In this document: in pieces, positions 1 through 64,000 of the stretch | Layout of the letters: every line of letters begins with the position of its first letter | How positions within the stretch are numbered: the stretch's first letter is position 1 | Assembly: GCF_014284195.1 (NCBI RefSeq) | Contig: NZ_JACOGC010000001.1 | Location: forward strand, 930,001 to 994,000 | Reading direction: 5' to 3' | DNA length: 64,000 nucleotides | DNA from: Cognatundibacterium griseum | GTDB lineage: Bacteria; Pseudomonadota; Gammaproteobacteria; Burkholderiales; Burkholderiaceae_D | The notes under the pieces: model-generated | Seen by the model: only the letters and a program-made list of their open reading frames with translations | The model's database searches: none | Told to the model about the DNA's origin: nothing | Translations under genes and position numbers: made by a program

Positions 1-2025
1 GATTGCAATTTCGCCTTTCACACCGGACAGTGATTCTTCCACGTTATCCTGAATGACCTGAGAGAAATTGGTCGGTACCCCGGGGATGGAATTAATCTTT
101 GCCGTCATGTTTTCAATCAGGCTTTCCTTGTCCGCAAATTTCCACTCTGAACGCGGTTTCAGATCGGCCAGAATTTCCATGCTGTTCGGGCCTTTCGGAT
201 CGGTCCCATCATCTGGGCGACCCACGTCGGAAACGACGGTTTTCACTTCGGGGTAGCTCAGCAGGATCGCGCGTACCTGTTTTTCGATTTCCTTGGTTTT
301 TTCGATCGCGGTCGATGGCGGCAGGCTGATGGCAAGCCAGATGTTGCCCTCATCCAGCTTCGGCAGAAATTCGCTGCCGAGGCGGGGAGCCAGCGCGAGC
401 GTGATGGCAAGCAGGATGGAGGATGCAATCATCACCTGACGCTTTTTCTGTTCCGTTTTTTCCAGCAGGGCGCGATAACTGTTTTGCAGACGCACCATCC
501 ATTCGCTGTGTTTTTCTGCCAGACTGTGATGCTTCATGGTCAGCGTCAGCAATGTCGGAATGAGTGTCATCGTCAGGATCAGCGCTCCCAGCATGGCAAA
601 GCTCAGCGTCAATGCTACCGGCGAGAAAATTTTTCCTTCGACGCGCTGAAAAGTAAAGATCGGAATGAACGCCAGAATGATGATGGCTTTCGCAAACAGG
701 ATAGGATGCCCCATCTCAACGACGGTATCTTTTAATACATGTTTGCGCCACAGGAACAGGCTTTCGTGGCCGTCATGCTGTTTCAGCGTCAGCTTCACCA
801 TCAGCGCCTCGACCAGCACCACGGCACTGTCGATAATGATGCCGAAATCAACCGCGCCCAGCGAAATCAGATTGGCAGGAATACCTTTCAGGTCCAGCAT
901 GATAAATGCGCATAGCAACGACAGCGGAATGACGGTCACCACAATCAGCGCAGCCCGCCAGTTACGCAGGAAAGCAATCAGTATCGTTGCAACCAGCAGT
1001 GCGCCGACAATCAGGTTTTCTGCAACGGTCATCACGGTGTGATGCAGCAGATCGGTGCGGTCATAAATCTGTTTTAACTTGACGCCGGCCGGCAGCTTGG
1101 CATTCACCGATTCAATTTTTTTCTTCAGTTCCTTAATGATCTTGGCCGCATTGCCGCCTTTGGTCATCTGTACGATGCCCAGCACATAACTATCACCCTG
1201 GTTGTAAGAGACAATACCTGAGCGCGGACGGTTGCCGATGACGACGTCGGCAACATCGGATACCAGCACGGTTTTACCGTTTTTCGCGCTGATGATCACC
1301 CGGCCGATATCGTCTTTATCCTTAAACAATCCGACGCCGCGCACAACCAGACCTTCATCGCCGCGTTTCACGGTGCCGCCACCGACGTTATTGCTATTAC
1401 TGGCGAGCGCCTGATTGACCTGATCCAGCGTAATGCCGAAACGCTTTAACAGATTTGGATTCACCTGTACCTGGTATTCCTTGACGGTGCCGCCAAAGCT
1501 GACCACGTCTGCCACGCCGGGAACGATGCGCAACTCCGGACGCACGACCCAGTCCTGCAGTGCACGCACATCGTTTTCAGACATCGTGGCTGGCGCTTCG
1601 ATGATGTAACGGTAAATTTCTCCAACCGCAGTGGTCAGTGGCGCGATGCTGGGCTGAATTCCAGGTGGTAAATTGACGCCCTGAAGTTTTTCCAGCACCT
1701 GTTGCCGTGCAAAATAATCATCCGTGCCATCTTTAAAGGTCAGTGTGATTACCGACAGACCGGTGATGGAGACCGAACGCACCTGGGTCTGATTCGGAAC
1801 GCCGCTCATCTCACGCTCAATCGGCAAGGTGACGGTACGTTCTACCTCTTCTGCCGCCTGTCCGGGAAACTGTGTGACAACCTGCACCTGCACGTCCTGC
1901 ACATCGGGAAATGCTTCGATGGGCAGATTCGTCAGTGAGCGGTAACCGAAAACAATCAGCGCAAATGTCAGCACCAGCACGAACACGCGCTGGGTCAGAA
2001 CAAAATCAACAAACTTATTGAGCAT
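1..2025 (-). CDS. czcA: CzcA-like HME-RND heavy-metal efflux pump (partial, N-terminal 675 residues)
   Basis: Inner-membrane RND pump that would drive metal cation efflux with proton influx in a tripartite CzcCBA-type complex. The reading frame is open from the ATG at 2025 to the window edge, giving 675 residues of a family of about 1,040. The N-terminus shows the usual membrane helix followed by the porter-domain LPIEAFPDVQ stretch. Around residues 390-405 the helix motif DFGIIIDSAVVLVE keeps the two Asp and one Glu that carry protons in HME-RND pumps. The start overlaps the end of the adaptor gene by 11 bases, so translation is probably coupled. The metal cannot be told from sequence; Co/Zn/Cd, Ni and Cu/Ag subtypes all remain possible. 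Confidence 0.93.
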   Translation of the reverse strand, partial: MLNKFVDFVLTQRVFVLVLTFALIVFGYRSLTNLPIEAFPDVQDVQVQVVTQFPGQAAEEVERTVTLPIEREMSGVPNQTQVRSVSITGLSVITLTFKDGTDDYFARQQVLEKLQGVNLPPGIQPSIAPLTTAVGEIYRYIIEAPATMSENDVRALQDWVVRPELRIVPGVADVVSFGGTVKEYQVQVNPNLLKRFGITLDQVNQALASNSNNVGGGTVKRGDEGLVVRGVGLFKDKDDIGRVIISAKNGKTVLVSDVADVVIGNRPRSGIVSYNQGDSYVLGIVQMTKGGNAAKIIKELKKKIESVNAKLPAGVKLKQIYDRTDLLHHTVMTVAENLIVGALLVATILIAFLRNWRAALIVVTVIPLSLLCAFIMLDLKGIPANLISLGAVDFGIIIDSAVVLVEALMVKLTLKQHDGHESLFLWRKHVLKDTVVEMGHPILFAKAIIILAFIPIFTFQRVEGKIFSPVALTLSFAMLGALILTMTLIPTLLTLTMKHHSLAEKHSEWMVRLQNSYRALLEKTEQKKRQVMIASSILLAITLALAPRLGSEFLPKLDEGNIWLAISLPPSTAIEKTKEIEKQVRAILLSYPEVKTVVSDVGRPDDGTDPKGPNSMEILADLKPRSEWKFADKESLIENMTAKINSIPGVPTNFSQVIQDNVEESLSGVKGEIAI

Positions 2026-3166
2026 GGGAAGCCACCTCGGAATTCAACAGCAGTGCGCCTTCAGTCACAATTTTCTGACCGGCGGCCAGTCCCTGATCAA
2101 CGAAGCTGACGTCTTTGCTTTTACGCACCAGATTCACCCGTTGCTTTTGATATTCCCCCTCACGTTTCTCAATGAAGACGTAGTTATGCAGTCCTTCCAC
2201 AATCAGACTGGCATTCGGAACACGCAGTGCTTTTTTATTGTCTTCGGATAAGAATGAAACCCGCGCAAACATTTCCGGACGCAATTTTTTGTCTTCATTC
2301 GGAACGCTGGCGCGTACCTGAATCCGTCGTGTGTTCGGATCCAGCACCAGACCGACACGGTCAACCGTGGCAGGGAAAATCTGGTCTGGATAGGCGTCCA
2401 GTTCCATGCCGATTTTCTGGCCCGGCTGAATCTGGCCGATCAGACGTTCCGGGACATCAATCAGGAGCCACAAGCGGCTCAGATTGGAAATGGTGAACAG
2501 CGGTCCCGGTGCGTCGGGGCGCGCTTCCATACCCGGATTGACCTGTTTATCTACCAGAATGCCGGCAATCGGCGCTTTCAGTGCAAACTGCCCGTTTTCA
2601 TTACCGCTGGCGTTCAGATTGCGCATGCGCAGATTGCTGCGCCGGGTTTCTGCCTGTGCCTGCACGTAATCGGCTTCGGCAGATTCATAATCTTTACGGG
2701 CAATGACTTCGTGTTCGAATAAACCTCTGGCGCGGTCAAAGGCCAGCTTCTTTTTATATTCATCGGCTTTGGCTTTTGCCCAGTCAGCATCTGCTGTGGC
2801 CAGATCCGGGGAATCTAATTGTGCCAGCGTCATATTTTTCGTCACCACGTCACCGATCTCAACGGGAACAGACATAATCCGGCCGAGCACTGGTGAACTG
2901 ACGCGTGCTGTAATGTTTTCATTAAATGCCAGTTTGCCGTTCATCGCATCGGCAATCGGCAGATTGACTTCCTTGACCGGTGCTACCTTGATAGAAGCAA
3001 GTTGTGGCGCATTGACCGGATAACTGATGCTGCCGGGAGACTGTTTTTTCACGGCAGCAGTTTCGGTATTTGCTTCGTTTGCGGTAACAGTTCGTACAGA
3101 GTAGACGGCAATACCCGCGCAGCAGAGCAGGCCAGTGATCAGCGAAAGAGAACGGGTGAGTTTCAT
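2015..3166 (-). CDS. czcB: CzcB-like periplasmic adaptor (membrane fusion) protein of metal efflux system
   Basis: A 383-residue HlyD/CzcB-type adaptor that would link the inner-membrane pump to the outer-membrane channel. The N-terminus has one hydrophobic segment (about residues 5-25). A lipoyl-like half motif (VSSPVLGRIMSVPVEIGDVV) and a coiled-coil hairpin rich in Ala, Lys and Glu (about 120-185) follow, then the second lipoyl half and beta-barrel domains. It is shorter than the 500-residue CzcB proteins, and no His-rich N-terminal metal-binding extension is visible. The ATG overlaps the stop of the upstream channel gene in an ATGA arrangement, and its own end overlaps the pump gene, so the three genes form one operon. 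Confidence 0.9.
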   Translation of the reverse strand: MKLTRSLSLITGLLCCAGIAVYSVRTVTANEANTETAAVKKQSPGSISYPVNAPQLASIKVAPVKEVNLPIADAMNGKLAFNENITARVSSPVLGRIMSVPVEIGDVVTKNMTLAQLDSPDLATADADWAKAKADEYKKKLAFDRARGLFEHEVIARKDYESAEADYVQAQAETRRSNLRMRNLNASGNENGQFALKAPIAGILVDKQVNPGMEARPDAPGPLFTISNLSRLWLLIDVPERLIGQIQPGQKIGMELDAYPDQIFPATVDRVGLVLDPNTRRIQVRASVPNEDKKLRPEMFARVSFLSEDNKKALRVPNASLIVEGLHNYVFIEKREGEYQKQRVNLVRKSKDVSFVDQGLAAGQKIVTEGALLLNSEVASHAQ

Positions 3167-4545
3167 GGTTTGGATTCCTGTGTACTGATTTGCCAGGCGG
3201 TTTGCGCCTTGGCGAAGTCGGATTGGGCATTGATGGTATCGATTTCTGTGGCGCGGAAAACGCGCCGGGCATCCAGCACATCCATCACGCCAAGCGCACC
3301 GTTTTTAAACGCAAATTCTGCGGCATCGGCAGACTGACGGGCAGCGGGTTGTACCTGGCTGGTCAGCCTTTGCAGTATGTCCTGCGCACTGCTGGCGGAT
3401 TCCCACAAGCCGCGCAGCTCCTGTGCTGCTGCTTCCCGCGTTTTTTCCAGCATTTCCCTGGCGCTGTCGACGGCGATTTCGGCTGCCCGGATTTCACCCT
3501 GATATTCATACCGGGCGAATAAAGGGATCTGGACCGAGACGCCGTAACTATTGCCTGATCCTTGTGTGTTGGTGGCGCTGGTCGGGTAGTGTTCAAACTG
3601 CACACCAACGGAAACATCGCGCGTTCTGGCTGCCAGCGCCAGTTTTTTCGCTGCCAGCGCTGCATCCAGTTTTGCCTGCGCGGATTGCACGTCCGGGCGC
3701 GATCCTATGGCTTGCTGCAGCGTGTTTTCCAGTTCCAGTGTCGCCGGTAATGTTGTTGCCGGCCAGTTGTCGGTTGCGGTGAGTGCTGCGGGGGAAATAC
3801 GCAGCGACAGCAGATTGATCAGATGGCTTTGCGCATGTAGTAAATCGGCTTGTGCCTGCCGCATGTCGTTCTCTGAACGTAATGCGTCAACCCGGATACG
3901 GGCCGCATCGGCGCCAGCAATGTCGCCGGCTTTTTTACGCTGATCTGCTGCGGCCTGTGTCTGGCCAAACAGTTTTCTGGTTTCCTGCAACAGGCGCAGT
4001 TTTTGCTGTGCTGCCAGCAGATCAAAATATGCGGCGCTGACTGTGATGCGTGTCTGACGCTCTGTGTCAGTGGCATCGTGTCGTGCTGCCAGCTCGAGAT
4101 AACGGGCATTTTCTGAACGGTATTCCCGCTTGCCGCCGCGCTCTATCAGCTGATCAATGCGCCATGTGCTGTCGACTGTTTTGTCACGTAATTTTCCGCT
4201 GCCGATACCCAGTTTAGGATTGATATTGACGGTTTGTATGGTCAGGGTTGGGTTCGGTGCGGCTGCGGCTGCGGTTCTCATCGCTCCGGCAGTATCAAGC
4301 GCAAGACGGCTGAGCCGGATATCGCGGTTGTCTGTCACAGCAATCTGCAAGGCCTGTTGCAGGGTGAGCGATAGCGCTGTTGACGGCGCATTTTCAGCGG
4401 CGTTTGCCGGTAACAGTTTCGGCAGATCGGTGTTGATTTGTGCTGACGCCACGTCAGCGCCAAGCGCCAGCATTGCCAGCGCGCTGCCAGATGCCATGCC
4501 TATCAGGCAGTGGCGGATATTTCCAATAGTCAGTGCAAACATCAT
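3163..4545 (-). CDS. czcC: CzcC-like outer-membrane efflux channel (TolC family)
   Basis: Outer-membrane factor of the metal efflux pump, 460 residues. The chosen start is the first of two adjacent ATGs (4545 and 4542); it gives a signal peptide ending near GADVASAQ. Upstream extension would read through the promoter region and lacks a signal sequence. Two repeated OEP domains are evident: LTLQQALQIAVTDNRDIRLS near residue 55 begins the first, and long Ala/Gln-rich amphipathic helices follow, as in TolC coiled coils. It is the first gene of the efflux operon, and a 124-bp gap separates it from the sensor kinase gene. Confidence 0.9.
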   Translation of the reverse strand: MMFALTIGNIRHCLIGMASGSALAMLALGADVASAQINTDLPKLLPANAAENAPSTALSLTLQQALQIAVTDNRDIRLSRLALDTAGAMRTAAAAAPNPTLTIQTVNINPKLGIGSGKLRDKTVDSTWRIDQLIERGGKREYRSENARYLELAARHDATDTERQTRITVSAAYFDLLAAQQKLRLLQETRKLFGQTQAAADQRKKAGDIAGADAARIRVDALRSENDMRQAQADLLHAQSHLINLLSLRISPAALTATDNWPATTLPATLELENTLQQAIGSRPDVQSAQAKLDAALAAKKLALAARTRDVSVGVQFEHYPTSATNTQGSGNSYGVSVQIPLFARYEYQGEIRAAEIAVDSAREMLEKTREAAAQELRGLWESASSAQDILQRLTSQVQPAARQSADAAEFAFKNGALGVMDVLDARRVFRATEIDTINAQSDFAKAQTAWQISTQESKP

Positions 4546-4608
4546 GGTGTTCTTGCAAATAGCGGAATGATTAACTTGCGCAGTATGCAAAACCAAGCTG
4601 TCATCAGT

Positions 4609-4636
4609 GTGACAGTAAGCTGACAAATTGCTGACA
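4609..4636 (-). promoter_or_regulatory. Three 11-bp-spaced TGTCAG direct repeats upstream of the czcC-like gene
   Basis: Read on the minus strand, TGTCAG, TGTCAG and TGTCAC begin exactly 11 bases apart (plus-strand copies at 4631, 4620 and 4609). A related inverted TGACAG lies slightly closer to czcC. Tandem half-sites at about one helical turn are the usual target of OmpR-family regulators such as the one encoded just upstream. The regulator assignment is inference. Confidence 0.6.
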
Positions 4637-4669
4637 ACATTGAAAAATGAGCGGAATACCTGTCGGAAC

Positions 4670-6070
4670 TCAGATAGATTCGTGAGGAACCGGCGGAAAT
4701 TCGACCAGAAAGACCGTGCCGCCATCATGGGCATCCTGTAGCTCGATGCGGGCATCATGATCTTTGGCAATATCGGAAACGATGGACAAACCCAGCCCAT
4801 TACCTGACACCTGACTGGTGATGGCGGGCCGTTCGTTAATCCGGTAACGTCGCTCGAAGATATGTTTTCGTTCAGCTGCCGGAATGCCGGGACCGTTATC
4901 TTCCACCGAAAAGACACCGGCACCGTCTGCATTGGAATGACAACGGACTGTCACGATACCGTTTTCGGGGGTATAGCTGATGGCATTGTCGATAATGTTT
5001 TCAATCAGGTCGCGCAGGAGAAACGCATCACCCAGAATCGTCACCGGCTGCAGATCAAAACCGAGGTCGATATGCTTCCTGTCAGCAGCGTTAAAAAAGA
5101 CATGGATGCTCTCTGCAATGATTTGATTCAGTGATAAGGGTTCCAGTCTTTTTCGTTCAAATTTACCGGGTTCAGCACGCGCCAGTGCCAGCAGTTGATT
5201 AGTCTGCCGTATCATTCTCTCGGTGGAAATCATCATTAACGATGCCGAACGCGAGGTTTCCTGATCGCCCTTGTAACGTTCCTGTATCCATTCGATCTGG
5301 GCTTTCAGGCCAGCCAGGGGCGTGCGCAGCTGATGTGCAATATTTGCCAGAAAATCCTGCTGGTTAGTGCTGCCGATTTCGATTTTATGCAGCAGGCGAT
5401 TGATCGCCTGGGTGACCGGATGCAGTTCTGACGTTTGTGCCATTTCCGGGAGCGGGGATAATTCGTCAAAGTTGCGCCGGTTCAGCTCCTGCTGCAAATT
5501 CTGTAACGGCGTGAGGCCGCGTGTCACCGCGATCCAGACTACACTGATCAGTAATACTGTGAGGATGATTTCCAGCGTGATTAAGGTAATGAAAATGCGT
5601 GACTGAATCGCATTGCGTTTGCTGAGAGTTTCTGCTGCATGAATCACTACCGGCTCATCGCCGATAAGAAATTTGATACTGACGATGCGGATCGCTTCAC
5701 CGCGCATGCGGCCGTCGGCAAAAATGCTGTCGTTGTAAGTGACTGGCATGGACACTGCCGGAAAATCCTTATCTCCCGCCAGGATATCGCCAGCCTGACT
5801 GCGGATCACGAAATAGACGACATTGACATGATCTACCCGTAAAACCTGTTCCACGGAAGAAGGCAGATCTACGCCGATGTGGTTTGCTACCTTGTGCAGG
5901 CGGGTACTGAGCGCCCAGCACGTATCGGCAAGACTCTGGTCAAATGCGGTCTGCGCCGGCGTCCAGGCAAGCCAGTACACCAATGCTGCGCCAATAAAAT
6001 TCACGACCAGTAATGGCGCGATCAGCCATTTCAATAAACTGCGGCGGATGCTCGGTTGGTGTGCAGGCAT
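4670..6070 (-). CDS. Sensor histidine kinase with TctE-type (2CSK_N) sensor region
   Basis: A 466-residue inner-membrane sensor kinase. Residues about 10-35 form the first membrane segment and about 160-185 the second; the periplasmic part between them resembles the 2CSK_N region of TctE-type kinases. A HAMP-like linker leads to the phosphoacceptor block NIAHQLRTPLAG. The ATPase domain shows an N box (ENIIDNAISYTPENG), the VEDNGPGIP G1 box and GNGLGLSIV. It lies 15 bp after the response regulator gene and is probably co-transcribed with it. Position beside metal efflux genes suggests it senses a periplasmic metal, although TctE relatives usually sense tricarboxylates; the ligand is unknown. 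Confidence 0.92.
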   Translation of the reverse strand: MPAHQPSIRRSLLKWLIAPLLVVNFIGAALVYWLAWTPAQTAFDQSLADTCWALSTRLHKVANHIGVDLPSSVEQVLRVDHVNVVYFVIRSQAGDILAGDKDFPAVSMPVTYNDSIFADGRMRGEAIRIVSIKFLIGDEPVVIHAAETLSKRNAIQSRIFITLITLEIILTVLLISVVWIAVTRGLTPLQNLQQELNRRNFDELSPLPEMAQTSELHPVTQAINRLLHKIEIGSTNQQDFLANIAHQLRTPLAGLKAQIEWIQERYKGDQETSRSASLMMISTERMIRQTNQLLALARAEPGKFERKRLEPLSLNQIIAESIHVFFNAADRKHIDLGFDLQPVTILGDAFLLRDLIENIIDNAISYTPENGIVTVRCHSNADGAGVFSVEDNGPGIPAAERKHIFERRYRINERPAITSQVSGNGLGLSIVSDIAKDHDARIELQDAHDGGTVFLVEFPPVPHESI

Positions 6071-6085
6071 ATGGTTGGTGATGAA

Positions 6086-6754
6086 TCAGTTTTTTTGTTC
6101 TTCCAGCATATAGCCGAAACCGCGTATGGTTTTGATGGCGACTTGCGCATCGGCCAGTTTCAGGCGCAGACGGGAAACATAAACCTCGATCGCATTCAAC
6201 GTCAGGTCTTCCCCATACGGCAGGATCGCGTCGATGATCTGCTGCTTGGAAACCACGCGGGATTCCTGCTGCAGCAGATACTCAAGAATATTCCATTCCC
6301 TGACGGACAGATCGACCGGATGTCCGTTGATCATCAGGCGCTTCGTCTGGGAATCCAGTACCAGCAGGCCAAGCCGGGTCTCACTGGTGCGCGGAGCCGT
6401 TCTTCTGACCAGCGCCTTGAGGCGGGCGACTAATTCCAGGGTGGAAAAAGGTTTCACCAGATAATCGTCGGCACCGAGATCGAATCCACGCACACGGTCA
6501 GAAATCGCATCCCGTGCGGTCAGTAACAGGACAGGCAGAGTGCTGCCTCCGGCACGCAGTTTTCTCAATACTTCCAGACCATCGGTATCCGGCAAACCGA
6601 TATCCAGCACCATCGCCGAGAGCTGCTGGTGCTGAAGCACAAAGCCGGCATCGCCGCCGGTATGCACCACATCCACTAGCATACCGTTTCCACGCAGCAT
6701 CTGCGACAAGCCTTCTGCCAGAATTTTGTCATCTTCGACGAGTAATATATGCAT
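6086..6754 (-). CDS. OmpR/PhoB-family response regulator
   Basis: A 222-residue DNA-binding response regulator partnered with the adjacent kinase. The receiver domain has the acidic pair EDD near residue 7, the phosphoacceptor Asp in MVLDIGLPDTDG near residue 51, and the conserved Lys in DYLVKPFS near residue 101. The C-terminal winged helix begins about residue 125 and contains SVREWNILEYLLQQ and the recognition segment NAIEVYVSRLRLKL. It is most like the TctD/QseB group. No clear ribosome-binding site precedes the ATG. The triple TGTCAG repeat before the efflux operon is a likely target. Confidence 0.93.
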   Translation of the reverse strand: MHILLVEDDKILAEGLSQMLRGNGMLVDVVHTGGDAGFVLQHQQLSAMVLDIGLPDTDGLEVLRKLRAGGSTLPVLLLTARDAISDRVRGFDLGADDYLVKPFSTLELVARLKALVRRTAPRTSETRLGLLVLDSQTKRLMINGHPVDLSVREWNILEYLLQQESRVVSKQQIIDAILPYGEDLTLNAIEVYVSRLRLKLADAQVAIKTIRGFGYMLEEQKN

Positions 6755-6961
6755 AAGTCAATGTGTCTGCACGATCAGGATGCCGGAGAATTTCCCGCAC
6801 CGAATTCTGAACGTTATAGAACGGGAAAGCAAACCTGAAGCAGTCAGGGGCATATCCGGCTGCAATTTGGCAATGATCTGTCAACGGCGCTTATCATTGT
6901 TTTGCACAGGCGACACAGTCCATCATGGTGCAGCAGGGGTATGTCTTTTGATAAATGCGGC

Positions 6962-7375
6962 TTACTGCGCTGCCTGGGTGAACTTTGCAAAATTATTCAG
7001 GATCGATTGCCACCCTTGCTGTTGCTGTTCAACGGAATGTTCGGCTTCGGCGTCAAACGTAATGCGCACGGTCACACCGCCGCCGCCCTCAATGAACTCG
7101 GCTGACGCCGTACGCTCGCCGAATGAAAATTCCAGCAATTGATTTGGTACTACCTTGGTGTAGGTTCCTTCAAAATCAAAACCGAAGCTGCCGTCTTTTG
7201 CTTCCATCCGGGATGAAAATAGACCGCCGACCCGCAGATCAACCGTCGACCGGGTGGTGTGCCAGTCTTCAGAGGCGGCGTTCCACTGTTTGATATCGTC
7301 CGGCGTTGTGTAAGCGGCCCAGACTCTCGCGATCGGTGCATTGATATGTGTTTCGACGGTAATTTTGGTGGTCAT
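6962..7375 (-). CDS. SRPBCC / AHSA1-like START-domain protein
   Basis: A 137-residue soluble protein of the activator-of-Hsp90-ATPase-1-like branch of the START/SRPBCC fold. The typical opening is visible (INAPIARVWAAYTTPDDIKQW), then the GG turn in DLRVGGLFSSRM and the C-terminal helix with GWQSILNNFAKF. Members bind hydrophobic ligands or act as stress-related accessory proteins; the ligand here is not predictable. AAAGGAAAA lies just upstream of the ATG as a good ribosome-binding site. It is transcribed alone, with more than 200 bp on either side. Confidence 0.85.
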   Translation of the reverse strand: MTTKITVETHINAPIARVWAAYTTPDDIKQWNAASEDWHTTRSTVDLRVGGLFSSRMEAKDGSFGFDFEGTYTKVVPNQLLEFSFGERTASAEFIEGGGGVTVRITFDAEAEHSVEQQQQGWQSILNNFAKFTQAAQ

Positions 7376-7607
7376 CGTTTTTCCTTTGGTTGACAGCAGA
7401 GGAGGCCAGTCCGGTTTGGAACTCTTCGCAGATACGTGTCTCTTGGCTCAATCTAAATCATGTGTAACTATTTCTTAGTGCAGCGTGTCTGCGGGAATTC
7501 GCGGCGATTTTAAAAATTGAATTCAAATGTTTGATTGTTAGTCTTTATTTCATTGAGTGCTTTTGCATTAAGGCATTAAGCAGATAATTGCTTCTAGGGA
7601 AAATATC

Positions 7608-8228
7608 TTAATCCGGGAAACGTTTGAGTTTTTTTGCATCATTTGGCACGGTATATTCCGCCACATTCATCTCCATTGCCAGTAAGGTGTAGTAAGCCAC
7701 AATGCCGGCTAAATCAACGGTGCCTTTTTTTCCGAAACGCTGCTCCACACGTTTAAACGTGATATCGGAAACACGCTTATTTTTTTGTAATTCAATGCAA
7801 AAGTCGTAAACCATCTCTTCATCATCGGACATGCCTGTTGGCCGTCGTCCATCCGCGATTGCATCGGTCATTTCCTTTTTGATCCCAGCTTTAACCGCAA
7901 TCGGCTGATGCACATACCACTCATAATCCTGGCTCCATTCGCGGGCAGTGATCAGAATCGCGAGTTCGCTCAAGGTGTTGCCGATAGCAGATTTATAGCG
8001 CAGGTAGTCGCCCATGGCCCGAGCCTGGCTCATCATTTGGGGACTATGCATCAATGGCTCGAATGGGCCGAATACAGCGACCTTGCGATGTGCTTCAAAT
8101 TCGGCCGCAGCCTGTTTTTGTTCGCTGTTGTACTGATCCGGTGGAATGCTTGGCAGCCGCTCTGCGGCTTGCGCACCCATACTGCATATCAACATGACGA
8201 TGGCGATACCTGATAGCTGTTTTTTCAT
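7608..8228 (-). CDS. Secreted carboxymuconolactone-decarboxylase-family protein
   Basis: A 206-residue protein when started at the ATG at 8228. That ATG has AGGAGA a few bases upstream and opens a clear signal peptide (MKKQLSGIAIVMLICSMGAQA); the open frame continues upstream but without these signals. The region around residues 90-115 (ELAILITAREWSQDYEW) matches the helix pair of the CMD/AhpD fold. The CxxC pair of AhpD peroxidases is absent, so a thiol peroxidase role is unlikely. Export to the periplasm is unusual for this mostly cytoplasmic family but is seen in some betaproteobacterial members. The substrate is unknown. Confidence 0.8.
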   Translation of the reverse strand: MKKQLSGIAIVMLICSMGAQAAERLPSIPPDQYNSEQKQAAAEFEAHRKVAVFGPFEPLMHSPQMMSQARAMGDYLRYKSAIGNTLSELAILITAREWSQDYEWYVHQPIAVKAGIKKEMTDAIADGRRPTGMSDDEEMVYDFCIELQKNKRVSDITFKRVEQRFGKKGTVDLAGIVAYYTLLAMEMNVAEYTVPNDAKKLKRFPD

Positions 8229-8452
8229 TTCGTCTCCTGTTATTTTTGAACGTATGTATTTTTGCTGCCTGATTGTTTCCCTGTATTTTTCTCGGTAACG
8301 CGTGCTGGCAAAATATCGATTTCCCCCTTTGTTTCGTAGCAAATAGATTTAGAGTCTGAGATTAATATTACTGCCTTAAAATGAAAATCGACAAAAAATC
8401 GACAGAAGTTTCATGGCAAGTTAGCCACAAAAAAGAAAATCAAAAATCCCGC

Positions 8453-8481
8453 TTGCATAAATCACTGTTTTTTTATACAGT
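8453..8481 (+). promoter_or_regulatory. Candidate sigma-70 promoter of recA
   Basis: TTGCAT at 8453 and TACAGT at 8476 are separated by 17 bp. The -10 hexamer lies inside the LexA box, so LexA binding would block RNA polymerase directly. Exact hexamers are inferred. Confidence 0.5.
8465..8480 (+). promoter_or_regulatory. LexA (SOS) box upstream of recA
   Basis: CTGT followed by eight T/A bases and ACAG: an exact CTGT-N8-ACAG operator, flanked by A on the left and TA on the right as in the full LexA consensus. It lies about 70 bp before recA, the standard place for SOS control. Confidence 0.92.
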
Positions 8482-8551
8482 AGTGTCCGGTGCAGTGATA
8501 TTTGCGAAATCCGATATCTAATCGGCCACTTAATGAAGAATGAAAGAATCT

Positions 8552-9598
8552 ATGGACGACAAGAAACCCGACAATAGCTCAGAAAAGAGTAAAGCGCTTG
8601 CTGCTGCCTTGGCGCAGATCGAGAAACAGTTTGGTAAAGGTTCGGTCATGCGTATGGCTGACGGTGAGGTGGTGGAAGAGGTCCAGGTCGTTTCCACAGG
8701 CTCTCTCGGACTGGATATCGCGCTTGGCGTTGGCGGATTACCACGTGGCCGCGTGGTGGAAATTTACGGACCGGAGTCTTCCGGTAAAACGACGCTGACA
8801 TTGCAGGCCATTGCTGAAATGCAGAAATTAGGCGGAACCTGTGCGTTTATTGATGCAGAACATGCGCTGGATGTCGGCTATGCGCAGAAGCTTGGAATTA
8901 ATTTGTCTGATTTGTTGATTTCACAACCGGATACCGGGGAGCAGGCGTTGGAGATTACCGATGCGCTGGTACGTTCCGGCAGCGTTGATCTGGTCGTGGT
9001 GGACTCGGTGGCGGCTTTGACACCTAAGGCTGAAATCGAAGGCGATATGGGAGATTCTTTACCCGGTCTCCAGGCGCGTCTGATGTCCCAGGCATTGCGC
9101 AAACTGACAGGCAGTATCAAGCGCACAAATACACTGGTCATTTTCATTAACCAGATTCGCATGAAGATTGGTGTGATGTTCGGCAGCCCTGAAACAACGA
9201 CAGGTGGTAATGCACTCAAATTTTATGCATCTGTCCGCCTGGATATCCGTCGTACCGGATCCATCAAATCCGGTGACGAAGTCATTGGTAATGAAACCAA
9301 GGTCAAGGTTGTCAAAAATAAAGTTGCCCCACCATTTAAGGAAGCCCATTTTGATATTTTGTATGGGGAAGGTACATCCCGTGAAGGCGAAATTCTGGAT
9401 TTGGGGGCGGACGCCAAGATTATTGAAAAAGCAGGAGCATGGTACAGCTACAATGGTGAACGTATAGGCCAGGGCAAGGACAATGCACGCAGCTACCTGA
9501 AAGAGCGTCCTGAATTGGCACATGAGATTGAAAATAAAGTGCGTGCCCACCTGGGGGTGCCGACTTTACCTGCCTTGAATACGCAAGTGGCAGAGTAA
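8552..9598 (+). CDS. recA: Recombinase RecA
   Basis: Strand-exchange ATPase and SOS co-protease, 348 residues. Walker A (GPESSGKTT) sits near residues 73-81, the Walker B-type VVVDSVAAL near 150, and the DNA-binding loop region with [14 protein letters not shown] near 200-215. The start is placed at ATG 8552 (MDDKK) because GAAAGA lies at suitable distance. An in-frame ATG at 8540 would add four residues but has a poorly spaced ribosome-binding site. A LexA box precedes it, and a strong terminator separates it from recX. Confidence 0.98.
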
Positions 9599-9616
9599 GT
9601 GAGTTCTGACTTTTTG

Positions 9617-9652
9617 GCCGGCACTTCCGAGAACTGGAAGTGCCGGCTTTTT
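9617..9652 (+). terminator. Strong intrinsic terminator between recA and recX
   Basis: GCCGGCACTTCC and GGAAGTGCCGGC form a perfect 12-bp stem with a 7-base loop, followed by TTTTT. It would stop most recA transcripts and leave recX to read-through, as known in Escherichia coli. Confidence 0.95.
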
Positions 9653-9657
9653 AATAT

Positions 9658-10116
9658 ATGAAACAGAAACTGAGTCTGAAAGCGCGTGCGCTGCGCTATT
9701 TATCGTTGCGTGAACACAGTCGCATTGAGCTCGCGAGGAAATTGTCTGTATATGTGCAGGAACAAGATGATCTTGAAGCAGTCTTGAACTGGTTGGAATC
9801 TTCGGGATTTTTATCTGCGGAACGTTTTTCTGAATCGTTAATCAACCGGCGGGCTGCCCGGTTCGGTAATTACCGTATTTTGGCTGAATTGCAGAATCAC
9901 CAGCTTGGCGAAGCTGAAATGATTTTGGCTCGTGAGCACTTGAAAGCGACCGAACTGGAACGGGCGATTGATGTTTTGCATAAAAAATTTCCTCATCCTC
10001 CGAGTGATTCTGTTGAAAGAATGAAGCAGAGTCGTTTTTTGCAACAACGCGGGTTTTCGGCGCAGGTAATTCAGATGGCTGTGAAAGCATCCCGTCAGGA
10101 TGAGGAGGCAGAATGA
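9658..10116 (+). CDS. recX: RecA regulatory protein RecX
   Basis: A 152-residue RecX that would cap or destabilise RecA filaments. The opening matches the family pattern SLKARALRYLSLREHSRIEL, and three-helix RecX repeats follow, for example LNWLESSGFLSAERFSESLI near residues 42-61 and QRGFSAQVIQMAVKA near the end. The ATG lies only five bases after the T-tract of the recA terminator, and no ribosome-binding site is visible. Expression is therefore expected to be low and dependent on read-through. Confidence 0.93.
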   Translation: MKQKLSLKARALRYLSLREHSRIELARKLSVYVQEQDDLEAVLNWLESSGFLSAERFSESLINRRAARFGNYRILAELQNHQLGEAEMILAREHLKATELERAIDVLHKKFPHPPSDSVERMKQSRFLQQRGFSAQVIQMAVKASRQDEEAE

Positions 10117-10296
10117 GTTTTGTCGGTTTTTTTGAGTGATTGATAAAAAATCTGGCACTGGTATGAGTTGTGATTTAGCTGTGTTAGAATTCGCAGGTTT
10201 TTTGCAGCGCCGCAGGAGCGGCTGTTATCGTAGAAGCTGCGGTAACGACACGCAATTGTGGCTCTTTTATTCAGAATAGCCGCCAAAAAAGGCATG

Positions 10297-10878
10297 ATGC
10301 CACTATCTCAGTCCACCACTGCCCGCACGTTGAAACATACGCGCGCGATCACTATCGAAGCGTTTGCTCGTGATGATGGTTTGTGGGATTTTGACGCTCG
10401 CATAACAGATCACAAAGAACGTGATATCCAGCTCGCTTCCGGCACTCGTCCGCAAGGCGCGGCTCTGCACGACCTGACTTTGCGTGTGACGGTTGATTTG
10501 CAAATGAATATTGTCGATGTGGCCGCCTGTTCAGATGCAGTTCCATACCCTGGATATTGCGAGTCAATCGGCCCTGATTATAAAAAACTTATTGGTTTGA
10601 ATCTGATGCGCCAGTTTCGCCAGGGCGTTAAAGACCGGATGTCCGGAATTCAGGGCTGTACCCATCTGACCGAGTTAGCGCAGATATTGCCTACTGCAGC
10701 AATTCAAGCATTCGCTGGCGACGTGATCGATACGCGTGACGCTGCCAGCAATTCCACTGATTCCAACCAGCCTTTCCAGCTAGACCGTTGCCACGCATTG
10801 CGTTTGGATGGACCGGCCGTTGTTCAGTATTACCCGCGCTGGGCGAAACCTTCGCCTGACGCAAAATCACCCAGCTAG
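10297..10878 (+). CDS. DUF2889 domain protein
   Basis: A 193-residue protein with the DUF2889 layout: an N-terminal part on sexual-type wording RTLKHTRAITIEAFARDDG, a central beta section (LHDLTLRVTVDLQMNIVDV) and the segment LIGLNLMRQFRQGVKDRM followed by GCTHLTEL. The function of the family is not known. The start is set at the second of two adjacent ATGs (10294 and 10297); an earlier in-frame ATG at 10258 adds 13 residues not typical of relatives. It stands between recX and sucC, a neighbourhood I associate with Oxalobacteraceae. Confidence 0.83.
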   Translation: MPLSQSTTARTLKHTRAITIEAFARDDGLWDFDARITDHKERDIQLASGTRPQGAALHDLTLRVTVDLQMNIVDVAACSDAVPYPGYCESIGPDYKKLIGLNLMRQFRQGVKDRMSGIQGCTHLTELAQILPTAAIQAFAGDVIDTRDAASNSTDSNQPFQLDRCHALRLDGPAVVQYYPRWAKPSPDAKSPS

Positions 10879-10923
10879 TTTGTTTAATTATTATTTATAC
10901 CTCAGTGTCTGAAGGGAAGTCGT

Positions 10924-12093
10924 ATGAAAATCCATGAGTATCAGGGTAAAGAAATCCTCCGCAAATACGGAGTGACCGTACCGCGCGGTATCCCATGCAT
11001 GTCCGTTGAAGAAGCAGTCAAAGCGGCTGAAACCCTGGGCGGACCAGTCTGGGTCGTTAAAGCACAGATCCACGCCGGTGGCCGTGGTAAAGGCGGCGGC
11101 GTTAAAGTTGCGAAATCTTTGGAGCAAGTGCGTGAATACGCCGATGCGATTATGGGCATGCAGCTGGTCACGCATCAGACTGGTCCTGAAGGCCAGAAAG
11201 TGCGCCGTCTGCTGATCGAAGAAGGCGCGGACATCAAGAAAGAACTGTATGTGAGTATGGTGACTGACCGTATCAGCCAGCGCGTTGTATTGATGGCGTC
11301 CTCCGAAGGCGGTATGGACATCGAAGAAGTTGCGGAAAAACATCCGGAACTGATTCACTCTATCGCGATTGATCCAGGTACTGGTCTGAAAGATGCGGAA
11401 GCTGATGACATCTCCCGCAAAATTGGCGTGCCTGAAGGCTCCATCGCTGATGCGCGCGTACAGTTGCAAGGCTTGTACAAAGCATTCATGGAAACAGACT
11501 GCTCTTTGGCCGAAATCAACCCGCTGATCCTGACCGGCTCCGGTAAAGTCATCGCGCTGGATGCGAAATTCAACTTCGACGCAAACTCCCTGTTCCGTCA
11601 GCCAGAAATCGTTGCTTACCGCGATCTGGATGAGGAAGATCCGGCTGAAATCGAAGCGTCTAAATTCGATCTCGCGTACATTTCCCTCGACGGCAATATC
11701 GGTTGCCTGGTGAATGGTGCCGGTCTGGCGATGGCAACGATGGATACCATCAAACTGTTCGGCGGCGAGCCAGCTAACTTCCTCGACGTAGGCGGTGGCG
11801 CGACAGCAGAAAAAGTGACTGAAGCATTCAAGATCATGTTGAAAAATCCAGGTCTGAAAGCCATTCTGGTCAACATTTTCGGCGGCATCATGCGTTGCGA
11901 CGTGATCGCAGAAGGTGTGATTACTGCATCTAAGGCTGTTTCCCTGCAAGTACCGCTGGTTGTGCGTATGAAGGGGACGAATGAAGACATCGGCAAGAAG
12001 ATGCTGGCTGATTCCGGTCTGCCTATCATTTCTGCTGACACGATGGAAGAAGCAGCTCAGAAGGTTGTTGCCGCTGCTGCTGCTCACGCTTAA
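10924..12093 (+). CDS. sucC: Succinyl-CoA ligase (ADP-forming) beta subunit
   Basis: TCA-cycle enzyme subunit, 389 residues, forming an alpha2beta2 complex with SucD and making ATP from succinyl-CoA. The ATP-grasp domain begins at residue 1 ([17 protein letters not shown]) and contains the Gly-rich loop [12 protein letters not shown] near 52-63 and the metal-binding EINPLIL near 197-203. The ligase domain carries [16 protein letters not shown] and [15 protein letters not shown]. Length is normal. GAAGGGAAG precedes the ATG. Codon choice is strongly biased, as expected of a highly expressed gene. Confidence 0.97.
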
Positions 12094-12111
12094 TTATCGC
12101 AAGGAATCACT

Positions 12112-12993
12112 ATGTCCATCCTGATTAATAAAGACACTAAAGTCATTACCCAAGGTATCACTGGTAAAACTGGCCAGTTCCATACACGCATGTGCCGCGA
12201 CTACGCAAACGGTAAAAACTGTTTCGTTGCTGGTGTAAATCCGAAAAAAGCTGGTGAAGATTTCGAAGGCATCCCGATTTACGCTAACGTGACAGAAGCA
12301 AAAGCTGCAACTGGCGCGACTGTTTCCGTGATCTATGTTCCGCCAGCAGGCGCTGCGGCAGCGATCTGGGAAGCGGTGGAAGCCGAACTGGATCTGGCGA
12401 TCTGTATCACGGAAGGTATTCCTGTCCGTGACATGATGATGTTGAAAGACCGCATGGCAAAAGCCGGCAGCAAAACGAAACTGCTCGGCCCTAACTGCCC
12501 TGGTCTGATCACACCTGATGAAATCAAAATCGGTATCATGCCTGGTCATATTCACCGTAAGGGCCGTATCGGCGTGGTTTCCCGTTCCGGTACACTGACT
12601 TATGAAGCAGTGGGTCAGCTGACCGCGCTGGGTCTGGGCCAGTCTTCTGCGGTTGGTATCGGTGGTGATCCGATCAATGGTTTGAAACACATTGATGTCA
12701 TGAAGATGTTCAATGATGATCCTGATACCGATGCCGTCATCATGATCGGTGAAATCGGTGGTCCAGACGAGGCAAATGCCGCTTACTGGATCAAAGACAA
12801 CATGAAAAAACCTGTGGTTGGCTTTATCGCCGGCGTGACTGCGCCCCCAGGCAAACGCATGGGCCATGCAGGTGCTTTGATTTCCGGTGGCGCTGACACG
12901 GCTCAGGCAAAACTGGACATCATGGAAGCTTGCGGTATCAAAACAACAAAGAATCCATCTGAAATGGCGCGCTTGCTCAAGGCAATGCTGTAA
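12112..12993 (+). CDS. sucD: Succinyl-CoA ligase (ADP-forming) alpha subunit
   Basis: The CoA-binding, phosphohistidine-carrying subunit, 293 residues. It opens with [20 protein letters not shown], the CoA-binding Rossmann entry. [10 protein letters not shown] lies near residue 125. The active-site His lies in [14 protein letters not shown] near residue 248. It follows sucC by 18 bp with AAGGAA as ribosome-binding site and ends in a terminator, so sucCD is a two-gene operon. Confidence 0.97.
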
Positions 12994-13024
12994 TCGTCGC
13001 CAAGCTGATTTGTTGTCAGAAAAG

Positions 13025-13047
13025 GCCGCGCTTGTCGCGGCTTTTTT
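13025..13047 (+). terminator. Intrinsic terminator after sucCD
   Basis: GCCGCG, loop CTTGT, CGCGGC, then TTTTTT. It lies about 30 bp after the sucD stop. Confidence 0.92.
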
Positions 13048-13341
13048 CATTTCTTCACTTTGTGTCTGAGTATTTACAGTGCAAACTGAATTTCTTAATG
13101 TTAAGCTTGGATAATGTAGAAAATGAATGATATCGGAAGTGGCGACGCTGTATTGCACAGTGTCAGCGTTAGTTAAAAATCATGAAGTCGTCTGCTGACA
13201 GGCACTTCAGTTTTTATACTTACCGTTTATGCTTCTCTTTAGATAACAAGAAAACAAAGGTCGCAGCCAGGTCTTTCAGAATAACGTTTAATCATTCATA
13301 TTCTTATAATAATTAGAATTCATTATTCAGCAATTTAACCA
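13048..13341. other. AT-rich intergenic region before the PP2C phosphatase gene
   Basis: About 290 bp between the sucCD terminator and the phosphatase gene (the whole gene-free gap is 12994-13341). AT-rich, especially 13280-13340. It presumably holds the promoter for the phosphatase-FHA pair, but no pair of hexamers stands out. No gene or repeat was recognised. Confidence 0.5.
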
Positions 13342-14148
13342 ATGTCATATCAGTATGCACTAGAGTTTGCCGCGTTATCTGATCCGGGAAGAGTCAGGGA
13401 TCATAATGAAGATGCAATTATCGTCTGTGCCGACTACGGATGTGCGGTATTGGCGGATGGAATGGGTGGCTATAAGGCTGGAGAAGTCGCAAGTGCAATG
13501 AGTACCCGGATTATTGCCGAATATTTATGTGCAAAACTCGATTCGGCATGGTTGTCAAAACTGGGATTGCAGTTTATTCAATTATCACGTTGGATGAACG
13601 AAGCTATCCAGCTTGCTAACCAAAAAGTCTTTCATACTTCCCAAACCAATCTGGACTGCTTTGGAATGGGGACAACGGTCATCGTTGCATGCTGTGCCAA
13701 TGAGCGGCTTTTATTGGCGCACGTCGGAGATTCCAGAGCTTATCGCTACCGGAATGAGATATTAACCCGATTAACCCGGGATCATTCTGTTTTACAGGAA
13801 CAAATTAATACTGGTCTGATTACAGAAGAGCAAGCCAGATTTTCGTCTATCAGAAATCTGATTACACGGGCAGTTGGCACCCAGGATGAAGTGGAAACCG
13901 ATGTCGCCACTTACCCTACCGAAGAGGGTGATTTATACATGCTATGCTCAGATGGCTTGACCGACATGCTGACGCATGATGAAATTCAGGCAGTATTTAC
14001 CCAGTATCGTCATGATTTGACTGCTTGCTGCAAAATACTGGTTGAGAAGGCAAATGATGCCGGCGGAATTGATAACACATCGGTCGTATTATTCAGAATA
14101 AAGAAATCCCCGGATCAGGTGTGGTTTAAAAAAATATTATCCAGATAG
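13342..14148 (+). CDS. PP2C-family serine/threonine protein phosphatase (Stp1-like)
   Basis: A 268-residue metal-dependent phosphatase that removes phosphate from Ser/Thr residues. All PP2C motifs are present: SDPGRVRDHNEDA (residues 13-25), VLADGMGGYKAGEVAS (36-51), the central GMGTTVI and LAHVGDSRAYR, CSDGLTDML, and the closing Asp in GGIDNTSVVLF. There is no membrane segment. Length and order match bacterial Stp/PstP catalytic domains. It is followed 27 bp later by an FHA gene, a typical phospho-signalling pair, but no Ser/Thr kinase is encoded in this window. No clear ribosome-binding site precedes the ATG. Confidence 0.9.
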   Translation: MSYQYALEFAALSDPGRVRDHNEDAIIVCADYGCAVLADGMGGYKAGEVASAMSTRIIAEYLCAKLDSAWLSKLGLQFIQLSRWMNEAIQLANQKVFHTSQTNLDCFGMGTTVIVACCANERLLLAHVGDSRAYRYRNEILTRLTRDHSVLQEQINTGLITEEQARFSSIRNLITRAVGTQDEVETDVATYPTEEGDLYMLCSDGLTDMLTHDEIQAVFTQYRHDLTACCKILVEKANDAGGIDNTSVVLFRIKKSPDQVWFKKILSR

Positions 14149-14175
14149 CTTGTTTAATTTAATTGATGAGAGATT

Positions 14176-14778
14176 ATGGCGAAAATTATCGTCACCTTTA
14201 ATGGACTGATACAGCAGGAAGTCAGCATTAATAAATCACGGATCACTATTGGCCGGCGCTCGGGAAATGATATCGTGATTGATCACCTGACCGTGAGCGG
14301 CCAGCACGCTGCCATCGACACCACATCAAACGGATCGTTTGTACTGGATCTGGGAAGTACGAACGGCACTATGGTAAATAATCAGCCAGTCAAAAAGCAT
14401 TTATTGCAACATGACGATGTGATTGATATCGGTAAATATAAATTGCGATATCAGCAAGAAAAAAATATCCAGGTATCTGACGTTTCCGGCAATATTGTTC
14501 AAACTGGCTTATCTGCAGTTGCCACAATTCGGGTGGTTAATGGGCCGAATACCGGTAAAGAACTGGTGCTGTCCAAGCCTGTTACCACAATTGGTAATCC
14601 AGGTATTCAGGTTGTTGCAATCGCAAAACAGGCAGATCAGTATGTGATTAAACATGTTGAAGGCGCTGAACCACCGAAGGTGAATGGAACACCTGTTTCC
14701 GGTGCGCTCCAGATTTTGCGTCATGGCGACATGATTGACGTTGCCGGTACACACATGCAGATCACATTCAAGTCCTGA
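14176..14778 (+). CDS. FHA-domain protein with a second degenerate FHA-like half
   Basis: A 200-residue phosphothreonine-binding protein. The first FHA domain (about residues 20-95) has the canonical GRRSGNDIVI, the S-x-x-H of VSGQHAAI, and LGSTNGTMVNNQPV. The second half (about 115-200) repeats the fold outline, ending LRHGDMIDVAGTHMQITF, but its phosphate-binding signature is missing. GATGAGAGA gives a good ribosome-binding site. It lies between the phosphatase gene and the pilin cluster, so regulation of pili or of a separate pathway by Thr phosphorylation is possible but unproven. Confidence 0.88.
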   Translation: MAKIIVTFNGLIQQEVSINKSRITIGRRSGNDIVIDHLTVSGQHAAIDTTSNGSFVLDLGSTNGTMVNNQPVKKHLLQHDDVIDIGKYKLRYQQEKNIQVSDVSGNIVQTGLSAVATIRVVNGPNTGKELVLSKPVTTIGNPGIQVVAIAKQADQYVIKHVEGAEPPKVNGTPVSGALQILRHGDMIDVAGTHMQITFKS

Positions 14779-14803
14779 TCTTTTCACTCATCGAGACAAG
14801 TTG

Positions 14804-14867
14804 TGACAAAAAATGAATTTAACTGACAAAAAATGTCATTTTTAAGCAAAGTTTTCAATTTTTGTCT
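14804..14867 (+). promoter_or_regulatory. Candidate PilR-type enhancer boxes (TGTC/GACA repeats) upstream of first pilin
   Basis: TGACAAAAAATG occurs at 14804 and again at 14824, exactly 20 bp apart. The second copy runs into ATGTCATTTTT, and GACAAAAA recurs inverted at 14859-14867. They lie 35-100 bp before a sigma-54 promoter, where an activator such as PilR would bind. The TGTC core is as I recall it for Pseudomonas PilR; the assignment is inference. Confidence 0.5.
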
Positions 14868-14901
14868 TTTCTCTGGAGTGGTTTATGAGTTCATTGCTCT
14901 C

Positions 14902-14917
14902 TGGCACGCTGTTTGCT
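14902..14917 (+). promoter_or_regulatory. Sigma-54 promoter of first pilin gene
   Basis: TGGCAC-N5-TTGCT, a full match to the -24/-12 consensus with GG and GC correctly spaced. It predicts a start of transcription near 14928 and a leader of about 36 bases. Control of pilA by RpoN and PilSR is established in Pseudomonas. Confidence 0.9.
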
Positions 14918-14963
14918 CAGTTCAAAGTGGGTCATTTTTAAATTAATTCTCTGGAGTATTAAT

Positions 14964-15413
14964 ATGAAAGTAGCAAAGAAAGTACAACAAGGTTTTACCC
15001 TGATCGAATTGATGATCGTGGTGGCAATTATCGGTATTCTGGCTTCTGTTGCTTTGCCTGCATACAATGACTACACAACACGCGCTCAGGTTTCTGAAGT
15101 AGTTGAACTGATTGGTGGCCTGAAGGCACCAGTTGCCGAATATGGTTACCAGAAAAACGCATGGCCGACGGCATTTGTGGTCTCTACGGCCACTCCTGCT
15201 GCGACAGAGTTGACTGCTACATTGACAGGTAAGTATTCCACAGTCACTTCACCGATGACTGGCACCTTCCCTAACGGTACTATCACAGGAACGATGACAG
15301 CAGGTCAGGCGAATACTGGCACTATTACATTCATTACTTCTGACGGTGGCAATACCTGGTCTTGCACTGGCGGTACTATTGCCAATAAATATCGTCCAGT
15401 CGCTTGTAAGTAA
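14964..15413 (+). CDS. pilA: Type IV major pilin (copy 1)
   Basis: A 149-residue prepilin. The leader is [10 protein letters not shown], cut before the N-methylated Phe of [20 protein letters not shown], with the conserved Glu at mature position 5. The mature chain has 139 residues. Two C-terminal Cys (TWSC and PVACK) form the usual disulfide-bonded loop. The ATG at 14964 has CTGGAG upstream and follows a sigma-54 promoter; an upstream in-frame start would destroy the short leader. It differs from copy 2 at only four mature residues. The terminator after it suggests a single-gene transcript. Confidence 0.96.
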
Positions 15414-15430
15414 TCTGGGTTGATTGTAAG

Positions 15431-15462
15431 AAAAAAAGACACTCATTTGAGTGTCTTTTTTT
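15431..15462 (+). terminator. Intrinsic terminator after first pilin
   Basis: A-tract, GACACTCA, short loop, TGAGTGTC, then seven T. The A and T tracts are symmetric, so it could act in both directions. Confidence 0.93.
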
Positions 15463-15699
15463 ATTTTCCTGACAACATGACCAATATAGAAGCTGGGAAG
15501 AAATTATCGTCCCCGATGTGCCTATTTATCTTGATTTTGCAGCTTAGGTAAAGAATTGTCACAAATGATAAATTACGTTTCTTTTTTTCCGTACGGAAAA
15601 CTTGGAGCCATGTTTGATTGACGCTACTATCTTGATACTGGCAACAGATTTTTGAAACTAGATATTTGATGGCCTTAGGCATTTACTCAGGGGAATACA

Positions 15700-16152
15700 A
15701 TGAACGCAGCAAAAAAGAAAATGCAACAGGGTTTTACCCTGATTGAATTGATGATCGTGGTGGCAATTATCGGTATTCTGGCTTCTGTTGCTTTGCCTGC
15801 ATACAATGACTATACAACACGCTCTCAAGTCTCAGAGGTGATTGAACTGATCGGGGGTTTGAAGGCCCCGGTATCGGAGTATGGATATCAGAAAAATGCA
15901 TGGCCAACAGCTTTTGTCGTTTCCACTGCAACGCCAGCAGCAACAGAGTTGACAGCAACATTGACTGGTAAATATTCTACCGTCACTTCACCGATGACTG
16001 GCACTTTCCCAAACGGTACCATTACCGGAACGATGACAGCGGGCCAGGCGAATACTGGCACTATTACATTCATTACTTCTGACGGCGGTAATACATGGGA
16101 CTGCACCGGCGGTACTATTGCCAATAAATATCGCCCAGTTGCCTGTAAGTAA
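15700..16152 (+). CDS. Type IV pilin (copy 2, near-identical mature protein)
   Basis: A 150-residue prepilin with leader [11 protein letters not shown] and the same 139-residue mature length as copy 1. The mature proteins differ at four places only: A/S and V/I in the TTRxQVSEVxEL stretch, A/S before EYGYQKN, and S/D next to the first disulfide Cys. Many codons differ silently in the middle of the gene, while the 5' part and a block near the 3' end are almost identical in DNA. CAGGGGAA is the ribosome-binding site. No convincing sigma-54 promoter was found in the 237 bp after the copy 1 terminator, so its control differs or is hidden. Confidence 0.95.
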
Positions 16153-16215
16153 TTTTCATTCTTATAAAGCACTACTTTATTAGGTATTTTTTATTGCTTG
16201 ACAGATAGGTAAGGC

Positions 16216-16231
16216 AGGCTTGAAATTTGCT
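16216..16231 (+). promoter_or_regulatory. Candidate sigma-54 promoter of third pilin gene
   Basis: AGGCTT-N5-TTGCT keeps the invariant GG and GC at the correct 10-bp separation and all of the -12 element; two -24 positions deviate. It lies 41 bp before the third pilin ATG. A sigma-70-like TTGACA overlaps upstream at 16198, so either polymerase form is possible. Confidence 0.6.
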
Positions 16232-16271
16232 ACCCAGAAAAGAATAGTTTAAATCACTTCTGGGGGAAATA

Positions 16272-16748
16272 ATGAAATGCCATTTATTTGCAGTTCTGCA
16301 CCGCCGCAATCGAGATTTTCAACAAGGATTCACGCTGATTGAGTTGATGATTGTGGTGGCAATTATCGGTATTCTCGCTTCAATTGCCTTGCCTGCTTAC
16401 AATGATTATGCGACTCGCGCCCAAGTGACAGAGGTTATTGATTTGCTAGGAGGGATGAAGGTAACGGTTTCTGAATATGCTCATCAGAAAAATACCTGGC
16501 CAACGGCATTCGTTGCCCCGACATCCAATCCGGCACCAAGCGAGATCGTTGCAACCCTGCAAGGAAAATATGCAGCTGTCAGCTCTACGATGACTGGTAC
16601 TTATCCTAATGGGACGCTGACTGGAACGCTCACGGACGGGCAGGCAAATGGCTCCAATATCACGTTAGTAACAACTGATGGCGGTGACACCTGGAGTTGC
16701 ACAGGAGGAACGCTGGCAGCGAAATATCGTCCGGTGGCCTGTAAGTAG
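16272..16748 (+). CDS. Type IV pilin (copy 3, divergent, long leader)
   Basis: A 158-residue prepilin with an unusual 19-residue leader ([19 protein letters not shown]) before [20 protein letters not shown]. The mature part is again 139 residues and aligns without gaps to copies 1 and 2, but the C-terminal two-thirds has diverged ([31 protein letters not shown]). The two disulfide Cys and the ending KYRPVACK are kept. CTGGGGGAAA precedes the ATG. A leader of this length resembles minor or alternative pilins more than major ones; whether it is a switched major pilin or a minor one cannot be told here. Confidence 0.93.
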
Positions 16749-16819
16749 GACTTAACCATGAAGGTAAGGGAATTTGCCATATAAAGTGGGCGATAGTTTT
16801 TTCTTCTTATTTCTCATCT

Positions 16820-17587
16820 ATGTCAGAATTTCAATTTCGCATTAAAGCTGCGCTGATTCATTTACTGGTTTCTGCGCTGGTTGTTTCTTTGGTTGCCGGA
16901 CTGATATTGTTGCTCTGGTATCCTTGGCCTTATAGCAGAATGGCTGGTGGTCTCAATTTGCTGGTTCTGGTGGCTACGGTCGATCTGTTTCTGGGACCGA
17001 TGCTGACGCTGGTTATCTTTGATTCCCGAAAAACCCGCTCTGTTTTATTCAAAGATATTTTAGTGATTGGCTGCCTTCAATTGGCAGGGTTGCTATATGG
17101 GGCACATACTGTTTATCTGGCAAGACCCGTTGCGCTGGTGTTTGAAGGAAGCCGGTTTCGTGTTGTTTCGGCGGCTGGCGTGCAGGAAAATGAGTTGCCC
17201 CAGGCCTTACCGGAATTTCGCAGCCTGTCAATGATGGGGCCAAGATTAACCGGGACCCGTCCATTCAGGAATCAGCAGGAAAAAATGGAGGCCGCAGATA
17301 AAGCCATGGCAGGCGTGGACATTGGTTTGCGTCCGGTTTTCTGGCAAGACTATCGTCTATCTGTACCGCAGGTGCTGAGTGTCAGCAGGCCGGTTGAACT
17401 TCTTTACCAGAAATATCCGGCCGATCAGGGGCTGATTGACGAACGGATCAAAGCCACCGGGCATTCCAGGAGCCAGTTGAAATTTTTACCTTTGATTGCC
17501 AGAGAGGGGGGGGGCGACTGGCTGGTACTGATTGATGCGATCTCTGCACAACCAGTTGGTTTTATTGAAAAAGACGGATTTTTCTGA
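16820..17587 (+). CDS. TfpX/TfpZ-family type IV pilin accessory protein
   Basis: A 255-residue inner-membrane protein of the TfpX/TfpZ group, encoded next to pilins and known in Pseudomonas to help pilin assembly in an allele-specific way. Membrane helices lie at about residues 10-32, 40-65 and 75-95; a periplasmic domain rich in mixed sequence follows to the C-terminus. It starts 71 bp after the third pilin. The gene contains a run of nine G at 17506-17514, near the codons for REGGGDW about 25 residues from the end, where a slip would change the C-terminus. Confidence 0.85.
   Translation: MSEFQFRIKAALIHLLVSALVVSLVAGLILLLWYPWPYSRMAGGLNLLVLVATVDLFLGPMLTLVIFDSRKTRSVLFKDILVIGCLQLAGLLYGAHTVYLARPVALVFEGSRFRVVSAAGVQENELPQALPEFRSLSMMGPRLTGTRPFRNQQEKMEAADKAMAGVDIGLRPVFWQDYRLSVPQVLSVSRPVELLYQKYPADQGLIDERIKATGHSRSQLKFLPLIAREGGGDWLVLIDAISAQPVGFIEKDGFF
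17506..17514 (+). repeat. Run of nine G inside the TfpX/TfpZ-like gene
   Basis: Nine consecutive G bases in codons for Gly-Gly-Gly of the pilin accessory protein. Homopolymer runs of this length are prone to slipped-strand mispairing; the present length keeps the frame open to 17587. Confidence 0.9.
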
Positions 17588-17719
17588 AATTTTTCCAACT
17601 TCGTTAAATTAAACTACATTTTGTAGCCGCTTTATGTAATGTTGAATGAAAGCGCTGCTGTTGTTCGCTGGATGTGTAAAAGCGCATCAGTGCTCCTATC
17701 GCCGGAACCAATTTGTGTT

Positions 17720-17752
17720 GACGGAAAAATGAGAAAATACCTGATTTCCGTC
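17720..17752 (+). other. Inverted repeat just upstream of the pglL-like start
   Basis: GACGGAAA and TTTCCGTC are perfect 8-bp arms around 17 bases, ending 11 bp before the ATG at 17764. In RNA it could mask the start region; as DNA it could be an operator overlapping a TTGACG -35-like hexamer. Function unknown. Confidence 0.4.
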
Positions 17753-17763
17753 CAGTGACTTTC

Positions 17764-19527
17764 ATGTTATCTCCATTTTCTTTCCCCAAAAAACAAGAGC
17801 AAAACGATGTCTGGGCTTTATTCTGGCTCGGATTTGGTATTGCCGGGGCGTATCTGATCCCGGTTCATCAGCATCCTTTCCGGACTTTCTATAATGAGCT
17901 GGCGATTTTTTTTGGGGTGACACTTTCGCTGTTGTTCAGTGCAGAACGTCCGAACAGCATTCAGTCTGCACACTACTCCAGCCTGACCTGGATGCTGCCC
18001 GCACCTGTGTTGCTGCCTGTTGTATTTATCCTGACTATCTGTGCGCAATGGATTTTCCAGGCTCGTGATGATGCGTACGATCTGTTTTTCCCTCTGATGT
18101 ATTTGTTGTATGCGGTACTGGTTTTGATCCTGGGCGCCACGCTGGCAAACAATGCAGTTAAGCGTGAATCTTTGAGTCGGACTTTGGCAATCGTCTTTTT
18201 GATTTCTGGTTGGTTGTCGGTTTTGATGCAGGTCGCCCAATTACTGGGGATGGATTTAACCCCGGTGGTGATGTATATGCCTGCTGGTTCATTTTTGCAA
18301 AGACCATACGCGAATGTGGCGCAGCCGAACCAGCTGGCTTTATTGCTCTGCTTTTCTCTGGCGGCGACAGCCTGGCTGTTTCAACAAGGAAAGTTGCGAA
18401 TTCCGGTAGCCATATGTTCGGTGGTTCTTCTGTTGACTGGATTAGTGCTGACGCAATCCAGGATTGGCTGGATTATTATTCCTCTATTTGTTGCCATCCT
18501 CGCCCGGAGCGCTCCTGCACGTCAGTCAATCGGCTGGCAAGCGGCGGCATGGTTTGGTTTGGTGTATGCCGCCAGTGTTTTTCTGTTGCCCAAAATTGCC
18601 GGGCTGGCCGGCGTGCATGGCGGCTCTGCAGCGGATCATATTGGAGGACGCTCAGAAAGAATGGGGTTATGGCGGCAGGCATGGGATATCGCAGCAAATC
18701 ATCCCTGGGCCGGGGCCGGATGGTTTCGATTTGGTCCGGAACAGGTGCATATCGCTGCAGATTTTCCTTCCACAACTTATGCAGAGCACGCGCACAATAT
18801 TGTGCTGAACTTAGCAGCAGAAATCGGATGGTTGTTGACTGGCTTGATGGTAGCAGGCTTGCTTTGGTGGTTTTACCAGGTCTGTATCAAGCCCAAAAAA
18901 GACTTATCCATGCAGTTTGCCGGTATGTGCCTGGTTGCCGCATGTGTGCACAGTCTGGTGGAGTTCCCGTTATGGTATGGGTATGTACTGTTTCCGGTTT
19001 TGATAATGGCAGGCATGCTCCATCAGCAGAGATGGCCTGTGGCGGCGACAGTCCGGTTGCGTAAGGACGTTGCGGTCGCAGTTACTGCAATTGCGCTTTT
19101 CTGCATGATGGGAATCACCTGGGATTATCAACGCGTGGTACGCGGCTTTAATGTCCTGCGCTGGGAGCAGACAGGTAATCAGGTCGATCTGAAGCAGCTG
19201 GAGCAACCGCGGCTGACATTATTTCCTCAGTTTTTTGCCTATTTTCATCTGATGAAAATCGCGCCGGCGGAAGGGATGTCTGCCGAGGATATCGCATTTG
19301 TCGAACACTGGACGCCGCGTTTCGGGTTTGTCCATATCCTGAATAAGCTGGCTGAAGTGTCTGTATTGAATGGCAAGCGGGAGCAGGCTGTACGTGCGAT
19401 GCAGACTTTGCAGCGCCTGCACCCTGATCTCTATCCTGAGTATTTCGATTACTGGAAAGCGAAAGGTGCATCGGATGCGCGATATCAGCAGGTTTTCCTC
19501 AGCATGCCGCGACGTGATGCACCATAA
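17764..19527 (+). CDS. PglL/TfpW-type O-oligosaccharyltransferase (Wzy_C domain), probable pilin glycosylation ligase
   Basis: A 587-residue polytopic membrane protein with about ten or more hydrophobic segments. The large periplasmic loop around residues 295-350 contains GGRSERMGLWRQAW and EHAHNIVLNLAAEIGW, the Wzy/WaaL/PglL signature with its essential His. The C-terminal 150 residues after the last helix (VVRGFNVLRWEQTG onward) match the Wzy_C_2 layout of pilin ligases. It would transfer a lipid-linked glycan to Ser/Thr of exported pilin. Position after pilins and TfpX/Z supports pilin as substrate. Start: first ATG (17764); a GTG at 17755 is possible. No ribosome-binding site is evident. 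Confidence 0.85.
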   Translation: MLSPFSFPKKQEQNDVWALFWLGFGIAGAYLIPVHQHPFRTFYNELAIFFGVTLSLLFSAERPNSIQSAHYSSLTWMLPAPVLLPVVFILTICAQWIFQARDDAYDLFFPLMYLLYAVLVLILGATLANNAVKRESLSRTLAIVFLISGWLSVLMQVAQLLGMDLTPVVMYMPAGSFLQRPYANVAQPNQLALLLCFSLAATAWLFQQGKLRIPVAICSVVLLLTGLVLTQSRIGWIIIPLFVAILARSAPARQSIGWQAAAWFGLVYAASVFLLPKIAGLAGVHGGSAADHIGGRSERMGLWRQAWDIAANHPWAGAGWFRFGPEQVHIAADFPSTTYAEHAHNIVLNLAAEIGWLLTGLMVAGLLWWFYQVCIKPKKDLSMQFAGMCLVAACVHSLVEFPLWYGYVLFPVLIMAGMLHQQRWPVAATVRLRKDVAVAVTAIALFCMMGITWDYQRVVRGFNVLRWEQTGNQVDLKQLEQPRLTLFPQFFAYFHLMKIAPAEGMSAEDIAFVEHWTPRFGFVHILNKLAEVSVLNGKREQAVRAMQTLQRLHPDLYPEYFDYWKAKGASDARYQQVFLSMPRRDAP

Positions 19528-19549
19528 ACCGTATCCTGCCTGATTGCGA

Positions 19550-20050
19550 TCAGTCGATCAGGCTTACCCAGTCACCGGATTTTCCACCGTGTTTTTCCAG
19601 CACGCGGATATCGCTCATCACCATGCCCCGGTCAACTGCCTTACACATGTCGTAAATTGTCAGCAGGCCGACCTGAACTGCGGTCAGCGCTTCCATTTCA
19701 ACCCCTGTCTTGCCGACAGTTTCTACCTGTGCTCTGCATTGCACCGAAGCATCTTCTTCTGTGATGTTAAAATCAACATTAACTCTGGTCAGCGCCAGAG
19801 GATGGCAGAGAGGAATCAGATCACTGGTTCTTTTGGCCGCCATGATGGCAGCAATCCGGGCAATACCAAGCACATCTCCTTTTTTTGCATTGCCCTGCCG
19901 GATAATGGACAGTGTTTCAGGGCGCATGCGGATAAGGCCGGTTGCAATGGCAATGCGGTGCGTGTCTTGTTTATCAGCGACATCGACCATATGTGCCTGA
20001 CCAGCCTGATTAAAATGTGTCAGGCCTGCGTGATGGGTTTCAGTAGTCAT
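19550..20050 (-). CDS. moaC: Cyclic pyranopterin monophosphate synthase MoaC
   Basis: Second enzyme of molybdenum cofactor synthesis, making cyclic pyranopterin monophosphate with MoaA. At 166 residues it has normal length. Conserved blocks are present: [17 protein letters not shown] near residue 20, [17 protein letters not shown] near 72-88, the active-site [13 protein letters not shown] near 113-125 and [13 protein letters not shown]. No other moa gene is adjacent. It is divergent from bepA, with 27 bp between the starts, so promoters and leaders must overlap. Confidence 0.96.
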
Positions 20051-20077
20051 TTGGATGTACGGAAGGGATAGTTGAAT

Positions 20078-21667
20078 ATGTCAGAAGTGTTTCCAGTCAG
20101 CGGGAATGATAGCACCGCGCAAGGTCGGTTCGGGCTGGTGACAAAAAAAGTTCTGCGCGCATCGCTGTTGGCGGCGACCTGTTTCGTAGTACCGGAAATA
20201 TTGACGGTTGACGCCGCTGCGCAAAATCTGCCGACTCTGGGGGATACTTCCAGAGAGGAATTGTCTCCGCTGATGGAGCGCAGGCTGGGTGAGCAGATCA
20301 TGAACGTCGTGCGCCGTGACCCGGACTATATGGATGATGGCCCGGTTTCGGAATATCTGAACCGGCTCGGTAATAAAATGCTGGATGCGCGTCCGGATGC
20401 CCGGGGTGAAGCAGCCTATGATTTTGAATTTTTTGCTGTGCGTGATCCGGTGTTGAATGCGTTTGCTTTTCCCGGCGGGTTTATCGGGCTGCATTCCGGG
20501 CTGATTCTGGCTGCGCAGTCGGAATCTGAGCTGGCATCCGTGATCGGGCACGAGATTGGTCATGTGGCGCAACGGCATATTGCGCGGATGCTGACCAGCC
20601 AGAAATTTGATTCCCTGATTCCTCTGGCCGCACTGGCACTGGCGGTACTGGCGGCCCGTACCAGTCCGGATGCTGCCATTGCACTGGCGACCGGCGGGCA
20701 GGGACTGGCGATCCAGCGGCAACTGAATTTCAGCCGTGATGCAGAGCGGGAGGCTGACCGCGTCGGGTTCCAGATTTTGCGGGACAGCGGCTTTGATACC
20801 TCCGGCATGGTGAGCTTTTTTGGGCGTCTCCAGGCGTCGATGCGCAATTACACAGACAACGCGCCTGCCTATCTGCGCAGTCATCCACTGACCAGTGAAC
20901 GGATTGCCGATATTCAGGCCCGTATGCTCGACCAGCGTTACAAACAACATGCCGACAGCCTGGAGTTTTTTTTAACCAAGGCAAGAGTCCGTGTGCTGCA
21001 GGACGCAACCATACAAGGCCTGATGGATGCAAAAGTATTCTTCGAAGGTCAGCTGAAATCGGAAAAAGATGAGGACAAGATTGCCGCGCAATATGGTCTG
21101 GCGTTAGTTGCGCTCAAACAGTTTGATTTCGCTGCCGCGCATCGATGGCTGGATGCGGCAAAATCAAAAACCGAAAAACTGACTTCACAAAAGATCGTGC
21201 TGACGACCAGCAGCGCTTATGTCAGTGTTGCGATTGATATTCTGATGGCGGAAAAGCGGAATGAGGAGGCGGTTGCAGAAGCGGAAAAAGCGATGCAACT
21301 CTTGCCTTTGTCGCGCGGACTGGTGTACCAGTATGTCGAGGCACTGCTGTCTGCGAAAAAGACGGCGGCTGCAGGCGCATTCCTCCGCGATCAGATCAGC
21401 TTATACCGGCAGGACGCCAGGCTGCAGAATTTACTGGCCAAGGTATATGATGCGCAGGGCAAACAGGCTCTGCAGCATATTGCGCTGGCAGAGGCGTATG
21501 CGATTCAGAACACCTGGACTGCCGCTTTGCAGCAGTTGGAGATTGCCCGCCGTGAAAAAGATGCAGGATTTTACGAACAGTCCGTTATCGATGCCTTCGA
21601 GCGGGAATGGAAAGAGAAACACAAAGAAGAGTTGGCGGACGAGAAAAAGCATAAACGAGCTATGTAA
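20078..21667 (+). CDS. bepA: M48-family periplasmic metalloprotease with TPR domain (BepA-like)
   Basis: A 529-residue zinc protease and chaperone that in Escherichia coli handles stalled LptD and BamA in the periplasm. A signal peptide occupies about residues 15-45. The [10 protein letters not shown] zinc motif lies near 157, and the third ligand is in [11 protein letters not shown] near 223. A TPR region fills the C-terminal half ([20 protein letters not shown] and later repeats), ending in a highly charged tail. ATG 20078 is chosen because GGAAGGG is well spaced; a TTG at 20072 is too close to it. Confidence 0.9.
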
Positions 21668-21683
21668 ATTACAGGCATTAACT

Positions 21684-21711
21684 TTGCTTGTATTTTCAAA
21701 AATAATACAAA
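21684..21711 (+). promoter_or_regulatory. Candidate promoter with inverted repeat at the head of the glycan operon
   Basis: TTGCTT at 21684 and TACAAA at 21706 have a 16-bp spacer. TTGTATT (21688-21694) and AATACAA (21704-21710) form a perfect 7-bp inverted repeat with a 9-base centre over the same segment. It is either an operator or a weak hairpin after bepA. It lies in the 56-bp gap before the 99-residue gene. Confidence 0.35.
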
Positions 21712-21723
21712 AGACAGGAGGGC

Positions 21724-22023
21724 ATGGTGTTCAATTGGTTTAATGCAAAAGAGGAAAAAATATTTGGATCTTCCCTGGCGGATTTTTATCTGGAAAGACA
21801 CAAGACAGAAGCTATCAATAAAAATAATAAATATGTGGAGAGAAAACAGAAGGAGCTGTTTGTGAAGATGCTCCAGCAATTGGAGAGTTTTAAAGCAAAA
21901 CACCAATCGAATGTTTATAAAAAAGCGCAATTAGGTAATGCATTTAAGTGGCGCTTGATGGAGTCAGGATTGTCAACAGAACATGTGGATCAATTAACGC
22001 GCTGGCTCACACGTCAGCTATAA
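21724..22023 (+). CDS. Small basic protein of unknown function (99 residues)
   Basis: Not recognised. A strong ribosome-binding site (AGGAGG) precedes the start. The product is Lys-rich and soluble, with a predicted helical middle part (KNNKYVERKQKELFVKMLQQ) and a C-terminal segment WRLMESGLSTEHVDQLTRWL that could be a helix pair. No signal peptide or Cys. It lies 32 bp before the GT41 glycosyltransferase gene in the same direction and shares its AT-rich base composition, so it may be the first gene of that operon. Confidence 0.7.
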   Translation: MVFNWFNAKEEKIFGSSLADFYLERHKTEAINKNNKYVERKQKELFVKMLQQLESFKAKHQSNVYKKAQLGNAFKWRLMESGLSTEHVDQLTRWLTRQL

Positions 22024-22055
22024 GTTCAATCAAACATTATCGACAAAGATCAGGT

Positions 22056-24074
22056 ATGACAATACTTAACCGGATTCAAGCCTTATTCAGCGTGACACCA
22101 AAATCCTCAAAGGAAATAACACCAATCAGTCAAAGCGAGCAGGCTGTGCAATTGATTGATCGGGGTAATCAATTGGAAGAAAACGGTCAGATGAACGAGG
22201 CGCTGAGACTGTATGAGAAGGCCATCGAAATGGCTCCGGCTTTAGCACGTGCCTACCTCAATAAGGGAAATGTTTTATTGCAGATGGAAAAAATTCCGGA
22301 TGCAGTCACCATGTATCGTAAAGCAGTTGAATTGAATCACGATTATGCCGCGGCGCATTTTAATTTGGGGAACGCACAAATTATTCAGAACAGTCCCGAC
22401 GCTGCGCTTGATTCTTATGAAAAGGCAATTCAGTTAAAACCTGATTTTGTTGATGCTTACGTGGCCAGAGGTAACGTACTGGGAGATATGAAGCGTTTTC
22501 AAGATGCGATTGACAGTTATCAGCAAGCATTAAAACTGGCGCCAGCTTACGCGCAGGTACATGGCAATCTGGCTGCCACATTGAAAGACGCCGGTGATCT
22601 GATTTCCGCGATGAAGCACTATCAGGCAGCAATTGAGACTGATGCCGATTATTTGCGCGCATATGGCAATCTTGCCGATGTATACAGGGAACTCGGCCGT
22701 ATTGATGATGCAGTGGAAATTTGTCGCACCGCATTGCGCAAACAACCTGACATGGTTCCAACATATACACAATTATTATTTTGCCTGAGTCATAGCAACC
22801 GTCTCACTGCACAGCAGTTATTTGAGGAGCATAAACGGTTTGGCGATCAGTTTGAAGCGCCATTCCGTGCTATATGGCCAGTACACGATAATGTGAAAGA
22901 TCCACAAAAGACACTCAGGATCGGGCTGGTTTCCGCTGATTTACGTGCGCATGCCGTTGCTTTTTTTCTGGAACCCGTCTTGGCTGCTTTGCAGCACTCT
23001 CAATCGCTGTCTTTATTCGTCTATTACAATCATGAAGCAGAAGATGAGATCACTCAGCGGATTAAAGCAACCATTCCACGTTGGCAGGTGATCGTTGGAT
23101 TGAACGATCATCAGGTTGCACAGAAGATTCTGGCAGATAAAATCGACATACTGATTGATCTGTCCGGCCATACCGGTAAACACCGGTTACTGACTTTTGC
23201 CCGTAAGCCCGCGCCAATACAAGTCAGCTGGGTTGGCTATCCGGGAACCACCGGATTGCAGGCGATGGATTACTATCTGGCAGGACGGCATTTCTTACCG
23301 GCTTTTGAATTGGACGATCAATTCACTGAGAAAATTGCCCGATTACCCGTGACCGTTCCTTTCCTGCCTATTTCTGATTCACCCGATGTCAATGCTTTGC
23401 CGGCGCTGGAAAATGGCTATATAACGTTTGGCAGTTTTAACAGGATTGATAAAATCGGCAGGGAAGTTGTTGCGTTATGGGCGCAGTTATTGCGGGAAAT
23501 ACCGACGGCGAAAATGTTGATTGCAGGTTTGCCTGCCAATGGCGAATATGAACATTTATGGTTCTGGTTTGAGCAGGAAGGCATACCAAAAACGCGGCTT
23601 GAATTTCACAATCGCAGCAATATGCATACCTATCTTGCGTTGCACCACAAAGTGGATGTTTGCCTTGACACCTTCCCATATACCGGCGGCACGACCACTA
23701 ACCATGCGTTATGGATGGGTGTTCCCACCCTGACTCTGACCGGAACAACCCCGGCAGGACGGCAGTCTTCCGCAAATTTGTCTGACGTCAACCTGATCCA
23801 GGAATTTGGAGCAAAAAATCATGCTGACTTCGTTGCGCTGGGAAAGCAGGTTGCTTCTGATTTGGAGAGCTTAAGCAGCATAAGACAAACATTACGTAGC
23901 CGGTTTTTAAATGCGCCTTTTTCAAAGACGGATGTTTTTGCGACGAATCTTGAACACATGTTGCGTGCGATATGGCAACGATGGTGCCAGGGATTACCGC
24001 CTGCTGCAATAGAAGTAACGACCAATAATCAGGTTATTTTTCCGGTTCCCGGTGATGTGGGTATCTATGAGTAA
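22056..24074 (+). CDS. TPR-GT41 (SPINDLY/OGT-like) protein glycosyltransferase
   Basis: A 672-residue cytoplasmic glycosyltransferase. Residues about 35-240 are tandem tetratricopeptide repeats, for example ARAYLNKGNVLLQMEKIPDA and AAAHFNLGNAQIIQNSPDAA. The C-terminal half is GT41: LRIGLVSADLRAHAVAFFLE with the conserved His, PIQVSWVGYPGTTGLQAMDY, YITFGSFNRIDKIGREVVAL and DVCLDTFPYTGGTTTNHALW with the nucleotide-sugar site. Family members attach GlcNAc, fucose or other sugars to Ser/Thr of proteins. The donor here is unknown. The ATG 22056 is preceded by CAGG. Its end overlaps the aminotransferase gene by 8 bp. Confidence 0.92.
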   Translation: MTILNRIQALFSVTPKSSKEITPISQSEQAVQLIDRGNQLEENGQMNEALRLYEKAIEMAPALARAYLNKGNVLLQMEKIPDAVTMYRKAVELNHDYAAAHFNLGNAQIIQNSPDAALDSYEKAIQLKPDFVDAYVARGNVLGDMKRFQDAIDSYQQALKLAPAYAQVHGNLAATLKDAGDLISAMKHYQAAIETDADYLRAYGNLADVYRELGRIDDAVEICRTALRKQPDMVPTYTQLLFCLSHSNRLTAQQLFEEHKRFGDQFEAPFRAIWPVHDNVKDPQKTLRIGLVSADLRAHAVAFFLEPVLAALQHSQSLSLFVYYNHEAEDEITQRIKATIPRWQVIVGLNDHQVAQKILADKIDILIDLSGHTGKHRLLTFARKPAPIQVSWVGYPGTTGLQAMDYYLAGRHFLPAFELDDQFTEKIARLPVTVPFLPISDSPDVNALPALENGYITFGSFNRIDKIGREVVALWAQLLREIPTAKMLIAGLPANGEYEHLWFWFEQEGIPKTRLEFHNRSNMHTYLALHHKVDVCLDTFPYTGGTTTNHALWMGVPTLTLTGTTPAGRQSSANLSDVNLIQEFGAKNHADFVALGKQVASDLESLSSIRQTLRSRFLNAPFSKTDVFATNLEHMLRAIWQRWCQGLPPAAIEVTTNNQVIFPVPGDVGIYE

Positions 24075-25179
24075 AGAAAATATTTTTGTTACCAAACCAA
24101 CTTTGCCGCCACTGAATGACCTGATCCCATATTTGGAAAAAATATGGGAGACCAGAGTTCTGACGAATGGTGGTGAGTTTCATCAGAAATTTGAAGCAGC
24201 GTTATGTGATTATTTTGGCGTACATCATATTTGCCTGTTTACGAATGCCACTATCGCATTAGTGACTGCTTTGCAGGCGCTTCGTATTACAGGTGAAGTC
24301 ATCACAACACCTTATTCTTTTGTGGCGACATCACATTCTTTGCTTTGGAATGGCATTAAACCGGTTTTTGTAGATATTGATCCACACTCATTGAATCTTG
24401 ATCCTGCGAGGATTGAATCAGCGATTACGCCTCACACGACAGCGATTATGCCGGTTCATTGTTATGGACATCCTTGTGACGTCAATGGTATTCAGAGGAT
24501 TGCTGATAATTACAATCTGAAAATCATCTATGATGCGGCTCATGCCTTTGGCGTGCAGGATGCCGGCGGCAGTATCTTGCGGTACGGTGATTTATCCGTT
24601 TTGAGCTTTCATGCAACAAAAGTTTTTAATACGTTTGAAGGTGGGGCGATTATTTGTCCTGATGAGAAAACGAAGGTCAGGATCGATCAGCTGAAAAATT
24701 TTGGGCATGTGGGAGAGACCACCGTTGTTGCGCCAGGAATCAATGGGAAAATGAGCGAATTCAATGCAGCACTTGGCTTGTTGCAGTTACAGCATATTGA
24801 TTCTGCTTTAGCATGCCGTCAGAAAATTGATGAAGCCTATCGCCTGAAATTAGCCGGTATTCCGGGTATTTCTTGTATTCAGAATTCCGGGGAGTGTGTG
24901 GCTAACTATGCCTATTTTCCGATATTAGTACATCAGGAATATTCCATGACCAGGGATGCTCTGTATGCATTAATGAAAGAAAAGGGGATTCATCCACGTC
25001 GTTATTTTTACCCTTTGATTTCACAATTTCCTATGTATCGCGGACTAGCTTCCGCACATCCGGACAATTTGCCTGTGGCGCTTGAAATTTCCCAGAAAAT
25101 TCTATGCCTGCCAATTTATCCCGGTCTTGAGATGTCGGTGGTGGATGAGATTTGTCAGCTGATTGCACATCCCTGCTGA
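24067..25179 (+). CDS. DegT/DnrJ/EryC1/StrS-family PLP-dependent sugar aminotransferase
   Basis: A 370-residue enzyme that would put an amino group on a keto-sugar nucleotide. The PLP-binding Lys is K185 in LSFHATKVFNTFEGGA. Other family signs are the N-terminal TNATIALVTALQAL, the Asp of IYDAAHAFG that holds the pyridine nitrogen, and the C-terminal HPRRYFYPLISQFPMY. The HATKVFNTFEGGA form is typical of the VioA/FdtB subgroup that makes 3- or 4-amino-dideoxyhexoses. ATG 24067 overlaps the previous stop by 8 bases; in-frame GTG 24052 and ATG 24055 lie further inside the GT41 gene. Acetylation of its product by the GNAT encoded downstream is an inference. Confidence 0.92.
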   Translation: MSKENIFVTKPTLPPLNDLIPYLEKIWETRVLTNGGEFHQKFEAALCDYFGVHHICLFTNATIALVTALQALRITGEVITTPYSFVATSHSLLWNGIKPVFVDIDPHSLNLDPARIESAITPHTTAIMPVHCYGHPCDVNGIQRIADNYNLKIIYDAAHAFGVQDAGGSILRYGDLSVLSFHATKVFNTFEGGAIICPDEKTKVRIDQLKNFGHVGETTVVAPGINGKMSEFNAALGLLQLQHIDSALACRQKIDEAYRLKLAGIPGISCIQNSGECVANYAYFPILVHQEYSMTRDALYALMKEKGIHPRRYFYPLISQFPMYRGLASAHPDNLPVALEISQKILCLPIYPGLEMSVVDEICQLIAHPC

Positions 25180-25211
25180 AATGCTGAAACCATTCTGATC
25201 AGGGATAGCGC

Positions 25212-25910
25212 GTGATAGTCTCCATTATGCAGCCTTATTTTTTGCCATACATCGGTTATTTCCAACTGATTAAGGCTGCCGATATATTTGTTATTTACGA
25301 TCACATCAAATATACCAAGAAGGGCTGGATTAACCGCAATCGGCTGCTGCTGAATGGACATGATGCATTTTTTTCTCTTCCTTTGAAAAAATCTTCGGAT
25401 ACGCTGGATGTTGTCGAGAAAGAATTGGCGAGTGACTATGAACCTGAGAAATTACTTCGGCAATTTGCCGGGGCTTATGCGGGCGCTCCTTTTTTTGATG
25501 AAATCTTTCCGTTATTAACTGAAATACTGATGTGTCAGGAACGGAATTTATTCCATTACATTTACCATTCTTTGCAGTTAGTTTGCCGGTATTTAGATAT
25601 TCAGACTGACATCCGTCTCTCATCGGAATTACCGTTTAATCAGGAGCTCAAAGGACAAGATAAGGTGATTGCCATCTGTCAGGTGCTGAATGCGGATAGA
25701 TACATGAATGCCATCGGCGGCACCGCTCTCTATGACCGGCAGGTTTTCAGAGAAAATAAGTTGGAGCTTCAGTTTTTGCAGTCTTCTCCTGTTGAATACC
25801 AGCAGTTTTCAACACCGTTTGTGCCTTGGCTTTCGATTATTGATGTTCTGATGTTTAACCCGCTTTCCCGTGTTCAGCAGTTGGTTTCTGAGCACTACAC
25901 AATCATTTAA
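25212..25910 (+). CDS. WbqC-family protein
   Basis: A 232-residue protein matching the WbqC-like family, found in O-antigen and amino-sugar clusters, with uncertain chemistry. The N-terminus IVSIMQPYFLPYIGYFQLIK and the following DDHxKYxKKGWxNRN-like stretch (YDHIKYTKKGWINRNRLLLN) are diagnostic. Further blocks include the C-terminal FVPWLSIIDVLMFNP. Translation starts at GTG 25212, 32 bp after the aminotransferase gene, with AGGGAT upstream; no ATG occurs before the conserved start. Its partnership with a DegT aminotransferase is common and suggests modification of the amino group. Confidence 0.85.
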   Translation: MIVSIMQPYFLPYIGYFQLIKAADIFVIYDHIKYTKKGWINRNRLLLNGHDAFFSLPLKKSSDTLDVVEKELASDYEPEKLLRQFAGAYAGAPFFDEIFPLLTEILMCQERNLFHYIYHSLQLVCRYLDIQTDIRLSSELPFNQELKGQDKVIAICQVLNADRYMNAIGGTALYDRQVFRENKLELQFLQSSPVEYQQFSTPFVPWLSIIDVLMFNPLSRVQQLVSEHYTII

Positions 25911-25913
25911 GCT

Positions 25914-26876
25914 ATGTTCCACTGGAAAAAATTAGGGCAGATATTTGTACCCCAAACTATGCATGGTCCTGAATGGATGGCTGAATTTGCGCAGGCACCG
26001 GCAACATTGATGATGGATGATGTGGTGCGGGTTTATTTTTCATGTCGCCCCAAGCCCGATGCCGATGGGAATTATGTCAGTTATTCAGCGTATGTTGATT
26101 TGGATCGGAAAGATCTGTTTAAGATCAGGTCTGTTGCGACGAAGCCAATTCTGAGTTTGGGAGGGCTGGGGGAATTTGATGAGTTTGGCACATATCCCGT
26201 ATCCGTGATTCGCCATGATCAAAAGGTTCGTGCCTATTACGCCGGTTGGACGCGTTGTGAGTCTGTGCCATTCAATGTTGCAATTGGTGTTGCAGAAAGT
26301 GATGATGATGGGAGAACGTTTGCAAAATTAGGACAAGGGCCGGTATTGTCCTGTTCTCCCTCAGAACCTTTTATTTTGAGCGGACCGAAAATACGTTATT
26401 TCAATGGAACCTGGTATTTATTTTATATTGCCGGTCTCAAATGGAAGATTGTCGATGGACGCCCGGAGCCGGTTTATAAAATCAGAATGGCAGAATCCTC
26501 AGATGGTATTTCATGGGTGAAGTGGAATAAAAATCTGATCAGTGACCGTATTGAGGAAGATGAGGCGCAGGCCAGTCCCGATGTATTTTATGCGAATGGG
26601 CTTTACCATATGTTTTTTTGCTACCGATACAGTGAGGGCTACCGGAGTAGCCAGAAAGGCTATCGTATCGGCTACGCCTATAGCCACAATTTGAAGGACT
26701 GGACACGAGATGACAACCGTGCCGGTATCGACGTGTCTGCATTGGGCTGGGATGCTGAAATGATCAGCTATCCGCATGTATTTGAACTGGATGGACTGAC
26801 TTATCTTTTGTATCTTGGAAATCAGGTCGGACGATTTGGATTTGGAATTGCTGTGCTGGATGGGACATTGGAATAA
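25914..26876 (+). CDS. Five-bladed beta-propeller protein, glycosidase-like (paralogue 1)
   Basis: A 320-residue soluble protein without signal peptide. Repeated blades with W/Y-rich strands and Asp turns recall the GH43/GH32/GH130 superfamily: DDVVRVYFSCRP, GVAESDDDGRTFAKLG, IRYFNGTWYLFYIAG, MAESSDGISWVKW, YANGLYHMFFCYR and SYPHVFELDGLTYLLYLGN. The catalytic residues could not be assigned, so activity on glycans, phosphorolysis or mere binding are all open. It starts 3 bp after the WbqC gene stop and is followed 3 bp later by a paralogue of the same length. Confidence 0.75.
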   Translation: MFHWKKLGQIFVPQTMHGPEWMAEFAQAPATLMMDDVVRVYFSCRPKPDADGNYVSYSAYVDLDRKDLFKIRSVATKPILSLGGLGEFDEFGTYPVSVIRHDQKVRAYYAGWTRCESVPFNVAIGVAESDDDGRTFAKLGQGPVLSCSPSEPFILSGPKIRYFNGTWYLFYIAGLKWKIVDGRPEPVYKIRMAESSDGISWVKWNKNLISDRIEEDEAQASPDVFYANGLYHMFFCYRYSEGYRSSQKGYRIGYAYSHNLKDWTRDDNRAGIDVSALGWDAEMISYPHVFELDGLTYLLYLGNQVGRFGFGIAVLDGTLE

Positions 26877-26879
26877 ATC

Positions 26880-27827
26880 ATGCGATGGCGTAAATTAGGA
26901 AAAATTTTTGATCCCTCTGATTTTCCGGGACACCGTTTGCAATTTGCACAATCGCCGCAAACCTTGTTGTTTGATGATTTCATCCGTATTTATTTTTCTA
27001 CCAGATCAACGGATGGGAATGGAAAATTCCGAAGTCATATCGCATTCGTTGATATGACCAGAAATTTACAGCAGATACGCCGCGTCTCAGAACATACGGT
27101 CATGCCATTGGGAGCATTGGGATGTTTTGATGAACATGGTATTTTTCCTATCAATGTAGTTCGTCATAATGGACTGATATATGGTTACACGTGTGGCTGG
27201 AGCCGTCGTGTTTCTGTATCTGTTGAAACGGCTATCGGGCTGGCAATGAGCCGCGATGAGGGTGAAACATTTGAGCGAATCGGTGATGGCCCTATTCTTT
27301 CCGCCTCTTTGCGCGAACCCTGTCTGGTCGGTGACGGCTTTGTGAAGGTGATCGGTAATCGTTTCCACATGTGGTATATCTTTGGTACAGGATGGAAAAA
27401 GTACTCTCCGGATGCTCCGCCAGACAGGACCTATAAAATAGGTCACGCTGTTTCCGATAATGGAATTGACTGGATCAAAGAGGATGGGCATCAGATTATT
27501 CCTGACCGGTTAGGATGGGATGAAAGCCAGGCTTTGCCATCGGTGATTCAAATGGGAGACCGTTACCATATGTTTTTTTGTTACCGGGAATCGTTTGATT
27601 TCCGTAGTAATGCGACGCGTGGTTACCGGATCGGCCATGCCTGGTCAGATGATCTCTGTCACTGGAGCCGGGATGACGCCAGTCCCGAACTGATTGGCAC
27701 GCCCGGGGCATGGGATAGCGACATGCAGTGCTATCCACATGTATTCGAATGCGATGGAAATATCTATCTGCTTTATAACGGTAATGAGTTTGGCCGTTTC
27801 GGATTTGGTTTGGCTGTACTGGAATGA
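26880..27827 (+). CDS. Five-bladed beta-propeller protein, glycosidase-like (paralogue 2)
   Basis: A 315-residue relative of the preceding protein, sharing the order of blades: WRKLGKIFDPSDFPG at the start, DDFIRIYFSTRS, GCFDEHGIFPINVVRHNG, MSRDEGETFERIGDGP, SDNGIDWIKEDG, GDRYHMFFCYRESFDFRS and the common ending NEFGRFGFGLAVLE (NQVGRFGFGIAVLD in the first). It keeps the GFDEFGTYP/GCFDEHGIFP acidic motif of the first copy. No signal peptide. Two adjacent diverged copies suggest a heterodimer or two related substrates. Its stop overlaps the GNAT gene by 4 bases. Confidence 0.75.
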   Translation: MRWRKLGKIFDPSDFPGHRLQFAQSPQTLLFDDFIRIYFSTRSTDGNGKFRSHIAFVDMTRNLQQIRRVSEHTVMPLGALGCFDEHGIFPINVVRHNGLIYGYTCGWSRRVSVSVETAIGLAMSRDEGETFERIGDGPILSASLREPCLVGDGFVKVIGNRFHMWYIFGTGWKKYSPDAPPDRTYKIGHAVSDNGIDWIKEDGHQIIPDRLGWDESQALPSVIQMGDRYHMFFCYRESFDFRSNATRGYRIGHAWSDDLCHWSRDDASPELIGTPGAWDSDMQCYPHVFECDGNIYLLYNGNEFGRFGFGLAVLE

Positions 27828-28288
27828 CTGCTCATCATTTTATCTTCAGGCAAAATACGGCAACACAGCAGGATGTGCTGCAGCACTTTACGCAATGCGA
27901 CCGGGAATTTTTTACGCAATTACAACAACGCGTGGATATCGGATCGTATATAGAAAAAATTTTGTCTGCTGCTGAGCGGTTTGAAATCTGGGATGGCGCT
28001 GAATTAAAAGGATTGCTGGCGGCATATTGCAATTGTGAACAGCGCCAGAATGTATTTATTACGAATCTCAGCGTCACGCTCGACTCGCAGCGAAAGGGGC
28101 TGGCGTCGCAACTGCTGCGTCGATGCATACTTCATGCGGAGAAAGAAGCTTATGTCGGAATTCAACTACAGGTTAATGTGACGAATAATGCCGCATACCA
28201 GTGCTATATTCGGCACGGGTTCCGGGAAACACATATCAGCGAGCATGACCGAACGATGTATTTATCTCTGGGAGTCAGTATTGTCTAG
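27824..28288 (+). CDS. GNAT-family N-acetyltransferase
   Basis: A 154-residue acetyltransferase. The acetyl-CoA loop is in VTLDSQRKGLASQLLRRCIL (Q/R-x-x-G-x-A form) near residues 85-105, and the closing strand is NAAYQCYIRHGFRETHISEH. The start overlaps the propeller gene stop (ATGA). In this context it may acetylate the amino sugar made by the DegT enzyme, although GNATs act on many amines. Its last 8 bases overlap the methyltransferase start. Confidence 0.88.
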   Translation: MTAHHFIFRQNTATQQDVLQHFTQCDREFFTQLQQRVDIGSYIEKILSAAERFEIWDGAELKGLLAAYCNCEQRQNVFITNLSVTLDSQRKGLASQLLRRCILHAEKEAYVGIQLQVNVTNNAAYQCYIRHGFRETHISEHDRTMYLSLGVSIV

Positions 28289-29039
28289 TATTGAACGTAA
28301 CTATGATGTTGAAATCAAAGATGTGGCAGATCATCAATACGCTTACAACTTTGATTTTGATGTGATCCATCCCTATATGATCCAGTCATTTCGCCCATTT
28401 CTGCAGGCTGGACGGACGCTGGAGCTAGGCAGCTTCAAAGGCGATTTGACAAAGCGATTGATGGCGCATTGTGACAACATTACCTGTGTTGAGGCATCGG
28501 CAGAAGCTATGGGCGTGGCGCAGTCAAGCTTACCTCAACAGATTCAATTTGTTCATACTACTTTTGAACATGCGCAACTGCCTCAGAAATATGAAAATAT
28601 CGTCATGACGCATGTATTGGAACATCTGGATGATCCCGTGCATATATTGAGACGGATCAATGATGAATGGTTGAGCGAATATGGCCGGTTTTTTTTAGTC
28701 TGTCCGAATGCCAATGCGCCATCACGGCAGATTGCGGTAAAGATGGGGCTGATCTCACATAATACGGCAGTGACGCCTGCTGAATTGGCGCATGGGCACC
28801 GCCGTACTTATACCCTGGATACTCTGGAACGTGATGCCGCCGCCGCCGGGCTCAAAGTGATGCATCGGTCAGGTATTTTTTTTAAAGCGATGGCCAATTT
28901 TCAATGGGATCGCTTACTCAAGACCGACATTATTTCCAGGGAATATCTGGATGGCTGTTATGCGCTGGGGCAGCAATATCCTGATTTGTGTTCCAGTATT
29001 TTCCTGCTATGCGAACGCGGAGCGCATCCCGCCGGATAA
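28281..29039 (+). CDS. Class I SAM-dependent methyltransferase
   Basis: A 252-residue methyltransferase. Motif I is LELGSFKGDLTKRL near residues 45-58, followed by the acidic CVEAS and MTHVLEHLDDPVHILRRIND, as in the Methyltransf_11/23 group. The start is placed at TTG 28281 because GGAG lies six bases upstream and it overlaps the GNAT stop (TTGTCTAG). In-frame ATGs at 28188 and 28245 would overlap the GNAT gene by 44-101 bases and add residues unlike the family. It is the last gene of the block and would O- or N-methylate the finished sugar or protein. Confidence 0.85.
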   Translation: MSSIERNYDVEIKDVADHQYAYNFDFDVIHPYMIQSFRPFLQAGRTLELGSFKGDLTKRLMAHCDNITCVEASAEAMGVAQSSLPQQIQFVHTTFEHAQLPQKYENIVMTHVLEHLDDPVHILRRINDEWLSEYGRFFLVCPNANAPSRQIAVKMGLISHNTAVTPAELAHGHRRTYTLDTLERDAAAAGLKVMHRSGIFFKAMANFQWDRLLKTDIISREYLDGCYALGQQYPDLCSSIFLLCERGAHPAG

Positions 29040-29075
29040 AGCTCGCAAACTTGGCCAGAACGGTGAATGTCCATC

Positions 29076-29696
29076 TTATCCGCAACTGTTTTCCGGCTTG
29101 CGAGGGCGTTGCACATAGCCTGCCTGTTGCATCAGTTCGCTCAGTTGGGTTTTGTTGAGTGTCAGGCGGGATGAATTGGAGGAAAACGGAAATTCAATTT
29201 GTAATTCAATTGAATCATGTTCCCCGGCCAGCCATGCTTCCAGCAGATCATCGGCCGGGAGCGCATCTTGCAGCCTGAGCCAGGTAAGGCATTCTGTTAA
29301 ATCGCGATCATCCACCCGCGCAACAACTTGTCCTGCAACAAAATACAAAATACCTGCATTATCCATATATGCTGAAGTTGGCGCGCACAGAGGTTTGCCG
29401 GTATGCAGTACAAGTCCCTGATGATCTGTCCGTGCGATATACGGTGTTGCTTCCAGATCGACGTACACCCGCTGAGGACCATTCTGAAAATACCATTGGC
29501 CGTCCTGATCGTGCAGGTAATTGCGGTGAATGAAATCCAGTAAGGCCGGGTGGCGGATGATGTCGCCCTGCAGGTTCAGCCCCTGGCAGCGTTCGTCGCG
29601 CATGCGCCAGTTGCCGCGGGCATCCAGCGCCAGCCAGCCGTAGCAATGCGGCACATTCGGCCATTTGGCGATGGCGGCCCTGACGATGTCATCCAT
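29076..29696 (-). CDS. Conserved protein of unknown function
   Basis: A 206-residue soluble protein, family not assigned with confidence. The first half contains GWLALDARGNWRMRDE and GDIIRHPALLDFIHRNYLHD, then QWYFQNGPQRVYVDLEATPY, which recalls the alternating strand pattern of DUF1285-type proteins, but I do not assert membership. There is no signal peptide. It follows the YheT gene by 2 bp on the same strand and converges on the methyltransferase gene with only 36 bp between stops, in which no terminator is evident. Confidence 0.7.
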   Translation of the reverse strand: MDDIVRAAIAKWPNVPHCYGWLALDARGNWRMRDERCQGLNLQGDIIRHPALLDFIHRNYLHDQDGQWYFQNGPQRVYVDLEATPYIARTDHQGLVLHTGKPLCAPTSAYMDNAGILYFVAGQVVARVDDRDLTECLTWLRLQDALPADDLLEAWLAGEHDSIELQIEFPFSSNSSRLTLNKTQLSELMQQAGYVQRPRKPENSCG

Positions 29697-29698
29697 GT

Positions 29699-30652
29699 TT
29701 ATCTTTCGTTAAAAAAATGCAGGATTTTCCGTGGCAGCCAGTCCAGCCGGCCTGGCAGGTGACCGGTGGCAAAACCGACATGGCCGCCGTGCTCCGGGTA
29801 ATCGAGTTGCACACAGGATGCCGCAGTTTGCGGCAAATATCGGCCAGGGAGGAAGGGATCATTCCTGGCATTCAGAATCAGTGTGGGAACGGTAATGTCA
29901 TGCAGTACATGTCTGGCGCTGGCACGATGCCAGTAATCATCGGTATCCAGATAGCCGTGCAGCGGCGCGGTCACGACATTATCGAATTCATATAAATTGC
30001 GGGCTTCCAGCAGCCGGTTTTTATCGAATAAACCCGGAAACTGATCCAGTTTTTGCAAGCACTTGGGCTTGAGGGTTTTCAGGAACATGCGGGTGTACAG
30101 CATGTTCAACCCGCGCGATAGCGAAGCGCCGCCTTGCGTCAGATCGAGCGGTGCAGAAACTGCGCAGGCTGCCGTGACAAATTCGGCCGCATGCTGCGAT
30201 TCCCCCAGCCAGCGCAGCAGCGCATTGCCACCCAGTGACACGCCTGCTGCAAAGAAGGCTCCGGCGGCTGACCGGGAGGTATGCTGCGCATGCAGACACC
30301 GCAGTATCCAGTTAATTTCCCCGGCATCACCGGAATGATAAAAACGTGGCGCACGATTCAGTTCGCCGGAGCAGCCGCGGAAATGCGGAATGGCGCCAGA
30401 CCAGCCGCGTTGCCGGAGTGCGTCCATCAGCGCCCGCGCATAATGGCTGTCGCTGGAGCCCTCAAGCCCATGGAACAGCGTCAGAAATGGTTTTCCGGGT
30501 TCGCCGTCGATGAAATCAATATCGACAAAATCGCCGTCCGGCGCATCCCAGCGTTCGCGGCGGAAAGCTACGTCGGGTTTCCTGATCCAGAGTGCCGGAT
30601 AAATGGTTTGCAGATGTCCGCCGGGAAGCCAGGCTGGTGATTGGTAATTCAT
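29699..30652 (-). CDS. YheT-type alpha/beta hydrolase
   Basis: A 317-residue hydrolase of the YheT/ABHD1-3 group. The family start YQSPAWLPGGHLQTIYPAL is present, the oxyanion region is LFHGLEGSSDSHYARAL, the nucleophile elbow is GVSLGGNALLRWLGE near residues 142-156, and the later ILNARNDPFLPG and PEHGGHVGF supply the Asp and His. Physiological substrates are unknown; esterase activity is usual. It probably forms an operon with the downstream unknown gene and the NTF2-like gene 14 bp upstream. Confidence 0.9.
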   Translation of the reverse strand: MNYQSPAWLPGGHLQTIYPALWIRKPDVAFRRERWDAPDGDFVDIDFIDGEPGKPFLTLFHGLEGSSDSHYARALMDALRQRGWSGAIPHFRGCSGELNRAPRFYHSGDAGEINWILRCLHAQHTSRSAAGAFFAAGVSLGGNALLRWLGESQHAAEFVTAACAVSAPLDLTQGGASLSRGLNMLYTRMFLKTLKPKCLQKLDQFPGLFDKNRLLEARNLYEFDNVVTAPLHGYLDTDDYWHRASARHVLHDITVPTLILNARNDPFLPGRYLPQTAASCVQLDYPEHGGHVGFATGHLPGRLDWLPRKILHFFNER

Positions 30653-30666
30653 TCAGGCATGTCTGA

Positions 30667-31098
30667 TCAGTGCAGCACACTGGCTTTGAACAGGTCCAGC
30701 GGCGCTTTGCCGGCGGCAACCGAAGCATGGTGCATGGTAATACGCCAGCCGTGCGGTGTTTTCACATACACATTCGTCGCCAGAATGTGTACGTCCGGCA
30801 TGGCGTCACTCTGGCGTGGAATCTGCTCAATCACGCTGTGCACAGCGGTCAGCATATTGTGCGTGGCATGCAATTGCGAGGCAGCAATCTGCACGCTGCC
30901 GCGCTCAAAGATCACTTCAAACGAGGCTCGTATTGCGGCATGGCCGATCAGACGCGATCCGCCGGGATGAATACAGACGATTTCCTCGTCGTCGGCCCAC
31001 AAATGCATCAGGCCATCCAGATCCGCGCGGCTGATGGCGTCATAGAAGGCGGATTCCACCTCATCCGCGCTGCCGTTGAGCTGCTTTTCCGCAGACAT
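30667..31098 (-). CDS. NTF2/SnoaL-like (DUF4440-type) protein
   Basis: A 143-residue cone-fold protein. The helix-then-strand start VESAFYDAISRADLDGLMHL, then WADDEEIVCIHPGGSRLIGH and the final WRITMHHASVAAG match the ketosteroid-isomerase-like fold used by SnoaL and DUF4440 proteins. The function is not known. It lies between a zinc-ribbon gene (12 bp) and the hydrolase gene (14 bp), all on the minus strand. Confidence 0.82.
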   Translation of the reverse strand: MSAEKQLNGSADEVESAFYDAISRADLDGLMHLWADDEEIVCIHPGGSRLIGHAAIRASFEVIFERGSVQIAASQLHATHNMLTAVHSVIEQIPRQSDAMPDVHILATNVYVKTPHGWRITMHHASVAAGKAPLDLFKASVLH

Positions 31099-31110
31099 GA
31101 TGGTGCGGAA

Positions 31111-31311
31111 TCAGTGACCTTTGATGACTGTCCCCGGCGCGAGCTGGTATTGCGTGCCGCAGTAAGAGCAGGTTGCTGTGCCGCCATGGGACAGGTCAAG
31201 GAAAACACGGGGGTGAGATGACCAGAGCGGCATTGCAGGATTCGGGCAATGTGCCGGTAAGTCTTTGGCTTGCAATTCAACCACTTGTTTGGCAGCGTTT
31301 GTTGTGCTCAT
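31111..31311 (-). CDS. zf-CHCC zinc-finger protein
   Basis: A 66-residue protein with the zf-CHCC pattern: LPAHCPNPAMPLWSSHPRVF supplies Cys and His, and TATCSYCGTQY the last Cys pair. Family members are small proteins of unknown role related to the NDUFS6-type zinc site of complex I. ATG 31311 is preferred because GGAAT lies upstream; an in-frame ATG five codons earlier is possible. First gene of the four-gene minus-strand set. Confidence 0.87.
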   Translation of the reverse strand: MSTTNAAKQVVELQAKDLPAHCPNPAMPLWSSHPRVFLDLSHGGTATCSYCGTQYQLAPGTVIKGH

Positions 31312-31436
31312 GATGATTCCGTTCAAGTCTGTAAAACAAATGGCGATTTTAACGGATTCCGGCAGCTTGCTGTCAGGACTCAGCGGCCTTTTTGATTTGC
31401 CGGTAGAATAATTTACTTATCCTCAGAGAAATTTTC

Positions 31437-32168
31437 ATGTCTTTTGAGTCGGATCAGGCTGCCAGAAAAGGGGCACTCAAGGATGGCGCGCCGACCTGGT
31501 TTGGCGTCGGGGCCTGGGGACTGGTGGTGGGCGTTGCCATGATCAAGGCTGGTCTCAGCATTCCGCAATCGCTGGGCATGACTTTTCTGGTGTATGCGGG
31601 TTCAGCGCAACTAGCATCGCTGCCCCTGATCGCCGTACATGCTCCGCTATGGGTGATTTTTGCGACCGCGGTGGTGGTGAATCTGCGGTTCGTGATTTTT
31701 TCAGCCATTCTGGCCCCGCATTTCCTGTACCTGCCGTGGCGCAGCCGTTTATGGCTGGGCTATCTGACAGGAGATATTTCCGTTGGTCTGTTTATGCAGC
31801 GCTTGCCTGATTTTCAGCATGCGAGCGCTAAGCTGGCTTATCTGAAGGCGGTCATTTATCCAAACTGGACTGCATGGCAGGCCGGGTCGGTCATCGGGAT
31901 TTTGCTCGGAAGTCAGATTCCGGCCAGCTGGGGTCTGGGATTTGCCGGTACGCTGGCGATTTTGTGCATTATGCTGCCACTGATGCTCAACCGCGCTGCG
32001 GTGGCTGGCGTGCTTGTTGCCAGTATCGTGGCGTTGCTGGCACTGAATTTTCCTTACAAGCTGGGTTTGTTGCTGGCAGTGGCTGCCGGAATGAGCGCGG
32101 CGATTGCGTTTGAAGAGTGGCTGGAACCGTTGCTGCAGCGGAACAGGAGCAGTGATGAGCGATCTTGA
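31437..32168 (+). CDS. azlC: AzlC-family branched-chain amino acid exporter, large subunit
   Basis: A 243-residue inner-membrane protein of the AzlC/YgaZ family, which exports branched-chain amino acids together with AzlD/YgaH. Typical features are FGVGAWGLVVGVAMIKAGLS, the FLVYAGSAQLASLPLI block near residues 50-65 and NLRFVIFSAILAPHF. About five hydrophobic segments. The start has no perfect ribosome-binding site, but CAGAGA lies upstream. It overlaps azlD by 14 bp. Confidence 0.92.
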   Translation: MSFESDQAARKGALKDGAPTWFGVGAWGLVVGVAMIKAGLSIPQSLGMTFLVYAGSAQLASLPLIAVHAPLWVIFATAVVVNLRFVIFSAILAPHFLYLPWRSRLWLGYLTGDISVGLFMQRLPDFQHASAKLAYLKAVIYPNWTAWQAGSVIGILLGSQIPASWGLGFAGTLAILCIMLPLMLNRAAVAGVLVASIVALLALNFPYKLGLLLAVAAGMSAAIAFEEWLEPLLQRNRSSDERS

Positions 32169-32478
32169 AATCTGGGGTGTGATACTGCTGTTGACGCTGG
32201 CCACCATGATTGCCCGCAGCGGATTCTGGCTTGCCGGTAACCGCATCAATTTACCGAAACGGGTGCAGGAAGCACTGCGCTACGCGCCTGCCTGTGCGCT
32301 GGCTGCGATCATTGTGCCGGATTTACTGTTTTATCAGTCCCAGATGAATTTCACCATTAACAATCCACGGCTGGTGGCGGGCGTGATGGCGACGATTTAT
32401 TTCTTGCTAAGAAGAAATATGCTGCAAACGATTTTTTTCGGCATGGCGGTGTTTACCGTTGTCCGTCTGGCGGCCTGA
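32155..32478 (+). CDS. azlD: AzlD-family branched-chain amino acid exporter, small subunit
   Basis: A 107-residue protein with three or four membrane helices, the usual partner of AzlC. ATG 32155, inside the end of azlC, follows AGGAGC and gives the typical start MSDLEIWGVILLLTLATMIA. The conserved LPKRVQEALRYAPACALAAI lies near residues 34-53. The close overlap points to coupled translation and a one-to-one complex. Confidence 0.9.
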   Translation: MSDLEIWGVILLLTLATMIARSGFWLAGNRINLPKRVQEALRYAPACALAAIIVPDLLFYQSQMNFTINNPRLVAGVMATIYFLLRRNMLQTIFFGMAVFTVVRLAA

Positions 32479-32481
32479 ATC

Positions 32482-32506
32482 TTCCTGCGTCTTGCAGGAA
32501 ACTTTT
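32482..32506 (+). terminator. Probable terminator after azlCD
   Basis: TTCCTGC, loop GTCTT, GCAGGAA, then ACTTTT. A short but perfect 7-bp stem with a weak T-tract, just after the azlD stop. Confidence 0.6.
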
Positions 32507-32732
32507 CCGCACTGAGTAAAACCTTCCTTGATCTCAATGTCGAACAGTCTGTCCGGATCCGGGTGGTCTGGTAATAAATCCTGTGGAAAACGCTGTGGCG
32601 CGGGCGGCGGCTTTGGTAAAATAGCGGTTTTACTCCGATGAATGACAAAACAGATCATCTGTTCATGATGATCGGTATAGCTGCCGGAGTAACGCAGCAC
32701 CTCTCTTTTAACTTTGCCAATTCTATATCACG

Positions 32733-33926
32733 ATGCAATTCAACCGACTCAGTGACCTGATCGCAGGTAAGCAGCTCCAGGGAAAACGTGTTTTTATCCG
32801 TGCCGATCTGAATGTTCCTCAGGACGACGCCGGAAACATTACCGAAGATACCCGCATCCGTGCGTCGGTACCGGCCATTCAGCAGGCCTTGCAGGCTGGC
32901 GCTGCGGTCATGGTGACCTCGCATCTTGGCCGGCCGACAGAAGGGGAATTCAAGCCGGAAGATACCCTGGCCCCGGTAGCTGTGCGCCTGTCGGAATTGC
33001 TGGGTGTTCCGGTGACACTGAAGCAGAACTGGGTGGATGGCGTGGAGGTTGCTCCGGGACAGGTCGTGTTGCTGGAAAACTGCCGCGTCAACAAGGGCGA
33101 AAAGAAAAACGATGATGCGCTGGCGCAGAAAATGGCCGCTTTGTGCGACGTGTATGTCAATGATGCATTCGGCACCGCACACCGTGCTGAGGCGACGACG
33201 CATGGCATCGCCAAATTCGCGGCGATCGCCTGCGCCGGACCATTGTTGTCCGCTGAACTGGATGCGCTGGGCAAAGCGCTGGGGCAGCCTGCACGCCCGC
33301 TGGTGGCGATTGTGGCTGGCTCCAAAGTGTCCAGCAAGCTCACTATCCTGAAGTCGCTGGCCGATAAAGTCGATAACCTGATCGTCGGCGGCGGCATTGC
33401 GAACACTTTTATGCTGGCTTCCGGTCTGAAGATTGGCAAATCGCTGGCAGAAGCCGATCTGGTGGACGAAGCGAAGGCGATTATTGATCTCATGGCGCAG
33501 CGCGGCGCCTCGGTGCCGATCCCGGTGGACGTGGTGTGCGCAAAAGAATTTTCTGCCACGGCTGCAGCTACCGTGAAGTCCGTGGCGGATGTGGCCGATG
33601 ACGACATGATCCTCGATATTGGTCCGGTAACGGCGGCGAAACTGGCGGAACAGATCAAACAGTCGGGTACGATCGTCTGGAACGGCCCGGTCGGCGTGTT
33701 TGAATTCGACCAGTTCGGCAATGGCACCAAAGTGCTGGCACAGGCGATTGCCGACTCCTCCGGTTTTTCGATTGCCGGTGGCGGTGATACGCTGGCGGCG
33801 ATTGCCAAATACCACATTGGCGATCAGGTTGGTTATATCTCGACCGGCGGCGGCGCCTTCCTTGAATTCCTCGAAGGGAAGGTATTGCCGGCAGTCGATA
33901 TTCTGTTGCAACGCGCTGCGCGCTGA
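32733..33926 (+). CDS. pgk: Phosphoglycerate kinase
   Basis: Glycolytic ATP-forming enzyme, 397 residues, normal length. The N-terminal signature is [20 protein letters not shown], followed by [10 protein letters not shown] near residue 67, [20 protein letters not shown] near 145, and the C-terminal nucleotide loop [12 protein letters not shown] near 350. It heads a group of glycolytic genes (pgk, pyk, fba) on one strand. In the 254 bp upstream, after the azlD terminator, no clear promoter pair was recognised. Confidence 0.97.
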
Positions 33927-34007
33927 GAACAGCAGGAAAAACTGTTTTGCCGTAAGCAAAGCAGTCTGTATCGCATATTCGTGAATAAAAATCAGCCAGG
34001 AGATCCG

Positions 34008-35444
34008 ATGTTACGTGCTACCAAGATTGTTGCAACGATAGGTCCCGCATCCAATGATGTGGAAACGCTCAAGTGCATGCTGAATGCGGGCGTGAATGTG
34101 GTCAGGCTGAATTTTTCGCATGGCAAGGCACAGGACCATATCGACCGTGCAGCGATGGTACGGCAGGCTGCGGCAGAGTGCGGCCGCGAAGTCGCGATTA
34201 TGGCTGATTTGCAAGGACCGAAAATCCGTATCGGAAAATTTGAAAATACGCGCATTCAGATTGCGAACGGCGACAAATTCATTCTCGATGCGGATTGCAC
34301 GCTGGGGAATCAGGAGCGGGTCGGGCTGGATTACAAGGCCCTGCCGCGCGATGTGAAACCGGACGACGTGCTGCTCCTGAATGACGGGCTGATCGTGCTG
34401 GTCGTGGAAAAAATCTCAGGCAATGAAATTCACACCGTCGTGAAAATCGGTGGTGAATTGTCGAACAACAAGGGCATCAATCGCCAGGGCGGTGGCCTGA
34501 CAGCGCCGGCGCTGACCGCCAAAGACATGGAAGATATCAAGACTGCGATGTCGTTTCAGGCGGATTACATCGCCGTTTCTTTCCCTAAAAATGCGACCGA
34601 TATGGAAATGGCGCGCCAGCTGTCCAATATTGCCGGCGAGCCGTATAACCACAAGCCGATGATGATCGCCAAGATCGAGCGCGCAGAAGCGATTCCGGTG
34701 CTGCAGGAAATTCTCGATGCGTCGGATGGCATCATGGTTGCCCGTGGTGATCTGGCCGTGGAAGTGGGCAATGCCGCCGTGCCGGCGCTGCAGAAGCGCA
34801 TGATCAAAATGGCGCGTGCCTCAAACAAGCTCGCGATCACCGCAACCCAGATGATGGAGTCGATGATTGTCAATGCGGTGCCGACCCGTGCCGAAGTCTC
34901 CGATGTCGCCAATGCGGTGCTTGACGGCACAGATGCCGTGATGGCTTCAGCAGAAACCGCATCCGGCAAATATCCGGTGGAAACCGTGGAAGCCATGTCG
35001 GCGATTTGTCTGGAAGCTGAAAAATTCCAGGAATACAAACTGGATGCCGATTTCCTGAATCTGGCGTTTACCCGGATCGATCAGTCGATTGCTTACGGCA
35101 CCTTGTTCACGGCGCATCACCTTGGCGTCAAGGCGATTGTAGCGCTGACTGAATCCGGTTCGACAGCCTTGTGGATGAGCCGTCACAGCATCAATGTGCC
35201 GCTGTTTGCACTGACGCCGAGTGTCGCAACCCAGCGTAAGGCTGCGTTGTACCGCAATGTCCGCACCTTCACCCTGCCGTATTCGCCGGACCGCGACACG
35301 GTGCTGAAGTCGGCGGAAAGTGTGCTGCTCGATAACGGCGTGGTGAATCATGGCGACATGATTGTTGTGACATGGGGCGAACCGATGGGACAGGTCGGCG
35401 GCACCAATGCACTGAAGATTGTGAAAGTCGGTGATAACTGCTGA
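34008..35444 (+). CDS. pyk: Pyruvate kinase
   Basis: Catalyses phosphoenolpyruvate to pyruvate; 478 residues. Signatures: RATKIVATIGPASNDVETLK at the start, VRLNFSHGKAQDH near 38, IMADLQGPKIRIG near 68, and the active-site Lys in MMIAKIERAEAIP near 222 with GIMVARGDLAVEVG. ATG 34008 has AGGAGAT at good distance; a GTG at 33981 is not supported. It lies 81 bp after pgk, probably on the same transcript. Confidence 0.97.
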   Translation: MLRATKIVATIGPASNDVETLKCMLNAGVNVVRLNFSHGKAQDHIDRAAMVRQAAAECGREVAIMADLQGPKIRIGKFENTRIQIANGDKFILDADCTLGNQERVGLDYKALPRDVKPDDVLLLNDGLIVLVVEKISGNEIHTVVKIGGELSNNKGINRQGGGLTAPALTAKDMEDIKTAMSFQADYIAVSFPKNATDMEMARQLSNIAGEPYNHKPMMIAKIERAEAIPVLQEILDASDGIMVARGDLAVEVGNAAVPALQKRMIKMARASNKLAITATQMMESMIVNAVPTRAEVSDVANAVLDGTDAVMASAETASGKYPVETVEAMSAICLEAEKFQEYKLDADFLNLAFTRIDQSIAYGTLFTAHHLGVKAIVALTESGSTALWMSRHSINVPLFALTPSVATQRKAALYRNVRTFTLPYSPDRDTVLKSAESVLLDNGVVNHGDMIVVTWGEPMGQVGGTNALKIVKVGDNC

Positions 35445-35540
35445 CGCAGGCCAGCTCGCCGGATTGAAGCGGTTCATCGTGAACCAGCGTGGCAAACCAT
35501 CACGCACCAACCATTTTTTATTGTACTTCTGGAGTTAATT

Positions 35541-36605
35541 ATGCCTCTCGTATCCATGCGTCAATTGCTGGACCATGCCGCTGAAAATGGCTATGGTTTG
35601 CCGGCCTTCAACGTGAACAATCTCGAACAGGTGACGGCGATTATGCAGGCTGCTGACGAAGTCGGCGCGCCGGTCATCATGCAGGCATCTGCCGGTGCCC
35701 GCAAATACGCCGGTGAAGCTTTCCTGCGCCACCTGATCGAAGCCGCGGTCGAAGCGTATCCGCATATTCCGGTCGTCATGCATCAGGATCACGGCCAGTC
35801 GCCGGCAGTCTGCATGGCAGCGATCAAATCCGGCTTCACCTCGGTGATGATGGACGGCTCGCTGATGGAAGACGGCAAATCGGTTGCGAGTTATGAATAC
35901 AACGTTGAAGTGTCGCGCGAAGTGGTCAAATTCTCGCACTCCATCGGTGTGACGGTGGAGGCAGAACTCGGCGTGCTCGGTTCGCTTGAAACCATGATGG
36001 GCGATAAAGAAGATGGTCACGGCGCTGACGGAAAAATGACCCGCGAACAGTTGCTGACCGATGTGCAGCAGGCCGCGGATTTCGTCAAGCAAACCCAGTG
36101 CGACGCGCTGGCGATTGCGATCGGTACGTCCCACGGCGCCTACAAATTCTCGCGCAAGCCAACCGGCGATATTCTGGCGATTGATCGCATCAAGGAAATC
36201 CACGCACGCATTCCTAACACCCATCTGGTGATGCACGGTTCCTCATCCGTTCCGCAGGAATTGTTGGAAGAAATCCGTCAGTTCGGCGGCGATATGAAAG
36301 AAACCTACGGCGTGCCGGTGGAAGAAATCGTGATCGGCATCCAGAACGGTGTGCGCAAGATCAATATCGACACCGATATCCGTCTGGCGATGACGGGTGC
36401 GATCCGCCGCTACATGTTTGAAAATCCGGGCAAATTCGATCCGCGCGATTACCTGAAGCCGGCGCGCGAAGCAGCGAAACTGGTCTGTAAGGCACGCTAT
36501 CTGGCGTTCGGCTGCGAAGGCCAGGCTGCGAAAATCAAACCGATGGCACTGGAAAAAGTCGCCGAGCAGTACAAAAAAGGCGCACTGGCGCAAATCGTGA
36601 ACTAA
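35541..36605 (+). CDS. fba: Class II fructose-bisphosphate aldolase
   Basis: Zinc-dependent aldolase, 354 residues, of the long CbbA/Fba form common in betaproteobacteria. Metal ligands appear in [20 protein letters not shown] near residue 77 and in the C-terminal [13 protein letters not shown]; the catalytic EAELGVLGS segment is near 142. CTGGAG precedes the ATG. The gene has strongly biased codons. The product serves glycolysis and, since the locus also has pgk and pyk, gluconeogenesis as well. Confidence 0.96.
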
Positions 36606-36620
36606 GCTGGTGTCAGCAAC

Positions 36621-36641
36621 AGGGCGCAGACAATGCGCCCT
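36621..36641 (+). terminator. Hairpin after fba, possible terminator
   Basis: AGGGCGCA, loop GACAA, TGCGCCCT: a perfect 8-bp GC-rich stem 15 bp after the fba stop. No T-tract follows, so it may be a processing or stability element instead. Confidence 0.45.
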
Positions 36642-36690
36642 GCGCATTTATGCTGTGCCGGACCGCTGTATCAAAAAGTATTGAAAAACC

Positions 36691-37587
36691 ATGACTACCC
36701 AAATTCATTCCACTCTTCATTCTCTGCCGCTGCTGGGCCGTGGCAAAGTCCGTGACAACTACGCGGTCGGCGACGATAAATTGCTTATCGTGACCAGTGA
36801 CCGTTTATCCGCGTTCGACGTCATCATGGGCGAGCCGATTCCCGAAAAAGGCCGTGTGCTGAACCAGATGGCCAATTTCTGGTTTGAGAAGCTCGGCCAT
36901 ATTGTACCGAATCATCTGACTGGTATTGCACCGGAAAGCGTCGTCGCCGCCGATGAGGTGGAGCAGGTGCGCGGCCGCTCGGTAGTGGCAAAGCGCTTAA
37001 AGCCGATCATGGTGGAAGCGGTGGTGCGGGGATATATCATCGGTTCCGGCTGGAAGGATTATCAGGAAACCGGCGCTGTCTGCGGCATTACTTTGCCGGC
37101 AGGTCTGCCGCAGGCGGCGAAACTGCCTGCGCCGATTTTCACGCCGGCAGCGAAGGCCGAAATGGGTGAACACGATGAAAACATCAGCTTTGCCGAAATG
37201 GAAAAACGCATCGGCGCTGAACTGGCTGCGCAAATCCGCGACATCAGCATCCGTCTGTACAGCGAGGCGTCCGAATATGCGGCGACCCGCGGCATCATCA
37301 TTGCCGATACCAAGTTCGAGTTCGGCCTGGATGAGCATGGCGTGCTGCATCTGATGGATGAAGTGCTGACGGCCGATTCCTCGCGTTTCTGGCCTGCGGA
37401 TTCCTATGCGACCGGCATTTCGCCACCGTCTTTCGACAAGCAATTTGTGCGTGACTATCTGGAAACCATCACCAGCTGGAACAAGACGGCACCTGCGCCG
37501 GTATTGCCAGCCGAAGTCGTGCAGAAAACCTCGGCCAAATACCAGGAAGCGCTGGAGCGTCTGACTGGTGAAAAACTGAAGGCATGA
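36691..37587 (+). CDS. purC: Phosphoribosylaminoimidazole-succinocarboxamide synthase
   Basis: SAICAR synthase of de novo purine synthesis, 298 residues, the long form of the family. Recognised by [20 protein letters not shown] near residue 12, [19 protein letters not shown], the [20 protein letters not shown] block near 110, and [15 protein letters not shown] near 203. It is followed directly by purE, so the two form an operon. Confidence 0.97.
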
Positions 37588-37589
37588 TC

Positions 37590-38096
37590 ATGACTCAGCA
37601 AAATCAGATACTGGTCGGCGTGGTCATGGGTTCATCGTCCGACTGGGACGTGATGCAGAATGCGGTTGCGATTCTCAGGGAGTTCGGCATCGGCTTTGAA
37701 GCGCAGGTCGTGTCGGCGCATCGTATGCCCGATGAAATGTTCAGCTATGCGGAAACCGCCAGAGCGCGCGGCATCCGCGCCATCATCGCCGGTGCTGGCG
37801 GTGCGGCGCATCTGCCCGGCATGATTGCAGCAAAAACGATCGTGCCGGTTTTCGGTGTGCCGGTACCGTCCCGCTATCTGCGCGGCGAAGACTCTTTGCT
37901 GTCGATTGTGCAGATGCCGAAAGGCATTCCAGTGGCGACATTTGCGATCGGTGAGGCTGGTGCTGCGAATGCGGCGCTGGCTGCCGTGGCGATGCTGGCG
38001 ACGACCGATGAAGCGCTGGCTCAGAAATTGATCGAATTCCGTGTGCGTCAGACTCAGGCGGCACGCGACATGGTTTTGCCGGTAACAGCAGCCTAA
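37590..38096 (+). CDS. purE: N5-carboxyaminoimidazole ribonucleotide mutase
   Basis: 168-residue mutase that moves the carboxyl group on the purine intermediate made by PurK. Conserved blocks: [17 protein letters not shown] at the start, [14 protein letters not shown] near 45, and [19 protein letters not shown] near 70. ATG 37590 is preferred because GAAGG lies seven bases before it; the ATG at 37584, overlapping the purC stop, is too close to that site. Confidence 0.96.
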
Positions 38097-38429
38097 TGCT
38101 GAAATCCGCCGGCGGCCGGGGGTGTTGCGCATGCTCAGCTTGAGATGGCATCAGCCGCACTGCGAACGATGCCGTCGTGCGATGGTTGCCGGAGCAGTGC
38201 ACCGGTCATTGTCTGTATGTAAAACGCTTGTCCGCTGGCTGCTTCAATACATACTCCCGGGAGTATGTATTGAGAGCCTTGATTTACCTGGGGAATAGGG
38301 TATTTTCCTTCGATATGAGGGGGAGTATCTGTATTTTCTCTTATCTGCTTATTCTTGCAATCTTCCTGCGATATGCCGGTCTGCGATAGACAGGCCACGC
38401 CGGACGTTATTTCAATTTGGTTTGACATC
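38097..38429. other. 333-bp intergenic region between purE and purK
   Basis: Unusually long gap inside what is otherwise a continuous purine set. It contains a 30-bp perfect palindrome at 38244-38273, a partial copy of its right half (GGGAGTAT then CTGTATT) at about 38321-38335, and AT-rich sequence from 38335 on. No gene is convincing; short open frames on both strands cross the palindrome but lack ribosome-binding sites. Confidence 0.6.
38244..38273. promoter_or_regulatory. 30-bp perfect palindrome upstream of purK
   Basis: TCAATACATACTCCC followed at once by its exact reverse complement, with no spacer. The centre is CCCGGG. It is much longer than chance would give, has no T-tract, and lies 156 bp before purK. 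A dimeric regulator site is the likeliest use; an RNA hairpin is possible though loopless. Confidence 0.6.
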
Positions 38430-39647
38430 ATGAATATCGACAAACAAACACATCCGCGTCAGCCTTTACAGCCAAACACGCCGCAGAGCTGCCTCGGCAT
38501 CATGGGCGGCGGCCAGCTTGGGCGCATGTTTGCCCATGCCGCCCAGTCTCTGGGATACCGGGTCGCCGTGCTGGAACCGGAGGCGGGTTGTCCGGCAGCG
38601 CAAGTGGCCGAGCATCATGTTTGTGCGGGCTATGAAGATCCGGATGGGCTGGCAGCGTTGTCGGCACTGAGCCGGTATGTCACGACAGAGTTTGAAAATG
38701 TTCCCGCCGACAGCCTGAAAGCGCTGTCAGCGCGGGGTTTTGTTGCTCCGGCAGGCGACTGCGTATCGATCGCCCAAGACCGGCTGGTGGAAAAGCATTT
38801 CTTCACCCGTTGCGGCGCCCATACCGGCGTGTATCCTGCGCCGCACTGGGGGATTGCCGATCAGAAGGATGTGGCGGGCGCCAGCGAGACATTATTTCCC
38901 GGAATCCTGAAGACAGTACGCATGGGGTATGACGGTAAAGGCCAGGTGCGCGTGCGTGACCGCGAGGAGCTGGCTGCTGCCTTTGCTGCGATGCGCGGGC
39001 AGGTCTGCGTGCTGGAAAAAATGTTGCCGCTGGCTTATGAAGTATCCGTTCTGACTGCCCGTGGTGTCGATGGGGCTGCCGTGGTGTACCCGATTGCGGA
39101 AAACGTGCACCGCGACGGCATTCTGTTCACAACGCTGGTGCCCAGTCCGCATGTTTCGCCGGACGTCGCAGAAAAAGCGCAGAAGGCCGCGCTCGATATC
39201 ATTAGCGAATTAGGTTACGTCGGTGTGTTGTGCATTGAATTTTTTGTACTGCAAGACGGCAGCCTGGTCGTCAACGAAATGGCGCCGCGTCCGCATAACA
39301 GCGGCCATTACACCATTGACGCCTGCGTTACCAGCCAGTTTGAGCAACAGGTCAGGACACTGGCGCAACTGCCGCTGGGTGATGTGCGCCAGCATTCACC
39401 GGCAGCGATGCTCAATCTGCTGGGGGACGTCTGGTTCGAGCCGGGCAGCGAAATCGCACGCGAACCTGCGTGGGACAAGGTGTTGGCCTTGCCGGGTGCG
39501 AATCTGCACCTGTACGGCAAAGCAGAAGCACGGCGCGCACGCAAAATGGGGCATATCACATTTGTCGCCGCGACGCTCGCCGAAGCGCAGCTTGCACTGG
39601 CACAGGCATGCGACATCCTGGGCATTGATGCGCCGGAGTGGGCATGA
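38430..39647 (+). CDS. purK: N5-carboxyaminoimidazole ribonucleotide synthase
   Basis: ATP-grasp enzyme, 405 residues, making the PurE substrate from AIR, bicarbonate and ATP. Family signs: CLGIMGGGQLGRMFAHAAQS near residue 18, TTEFENVPADSL near 88, FPGILKTVRMGYDGKGQVRV near 155 and VNEMAPRPHNSGHYTIDAC near 283. ATG 38430 gives the normal length; the frame is open further upstream without a good start. Its stop overlaps the next gene in ATGA form. Confidence 0.95.
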   Translation: MNIDKQTHPRQPLQPNTPQSCLGIMGGGQLGRMFAHAAQSLGYRVAVLEPEAGCPAAQVAEHHVCAGYEDPDGLAALSALSRYVTTEFENVPADSLKALSARGFVAPAGDCVSIAQDRLVEKHFFTRCGAHTGVYPAPHWGIADQKDVAGASETLFPGILKTVRMGYDGKGQVRVRDREELAAAFAAMRGQVCVLEKMLPLAYEVSVLTARGVDGAAVVYPIAENVHRDGILFTTLVPSPHVSPDVAEKAQKAALDIISELGYVGVLCIEFFVLQDGSLVVNEMAPRPHNSGHYTIDACVTSQFEQQVRTLAQLPLGDVRQHSPAAMLNLLGDVWFEPGSEIAREPAWDKVLALPGANLHLYGKAEARRARKMGHITFVAATLAEAQLALAQACDILGIDAPEWA

Positions 39648-40684
39648 GGGCGCAGGCCTGCACCCCTTGCGCTGTGGCGGAGGCAGCTGAAGCGCTGGAA
39701 GCCGGCCGGCTGGTGGCATTTCCCACGGAAACCGTTTACGGACTGGGAGCCGATGCCGAAAACCCGGTTGCCGTGGCAAAAATTTATGCGGCCAAGGGCC
39801 GTCCGCAAAACCATCCGGTGATTGTGCATGTGGCACCAGAAGCGGACATCCGGCACTGGGTCAGCGCAGTGCCGTCTGAAGCGGAGCGCCTGATCGCTGC
39901 ATTTTGGCCAGGGCCGCTGACGCTGATCCTGAAACGCGCTGCGCATATCCCTGATACGGTGTCCGGCGGCCAGGACACCATCGGTATCCGTTGCCCGTCG
40001 CATCCGGTGGCGCAGGATTTGCTGCGGGCTTTTAAAGGCGGCAAGGGCGGCGTTGCCGCACCGTCAGCCAATAAATTCGGCCATGTGAGCCCGACCATGG
40101 CGGAGCATGTGCTGGAAGAGTTTGAGCAGGAAACCCGTCCCGGCGGGCTGATTGCCGCCGTACTGGACGGTGGACAGAGCGAGGTCGGTATCGAATCCAC
40201 GATTCTCGACCTCAGCCGGCTGACGACGCATGGCCCGGTTTTGCTGCGTCCCGGCCATATCAGCGCTACCCAGATCGAAGCCGTGCTGGGTGTGCTGCCC
40301 GCCAGTCCGGATGCCGCTGCACCGCGTGCCTCCGGCACACTGGACGCCCATTATGCACCCAGCACTCCCGTGGTTCAGGTGTCTTCCGAAGCACTGGATC
40401 AGGTGGTGATCCGCTTGCAACAAAAAGGCAAAAAACTGGCGCTGATGAGTTATCAGGCGCATCCTGCGATTCATGCCAGCGCCTGGCGTCACTTGCCGGC
40501 AGAACCTGCCGGATACGCCCACGACCTGTATGCCGGTTTGCGCGAACTGGATCATGCCCATGCCGATGTGATACTGGTCGAAGCATTGCCGCAGGAAAAA
40601 GACTGGCAGGGTGTGAATGACCGCCTGCGCCGCGCTGCATTTGATTCGCAGGGCGTGTTAGCGCAATTGCTGGCTGGCGACTGA
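39644..40684 (+). CDS. L-threonylcarbamoyladenylate synthase (Sua5-type, two domains)
   Basis: Makes threonylcarbamoyl-AMP for the t6A37 modification of ANN-decoding tRNAs; 346 residues. The YrdC domain fills residues 1-210: RLVAFPTETVYGLGADAENP, KIYAAKGRPQNHPVIVHV, TIGIRCPSHPVAQDLL and GVAAPSANKFGHVSPTMAEH. The extra C-terminal Sua5 domain begins after the linker ASGTLDAHYAPSTPV near residue 228. So this is the Sua5 form, not the short TsaC. ATG 39644 overlaps purK, hence probable co-transcription with it. Confidence 0.93.
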   Translation: MRAQACTPCAVAEAAEALEAGRLVAFPTETVYGLGADAENPVAVAKIYAAKGRPQNHPVIVHVAPEADIRHWVSAVPSEAERLIAAFWPGPLTLILKRAAHIPDTVSGGQDTIGIRCPSHPVAQDLLRAFKGGKGGVAAPSANKFGHVSPTMAEHVLEEFEQETRPGGLIAAVLDGGQSEVGIESTILDLSRLTTHGPVLLRPGHISATQIEAVLGVLPASPDAAAPRASGTLDAHYAPSTPVVQVSSEALDQVVIRLQQKGKKLALMSYQAHPAIHASAWRHLPAEPAGYAHDLYAGLRELDHAHADVILVEALPQEKDWQGVNDRLRRAAFDSQGVLAQLLAGD

Positions 40685-40724
40685 AAAAGTCCTGGTGCGG
40701 TGATATCCGCAGATTGTGAATCTG

Positions 40725-40982
40725 TTACTTATAAATCAGCTTCATGCCGAGTATGAACAGCGCCAGTAACATGGTGATGATGTTGGCAATGATGACGGGC
40801 CAGGCTTGCAGCAGGATGCCGTAAGTGAGCCACATGAAAATACCGGTGACCATCAGCACATACATACCGAGCGAAACGCCTTCGGCACGCTTGCGACGCC
40901 AGGTCATCCAGGCCTGGGGAATGAAGGCGCCGGTCGTCAGGCAGGCGGCAATGTAGCCGATCAGGTCGGTGGTCTGCAGCAT
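40725..40982 (-). CDS. SemiSWEET-type sugar transporter
   Basis: An 85-residue membrane protein with three helices, one half of the SWEET fold; two copies would form the pore. The PQ motif lies in TTGAFIPQAWMTWRRKRAEG near residue 22 and the last helix is IIANIITMLLALFILGMKLI. Substrate likely a mono- or disaccharide but not predictable. It follows the flavin reductase gene by 12 bp on the minus strand. Confidence 0.88.
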   Translation of the reverse strand: MLQTTDLIGYIAACLTTGAFIPQAWMTWRRKRAEGVSLGMYVLMVTGIFMWLTYGILLQAWPVIIANIITMLLALFILGMKLIYK

Positions 40983-40994
40983 GGTGAGAGAAAT

Positions 40995-41516
40995 CTATTT
41001 GGTCAGGGAATGAAGGAAGCGACCCGAATGATACACCAGCGGCGCTTGCGGGTTGACTTCGCAGTGCTCCACCTCACCGACGAAGATGACATGATCGCCT
41101 TCCGGATAACGGCTGCGGTTATGGCATTCAAACCAGGCAGCGGCACCGCTGATGACCGGCAGACCGGTACGTGACAAGGTGTAGTCCACGCCTTCAAACC
41201 GGTCAGTGCGGCGGCTGGCAAACTGCTCCGCCAGCCAGGCCTGATCGGCGGCCAGTACATTCACCACATAATGCGAGTTACCGCTGAAAACGGGCAGACT
41301 GTTGGCTGCATTGCCGAGGCTCCACAGGATCAGCGGCGGCTCCAGCGAAACGGAGTTAAACGAACTGGCAGTCAGCCCGAGAAACTGACCATTGGCAAGT
41401 CTGGTGGTGATGACCGTCACGCCGGTCGCAAACTGCGACAGCGCCTGGCGGAACTCGGATTGATCAAATTCGCGTGTTTCTGCACGCGGGGAAAGGGTGT
41501 GCATCGGGGAATCCAT
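40995..41516 (-). CDS. Flavin reductase family protein (FMN-binding split barrel)
   Basis: A 173-residue NAD(P)H:flavin oxidoreductase-type protein. It opens FRQALSQFATGVTVITTRLA and continues with LGLTASSFNSVSLEPPLILW, the flavin-binding motif of HpaC/ActVB-like reductases; the closing strand has GDHVIFVGEVEHCEV. Such enzymes feed reduced flavin to monooxygenases or halogenases. There is no oxygenase beside it. A flavin-dependent halogenase gene lies 11 kb downstream, and pairing with it is speculation. ATG 41516 or ATG 41504 could start it. Confidence 0.88.
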   Translation of the reverse strand: MDSPMHTLSPRAETREFDQSEFRQALSQFATGVTVITTRLANGQFLGLTASSFNSVSLEPPLILWSLGNAANSLPVFSGNSHYVVNVLAADQAWLAEQFASRRTDRFEGVDYTLSRTGLPVISGAAAWFECHNRSRYPEGDHVIFVGEVEHCEVNPQAPLVYHSGRFLHSLTK

Positions 41517-41684
41517 GATTTTGTGCCAGCATTATCCCAGATTTTCCGGTTTCAGTTCATCACGCCCGGTCAGACATGATGCAGATGACGGTCTGTGTTA
41601 AACTTGCGCCCTTGGCGGGAAATATTTTGATAGTTTAAGTAATTGATTTATCTGGATTTTTTTATTTCATGGATGAGGTCTGAG

Positions 41685-42074
41685 ATGCGCCTGACACGAC
41701 TGGTTTGCCAACGCCTGATGGGATTGCTGGTCATGCTGGCCCTGACGTATCCCGTTCTGGCGCAGGTCGCCCCGGAACTGCGTCAGTTTCCGCCGAATAC
41801 CTTGCGCGGCGTGCTGGATATGTCTGCGTATCCGGATGTCAAAATGGACGGCAAGCCGCGTTACCTTGCTCCATCCAGCAGGATCTACGGCACCGACAAT
41901 CTGATTGTGCTGCCCAGCACATTGAACGACAGCCAGATTCAGGTCAATTACACAGAAAACCCGTTCGGGGATGTAGAAAAAATCTGGATACTCACCCAGA
42001 CCGAAATCGGGCAGACGCTGCCTGTGCCGGAAGTGTGGAAACCGATTCCGTTCAAGAATCCTGAAATTAAGTAA
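41685..42074 (+). CDS. Small periplasmic protein of unknown function
   Basis: A 129-residue protein, not assigned to a family. From ATG 41685 it has a signal peptide (MRLTRLVCQRLMGLLVMLAL, cut near YPVLAQ), then a beta-rich mature part with LAPSSRIYGTDNLIVLPSTL and GDVEKIWILTQTEI. In-frame ATGs at 41643 and 41673 would lengthen the signal region. It precedes miaB by 76 bp on the same strand, a position where I believe related bacteria carry a similar gene. Confidence 0.75.
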   Translation: MRLTRLVCQRLMGLLVMLALTYPVLAQVAPELRQFPPNTLRGVLDMSAYPDVKMDGKPRYLAPSSRIYGTDNLIVLPSTLNDSQIQVNYTENPFGDVEKIWILTQTEIGQTLPVPEVWKPIPFKNPEIK

Positions 42075-42150
42075 TGTATGAAGGGCATGCCGGAGCCTGA
42101 TAGCCCGGCATCCTGCCATAGCGAATAGCGAACTGCCAGACAGAAAAAAG

Positions 42151-43491
42151 ATGCAAAAAAAAGTATTTATCAAAACCTTCGGATGCCAGATGAATGAGTA
42201 CGATTCCGACAAAATGGCGGACGTGCTCAATGTTGCCGAAGGACTCATCAAAACGGACAAGCCCGAAGATGCCGACGTGATTCTGCTCAATACCTGCAGC
42301 GTGCGCGAAAAGGCGTCGGAGAAAGTGTTTTCCGATCTTGGCCGCCTGCGTGAACTGAAACGCCATAAGCCGGATCTGCTGATCGGCGTCGGCGGCTGCG
42401 TCGCGTCCCAGGAAGGGGAGGCGATCATCAAGCGCGCACCTTATGTGGATGTGGTGTTCGGGCCGCAGACTTTGCACCGCTTGCCGCAACTGATCGATGC
42501 GCGGCGCAGCTCTGGCCGTTCACAGGTCGATATCAGTTTTCCGGAAATTGAAAAATTTGATCATCTGCCGCCCGCAAAAATCGAAGGTGCGACAGCCTAT
42601 GTGTCGATCATGGAAGGCTGCAGCAAATATTGCAGTTACTGCGTGGTCCCTTATACCCGTGGCGAGGAAGTGTCGCGGCGTTTTGAGGACGTGCTGGCCG
42701 AGGTCGCAGGGCTGGCTGAGCAGGGCGTGAAAGAAATCACTTTGCTGGGACAAAACGTGAATGCCTACCGCGGCGAGATGGAAGATGGTGAGATTGCCGA
42801 CTTCGCTTTGCTGATTGAGTACATTGCAGAATTCCCGCAGATTGAACGCATCCGTTTCGTGACCAGTCACCCCAAGGAATTCACCCAGCGCCTGATCGAC
42901 TGCTACGCCAAAGTACCGAAACTGGTGAACCACCTGTATCTGCCGGCGCAGCATGGTTCAGACCGGATTTTGTCTGCCATGAAGCGCGGCTATACAGCGC
43001 TGGAATACAAGTCGGTACTGCGGCGGTTAAAACAGGTCCGCCCGGATATCGCTGTATCGTCTGACTTCATTGTCGGTTTTCCCGGCGAGACCGATGAAGA
43101 TTTCAATGCGCTGATGAAGCTGATCGACGATGTCGGTTTCGATAACAGTTTCAGCTTTATTTTCAGCCCGCGTCCCGGCACGCCAGCCGCGAATCTGGCG
43201 GATGATACGCCGCAGGAGCTGAAATTGCGCCGCCTCCAGCATTTGCAGGCGGTGATCGATGCCAACACCAAAAAATACAGCAATGCCATGATCGGTACGG
43301 TACAGCGTATTCTGGTGGATGGTCCATCCGTAAAAAATCCTTCCGAATTGCAGGGACGGACAGAGAATAACCGGGTGGTGAATTTTGCCGGACCAAAAGA
43401 GCTGATCGGGGCGCTGGTGGATACCCGTATCACCGAATCCTACAATTACTCCTTACGCGGCGAACTGATCGCAGAAACAGTGGCCGCATAA
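42151..43491 (+). CDS. miaB: tRNA-2-methylthio-N6-dimethylallyladenosine synthase MiaB
   Basis: Radical-SAM methylthiotransferase acting on A37 of tRNAs that read UNN codons; 446 residues. Domains in order: UPF0004 with three cluster Cys ([38 protein letters not shown]), radical SAM with [17 protein letters not shown] near residue 157, and a C-terminal TRAM domain ending near [12 protein letters not shown]. Length normal. First gene of a tight set; its stop TAA shares an A with the phoH ATG. Confidence 0.97.
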
Positions 43492-44591
43492 TGGCAAAAA
43501 CACCTGTGCCCGTCTCACATTTTGTACCACAGCCGCTGGACAACACCCGCCTGGCGCATTTGTGCGGCCCGCTGGATGAGAATCTGCGCCAGATTTCCTC
43601 CGCACTGGATGTGACGATTTTCCGGCGCGGAGAGAAATTCATCATCAGCGGCCATAACGCAGAGCGCGCACTGGAATTGCTGGAGCATTTTTACGCCCTG
43701 GCCAAAAAAGTGATTTCGATTGATGAGGTGCAGCTGGCGCTGGTGGAGCAGCGAGCCAACCAGAGCCTGACAACGCCGGCAATGTTGCCTGTTGCGGCCA
43801 ATGAAGCCGCCGCCATACCGGATGCCGACACAGGTGTGCTGGAAGAGGTGGAAAGCCCGGTACTGAAAACACGGCGCCACGATTTGCGCGGCCGTACTCC
43901 GCATCAGAATCAGTATCTGCAGGCGATTGTCGGGCACGACATTACATTCGGTATTGGCCCGGCCGGTACCGGAAAAACTTACCTCGCGGTCGCCTGTGCG
44001 GTGGATGCGCTGGAGCGCGATGCCGTCAAGCGCATTATCCTGACCCGCCCCGCTGTTGAAGCGGGCGAGCGGCTGGGTTTTTTGCCGGGTGATCTGGCGC
44101 AGAAAGTCGATCCTTATCTGCGTCCTTTATATGATGCGCTGTACGATCTGCTGGGATTTGACCGTACCCAGAAAATGTTTGAAAAGCAGGTGATTGAAAT
44201 TGCCCCGCTGGCTTACATGCGTGGCCGTACGTTGAATCATGCTTTCATTATTCTGGATGAGGCGCAGAATACCACGCCGGAACAGATGAAAATGTTTTTG
44301 ACCCGTATCGGTTTCGGTAGTAAAGCGGTGGTAACGGGTGATGTCACGCAGGTCGATCTGCAGCGCGGACAAAAGAGCGGGCTGATCGATGCCTGCCAGG
44401 TGCTCAGGGATATCCGGGGCATTGCCTTTACCCAGTTCACCAGTGCCGACGTGGTGCGTCACCCGCTGGTCGGCCGGATTGTGGATGCCTACGAAGCCGC
44501 TAACGCCAATGCCAGTGCGCACCATGCCGCCATTGGCCTGCTTAAAAATACCCATCCTCTCAGTTCAGCACATCATGGCAGAAAAAAATAA
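43491..44591 (+). CDS. ybeZ: PhoH-like ATPase (YbeZ)
   Basis: A 366-residue PhoH-family protein, RNA-helicase-like ATPase associated with YbeY in ribosome quality control. Walker A is [15 protein letters not shown] near residue 157 and Walker B is [15 protein letters not shown] near 253, followed by [20 protein letters not shown]. The N-terminal 110 residues resemble a KH-like domain. The start overlaps the miaB stop by one base and the end overlaps ybeY by 17 bp. Confidence 0.94.
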
Positions 44592-45051
44592 TTCCAGACC
44601 AAAACTGAATTTGTCGGTCCAATATGCCGATACCCGCCTGCAGGAGCTGCTGCCGCGTCCCTTGCTGCGCAAAACGGTGCAGGCTGCATTGTTTTTTCCT
44701 GCCGAACTGACACTGCGTTTTGTGAACGCGGAAGAAGGCCGGGATCTGAATCGTGACTACCGCGGCAAAGATTATGCAACCAATGTGCTGACATTTGCCT
44801 ATACCGAAGACGTTGATGCGGAAGTGACGGAGGCGGATATTATTTTGTGTACCGATGTATTGCAGAAAGAGGCGGCAGAGCAGAATAAGACGGTGCTCGA
44901 GCATGCGCAGCACCTGATCGTGCATGGCGTGCTGCATGCGCAGGGATATGATCACGAAAACGATGAGGAAGCAGAGGAAATGGAGGCACTGGAGATTGAA
45001 ATCCTCGCAGGGCTGGGACTTTCCAATCCTTATCAGGATACTGCCGAATAA
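44575..45051 (+). CDS. ybeY: Endoribonuclease YbeY
   Basis: Metal-dependent RNase of 16S rRNA maturation, 158 residues. The zinc motif H-x3-H-x5-H is [11 protein letters not shown] at about residues 117-127, and [16 protein letters not shown] near 60 is the conserved strand-helix. ATG 44575 lies within the end of ybeZ; an in-frame longer frame has no proper start. The acidic tail [19 protein letters not shown] is typical. Confidence 0.95.
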
Positions 45052-45093
45052 GCTGCTGCGACCAGTCACCATGGCTACCGGATCAGACCAGCG

Positions 45094-45987
45094 ATGAACT
45101 TTCCGTATTTCCAAAAACAACTGGGGCGCCGCATCAATATCGGCGGCCGGGATATCGTAGCATTTGGCCTGGAGCAGCATGTCTGGCAGGATATTTACTA
45201 CTATTGCATGACCTCCAGCTGGCCGATGTTTTTCGGCGGCGCAGCCCTTATTTTCCTGCTGTTCAATACACTGTTTGCGGCTTTGTATATGCTGGGCGCC
45301 AGTCCGATTGCGAATCTGGCGCCGGATAATTTTCTCGGTGCTTTTTTCTTCAGTGTGGAAACGCTGGCAACGGTCGGTTATGGCGACATGCATCCGCAGA
45401 CTGTTTATGCGCACTGCATTGCGACCGCCGAGATTTTTGTGGGCATGGCCAGTGTCGCGCTGATCACCGGGGTGATGTTTGCGCGCTTTTCCCGCCCGCG
45501 GTCGCAAATCCTGTTTGCAGAACATCCGGTCTGTCATCTGGCGGATGGACGCCGGATACTGGTGATCAGGCTGGCGAATGCCCGCATGAACATCATCAGC
45601 GAAGCTTCCGCCAGATTGCGTCTGTTGAGGAATGAACTGACGCCGACGATGGGAAATTTCCGCAAAATCTCCGATATGAAACTGGAGCGCGACCAGCACC
45701 CGGTATTCAGTCTGGGGTGGACCATTATTCATGTGATTGACGAGTCCAGCCCCCTGTTTGGCTGCACCGAAGAACAACTGAAAATATCCAATGCCGCACT
45801 GATGCTGAGTATTGAAGGTATCGATGAAATGACCAATCAGACGCAGCGGGCACGTCATTATTATCCATGTTCAGCCATCCGCTGGAATCACCGCTACAAG
45901 GACATTTTGTCGTATCAGGGGGAGACCCCCCATCTGCATTACGTGAAATTTCACGAATCTGAACCGCTGGATGAGGTCAGCGGCTGA
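45094..45987 (+). CDS. Inward-rectifier potassium channel, KirBac type
   Basis: A 297-residue tetrameric channel subunit. Two transmembrane helices (about residues 48-72 and 108-133) flank the pore helix and the filter TVGYGDM near residue 94; the slide helix is at about 30-45. The C-terminal immunoglobulin-like cytoplasmic domain starts with RPRSQILFAEHPVCHLADGR. In the neighbourhood as I know it from relatives, ybeY is followed directly by corC, so this channel appears inserted in the set. It follows ybeY by 42 bp. Confidence 0.92.
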   Translation: MNFPYFQKQLGRRINIGGRDIVAFGLEQHVWQDIYYYCMTSSWPMFFGGAALIFLLFNTLFAALYMLGASPIANLAPDNFLGAFFFSVETLATVGYGDMHPQTVYAHCIATAEIFVGMASVALITGVMFARFSRPRSQILFAEHPVCHLADGRRILVIRLANARMNIISEASARLRLLRNELTPTMGNFRKISDMKLERDQHPVFSLGWTIIHVIDESSPLFGCTEEQLKISNAALMLSIEGIDEMTNQTQRARHYYPCSAIRWNHRYKDILSYQGETPHLHYVKFHESEPLDEVSG

Positions 45988-46086
45988 GGATGCCGTGTGG
46001 CGGTCATTCCATTTCAGCCTGATTGTGACGTGCGTATGACCAGCATCGCTTCGGGATGAAACACAACGCGGACTCCCGGCAATATT

Positions 46087-46114
46087 TTGGAAACGGCCTG
46101 ATTTGTTGTATCCT
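46087..46114 (+). promoter_or_regulatory. Candidate promoter of corC-lnt
   Basis: TTGGAA at 46087 and TATCCT at 46109 with a 16-bp spacer. ATCCT-GT-AGGAT, an inverted repeat, overlaps the -10 hexamer. It lies 23 bp before the corC ATG, giving a very short leader. Confidence 0.45.
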
Positions 46115-46136
46115 GTAGGATTGAAACAACGGCGTC

Positions 46137-47024
46137 ATGCCTCTTATGCAAGAGCACTCTAGTAAGGTCAGATCATCTGACCTTAAACCCCACCGGTCAT
46201 TATTTGAGCGTTTGACCGCCCTCATTTCTCCCGAACCTGAAAATCGCGCAGAATTGCTTGATGTGCTGACAGATGCGCAAGAGCGTCATCTGATTGACGC
46301 TGATGCACTGGCGATGATTGAAGGTGTTTTTCAGGTTTCCGATCTGGCTGCCCGTGACATCATGGTGCCGCGTACCCAGATGGATATTGTCGATATTTCC
46401 CGCCCGATTGAAGAATGGATACCGGAAGTGCTGCGCGCAGCGCATTCGCGTTTTCCCGTCATTGATGACGACCCGGATAAGGTGGTCGGGATTTTGCTGG
46501 CGAAAGATTTGCTCCGCTACTACGCGGAAGAATCCTTCGACGTGCGCGAGATGCTGCGCCCGGTGATTTATATTCCTGAATCGAAGCGGCTGAATGTCTT
46601 GCTGCGTGATTTTCGCGCAAACCGTAATCACATGGCGATGGTTGTCGACGAGTATGGCGGTGTGGCAGGACTGATCACGATTGAAGATGTGCTGGAGCAG
46701 ATCGTCGGTGATATTGACGACGAATATGACTTCGATGAGGAAGAGGACAACATCCTCGCGCTTGAGAACAAGGGAAATGGAAAGCGCTGGCGCATCAAAG
46801 GCATTACCGAACTGGAGCAGCTCAATGCCGTGCTGGGCGTGAATCTGCCAGGTAACGACGGTGAAACGATCGGTGAACTGGTCTCGCGTCATCTGGGTGA
46901 AGTACCGCATAAAGGGGATGAATTCCAGATCGATACACTGCATTTTGAAGTCTTGCGTGCGGATGCGCGGGAAGTCCAGATTCTTCAGGTAGAACAAAGG
47001 CCCGCAGCTCCTGCTCATGAGTAA
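46137..47024 (+). CDS. corC: CorC/HlyC-family CBS-domain protein
   Basis: A 295-residue cytoplasmic CorC, linked to magnesium and cobalt efflux. The two CBS domains span about residues 75-200 (DIMVPRTQMDIVDISRPIEE, then NHMAMVVDEYGGVAGLITIE), followed by an acidic linker DDEYDFDEEEDN and the CorC_HlyC domain. There is no DUF21 membrane domain. The first 20 residues are encoded by DNA containing a 23-bp palindrome and are variable in the family. Last bases overlap the lnt start (ATGAGTAA), so corC and lnt are translated together. Confidence 0.92.
   Translation: MPLMQEHSSKVRSSDLKPHRSLFERLTALISPEPENRAELLDVLTDAQERHLIDADALAMIEGVFQVSDLAARDIMVPRTQMDIVDISRPIEEWIPEVLRAAHSRFPVIDDDPDKVVGILLAKDLLRYYAEESFDVREMLRPVIYIPESKRLNVLLRDFRANRNHMAMVVDEYGGVAGLITIEDVLEQIVGDIDDEYDFDEEEDNILALENKGNGKRWRIKGITELEQLNAVLGVNLPGNDGETIGELVSRHLGEVPHKGDEFQIDTLHFEVLRADAREVQILQVEQRPAAPAHE
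46163..46185. repeat. 23-bp palindrome in the first codons of corC
   Basis: TAAGGTCAGAT and ATCTGACCTTA are exact 11-bp arms around one C, 26 bases after the A of the ATG. In RNA it would fold near the ribosome entry; in DNA it looks like an operator just after the promoter. Confidence 0.7.
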
Positions 47025-48600
47025 GTTCAGCCTGTCCGCATATACCGGCTCTCTGGGCTTTTCCACCTTGCTGATGCTGGCAGCGGGCGGCCTGACAGTT
47101 TTTTCGTTTGCCCCATTCCATCTCTGGTTATTACAGGTTGCAGGACCGGCGCTGCTGTTTATCCTGTTGCTGCGGCATGACGCGGCGCGTCTGACAAGCG
47201 GACGGGCGTTTCTGCTTGGATGGGCGTATGGTTTTGCTGCCCTGTATGCGGCGACGCACTGGCTGCTGATTGCGATGCACCGTTTTGGCGGTATGCCCCA
47301 GCTCTTGGCGGTGATTGCCCTGGCTTTCCTGGCTGCTTATCTGGCGCTGTTTTACGGCCTGTTTGCCGCCAGCGCCTGCTGGGTCTGCCGGCGCTGGCAT
47401 CCTCCGCGCTGGATCGCCGCGCTCTTATTCTTCCCGGCATTATGGGTGGCTAATGAATGGCTGCGCGGATTTCTGTTCACGGGTTTTCCCTGGGCGATTT
47501 CCGGTTATGCGCATACCGCCAGTCCTTTGGCCGGCTTCGCTCCGGTTTTGGGTGTGCTGGGTCTGGGCTGGCTGAATGCGGTTCTGGCAGGTATGGCGGC
47601 ATTGCTGTTCCTGAATCCGGATCGTGTAATCAGATTCGCTGTCCCGCTTGTTGTGACCGGGGTATTGGCGGCTGGCAGCTGGCTGCAGTCGGTCAGCTGG
47701 ACCAGTCCATCCGGGCAGCCATTGAAAATCAGCCTGTTGCAGGGAAACATAGCTCAGGATCAGAAATTCGATCCTGACCACCTCGAGGCGACATTGCGGC
47801 TCTATCACGACATGATTCTGCAGGCAGATGCCGATCTGATCGTGACGCCGGAAACCGCCTTGCCGGTATTGTCGTCGCAGCTGCCGCCGGATTATCTGCC
47901 GACGCTGAATGCTTTTGCCCAGCAGCAGCGCCATGCGGTGCTGATCGGCCTGGCGGCGCATGACGGCGATGCCCGTTATGCCAACAGCGTCGTCGGTTTT
48001 TCGCCGGATTATGCGCAATGGGCCTACCGCTACGATAAACATCATCTGGTGCCTTTCGGTGAATTCATTCCTTATGGTTTTCGCTGGTTCGTGAATCTGA
48101 TGCATATCCCGCTGGGAGACTTTACCGCCGGCGCGCCGCTGCAGGCGGCGATGCATGTCCGGGATCAGGCAGTGCTGCCGAATATCTGCTATGAAGACTT
48201 GTTCGGAGAGGAAATCGCTGCGCAACTGGCGGCACAGGCTGATGGTGCCGGTGCGGCAACGATCTTGCTGAATGTGTCGAATATGGCATGGTATGGTGAT
48301 TCGGTGGCGATGCCGCAGCACTTGCAATTTTCCATCATGCGGGTGCTGGAGACCGGGCGGCCCATGCTGCGCTCAACCAACACCGGCGCTACCGCCGCGA
48401 TTGATGCGGGTGGCAGGCAGATTGCCTTATTGCCTTATCTGGAGCGCGGTATTTTGTCCGCCACGGTTCAGGGACGGCAGGGAATCACACCTTATATCCG
48501 CTGGGGAAATCAGCTGATCGCCGGACTGGTGTTGCTGAGTCTGTTGACCGGCTTTGCGCTGACTATCAGGCGACGTCCAGCCGCTGATTTCAACCGCTGA
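47017..48600 (+). CDS. lnt: Apolipoprotein N-acyltransferase
   Basis: Inner-membrane enzyme adding the third acyl chain to lipoproteins; 527 residues. Six or so helices occupy residues 15-215, including GFPWAISGYAHTASPLAGFA. The nitrilase-like periplasmic domain holds the triad: Glu in VTPETALPVL (about 279), Lys in YDKHHLVPFGEFIP (about 340) and Cys in NICYEDLFG (about 390). A final helix follows (LIAGLVLLSLLTGFAL). The stop lies in the second copy of a 13-bp tandem repeat. Confidence 0.96.
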   Translation: MSKFSLSAYTGSLGFSTLLMLAAGGLTVFSFAPFHLWLLQVAGPALLFILLLRHDAARLTSGRAFLLGWAYGFAALYAATHWLLIAMHRFGGMPQLLAVIALAFLAAYLALFYGLFAASACWVCRRWHPPRWIAALLFFPALWVANEWLRGFLFTGFPWAISGYAHTASPLAGFAPVLGVLGLGWLNAVLAGMAALLFLNPDRVIRFAVPLVVTGVLAAGSWLQSVSWTSPSGQPLKISLLQGNIAQDQKFDPDHLEATLRLYHDMILQADADLIVTPETALPVLSSQLPPDYLPTLNAFAQQQRHAVLIGLAAHDGDARYANSVVGFSPDYAQWAYRYDKHHLVPFGEFIPYGFRWFVNLMHIPLGDFTAGAPLQAAMHVRDQAVLPNICYEDLFGEEIAAQLAAQADGAGAATILLNVSNMAWYGDSVAMPQHLQFSIMRVLETGRPMLRSTNTGATAAIDAGGRQIALLPYLERGILSATVQGRQGITPYIRWGNQLIAGLVLLSLLTGFALTIRRRPAADFNR

Positions 48601-48606
48601 TTTCAA
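48581..48606 (+). repeat. 13-bp tandem duplication across the lnt stop codon
   Basis: CCGCTGATTTCAA occurs twice head to tail. The repeat length is not a multiple of three, so the second copy puts its TGA in frame and ends lnt; one copy alone would leave the frame open. Confidence 0.85.
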
Positions 48607-48705
48607 CTGCATATCCGGGCTGAAGAGTAGTCTGACAACGTCAACCCGGCATGCCGAGCGCAACACACAGCATGCCAGTTACCTGCCTGTGCAGCAGACG
48701 CCGGA

Positions 48706-49068
48706 TCAGGTATTGGCGTCGATATCCGCCAGGCTTTCCTGCCCGCGCTGACTGATGCTGATACGGCCAGAAGCAGCATCCGTCGTTACATGCCCCTTTT
48801 TTTGTAAAAACGCCATCACCGGTCCCGGCAATGAGGCATCCGGATTCGCCGCAATCGTTCTTAATCCATCAATACATTGTTTGATGAATAAAATTTCCCG
48901 TCCGCTTTCGGTGAGTTCAAGACCGCCGTCACGGCGAAAGGCAATCAGCTTGATGCCGGATAAGCGTTTTGCATTCCGGTTAACGCAAGCGTTGGGTTTG
49001 GCGCCTTTCGGCATGTTGCTGATAAGCGTCAGCGCATCGTATTCGTCAATGCTGAGTTTGTGATTCAT
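48706..49068 (-). CDS. Uncharacterised winged-helix-like small protein
   Basis: A 120-residue soluble protein not placed in a named family. Two short helix-turn-wing-like repeats can be seen: ALTLISNMPKGAKPNACVNR with GGLELTESGREIL, and VMAFLQKKGHVTTDAASGRI with SISQRGQESLADI, a pattern found in small MarR- or PadR-like DNA-binding proteins. This reading is tentative. It is transcribed alone towards lnt (convergent) and away from the TonB receptor gene, with which it shares the 482-bp divergent region. Confidence 0.65.
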   Translation of the reverse strand: MNHKLSIDEYDALTLISNMPKGAKPNACVNRNAKRLSGIKLIAFRRDGGLELTESGREILFIKQCIDGLRTIAANPDASLPGPVMAFLQKKGHVTTDAASGRISISQRGQESLADIDANT

Positions 49069-49550
49069 GTCGGTTCCAATTGCAGGCGCCGTAAACTCAT
49101 GCGTTTACATATTGCCGCTGAAGTCATAAAGAAGTGTGAATGCGGCGAGACTATAGCACAGACGGCAGTCCTCACTTGCCGCCAGAGGGGATTCCGGCGC
49201 AGTCGGTATCATCACCATTGACGCAGGTCAGTAATACAAACGATTGCATTTTTAAAAAACTGAGCAATCTGAAAAGTACGTGGAAGTGAAGTAGTTAAAT
49301 TACATTAAGTAGTCGAACTACATGAAATTTCATTAACAGTGTGGAGGAAATGCAACGTACCTGTGCAAATAAGACGCTAAATACCCTATGGAGTGCATTT
49401 TATTTTGTAGTTTCTTGTAGTCTCTATTTGACAGTCCATCTAGTTTTAGTACAAAATTATTTTCAGAACGATAGGTTCTGAGGGTCTTACAAAAAACAAA
49501 GTGGTAGTGCTCCAAGGGTGCGGGTTCAATAGGAAAAGAGGGGACAACAA
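49069..49550. other. 482-bp regulatory region before the TonB receptor gene
   Basis: AT-rich from about 49230. It holds a palindrome GTAGT-CGA-ACTAC (49309-49321), the 12-bp palindrome ATGAAATTTCAT (49322-49333), a GTAGT pair 10 bp apart (49407 and 49417) and a sigma-70-like promoter (49428-49455). The long stretch from the promoter to the ATG (about 90 bases) has no recognised riboswitch. No gene seen. Confidence 0.6.
49428..49455 (+). promoter_or_regulatory. Candidate sigma-70 promoter of the maltodextrin locus, with upstream GTAGT pair
   Basis: TTGACA at 49428 (perfect -35) and TACAAA at 49450, spacer 16 bp. Two GTAGT boxes end 17 and 7 bp before the -35, in phase on one face of the helix, as expected of an activator site. 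Confidence 0.5.
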
Positions 49551-52319
49551 ATGAAACAGGCGTCATACATGCGCAATCAGAGTCAGAGTCTGAAGCGCAG
49601 CAGTTTTAAATTAAATCCGGTCGCAGCGGGTTGTGCCGTATTGGTGATGGGTTTTTCCAACATCGCTTACGCGCAGGAAGTCGCTGCAGAAAATACCGTC
49701 GTCGTGACCGGTATCCGTAAAGGGATTGAGGAAGCGATTTCGGTCAAGAAAAATGCCAGCTCCATCGTCGAGGCAGTGTCTGCAGAAGATATCGGCAAAC
49801 TGCCGGATACCAGTATTGCTGAATCGATTGCCCGTTTGCCGGGTGTGACAGCGCAGCGGACCAATGGCCGTGCGCAGGCGATCAGCGTTCGCGGTATGTC
49901 ACCGGATTTCTCTTCTGCCTTGCTCAATGGACGCGAGCAGACCAGTACCGGTGACAGCCGCAGCGTGTATTTCGATCAGTTTCCATCCGAGCTGCTGAGT
50001 GGCGTGGTGATTTACAAAACACCGGATGCCTCTCTGGTCGGACAAGGCTTGTCAGGCACGATTGATATGCAGACAGTGCGCCCGCTTGATTTTTCCAAGC
50101 GCACAATCGCCGCCAACTATCGCAGAGAACGCCTTGGCGCGGGTCTGGATAATCCCGGTTCCGGCAGCCGTGCGAGCTTCTCTTATATTGACCAGTTCGC
50201 TGATCGCAAGATTGGTATCGCTTTAGGTTTTGCGCGTCTGGATGATACTTCCGGCACCAATACCAAATTTGAATCCTGGGGCGGCGGCACCACGACTTAT
50301 AACGGCCAGACAGTGAATGTGCCGTTTAACGGTTTCAATGCGGAAAGCAATAAGACCGCGCAGACCCGCGACGGTGCGATGGCCGTGATTCAGTTCAAGC
50401 CGAATAAAGAATTCTCCAGCACACTGGATGTGTTCTATTCCAAATTTGACAGCACCACCACCAAGAATATTCTGCAGGTTCCGCTGAACGATTCCTGGAA
50501 TTCCCCGACCGGACAATATGATCATCCCGGCGTGCTGATCAATGCAATCCTGAGTGGCAATAATGTCGTCAGCGGTACATTCAACAATGTCCGCCCGGTT
50601 GTGCGTAACGAGCCGGTGATCGACAATGAAACCATGACCTCCATCGGCTGGAATAACGCACTCCAGATGGGCGGCTGGAAAACTACGCTGGACCTGAATC
50701 ACTCGACAGCAAAACGTGTTGAGCGCGATCAGGAAGTGTATGCCGGTATTCCGGGTGATGCGAGCAAGAGCAATAACATGTTCAGCACCTTCACATTCGA
50801 TACCAGCAACGGCCGTAAATTTTCCACTAACTTTAATTACGCTGATCCGAACATCATCAAAATCACTGACGGCCAGGGTTGGGGTGGCGGTCCAGGAACA
50901 CCGCAGGCTGGTTATAGCAAAGGCCCGACCGTCAACGACAAGATTGATTCTCTGCGCTTGAGCGGTAAGCATGATCTGCCGGAAGGCACCTGGTTTACCG
51001 ATGTGGAAATCGGCACCAATTACTCCAAGCGCTCAAAAGTCCGCGAAGTGGATGAATATCTGCTGCAGGTGGCAAACGGCGCATTCGCCGGACTGGATAT
51101 TACCGGTGGCTACACAGCCTTTGCCGGCGATACCGGTATTCCTATTCTCGGTTTTGATGCTTCTGGCCGTATTCCCGGTTTAAATTTCGTGACCAAGCAA
51201 CATCCGGACATCTGGAACAAAGACTGGCGCGTAGATGAAAAGGTATGGACTACACTGGCAAAAGCCAACATGGAAACCCAGATCGGCCGTTTCCCTGTAA
51301 CGGGTAATGTTGGTCTGCAGTTTATCCGCACTGACCAGAGTTCGTCTGCTTACTCGGTGAATAAAGATGGCGGCACCAGCGATGCCAATCGTCCAGTCGC
51401 ACCGTACACCGCAGGCAAGACATATAACGATGTGCTGCCTAGCCTGAACCTGTCTGCAGACATGGGCAATCAGACCTATCTGCGTTTTGCACTGGCAAAA
51501 ATCATGGCGCGTCCGAAGATGGATGATATGCGTGCCAGCAACGGTTTCAGCCTGGATACGACAAAAGGTATTTACGTCGGCAGCGGTGGTAATCCTACGC
51601 TCAATCCATTCCGTGCAACCGGTGTTGATATCTCTGTTGAAAAATATTTCGACAAAAAGGGATATGTCAGCGCAGCAGTGTTCTATAAAAATCTGGATTC
51701 CTACATCATCAATCTGACGAATCCGAATTTTGACTTTACACCGCTGTTGCAGCCAACCACGCTGAAAGCATCCACCAATATTGGTCAGTTCACATTGCCG
51801 ACCAATGGCAGCGGCGGCTCGATCAAAGGTTTCGAGCTGGCTGGCTCCCTGCCTTTCAGCATGTTGCATAAAGCGCTGGATGGTTTCGGTGCCGTAGCGA
51901 ACTTCTCGAATACCGAAAGCTCCCTGGCACCGCCAAACACCACCGATGGCAACTCCGGTGGCAACATGGAACTGCCAGGTCTGTCGAAGAAAGTGGCCAG
52001 CCTGACGCTGTACTACGAAAAGCATGGCTTCTCTTTCCGCGTGGCTGAACGCTATCGTTCTGACTTTGTCGGCGAGATCATCGGCTTCGGCGGCGACCGT
52101 ACCCTGACGTATATCAAGGGTGAGAAGATTATCGATCTGCAGCTGGGCTATGAATTTGATAAAGGCTGGGCAAAAGGATTGTCGCTGCTGTTGCAGGTCA
52201 ACAATCTGGGTAACACGCCATTCATCCGCTACAAGCAGCATCCTGATGGCTCCAAAGAAGAGATTGAAAATACCAAATACGGTAAGACAATCCTGTTTGG
52301 TCTGAACTACAAGCTGTAA
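49551..52319 (+). CDS. TonB-dependent receptor, maltodextrin/oligosaccharide type
   Basis: A 922-residue outer-membrane receptor. The signal peptide ends near NIAYAQE. The plug domain carries VVVTGIRKGIEEAISVKKN and the typical DIGKLPDTSIAESIARLPGV followed by RGMSPDFSSALLNGRE, a form characteristic of the carbohydrate (MalA-like) receptors of Caulobacter and Xanthomonas. The beta-barrel ends in the aromatic GKTILFGLNYKL. Downstream amylase, alpha-glucosidase and sugar transporter genes support maltodextrin import. GAGGGG lies before the ATG. A terminator follows. Confidence 0.92.
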   Translation: MKQASYMRNQSQSLKRSSFKLNPVAAGCAVLVMGFSNIAYAQEVAAENTVVVTGIRKGIEEAISVKKNASSIVEAVSAEDIGKLPDTSIAESIARLPGVTAQRTNGRAQAISVRGMSPDFSSALLNGREQTSTGDSRSVYFDQFPSELLSGVVIYKTPDASLVGQGLSGTIDMQTVRPLDFSKRTIAANYRRERLGAGLDNPGSGSRASFSYIDQFADRKIGIALGFARLDDTSGTNTKFESWGGGTTTYNGQTVNVPFNGFNAESNKTAQTRDGAMAVIQFKPNKEFSSTLDVFYSKFDSTTTKNILQVPLNDSWNSPTGQYDHPGVLINAILSGNNVVSGTFNNVRPVVRNEPVIDNETMTSIGWNNALQMGGWKTTLDLNHSTAKRVERDQEVYAGIPGDASKSNNMFSTFTFDTSNGRKFSTNFNYADPNIIKITDGQGWGGGPGTPQAGYSKGPTVNDKIDSLRLSGKHDLPEGTWFTDVEIGTNYSKRSKVREVDEYLLQVANGAFAGLDITGGYTAFAGDTGIPILGFDASGRIPGLNFVTKQHPDIWNKDWRVDEKVWTTLAKANMETQIGRFPVTGNVGLQFIRTDQSSSAYSVNKDGGTSDANRPVAPYTAGKTYNDVLPSLNLSADMGNQTYLRFALAKIMARPKMDDMRASNGFSLDTTKGIYVGSGGNPTLNPFRATGVDISVEKYFDKKGYVSAAVFYKNLDSYIINLTNPNFDFTPLLQPTTLKASTNIGQFTLPTNGSGGSIKGFELAGSLPFSMLHKALDGFGAVANFSNTESSLAPPNTTDGNSGGNMELPGLSKKVASLTLYYEKHGFSFRVAERYRSDFVGEIIGFGGDRTLTYIKGEKIIDLQLGYEFDKGWAKGLSLLLQVNNLGNTPFIRYKQHPDGSKEEIENTKYGKTILFGLNYKL

Positions 52320-52337
52320 TTCACAGCGTAGTCATGC

Positions 52338-52379
52338 GCCTCTTGTTGGTGTCCCCATGCCAGCAAGAGGCTTTTTTTT
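52338..52379 (+). terminator. Strong intrinsic terminator after the TonB receptor gene
   Basis: GCCTCTTGTTGG pairs with CCAGCAAGAGGC (12 bp, one G-T pair) around a 10-base loop, followed by eight T. It implies lower expression of downstream genes or a further promoter. Confidence 0.93.
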
Positions 52380-52445
52380 CGATATTGGTTGCGACCTTTC
52401 AGGCATGGCAGCCCATGTCAGTGCTGCATGCAGTCCGGAGTGAGG

Positions 52446-53963
52446 ATGGCGATGGATAATCCGATGGTGAAAGAACTGGTGATCGTTGGCGGCGGAACGG
52501 CTGGCTGGATGACAGCCGCAGCACTGGTGACGGTTTTGCGTGGCCAGGTCAGCATCCGCGTGGTGGAGTCGGACGAGATCGGTATCGTCGGTGTGGGCGA
52601 AGCCACGATTCCGATGATACAGCGTTTTAACCGGGTATTAGGTATCGATGAAAACGAGTTTCTGAGACAGACCCAGGGCACCTTTAAACTGGGTATTGAA
52701 TTTGTCAACTGGGGGAAAACCGGCGATCGTTACATGCATGGTTTTGGCAAGATCGGTCAGGATTTATGGACAGTGAATTTTGACCAATACTGGCAAAAAA
52801 TGCGCCGCTCAGGCAAAGCCGATGAACTGGCGGCTTATTCTATTACCCGCATGGCGGCAAAGTCGAACAAATTCATGCCAGCCAGGCAGGATGTGGAAAA
52901 CTCTCCGGTCAATGACATCGCTCACGCTTATCATTTCGATGCCAGCCTGTATGCCCGATATCTGCGCGGCATTGCTGAAAGCCGCGGTGTGCGCCGTACC
53001 GAAGGTAAAGTCACACGCTGCATCACCAGCCAGGAAGATGGCAGTGTGACGCATCTGGTGATGGAAAATGGCGAACAGATCGGTGCTGAGTTATTCATTG
53101 ATTGTTCCGGTTTTCGCGGACTGCTGATAGAGCAGTGCCTGCAGACGGGTTATGAAGACTGGAGTCACTGGCTGCCTTGCGACAGGGCGCTGGCCGTGCC
53201 GTGCGCACCTGCACCGGCATTGCTGCCTTATACCCGCGCTACTGCGCATCGTGCAGGATGGCAATGGCGGATTCCGCTGCAGCACAGGATCGGCAATGGA
53301 CACGTATATTGCAGCCAGTATGTCAGTGATGACGAGGCGGCGGCAACGCTGCTCGCCAATCTGGACGGCGAAGCGCTGGCCGAGCCGCGCATGCTGCGCT
53401 TCCAGACCGGAATGCGCAAGCTGGCCTGGAATAAAAATGTGATTGCAATCGGGTTGTCCGGAGGATTTCTGGAACCGCTGGAGTCGACCAGCATTCATCT
53501 GATCCAGTCTGCGATTGCCCGGCTGATTACTTTTTTCCCGCGCCGGCAGATGAACCAGACCGACGTCGATGAATATAACCGCCAGTCTCGTTTTGAATAT
53601 GAACGGATCAGGGATTTTGTGATCCTGCACTACAAAGTGAACCAGCGCACTGATGCGGATTTCTGGAAAATGTGCAGCGATATGCGCGTGCCTGAGACCC
53701 TTGAACAAAAAATTGCGCTATACCGGAACAATGGCCGCCTGCTGCGTATTGACAACGAATTGTTTGCCGAAGAAGCCTGGTTGCAGGTGATGGAGGGACA
53801 AAATCTGCAGCCTGCCACCTATCATCCGTTAGCCGACTTATTGCCGGATTCTGAAACGGAGCAATATCTGCAGAGCGTGAAACAGGTGATTGCGAATTGT
53901 GTCGCCGCTATGCCTGATCATGCGGCATATATTCAGCAGCATTGTGCTGCAGCACGCTCCTGA
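52446..53963 (+). CDS. Flavin-dependent tryptophan-halogenase-family protein
   Basis: A 505-residue FAD-dependent halogenase homologue. The flavin motif VIVGGGTAGWM is near residue 15; the catalytic Lys sits in QGTFKLGIEFVNWG at residue 81 (79 if the second ATG, 52452, is used); the halogenase motif W-x-W-x-I-P is complete in GWQWRIPLQ near 270; and GGFLEPLESTSIHLI lies near 340. All residues expected of an active enzyme seem present. Members next to TonB receptors in sugar loci, such as BrvH-type enzymes, halogenate indole in vitro, but their natural substrate is unknown. No flavin reductase is adjacent. Confidence 0.9.
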   Translation: MAMDNPMVKELVIVGGGTAGWMTAAALVTVLRGQVSIRVVESDEIGIVGVGEATIPMIQRFNRVLGIDENEFLRQTQGTFKLGIEFVNWGKTGDRYMHGFGKIGQDLWTVNFDQYWQKMRRSGKADELAAYSITRMAAKSNKFMPARQDVENSPVNDIAHAYHFDASLYARYLRGIAESRGVRRTEGKVTRCITSQEDGSVTHLVMENGEQIGAELFIDCSGFRGLLIEQCLQTGYEDWSHWLPCDRALAVPCAPAPALLPYTRATAHRAGWQWRIPLQHRIGNGHVYCSQYVSDDEAAATLLANLDGEALAEPRMLRFQTGMRKLAWNKNVIAIGLSGGFLEPLESTSIHLIQSAIARLITFFPRRQMNQTDVDEYNRQSRFEYERIRDFVILHYKVNQRTDADFWKMCSDMRVPETLEQKIALYRNNGRLLRIDNELFAEEAWLQVMEGQNLQPATYHPLADLLPDSETEQYLQSVKQVIANCVAAMPDHAAYIQQHCAAARS

Positions 53964-53987
53964 AAACAGGCATACTGAGCAAGGGTT

Positions 53988-55262
53988 ATGAGTCAGAACG
54001 AAATTTTCCTGTTGGCGATGCTGCTGGTATTTGTATTGCCATATCTGGTCTGGCGGATAGGCCGTACCGATGATTTCGCACCGCTGGTCGTGGTGCAGAT
54101 CTTATGCGGTATTGCGTTGGGGCCGGGTGTCGCCGGTCAGTATTTTCCGGAGTTTTACCAGACTATTTTCCAGCCGTCCGTGATGCGTGCTCTGGATGGT
54201 ATTGCGATCTGGGCTGTGATGCTGTTTGTCATGCTGGCCGGGATCGAACTGAATTTATCCGGAGTCTGGACGCATCGCCGGGAAAGCAGTATCACGGCCG
54301 GGCTGGCTTTGGGTATGCCGCTGCTGACCGGAGCGCTGGCAGGATTGCTGCTGTTGAGCATGCCCGGCTGGCGTGGCGCGCATGCCAGCGACTGGCAGTT
54401 TGTCCTGGGGATCGGCATGGCATGTGCGGTCACGGCATTACCGATCCTGATTTTGCTGATGGAAAAATTGGGTATTTTGCGGCTTGAATTTGGTCAGCGT
54501 ATTCTGCGCTATGCCAGCCTGGATGACGTATTGATCTGGGGTGTGCTGGCAGTAATCCTGATGGACTGGAACCGTGTCGGCCGGCAGGCAGTTTTCCTGC
54601 TCGGGTTTGCGCTGGCTGCCAGAATGTATCGTAGTCTGATTGTCCGACTGAATGAAAAAGACCGTTACGCCACCACACTGATCTGGCTATTGTTGTGCAG
54701 CTTTGGTGCTGACTGGTCAGGGCTGCATTTTATGGTGGGGGCATTTTTGTCCGGTACGGTGCTGGAAGCGGAATGGTTTTCGCGCAGTAAGCTCGACCTG
54801 TTCCGTGAACATGTGCTGATGGTATTGATGCCGGTTTTTTTCCTGAATACCGGACTCAAAACCTCCTGGGCGATTGGCGGCGGACTGGTGTTCGTGGCGG
54901 CAGGAATTCTGTTGCTGGCGGCAATGGGCGGAAAATTTGCCGGCGTTTCAATGGCCGGAAAAATTCTGGGATGGCGTCCCGGAGAGGCTTCGGCGATTGC
55001 ATGGCTGCTGCAGACGAAGGCACTGATTATGATTATCTTTTCCAATGTGTTGCTGGAAAAAGGCATCATCAGCAGCGCAACATTTACAGCATTACTGCTG
55101 ATGGCGGTTGCCAGTACCATGCTGACGGTTCCCGCTGTCCGTCCGCTTTTATCCCGCCTGCGAATTTTGCCGCCGCAGACGCCGGTGCCGTTGGCGATGT
55201 TTCCGGAAGCAGGGCATGACAGGTCATCAGTAGGCCAAGAAAGACAGGTTCAGGAATATTGA
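53988..55262 (+). CDS. CPA2-family sodium/proton antiporter-like protein
   Basis: A 424-residue membrane protein with about twelve helices matching the Na+/H+ exchanger fold of the CPA2 group. Landmarks are LVVVQILCGIALGPGVAGQY near residue 33, MLFVMLAGIELNL near 80 and HFMVGAFLSGTVLEAEWF near 245. The usual cytosolic TrkA-N domain is missing, and the tail is short. It lies 24 bp after the halogenase gene. Why an antiporter sits in a sugar locus is not clear; halide or sodium exchange tied to the halogenase or the sugar symporter is a guess. Confidence 0.85.
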   Translation: MSQNEIFLLAMLLVFVLPYLVWRIGRTDDFAPLVVVQILCGIALGPGVAGQYFPEFYQTIFQPSVMRALDGIAIWAVMLFVMLAGIELNLSGVWTHRRESSITAGLALGMPLLTGALAGLLLLSMPGWRGAHASDWQFVLGIGMACAVTALPILILLMEKLGILRLEFGQRILRYASLDDVLIWGVLAVILMDWNRVGRQAVFLLGFALAARMYRSLIVRLNEKDRYATTLIWLLLCSFGADWSGLHFMVGAFLSGTVLEAEWFSRSKLDLFREHVLMVLMPVFFLNTGLKTSWAIGGGLVFVAAGILLLAAMGGKFAGVSMAGKILGWRPGEASAIAWLLQTKALIMIIFSNVLLEKGIISSATFTALLLMAVASTMLTVPAVRPLLSRLRILPPQTPVPLAMFPEAGHDRSSVGQERQVQEY

Positions 55263-55337
55263 AAAATCTAAAAAATAAAATCAGACAGATGAGTAATACA
55301 AGAAATACAAAAAATATGAAAACGGAGACAGCAGACC

Positions 55338-56663
55338 ATGTATGAAAAAATGAAGAAGCCATCACTGTCATTCTGGCAGTTGTGGAATATGAGTTTCGGC
55401 TTTTTTGGCATTCAGTTCGGATTCGCCTTGCAGAATGCAAATACCAGCCGGATTTTCTCCACGCTGGGTGCCAGCCCGGATGATTTGCCATTGTTCTGGC
55501 TGGCAGCGCCAGTGACCGGGCTGCTGGTGCAGCCGGTGATCGGTTACCTCAGCGACCATACCTGGCATCCCAAATGGGGGCGTCGCCGTCCATTTTTCTT
55601 CATTGGCGCCCTGCTGGCTTCGCTGGCGCTGTTCATGATGCCGAATTCCACGGCCTTATGGATGGCGGTCATGGTGCTGTGGCTGATGGATGCTGCGATC
55701 AATGTTTCGATGGAGCCATTCCGTGCATTTGTCGGCGACAAGCTGAACACCTCCCAGCAGACGGCAGGCTTTGCGATGCAGACGTTTTTTATCGGTTGTG
55801 GCGCAGTCATCGCTTCTTTGCTGCCAAGTTTTTTCTCCGATATCTGCGGTCTGAACAATGTGCCGGTGAATGGCGCTATTCCTGAGACGGTCCGTTATTC
55901 ATTTTATGCCGGTGCCGTGATTTATTTTCTCGCCGTGTTATGGACGGTGTTGAGCAGCGATGAACTGCCACCGGAGGATCTGGAACAGTTTCGTGCACAG
56001 AAGTCCGCCACAGGCGGTATCGGATATGCTTTTCGCGAGATTCTGGCAGGGTTTGGCCAGATGCCGGTCACGATGGTGCAGCTGGCAGTTGTCCAGTTCT
56101 TTACCTGGATTGCCTTGTTTGCGATGTGGATTTATACGACATCGGCGATTGCCGACACGGTATTTGGTACACAGGACGCACAATCTGCCGCTTTTCAGGA
56201 GGCGGGCAACTGGGTGGGCACGATGTTTGCCGTGTATAACGGCGCTTCTGCCCTGGCGGCTTTTCTGCTGCCTGTGCTGGCCCGCCGGTTCAGTAAAAAA
56301 ATGGTGCATCTGCTTTGTCTGGTCATTGGCGGTATCAGCCTGATCAGCATTTTCTTCATCAGCCAGAAAATGTGGCTGCTGTTGCCGATGCTGGGTGTGG
56401 GCATTGCCTGGGCCAGCATCCTGACGATGCCTTATGCCTTGCTGGCGGCGGCCTTGCCTGCTGAAAAAATGGGGTACTACATGGGGGTGTTCAATTTCTT
56501 TATCGTGATCCCCCAGATTGTCAGCGGCCTGCTGCTCGGCTTTATCACCAAACAGTTTTTCGCGGGCCATACAGTGCAGACGCTGATGACTGGCGGCGCT
56601 TGCATGGTATTGGCAGGCTTGCTGACGCTGCTGGTCAGAGAGCCATCCGCCACGGCGCAGTAA
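55338..56663 (+). CDS. MFS sugar transporter (SLC45/GPH-like, probable maltose or glucose importer)
   Basis: A 441-residue transporter with twelve membrane segments. The start LSFWQLWNMSFGFFGIQFGF, then VQPVIGYLSDHTWHPKWGRR with the MFS loop 2-3 motif and RRPFFFIGALLASL, is typical of the bacterial sucrose/maltose SLC45-like carriers found in TonB-linked sugar loci. GGAGACA precedes the ATG. It would carry the periplasmic breakdown product, maltose or glucose, across the inner membrane. Confidence 0.9.
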   Translation: MYEKMKKPSLSFWQLWNMSFGFFGIQFGFALQNANTSRIFSTLGASPDDLPLFWLAAPVTGLLVQPVIGYLSDHTWHPKWGRRRPFFFIGALLASLALFMMPNSTALWMAVMVLWLMDAAINVSMEPFRAFVGDKLNTSQQTAGFAMQTFFIGCGAVIASLLPSFFSDICGLNNVPVNGAIPETVRYSFYAGAVIYFLAVLWTVLSSDELPPEDLEQFRAQKSATGGIGYAFREILAGFGQMPVTMVQLAVVQFFTWIALFAMWIYTTSAIADTVFGTQDAQSAAFQEAGNWVGTMFAVYNGASALAAFLLPVLARRFSKKMVHLLCLVIGGISLISIFFISQKMWLLLPMLGVGIAWASILTMPYALLAAALPAEKMGYYMGVFNFFIVIPQIVSGLLLGFITKQFFAGHTVQTLMTGGACMVLAGLLTLLVREPSATAQ

Positions 56664-56780
56664 CTATGGCCATGATTCCGGGTGCTGTTACCGCGCCTGG
56701 CGTCACGGTTACCGATATCAATTCTGATGTGCTGATCAGGCTGTGTTCTGCAATGAGACAGTGTTCAGTATGAGGTCACG

Positions 56781-58526
56781 ATGAAAAAAAATGCTTTCTT
56801 ATCCAGCTCCGTCTTGTCCGGCGTATTGCTGTCGACCGCCTTTTCCAGCCTGACTGCCTGTGCCGGAAACAGCCAGGAGCAATCCGCATTACCGGCAGTG
56901 ACCGTCCCAGCCCAGACGCCTGCTGCAGCGGGCACGCTGCCTTTTTCCTGGGACAATGCGACGGTCTATTTTTTGCTGACCGACCGGTTTAATAATGCCG
57001 ATCCGCGCAACGACCTGGCTTATGGACGTAAAGCCGATGCCGCCGAATTGCGGGGTTATATGGGCGGTGATCTGGCAGGCATTACGGCAAAAATCAGGGA
57101 AGGATATTTTGATCAGCTTGGCGTGGATGCGATCTGGCTGACGCCGCCGGTGGAGCAGATTCACGGCTCCACGGATGAGGGCAGTGGCGTGTCGTATGCT
57201 TTCCATGGCTACTGGGCGCGTGATTTCACCAGTGTCGATGCTAATCTGGGGACGGCGCAGGACATGCAGGAGCTGGTGGATACCGCGCATGCGCATGGCA
57301 TTCATATTCTGCTGGATATCGTCATGAATCATGTCGGGCCAGTCACACCGCAGGATGCTCCGTGGCCGGCGAGCTGGGTGCGTGATGAGCCGGTCTGCAC
57401 CTATAAGGACATTCCTACCACCGTCACTTGTGCTTTGGTGAAAGGGTTGCCGGATATCCGGACAGAGAGCGATGCGCAGGTCGATCTGCCAGCATTTCTG
57501 GTTGATAAATGGAAAGCAGAAGGCCGTTACGACAAGGAGATGGCTGAGCTGGATGCGTTTTTTACCCGCACCGGGTTTCCACGGGCCCCCCGTTATTTCC
57601 TGATGAAGTGGCAGACCGACTGGGTCCGGAAATATGGCGTTGACGGATTCCGTGCCGACACGGCAAAACATGTGGAGCCTCAGGTCTGGAAGGAGCTGAA
57701 ACAGCTGGCCAGCCAGGCGTATGAAGACTGGAAGAGGGCAAATCCCGCAAAGAAAACCGGTGATCAGGCGTTTTTCATGACCGGTGAGGTCGGATCATAT
57801 GGCATCGGAACCGGCCAGTATTTCACGATGGACGGCGGAACGAAGATTAATTTTTATAATTATGGCTTCGACAGCCTGATTAACTTCGGATTTAAATACG
57901 ATGCCGCCCAGACTTACGAAAATCTGTTCAGCAGTTATTCCGGAAAACTGCATGGTGAATTAAGTGGCTATTCGGTTCTGAACTATGTCAGCTCACATGA
58001 CGATGAGCGGCCGTTTGATCTGCATCGTCAGAAACCGCTGGAAGCCGGCACCCGCTTGCTGCTGAGTCCGGGTTCGGCACAGATTTATTATGGCGATGAA
58101 ACAGCGAGAAATATTGACGTCGCCACCGCAAACGGCGATGCCAGATTGCGTTCATTCATGAACTGGGATGCGATTGCCGCCAACCCCTTGCAGGGTAACG
58201 TGCATGTCGCTGACATTCTGGCGCACTGGAGAAAGCTCGGTTTATTCCGCCACGCGCATCCCGCAGTCGGCGCCGGGGTGCATCAGATGATGGCTGCCCA
58301 GCCTTACACATTCAAACGGACGCTGAACCGGCAGGGTCTGCTGGATCAGGTCGTGGTGGCGCTGGATTTACCCGCAGACCGGGATTCAGTGATCACGGTT
58401 CAGGGCGCATTTAACGATGGCGTCTCAGTGCGGGATGCTTACTCCGGAAAGACGGCAACAGTCGTGAATGGAAGTGTCCGGTTTGATAGCCGTCTTCCTG
58501 TCGCTTTGATTGAACTGAATAAATAA
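56781..58526 (+). CDS. Periplasmic lipoprotein alpha-amylase (GH13)
   Basis: A 581-residue GH13 enzyme anchored as a lipoprotein: lipobox LTAC with Cys27. The (beta/alpha)8 landmarks are LGVDAIWLTPPVE, DIVMNHVG, the nucleophile Asp in GFRADTAKHVEP (about 292), the acid/base Glu in FMTGEVGSYG (about 335) and the third Asp in VSSHDDERP (about 407). It would cut maltodextrins after import through the TonB receptor. GAGGTCACG precedes the ATG, and its stop shares bases with the next start (TAATG), so the two glycosidases are translated together. Confidence 0.93.
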   Translation: MKKNAFLSSSVLSGVLLSTAFSSLTACAGNSQEQSALPAVTVPAQTPAAAGTLPFSWDNATVYFLLTDRFNNADPRNDLAYGRKADAAELRGYMGGDLAGITAKIREGYFDQLGVDAIWLTPPVEQIHGSTDEGSGVSYAFHGYWARDFTSVDANLGTAQDMQELVDTAHAHGIHILLDIVMNHVGPVTPQDAPWPASWVRDEPVCTYKDIPTTVTCALVKGLPDIRTESDAQVDLPAFLVDKWKAEGRYDKEMAELDAFFTRTGFPRAPRYFLMKWQTDWVRKYGVDGFRADTAKHVEPQVWKELKQLASQAYEDWKRANPAKKTGDQAFFMTGEVGSYGIGTGQYFTMDGGTKINFYNYGFDSLINFGFKYDAAQTYENLFSSYSGKLHGELSGYSVLNYVSSHDDERPFDLHRQKPLEAGTRLLLSPGSAQIYYGDETARNIDVATANGDARLRSFMNWDAIAANPLQGNVHVADILAHWRKLGLFRHAHPAVGAGVHQMMAAQPYTFKRTLNRQGLLDQVVVALDLPADRDSVITVQGAFNDGVSVRDAYSGKTATVVNGSVRFDSRLPVALIELNK

Positions 58527-60940
58527 TGAAGAAAAAAAATTACCTGAAGTATCTGGGCGGCATCGTCGGTTTACTGGCATTCGCCAGTACGCATGCGCTG
58601 GCGCAGAATGCCGGCCGGACAGTACAAACGATACAGCAGCAGCCTGATTCGCTGCGCGTGGTGACGAACGATGGTGAATATCAGTTCCGGCCATATACTG
58701 CGCAGATGATAGAAACCAGTTTCATTCCGCACGGTCAGCAGATGCCGGTTCCGGCATCGCATGCGGTGGTGCTGCAGCCGGAAAAAATTCCGGCATTGCT
58801 GAAAAAAACGGCAGACGGGCTGGATTATCAGGCTGGCGATATGACGGTCCATATTCAGGAAAGTCCGTTCCAGATCAGTTACCGTTACAAAAACAGATTA
58901 CTGTTTTCAGAAAAGCAGGGTTACAGCAAAATTGCCACAGGAGAGCGGCTGGATTTCAACCTGACCAGTGATGAAGTATTGTATGGTGCTGGCGCCCGGG
59001 CGCTGGGCATGAACCGGCGTGGCTATCGTCTGCCGCTGTATAACAAGGCGCATTACGGTTACGAGGAACATTCCGAGCAAATGAATTTTTCCATCCCTCT
59101 GGTGTTGTCATCCCGGATGTATGGAATTCACTTTGACAATGCGGCGATTGGCTATCTTGATCTCGACAGCCAGAAAAACAATACGCTGGCCTACGAAACG
59201 ATTCGCGGCAGAAAAGTGTATCAGGTGATGGCCGGCGACAGCTGGGAGCAGCTGAGCGCCGGTTACGCCAACCTGACCGGACATCAGCCTTTGCCGCCAC
59301 GCTGGGCATTCGGGAATTTTGCCAGCCGTTTTGGTTATCATTCGGAAGCGGAGGCGCGTGCAGTGATCGCACGGTTTCAGGCCGAGCAGATACCGGTCGA
59401 CGCGATTATTTTTGATCTGTACTGGTTTGGAAAAGAGATCAAGGGAACCATGGGAAATCTCGCCTTTGATCCGGATAATTTTCCGCAGCCGGAAAAGATG
59501 ATCGCAGATTTCCGGCAGCAGGGAATCAAGACCATTCTGATTACCGAGCCATTTATTCTGACTACTTCCGGACGATGGAAAGAAGCGGCTGACGAGAAAA
59601 TTCTCGCCACAGATCAGCAGGGAAAACCGTTCACCTATGATTTTTATTTCGGTCATACCGGACTGATTGATTTGTTCGATCCACATGCGCGCGACTGGTT
59701 CTGGAATGTGTACAAAACATTGAAAGCCAAAGGCGTGACGGGGTGGTGGGGTGACCTGGGTGAACCGGAAGTGCATCCTGCCGCGTTACAACATAAAAAC
59801 GGCAGCGCAGATGACGTCCATAATATTTACGGACATGAATGGGCCAAACTGATTGCTGAAGGATATGCGCGAGACTTTCCTCAGGAGCGGCCGTTCATCC
59901 TGATGCGTGCCGGCTATTCCGGCTCGCAGCGCTACGGCATGATTCCGTGGTCTGGCGATGTCAGCCGCAGCTGGGGCGGCTTGCGCTCGCAGCCGGAAAT
60001 TGCGCTGCAGATGGGTATGCAGGGCATGGCTTACATGCACTCCGATCTGGGCGGTTTTGCAGGCCCGAATCTGGACGATGAATTGTATGCGCGCTGGCTG
60101 CAGTATGGTGTATTCCAGCCGGTTTTCCGTCCGCATGCGCAGGAAGAAGTCGCCTCTGAGCCGGTATTTCGTGAAGCCAAGACCAAAGCGCTGGCTAAAG
60201 CGGCGATTGAGCTGCGTTACCGCTTATTACCCTACAATTACACGCTGGCATTCGATAACCATGAGACGGGTTTGCCGCTGATGCGTCCGCTATTCTTTGC
60301 TGAGCCGGGAAATCCAGCGTTGAGCGCGGTGGCAGACAGCTATCTGTGGGGCAGCGAATTTTTGGTGCACCCTGTGCTGCAGGCCGGGCAGCAACAGGCT
60401 GAAATCTATTTTCCGGGTGAGCGTACCTGGTTCGATTTTTACAGCGGTGAGGCACATGCTGCAGGCAGTTCAGGCAGGGTGAAGGTCGTGGTTGACCATA
60501 TTCCGGTATTTGTCCGCGCTGGTGCGTTTATTCCGATGGCAAAGCCGATGCAGAATACCCGCGAGTATTCGGGCAGCGAATTTGATCTGCATTATTACCA
60601 TGACGCCAGTGTCACGCATGCTTCCGGCAAGCTGTTTGATGACGATGGCGAAACAGCCGATTCGGTCGCGCAGCAAAAATATGCCGTGATGTATTTTCAG
60701 AGTGAATATGCCAGCGGAACATTACGCCTGCAATTGAGCTGCACCACCGGTAAAAATTATCCGTCCCGTGACAGAAAAACCGCGATCACGATTCACCATA
60801 TCCTTAGCAGACCTGTTCGGGTACTTGCAGGAAATACGCCACTGGCATTTGACTGGAATGCCAGCACCGGGGAATTGAAAATCATGCTGACATGGAAAGA
60901 TCAGGAGCGGCCGGAAATTTCCGTGAAATTATCTGATTGA
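58526..60940 (+). CDS. Periplasmic alpha-glucosidase (GH31)
   Basis: An 804-residue GH31 enzyme with signal peptide (ending near HALAQN). The N-terminal beta-sandwich includes GAGARALGMNRRGYRLPLYN; the catalytic barrel has IFDLYWFGKEIKGTMGNLAF, the nucleophile Asp in WWGDLGEPEVHP (about 410) and the acid/base Asp in IPWSGDVSRSWGGL (about 477). The C-terminal domains finish in beta strands. It would release glucose from maltose and short dextrins made by the amylase whose stop overlaps its start. Confidence 0.94.
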   Translation: MKKKNYLKYLGGIVGLLAFASTHALAQNAGRTVQTIQQQPDSLRVVTNDGEYQFRPYTAQMIETSFIPHGQQMPVPASHAVVLQPEKIPALLKKTADGLDYQAGDMTVHIQESPFQISYRYKNRLLFSEKQGYSKIATGERLDFNLTSDEVLYGAGARALGMNRRGYRLPLYNKAHYGYEEHSEQMNFSIPLVLSSRMYGIHFDNAAIGYLDLDSQKNNTLAYETIRGRKVYQVMAGDSWEQLSAGYANLTGHQPLPPRWAFGNFASRFGYHSEAEARAVIARFQAEQIPVDAIIFDLYWFGKEIKGTMGNLAFDPDNFPQPEKMIADFRQQGIKTILITEPFILTTSGRWKEAADEKILATDQQGKPFTYDFYFGHTGLIDLFDPHARDWFWNVYKTLKAKGVTGWWGDLGEPEVHPAALQHKNGSADDVHNIYGHEWAKLIAEGYARDFPQERPFILMRAGYSGSQRYGMIPWSGDVSRSWGGLRSQPEIALQMGMQGMAYMHSDLGGFAGPNLDDELYARWLQYGVFQPVFRPHAQEEVASEPVFREAKTKALAKAAIELRYRLLPYNYTLAFDNHETGLPLMRPLFFAEPGNPALSAVADSYLWGSEFLVHPVLQAGQQQAEIYFPGERTWFDFYSGEAHAAGSSGRVKVVVDHIPVFVRAGAFIPMAKPMQNTREYSGSEFDLHYYHDASVTHASGKLFDDDGETADSVAQQKYAVMYFQSEYASGTLRLQLSCTTGKNYPSRDRKTAITIHHILSRPVRVLAGNTPLAFDWNASTGELKIMLTWKDQERPEISVKLSD

Positions 60941-61070
60941 TATGCATTGAAAATGGTATCAGTGGTCCGTGCTGTGGTAAATTGCAAAGCTTTTATGTGC
61001 CTGTTATCCCGGGTGCGTGAAACCGGATGTCATTGTTCCGGCTCTTATCGGAAAGTATCTACAAAGAACT

Positions 61071-62366
61071 ATGACTGAACAAGCATTAGCAGAACATGGC
61101 GGTGCCGGATTTTCCGGCGGCCCGCGCTTACTCGCAGATATTGGCGCCACGCATGCACGCTTCACGCTGGAGACAGCGCCCGGCGTATTTTCCGCCGTGC
61201 GGATTCTGAAATGCGACGAATATTCCGGCATCGTGCCTTTGTTGCGCGCTTATCTGGATGCGCATCAGGGAAACCGCATCCATCATGCGGCTTTTGCGAT
61301 TGCCAATCCGGTGGATGGCGACGATGTGCGGATGACCAACCGTGACTGGACGTTTTCGATTGAAGCTGTCCGGCGCGAATTCGGCTTGTATACGCTGCTG
61401 ATCGTGAATGATTTTACGGCGCTCGCCATGTCCTTGCCGGGGCTGCAGGCCAGTGATGTGATGCAGGTCGGCGGTGGTTCTCCGGTAGCAAAATCGGTGA
61501 TTGGCGTGCTGGGGCCGGGAACCGGCCTCGGTGTGTCTGGTCTGATTCCGACTTCCGACGGCTTCGTGACACTTGGATCGGAAGGCGGGCACGTCAATTT
61601 TGCGCCATGCGATGAACGGGAATACGCGATCCTGCAGTTTGCATGGAAGGAATGGTCGCATGTATCGACCGAGCGTTTAATTTCCGGGCCGGGACTGGAG
61701 CTGATTTACCGCGCTCTGGCACATCGCAACCAGTCCACTACCGGCGCGCTGCTGGCGCAGGACATCATGCAGCGCGGCCTGAGCGGCGCCGACCCGCTTT
61801 GCGCAGAAGCACTGGAATGTTTCTGCGGCATGCTGGGCAGTTTCAGCGCCAATCTTGCCGTGACGCTGGGTGCGTTTGGCGGCATCTATATCGGCGGCGG
61901 TATTGTGCCCCTGATGGGCGAACAGTTTAAGCAATCTTCTTTCCGCACACGGTTTGAGGCCAAAGGACGCTTTACCTCTTATCTGGCGCAGATTCCGACT
62001 TACGTCATCACTACGCCTAATCCCGCGTTTTACGGCGTTTCAGCGATTTTGTCCGAGCATTTACGGGGACGCAGCGGCGACAGCGCCCTGATGGACCGGA
62101 TACAGCAAATTCAGCAGGAACTGACACCTGCTGAACGCAGGGTCGCGACGCTGGTGCTGGAAAATCCACGGACTGTGCTCAATGAAGCGATTGCAGAAAT
62201 CGCCCGTCTGGCGGATGTCAGCCAGCCGACAGTCATCCGCTTCTGCCGGTCGCTGGGTTTTACCGGGCTGGCGGATTTTAAACTCAAATTTGCCAGCAGC
62301 CTGACAGGAACGATTCCGGTCAGACACAGTCAGGTCCGACGAAAAGCGACAGCACGCATGATCTGA
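61071..62366 (+). CDS. glk: Glucokinase fused to RpiR-type HTH domain, cut short by a frameshift
   Basis: A 431-residue product with glucokinase at residues 20-335 ([62 protein letters not shown]) and an RpiR N-terminal HTH at about 350-425 ([39 protein letters not shown]). In Burkholderiales this protein normally continues into a SIS domain, about 620 residues in all. Here the frame ends at 62366 after [11 protein letters not shown]; the SIS part lies in another frame. The ATP motif reads DIGATHARF where DIGGTNARF is usual. ATG 61071 is chosen; GTG 61017 is open upstream. Confidence 0.9.
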
Positions 62367-62374
62367 GCGCCAAG

Positions 62375-62932
62375 GTGATTGATAATACCGTTTCGGCGAT
62401 TCTGAATTTCCGTGATCAGCTGGAAGTGCATGCGATCGATCAGGCAATTGCTTTGCTGCGCAAAGCAAAAAAAGTCGAATTTTATGCGATGGGCAATGCG
62501 CGGGCCGTAGCGCTGGATGGGCAGCATAAATTTTTCCGCTTCCGGATTCCCACGGCCAGTTACGGGGACGCACATTTATTTTCGATGGCGGCGGAATTGC
62601 TCAATCCCGGAGATGTCGTGATCGTGGTTTCCAATTCAGGTAAATTGCCGGAACTGCTGCACGCCGTGGATATCGCACTCAATGCTGGCGCAGATGTGAT
62701 TGCCATTACTCCGCATCAGTCACCGCTGGCCAAAAAAGCCAGCGTTTGTCTGGCTGTGAATCACACGGAAGATAATTCTACTTTCCTGTCGATGATTTCG
62801 CGCATTCTGCAACTGCTGCTGATCGATATTCTTGCCGTCGGATTGTCGGTGGATGCCCCCGGCAGCGATGATCTCCGGCAGCAGGAAGTATCGCGCCTGA
62901 GTCATTTGCTGATCTCTCATCTGGACAGCTGA
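62375..62932 (+). CDS. Detached SIS sugar-phosphate-binding domain of the glucokinase-RpiR regulator
   Basis: The open frame codes 185 residues from a GTG at 62375: VSAILNFRDQLEVHAIDQAI then the SIS fold with KKVEFYAMGNARAVALDGQH, GDVVIVVSNSGKLPELLHAV and ADVIAITPHQSPLAKKASVC. In this frame the sequence continues upstream without stop to about 62335 and joins the RpiR part if one base is restored in the CC pair near 62335. The GTG has no good ribosome-binding site, so separate expression is doubtful. Either a true mutation that uncouples sugar sensing or a sequence error. Confidence 0.8.
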   Translation: MIDNTVSAILNFRDQLEVHAIDQAIALLRKAKKVEFYAMGNARAVALDGQHKFFRFRIPTASYGDAHLFSMAAELLNPGDVVIVVSNSGKLPELLHAVDIALNAGADVIAITPHQSPLAKKASVCLAVNHTEDNSTFLSMISRILQLLLIDILAVGLSVDAPGSDDLRQQEVSRLSHLLISHLDS

Positions 62933-63085
62933 TTCACTGATCGTGACCTGCCTGTGGTCAGCGAACTGGCCGCAGGCGACATTTCCGGCAGAACCACAAA
63001 AAAAGTACAATGCCGGATTTGAGCCTTGTATCTGGAAAACTGCAGCAGCGGTTTCAGTCCTGCCAGAAATTTCTTTATCTTCCTT

Positions 63086-63889
63086 ATGTCAATTTTTGAG
63101 CGGTTAAAAAATAAATTTACTCCGGCCTCGCGTGATCATTTGCTGTTCAGGCCGTCAGTCAACAGTGATCCGGCCTTGCTGGCAGCCATGACGACGGCAT
63201 TGCGCACAGCGGCAATTCCCTTTGAATCAACGGAACAGAATCTGCACGTACGTTTACCGGACGGCCTGATATTTTCCGCCGAAGCCGTGGAACGGGTGGC
63301 GCTCGGTGATGGCAGGGTAAGAATCTGCATCAAAATCGCCGGATGGCATGCAGATTACTTCCCGCAAGGAATTGCTGAGTACCAGCATGCGCTGGGCTCT
63401 TCTGAAGAGAGCGCCATTCAGGAAGCCTTCAAAAACTGGGTCAATATGGATCTTCCTGTCCTGCAGGATGCCGTCAGCCTGACGCCCTCGGCATGCACTA
63501 TGATTCAGCTTCAGGTACCTGCCGCGCCTGAAACCATAGCCACTTCCCGGCAAGTGATTTTGGGACCGGTCGCACATCTCGCCAGCAGACCGGCTCAAAG
63601 AGCCGAAGAACATCCGTTTTGCCCTTGCTGTCTGCTCACCGAGTGCATGCCGGTGTTGCACGATTTATTGCAGACCAATGCGTTCCTCGGAGTGCGTCTG
63701 TTCGTCTCCAGGGATCAGCTGGGAAAGCTGGCGGTGGATTGTCGTGTGAATGGCGAGGATTTTCCTGCAGCAACTGAACCACTGATCGCTTACGCTGCCA
63801 AATGGCAGGATCGTGGGCTGGAATTCCGGAAACAGTATCTGATGATCCGGTCGGCGCGTGAGATTCCTGCTGCGACGGTCAGGGATTAA
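63086..63889 (+). CDS. Conserved protein of unknown function, possibly DUF6348
   Basis: A 267-residue soluble protein. It contains VRICIKIAGWHADYFPQGIA followed by EYQHALGSSEESAIQEAFKN and WVNMDLPVLQDAVS, a layout that recalls the DUF6348 family, although I am not certain. EEHPFCPCCLLTECMPVLHD has four Cys in a C-x2-C-C-x4-C spacing, but no second zinc-type pair is seen. ATG 63086 is chosen over an upstream TTG in frame (63026). It stands alone after the sugar locus; 111 bp to the window end hold nothing recognised. Confidence 0.72.
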   Translation: MSIFERLKNKFTPASRDHLLFRPSVNSDPALLAAMTTALRTAAIPFESTEQNLHVRLPDGLIFSAEAVERVALGDGRVRICIKIAGWHADYFPQGIAEYQHALGSSEESAIQEAFKNWVNMDLPVLQDAVSLTPSACTMIQLQVPAAPETIATSRQVILGPVAHLASRPAQRAEEHPFCPCCLLTECMPVLHDLLQTNAFLGVRLFVSRDQLGKLAVDCRVNGEDFPAATEPLIAYAAKWQDRGLEFRKQYLMIRSAREIPAATVRD

Positions 63890-64000
63890 AGCAAAAAGTA
63901 ATAGGGATGAACGTCAAAAGAGGTCTGCTGGCCGGGTGAATGAATCTCTTACCCTGTCCAGACATGACGTCGATAAGGCGGTTGATATGTGGCCTTGCCG

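Follow-up and report, generated by a model that had tools for sequence, protein, structure and literature searches.

A pilin-locus operon of Cognatundibacterium griseum that may encode a cytoplasmic glycosylation module for type IV pilins

Gene content and organization of the operon

The window (the whole stretch of DNA analysed, 64,000 nucleotides) contains eight plus-strand ORFs at 21724..29039, as the initial annotation had listed them. The operon is real and consists of three separable parts: a small gene, here called small (21724..22023, 99 aa, outside known families); directly downstream of it, a gene for a TPR-GT41 protein glycosyltransferase (22056..24074, 672 aa from the likely ATG; Pfam PF13844 150.6 bits, cut-off 25); and a sugar cassette in the order DegT, WbqC, propeller A, propeller B, GNAT and methyltransferase. 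The cassette encodes a DegT/DesI-like sugar aminotransferase (24067..25179; Pfam PF01041 334 bits, NCBIfam DesI 288 bits), a WbqC-family protein (25212..25910; Pfam PF08889 229 bits), two paralogous beta-propellers (A, 25914..26876; B, 26880..27827), a GNAT N-acyltransferase (27824..28288; Pfam PF00583 37.4 bits) and a SAM methyltransferase (28245..29039; Pfam PF13489 53.7 bits; start at 28245 or 28281, longest ORF from 28188). The families originally named for GT41, DegT, WbqC, GNAT and methyltransferase were recovered by Pfam with E-values of 6.3e-44, 1.6e-99, 7.2e-68, 3.5e-9 and 2.5e-14, respectively.

Using likely starts (GT41 ATG 22056 over GTG 21948; DegT 24067; methyltransferase 28245 or 28281), the seven junctions in gene order measured 32, -8, 32, 3, 3, -4 and -44/-8 bp, which gives the five overlapping or 3-bp junctions counted earlier. 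When the longest ORFs are taken instead, small and GT41 overlap by 76 bp, probably an artefact. No terminator-like match was found on the plus strand between the operon genes, the only one lying within propeller B; promoter-like and terminator-like matches were rarer than in shuffled sequence, and an Rfam scan of the window gave no match.

The glycosyltransferase carries six TPR_1 stretches and a GT41 domain (Pfam), and its closest solved relative is SPINDLY (E 1.8e-108). In the alignment to SPINDLY chain 7y4i a Lys is kept (FNRIDKI / FNNLAKI), as is the His in RAHAV; we take these to be active-site residues, with roles as in the OGT/SPINDLY work. GT41 enzymes have the GT-B fold, and those characterised act on proteins; judged by its sequence, the operon enzyme would likewise transfer sugar onto protein. 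SPINDLY and OGT, which share the TPR and GT41 architecture, are eukaryotic, have intracellular protein targets and use common donors, whereas the operon carries donor genes of its own.

The match of DegT to NCBIfam DesI (TIGR04427) lies under the equivalog cut-off of 650 bits. Its nearest solved chain, 2po3 (E 1.7e-63), is listed as a 4-dehydrase and is presumably DesI itself. The predicted product is dTDP-4-amino-4,6-dideoxyhexose, and RmlB is encoded elsewhere in the genome (504 bits). WbqC is presumed to act in amino-sugar tailoring; its predicted structure model has a pLDDT of 94.2, no solved relative was found by sequence at E<=1, and no relevant paper on WbqC was found among the open-access papers searched. 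The methyltransferase may O-methylate the sugar. No NeuB-type synthase, initiating transferase or flippase is present among the eight genes.

The twin glycosidase-like propellers proposed at the outset are indeed paralogous (45% identity), but their matches to GH43, GH32 and GH130 all fall below the curated cut-offs. Propeller A has weak GH43/GH32 matches; propeller B has a partial profile match to GH130 chain 7fip (E 1.7e-9), reaches 18.0 bits against the GH130 profile (cut-off 26), and gives 31.3 bits against beta-1,2-mannobiose phosphorylase (cut-off 450). A beta-propeller fold is predicted for both from these matches. The likeness of propeller B to GH130/GT108 propellers is thus distant and partial, and the pair differs from them in reaching no curated GH cut-off; in GT108, a five-bladed propeller fold is described as able to bear glycosyltransferase activity (PMC8950772).

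Genomic setting and base composition

The operon lies at a pilin-TfpZ-PglL locus on the plus strand. Three type IV pilin genes (14913-15413, 15700-16152 and 16272-16748), the proposed acceptors, are followed by genes for a TfpX/TfpZ-family pilin accessory protein (16820..17587; NCBIfam NF041437 204.5 bits, cut-off 200) and a PglL-type O-oligosaccharyltransferase (17755..19527; Wzy_C 64.9 and Wzy_C_2 65.5 bits, above the cut-offs; PglL_A 23.4 bits, cut-off 25). The middle pilin was identified by TIGR02532 (38.8 bits, cut-off 16.3), and the other two by having the same N-terminal sequence. The Ser+Thr fraction of the pilins is 0.24-0.27 in the window, and 0.17-0.18 and 0.26 in two relatives with an empty operon site.

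This membrane O-oligosaccharyltransferase gene adjoins the pilin genes and is separate from the operon, which begins 2196 bp beyond it, matching the earlier estimate of about 2.2 kb. BepA and an opposite-strand MoaC lie in between, which counts against a pilin-directed role for the operon, as does the fact that PglL alone could be the pilin glycosyltransferase here.

The operon block has a G+C content of 45.1%, relative to 51.9% for the window, and an equally low value occurred in 1 of 227 sliding windows of block length (start 21501). Both counts in the two 60-base samples reported earlier (24 and 34 G+C) were exact. The claim that the block is AT-richer than its flanks holds against the window, but the pilin/PglL stretch at 13342-19527 comes close to it (46.4%). 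The operon site is empty in two congeners (G032 and G063), and a propeller-B profile matches 8 of 43 genomes of the genus. The low G+C, the empty sites and this restricted occurrence would all fit an island that was acquired horizontally at a hotspot for insertions and is functionally unlinked to pili, a reading taken up again below with the loci in other families.

Spread and co-conservation of the sugar cassette

Among 80 cassette loci, labelled by best BLAST match, DegT was found in 72, WbqC in 74, propeller A in 78, propeller B in 77, the methyltransferase in 70 and GNAT in 60. The initial annotation had made its single-pathway idea depend on co-conservation in relatives, and this was seen. 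Propeller A is kept adjoining propeller B; GNAT is missing in some relatives, where ACP, AMP-ligase, SDR or NeuD-like genes lie nearby in its place. GT41 was placed directly upstream of DegT by the gene picker in 14 of the 80 loci, and in 51 the fetched stretch showed no GT41, many of these being cut by contig ends (several loci end there, and absences are lower bounds). The eight genes are therefore not one indivisible system; the cassette is widespread and is rather a portable donor module. In five relatives small, GT41 and DegT are kept and the genes after them are exchanged, which supports the earlier proposal of a donor made by the operon itself.

The loci showing no GT41, often with GT2 and sometimes with flippase-type genes, could also mean that the cassette feeds a lipid-linked glycan that PglL moves to pilin, GT41 adding a sugar to the glycan or being of minor importance. 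PglL and TfpZ at the same locus would suit this. The eight genes, however, lack an initiating transferase and a flippase, characterised GT41 enzymes modify proteins, and no PglL match was found near GT41 in L084, L206, L266 or L267, or in L264, which is cut by a contig end. We regard this explanation as improbable, a shade more so than the flagellin alternative discussed below.

The small protein and its partner enzymes

The small gene, undiscussed in the initial annotation, is the best marker of the purpose of the operon. Its product reaches no Pfam cut-off (a weak Vta1 match gives 19.8 bits of the 26.8 needed). A profile built for it found matches in 23 of 294 genomes of the family, and the reversed-sequence control gave no match at E<=10 in 14,685 ORFs. 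Twenty-six places were matched and 25 examined, a 40-residue fragment (G151:C11) being left out. The small gene adjoins or is fused to a TPR enzyme in 18 of the 25; in six a recognised partner enzyme is absent, a further locus (L188) showing a weak GT9 match without TPR. Twelve of the 25 places are away from pilus genes, which counts against a pilin module.

The view that all partners of small are GT41 enzymes was rejected, the heads of some being GT9-like or sulfotransferase by Pfam. This applies to L179, L181, L182, L186, L187 and L190, first labelled GT41 through TPR-driven BLAST matches. GT9-like C-termini exceeded the 22-bit cut-off in three of eight cases (24.1 in the first protein of L181, 29.9 in L182 and 24.0 in L187).

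A fusion of small to a TPR-sulfotransferase also occurs, close to pilB-, pilC- and prepilin-peptidase-like genes. The proximity of a pilB-like gene, the co-encoded small and the cytoplasmic nature of GT41 enzymes would also be compatible with glycosylation of a cytoplasmic protein that works with the pilus machinery, such as small itself or a pilus ATPase, as a means of regulating pili. No topology problem would then arise, which it does for a cytoplasmic enzyme acting on an exported pilin and which counts against the pilin as target. Multi-gene donor cassettes exchanged between species would suit a surface tag better, and we consider this possibility unlikely, slightly below the lipid-linked glycan.

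Linkage of GT41 to pilin and flagellar loci

In a set of 56 non-duplicate GT41 ORFs (duplicates L029, L134, L145, L146 and L174 dropped), 10 of the 14 with small had pilin, PglL or TfpZ within 8 kb and none had flagellar genes, while none of the 42 without small was at a pilin locus and 19 were flagellar. The association of small with pilin linkage gave a Fisher p of 2.8e-8, a value that ignores kinship and locus choice, the loci not having been drawn at random and the labels being partly by design (L133 was fetched for flagellin, L136 and L137 for BepA beside pilin genes). The small places of L136 and L137 were also recovered independently by the small profile search. Eight of the 10 pilin-linked GT41s belong to one Undibacterium clade, which counts against the association. 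In a GT41 tree of 51 rows (domains shorter than 330 residues excluded), the pilin label changes at least three times on supported branches, and the main pilin-locus clade is nested among flagellar GT41s.

Three loci outside the small-profile set, two of them (G1045 and G856) from a phylum-sample search with the same profile, showed small adjoining GT41 in all three and directly after pilin in two. At G640, tandem pilins, small and TPR-GT41 follow one another on one strand, an arrangement forecast in advance; G1045 has pilin, small and GT41 on one strand. At G856, small and TPR-GT41 have MoaC and an M48 peptidase as neighbours, as they do in the window, and the 1.5 kb covered there shows no pilin. 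Pilin loci were also found with the window's cassette (L084, Nitrosomonadales) and with DegT, FdtA and GNAT (L206). The short G856 stretch would fit the island reading introduced above. Against it, small and GT41 recur at differing positions of the pilin locus and, in other families, next to pilin clusters unrelated to it, and the G640 arrangement came out as forecast; an island unlinked to pili is thus very improbable.

In a class sample (best-per-genome GT41 loci from 55 of 63 other GT41-bearing genomes), none of the 55 had small, none had pilin by profile and 10 were flagellar, so that GT41 is seldom found at pilin loci. A Fisher test covering 60 loci of the class sample (p 5.6e-4) was withdrawn: the loci with pilin and small, L264 and L266, were among five second loci added by hand, one of them (G628:C90) already known to show small. 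L264 has MSHA-like gene names by eye, with an NCBIfam pilin-type N-terminus in one of three genes tested.

Other genera often have GT41-DegT sets at flagellin loci, as fits FlmG, and the window's cassette occurs at flagellar loci there too. Among GT41-DegT sets outside Undibacterium whose filament locus could be recognised, most are linked with flagellar genes; the set in the window is not. Since the genome encodes flagellin, the operon might modify flagellin in trans in the manner of FlmG, its place beside the pilin genes being an accident of insertion; the shared cassette and the nesting of the main pilin-locus clade among flagellar GT41s would agree with this. The genome, however, has exactly two GT41 proteins, one in this operon and one at the flagellin locus, where that TPR-GT41 is accompanied by sugar genes of its own. 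Together with the lack of flagellar genes near any of the 14 small-linked GT41s, and the recurrence of pilin linkage, both at several positions and in further families, this makes modification of flagellin in trans unlikely.

Proposed mechanism and known systems

We propose, with a probability of about one half, that the operon is dedicated to glycosylating type IV pilins in the cytoplasm by a lipid-independent route, with exchangeable donor cassettes; the pilin is suggested as target by gene neighbourhoods. DegT, RmlB, WbqC, the propellers, GNAT and the methyltransferase would make a nucleotide donor carrying an acylated, methylated 4-amino-4,6-dideoxyhexose, from which the GT41 domain would transfer the sugar to Ser/Thr residues of the acceptor. 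Before export, prepilin, or nascent pilin at the membrane, would be selected by the TPR superhelix, probably with the small protein beside it, much as flagellin is by the TPR part of FlmG. Cassettes would be swapped between species, the tag varying around a constant small-TPR-GT41-DegT core.

The initial annotation knew of no described system with this gene set, and thereby overlooked the closest known mechanism, cytoplasmic flagellin glycosylation of the FlmG type. FlmG of Caulobacter is described as a cytoplasmic flagellin O-glycosyltransferase whose N-terminal TPR region binds the subunit of the filament, with a C-terminal GT-B domain, a soluble donor and modification before export (PMC7591256). 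The operon enzyme shares the TPR N-terminus and, as a GT41 protein, the GT-B C-terminus; a soluble donor and modification before export are proposed for it as well. A Caulobacter genome also gave a match over the GT41 cut-off. The operon differs in lying at a pilin rather than a flagellin locus, in its extra small partner, in a donor cassette without a NeuB-type synthase among the eight genes, and in having several donor cassettes at one site.

The viosamine genes of Pseudomonas syringae reportedly include aminotransferase, acylation and methylation steps. The corresponding island (vioA, vioB, vioT, vioR, vioM) serves to make a modified viosamine and has flagellin as its target; WbqC and twin propellers are not among these named genes (PMC3927599). 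The pilin glycosyltransferases described include PglL, TfpO, TfpM, PglS and TfpW, of which TfpO, TfpM and PglS are closely linked to the pilin gene, as at the present locus (PMC12645811, PMC11841053). PglL, TfpO, TfpM and PglS are presented in these sources as periplasmic lipid-dependent O-oligosaccharyltransferases and TfpW as a GT-C enzyme, whereas the operon enzyme is GT41. A 2025 review describes pilin glycosylation as periplasmic and lipid-dependent, and gives flagella systems and glycosyltransferase toxins as lipid-independent cytoplasmic examples (PMC12645811). A cytoplasmic route is described for flagella, and none was found for pili in the open-access papers searched.

Implications

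More broadly, and more tentatively, small with its TPR enzyme may define a family of cytoplasmic systems that modify type IV pilins. These would combine a single adaptor-like protein with interchangeable GT41, GT9-like or sulfotransferase heads and exchangeable donor cassettes, and would have come to pilin loci more than once, the main branch deriving from flagellin-type TPR-GT41 systems. If true, pilins would have a third route of decoration, besides the periplasmic O-oligosaccharyltransferases and TfpW. A cytoplasmic pilin system would shift where pilin modification is sought, and would pose the question of how modified pilin is exported. The same small-GT41-DegT core with differing cassettes offers a natural series for acceptor and donor choice by TPR-GT41 enzymes. 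Pilin glycosylation is described as letting bacteria evade phages (PMC11841053), and tag differences among close relatives may fit pressure from pilus-using phages.

Gene content of the operon and its surroundings

The eight plus-strand ORFs at 21724..29039 agree in family and spacing with the initial annotation once their starts are corrected, and the existence of an eight-gene operon is certain. A 99-amino-acid gene of no known family (called 'small' here) is followed by a TPR-GT41 protein glycosyltransferase and then by DegT, WbqC, two paralogous glycosidase-like propellers (A and B), a GNAT and a methyltransferase. The window belongs to an Undibacterium genome (G000:C10:930001-994000), and the closest named locus is that of U. 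oligocarboniphilum, with 92% identity in propeller B. The region upstream of the operon encodes three pilins, an accessory protein of the TfpX/TfpZ family, a PglL-type O-OTase, MoaC (opposite strand, named from sequence) and a BepA-like protease (NF052400 334 bits, below the cut-off of 570), whose gene is separated from the operon start by 56 bp.

Distribution of the sugar cassette

One genome per species (84,980 species) was scanned with a profile of propeller B; from the 317 relatives recovered, the 80 best were retained and their genes labelled by best BLAST match. Among these best 80 of 317 loci, propeller A was present in 78, propeller B in 77, WbqC in 74, DegT in 72, the methyltransferase in 70 and the GNAT in 60. 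Same-strand neighbour pairs in the same loci were A-B (65), WbqC-A (61), B-GNAT (57), DegT-WbqC (53), GNAT-methyltransferase (51) and GT41-DegT (14, leaving out L044, where the pair is also adjacent, owing to the choice of DegT start). Many of the 80 loci end at contig ends. GT41 was detected by profile anywhere within the fetched stretch in 29 of the 80 (two of these weak). Where GT41 and DegT are not arranged in this way, the additional neighbours seen most often were GT2 glycosyltransferases, with a flippase-type protein in a few loci. DegT-WbqC-A-B is therefore a portable sugar module of which GT41 is one user among others. A related form of the cassette, in which the GNAT is absent and ACP, AMP-ligase, SDR and NeuD-like hexapeptide transferase genes lie close by, supports the acylated amino sugar proposed in the initial annotation. 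The distant cousins L036, L039 and L041 retain WbqC, one propeller and DegT, accompanied by GT2 and hexapeptide transferase genes (L036, L039) or a PhyH-family gene (L041); the L039 cluster also has an EamA gene.

The small gene and its partners

Small is conserved together with the TPR enzyme. Among 294 genomes of the family its profile matched in 23, at 26 places, and 25 of these places were examined. A TPR enzyme adjoins or is fused to small in 18 of the 25 (12 GT41, 5 GT9-like, 1 sulfotransferase); in one (L188) the neighbour is a weak GT9 match with no recognised TPR, and in six no recognised partner enzyme lies beside it. Thirteen of the 25 places belong to type IV pilus loci, and no pilus genes were found within the fetched stretches near the other 12. 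Small accompanies pilin genes in the window's own genome (G000) and in G085, G158, G146, G154, G147, G175, G178, G179, G148, G197 and G065 (the last with no recognised TPR enzyme), and lies near pilB-, pilC- and prepilin-peptidase-like genes in G010:C18 (T2SSE with MshEN and peptidase A24 pass their cut-offs, PilC/GspF does not). Its position at pilin loci differs: after BepA in seven genomes, between TfpZ and PglL in G085, directly after PglL in G179 and G148, and between MoaC and a pilin gene in G197.

Several arrangements of small were observed besides. A 659-aa single ORF (L190:8351-10330) joins small, TPR repeats and Sulfotransfer_3, and genes resembling pilB, pilC and prepilin peptidase lie some 2 kb away; at L181:8866-15414 small precedes a row of three TPR proteins, each with a GT9-like C-terminus, adjoining a pilin gene; and apparently orphan small genes with no recognised TPR enzyme (L183:8429-8728, L184:9126-9491, L185:8712-9011) lie downstream of a large gene resembling, by eye, a TonB-dependent receptor.

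In five genomes small-GT41-DegT is retained at the same site, and two KASIII genes, an SDR, a NeuD-like and a Rieske oxygenase gene replace WbqC, the propellers, the GNAT and the methyltransferase (L136:11234-19597, also L137, L175, L176 and L177; identified by Pfam in G158, by BLAST to G158 in G147, G175 and G178, and by gene sizes with SDR and NeuD matches in G146). The same locus in G032 and G063 has an empty site. An exchangeable cassette joined to TPR-GT41 is well supported.

Linkage of small and GT41 to pilin genes

Linkage was first counted over the 56 GT41 ORFs that remained in the fetched loci after removal of duplicates, with small scored within 600 bp. These loci had been fetched for the cassette or small, except L133 (flagellin) and L136 and L137 (BepA). 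Of 14 GT41 ORFs with small, 10 lay no more than 8 kb from pilin, PglL or TfpZ and none had flagellar genes; of 42 without small, none had pilin-type genes and 19 had flagellar genes. The Fisher p of 2.8e-8 for this ascertained set overstates the evidence, because 8 of the 10 pilin-linked GT41s belong to one clade. A tree built from 51 GT41 domains places this clade (100/97) near flagellar rows, groups L084 with a flagellar row (97/73) and puts L178 elsewhere; supported branches require at least three label changes, with the caveat that the L178 branch is long.

A sample of the class comprised 321 genomes, 64 with GT41, and the best locus was fetched from 55 of the 63 other genomes. By profile, none of these 55 best loci held small or pilin and 10 held flagellar genes, so it is rare for a GT41 to lie at a pilin locus; L229 in this sample contains secretion-type pseudopilin genes. 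In two of five further, hand-picked second loci pilin occurs together with a homologue of small (L264, 25.5 bits; L266, E 0.0019, profile-profile P 9.8e-5 with a probability of only 58%), and these are examples and not a test, since small was already known in the L264 genome before the choice and was recognised in L266 after its neighbourhood had been seen. At L264:2-8998 small and TPR-GT41 lie within a pilin-like gene cluster, MSHA operon-like by eye.

A widened profile (L206, L264 and L266 added) matched in 5 of 369 class genomes, of which G640 lay outside the profile. Pilin and a TPR modifying enzyme were predicted beforehand within about 5 kb of its small gene, and both were found. Four tandem pilins and a fifth pilin-like gene are followed by small (E 1.2e-15), which is 41 bp downstream of the last pilin; the final base of small is also the first of TPR-GT41 (E 6e-140). 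All lie on one strand, with no match to PglL, TfpZ, flagellin or FliD at the locus. G640 and G426 (L266) are of the same family. A phylum sample of 393 genomes gave three small places including the window's own, hence two new ones, each covered for 1.5 kb to either side. G1045 has a pilin gene (Pfam Pilin and N_methyl) on one strand with small and GT41, with no TPR at 1e-5 in the part seen; in G856, from another family of the order, small and TPR-GT41 (L269:1498-3293) lie beside MoaC and an M48 peptidase, as in the window, with no pilin within 1.5 kb on either side of small. GT41 therefore adjoins small at all three loci outside the profile, and pilin was seen directly upstream at two. Elsewhere, L206 (G446, another family; identified by Pfam, small excepted) carries small, two TPR proteins and pilin with divergent TPR-GT41, GT2, DegT, FdtA and GNAT genes, and L084 (a Nitrosomonadales MAG) carries pilin, overlapping small and GT41, and then the same DegT-WbqC-propeller cassette.

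Proposed mechanism and target

GT41 enzymes are protein glycosyltransferases, and protein substrates are bound by TPR superhelices. The donor sugar would be a product of DegT, for which 2po3 is the closest solved chain, of the GNAT and methyltransferase, and of RmlB, encoded at another place in the genome (504 bits against a cut-off of 365). WbqC, for which the model is confident (pLDDT 94.2), presumably adds an acyl or aminoacyl group. PMC8950772 describes GT108 as a GH130-fold family with glycosyltransferase activity, and propellers A and B therefore need not be hydrolases. The families, gene order, co-conservation and linkage are observed; the best reading is that pilin is the target of small and TPR-GT41, at about even odds. 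This reading is weakened by topology, as the enzyme is cytoplasmic and pilin is exported. It is weakened too by the 12 small genes, out of 25, that were seen apart from pilus genes, and by PglL being encoded at the locus in the window.

GT41 at flagellar loci

In other genera, GT41-bearing sets often lie among flagellar genes: with fliE, flagellin and fliD (L052), fliE and fliF (L053, L055), flagellin and fliD (L058) or flagellin (L107). In two congeners, L142 and L143, the set likewise lies with flagellin and fliD. These names are mostly BLAST or profile matches to genes themselves named from sequence; the Pfam flagellin profile matches the same stretches in L031, L033, L034 and L035. Tandem runs of three GT41 genes each were seen at L030:2-6762 and L122:12188-18983.

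As described in PMC7591256, FlmG of Caulobacter binds flagellin through its TPR N-terminus and glycosylates it in the cytoplasm through a GT-B C-terminus, and the sets among flagellar genes fit this description. The operon may work like FlmG, a likeness in proposed mode of action; it is not classed as FlmG, since neither where it lies nor which donor genes it carries agrees with the FlmG definition. G000 encodes exactly two GT41 proteins, the operon copy at the pilin locus and a TPR-GT41 beside flagellin-FliD-FliS (L133:2907-12558, G000:C15). The latter has its own sugar genes (by Pfam a C-methyltransferase, a rhamnosyl-type O-methyltransferase and PhyH; by eye CDP-glucose genes), and two TPR-GT41 systems with different donors thus coexist in this genome.
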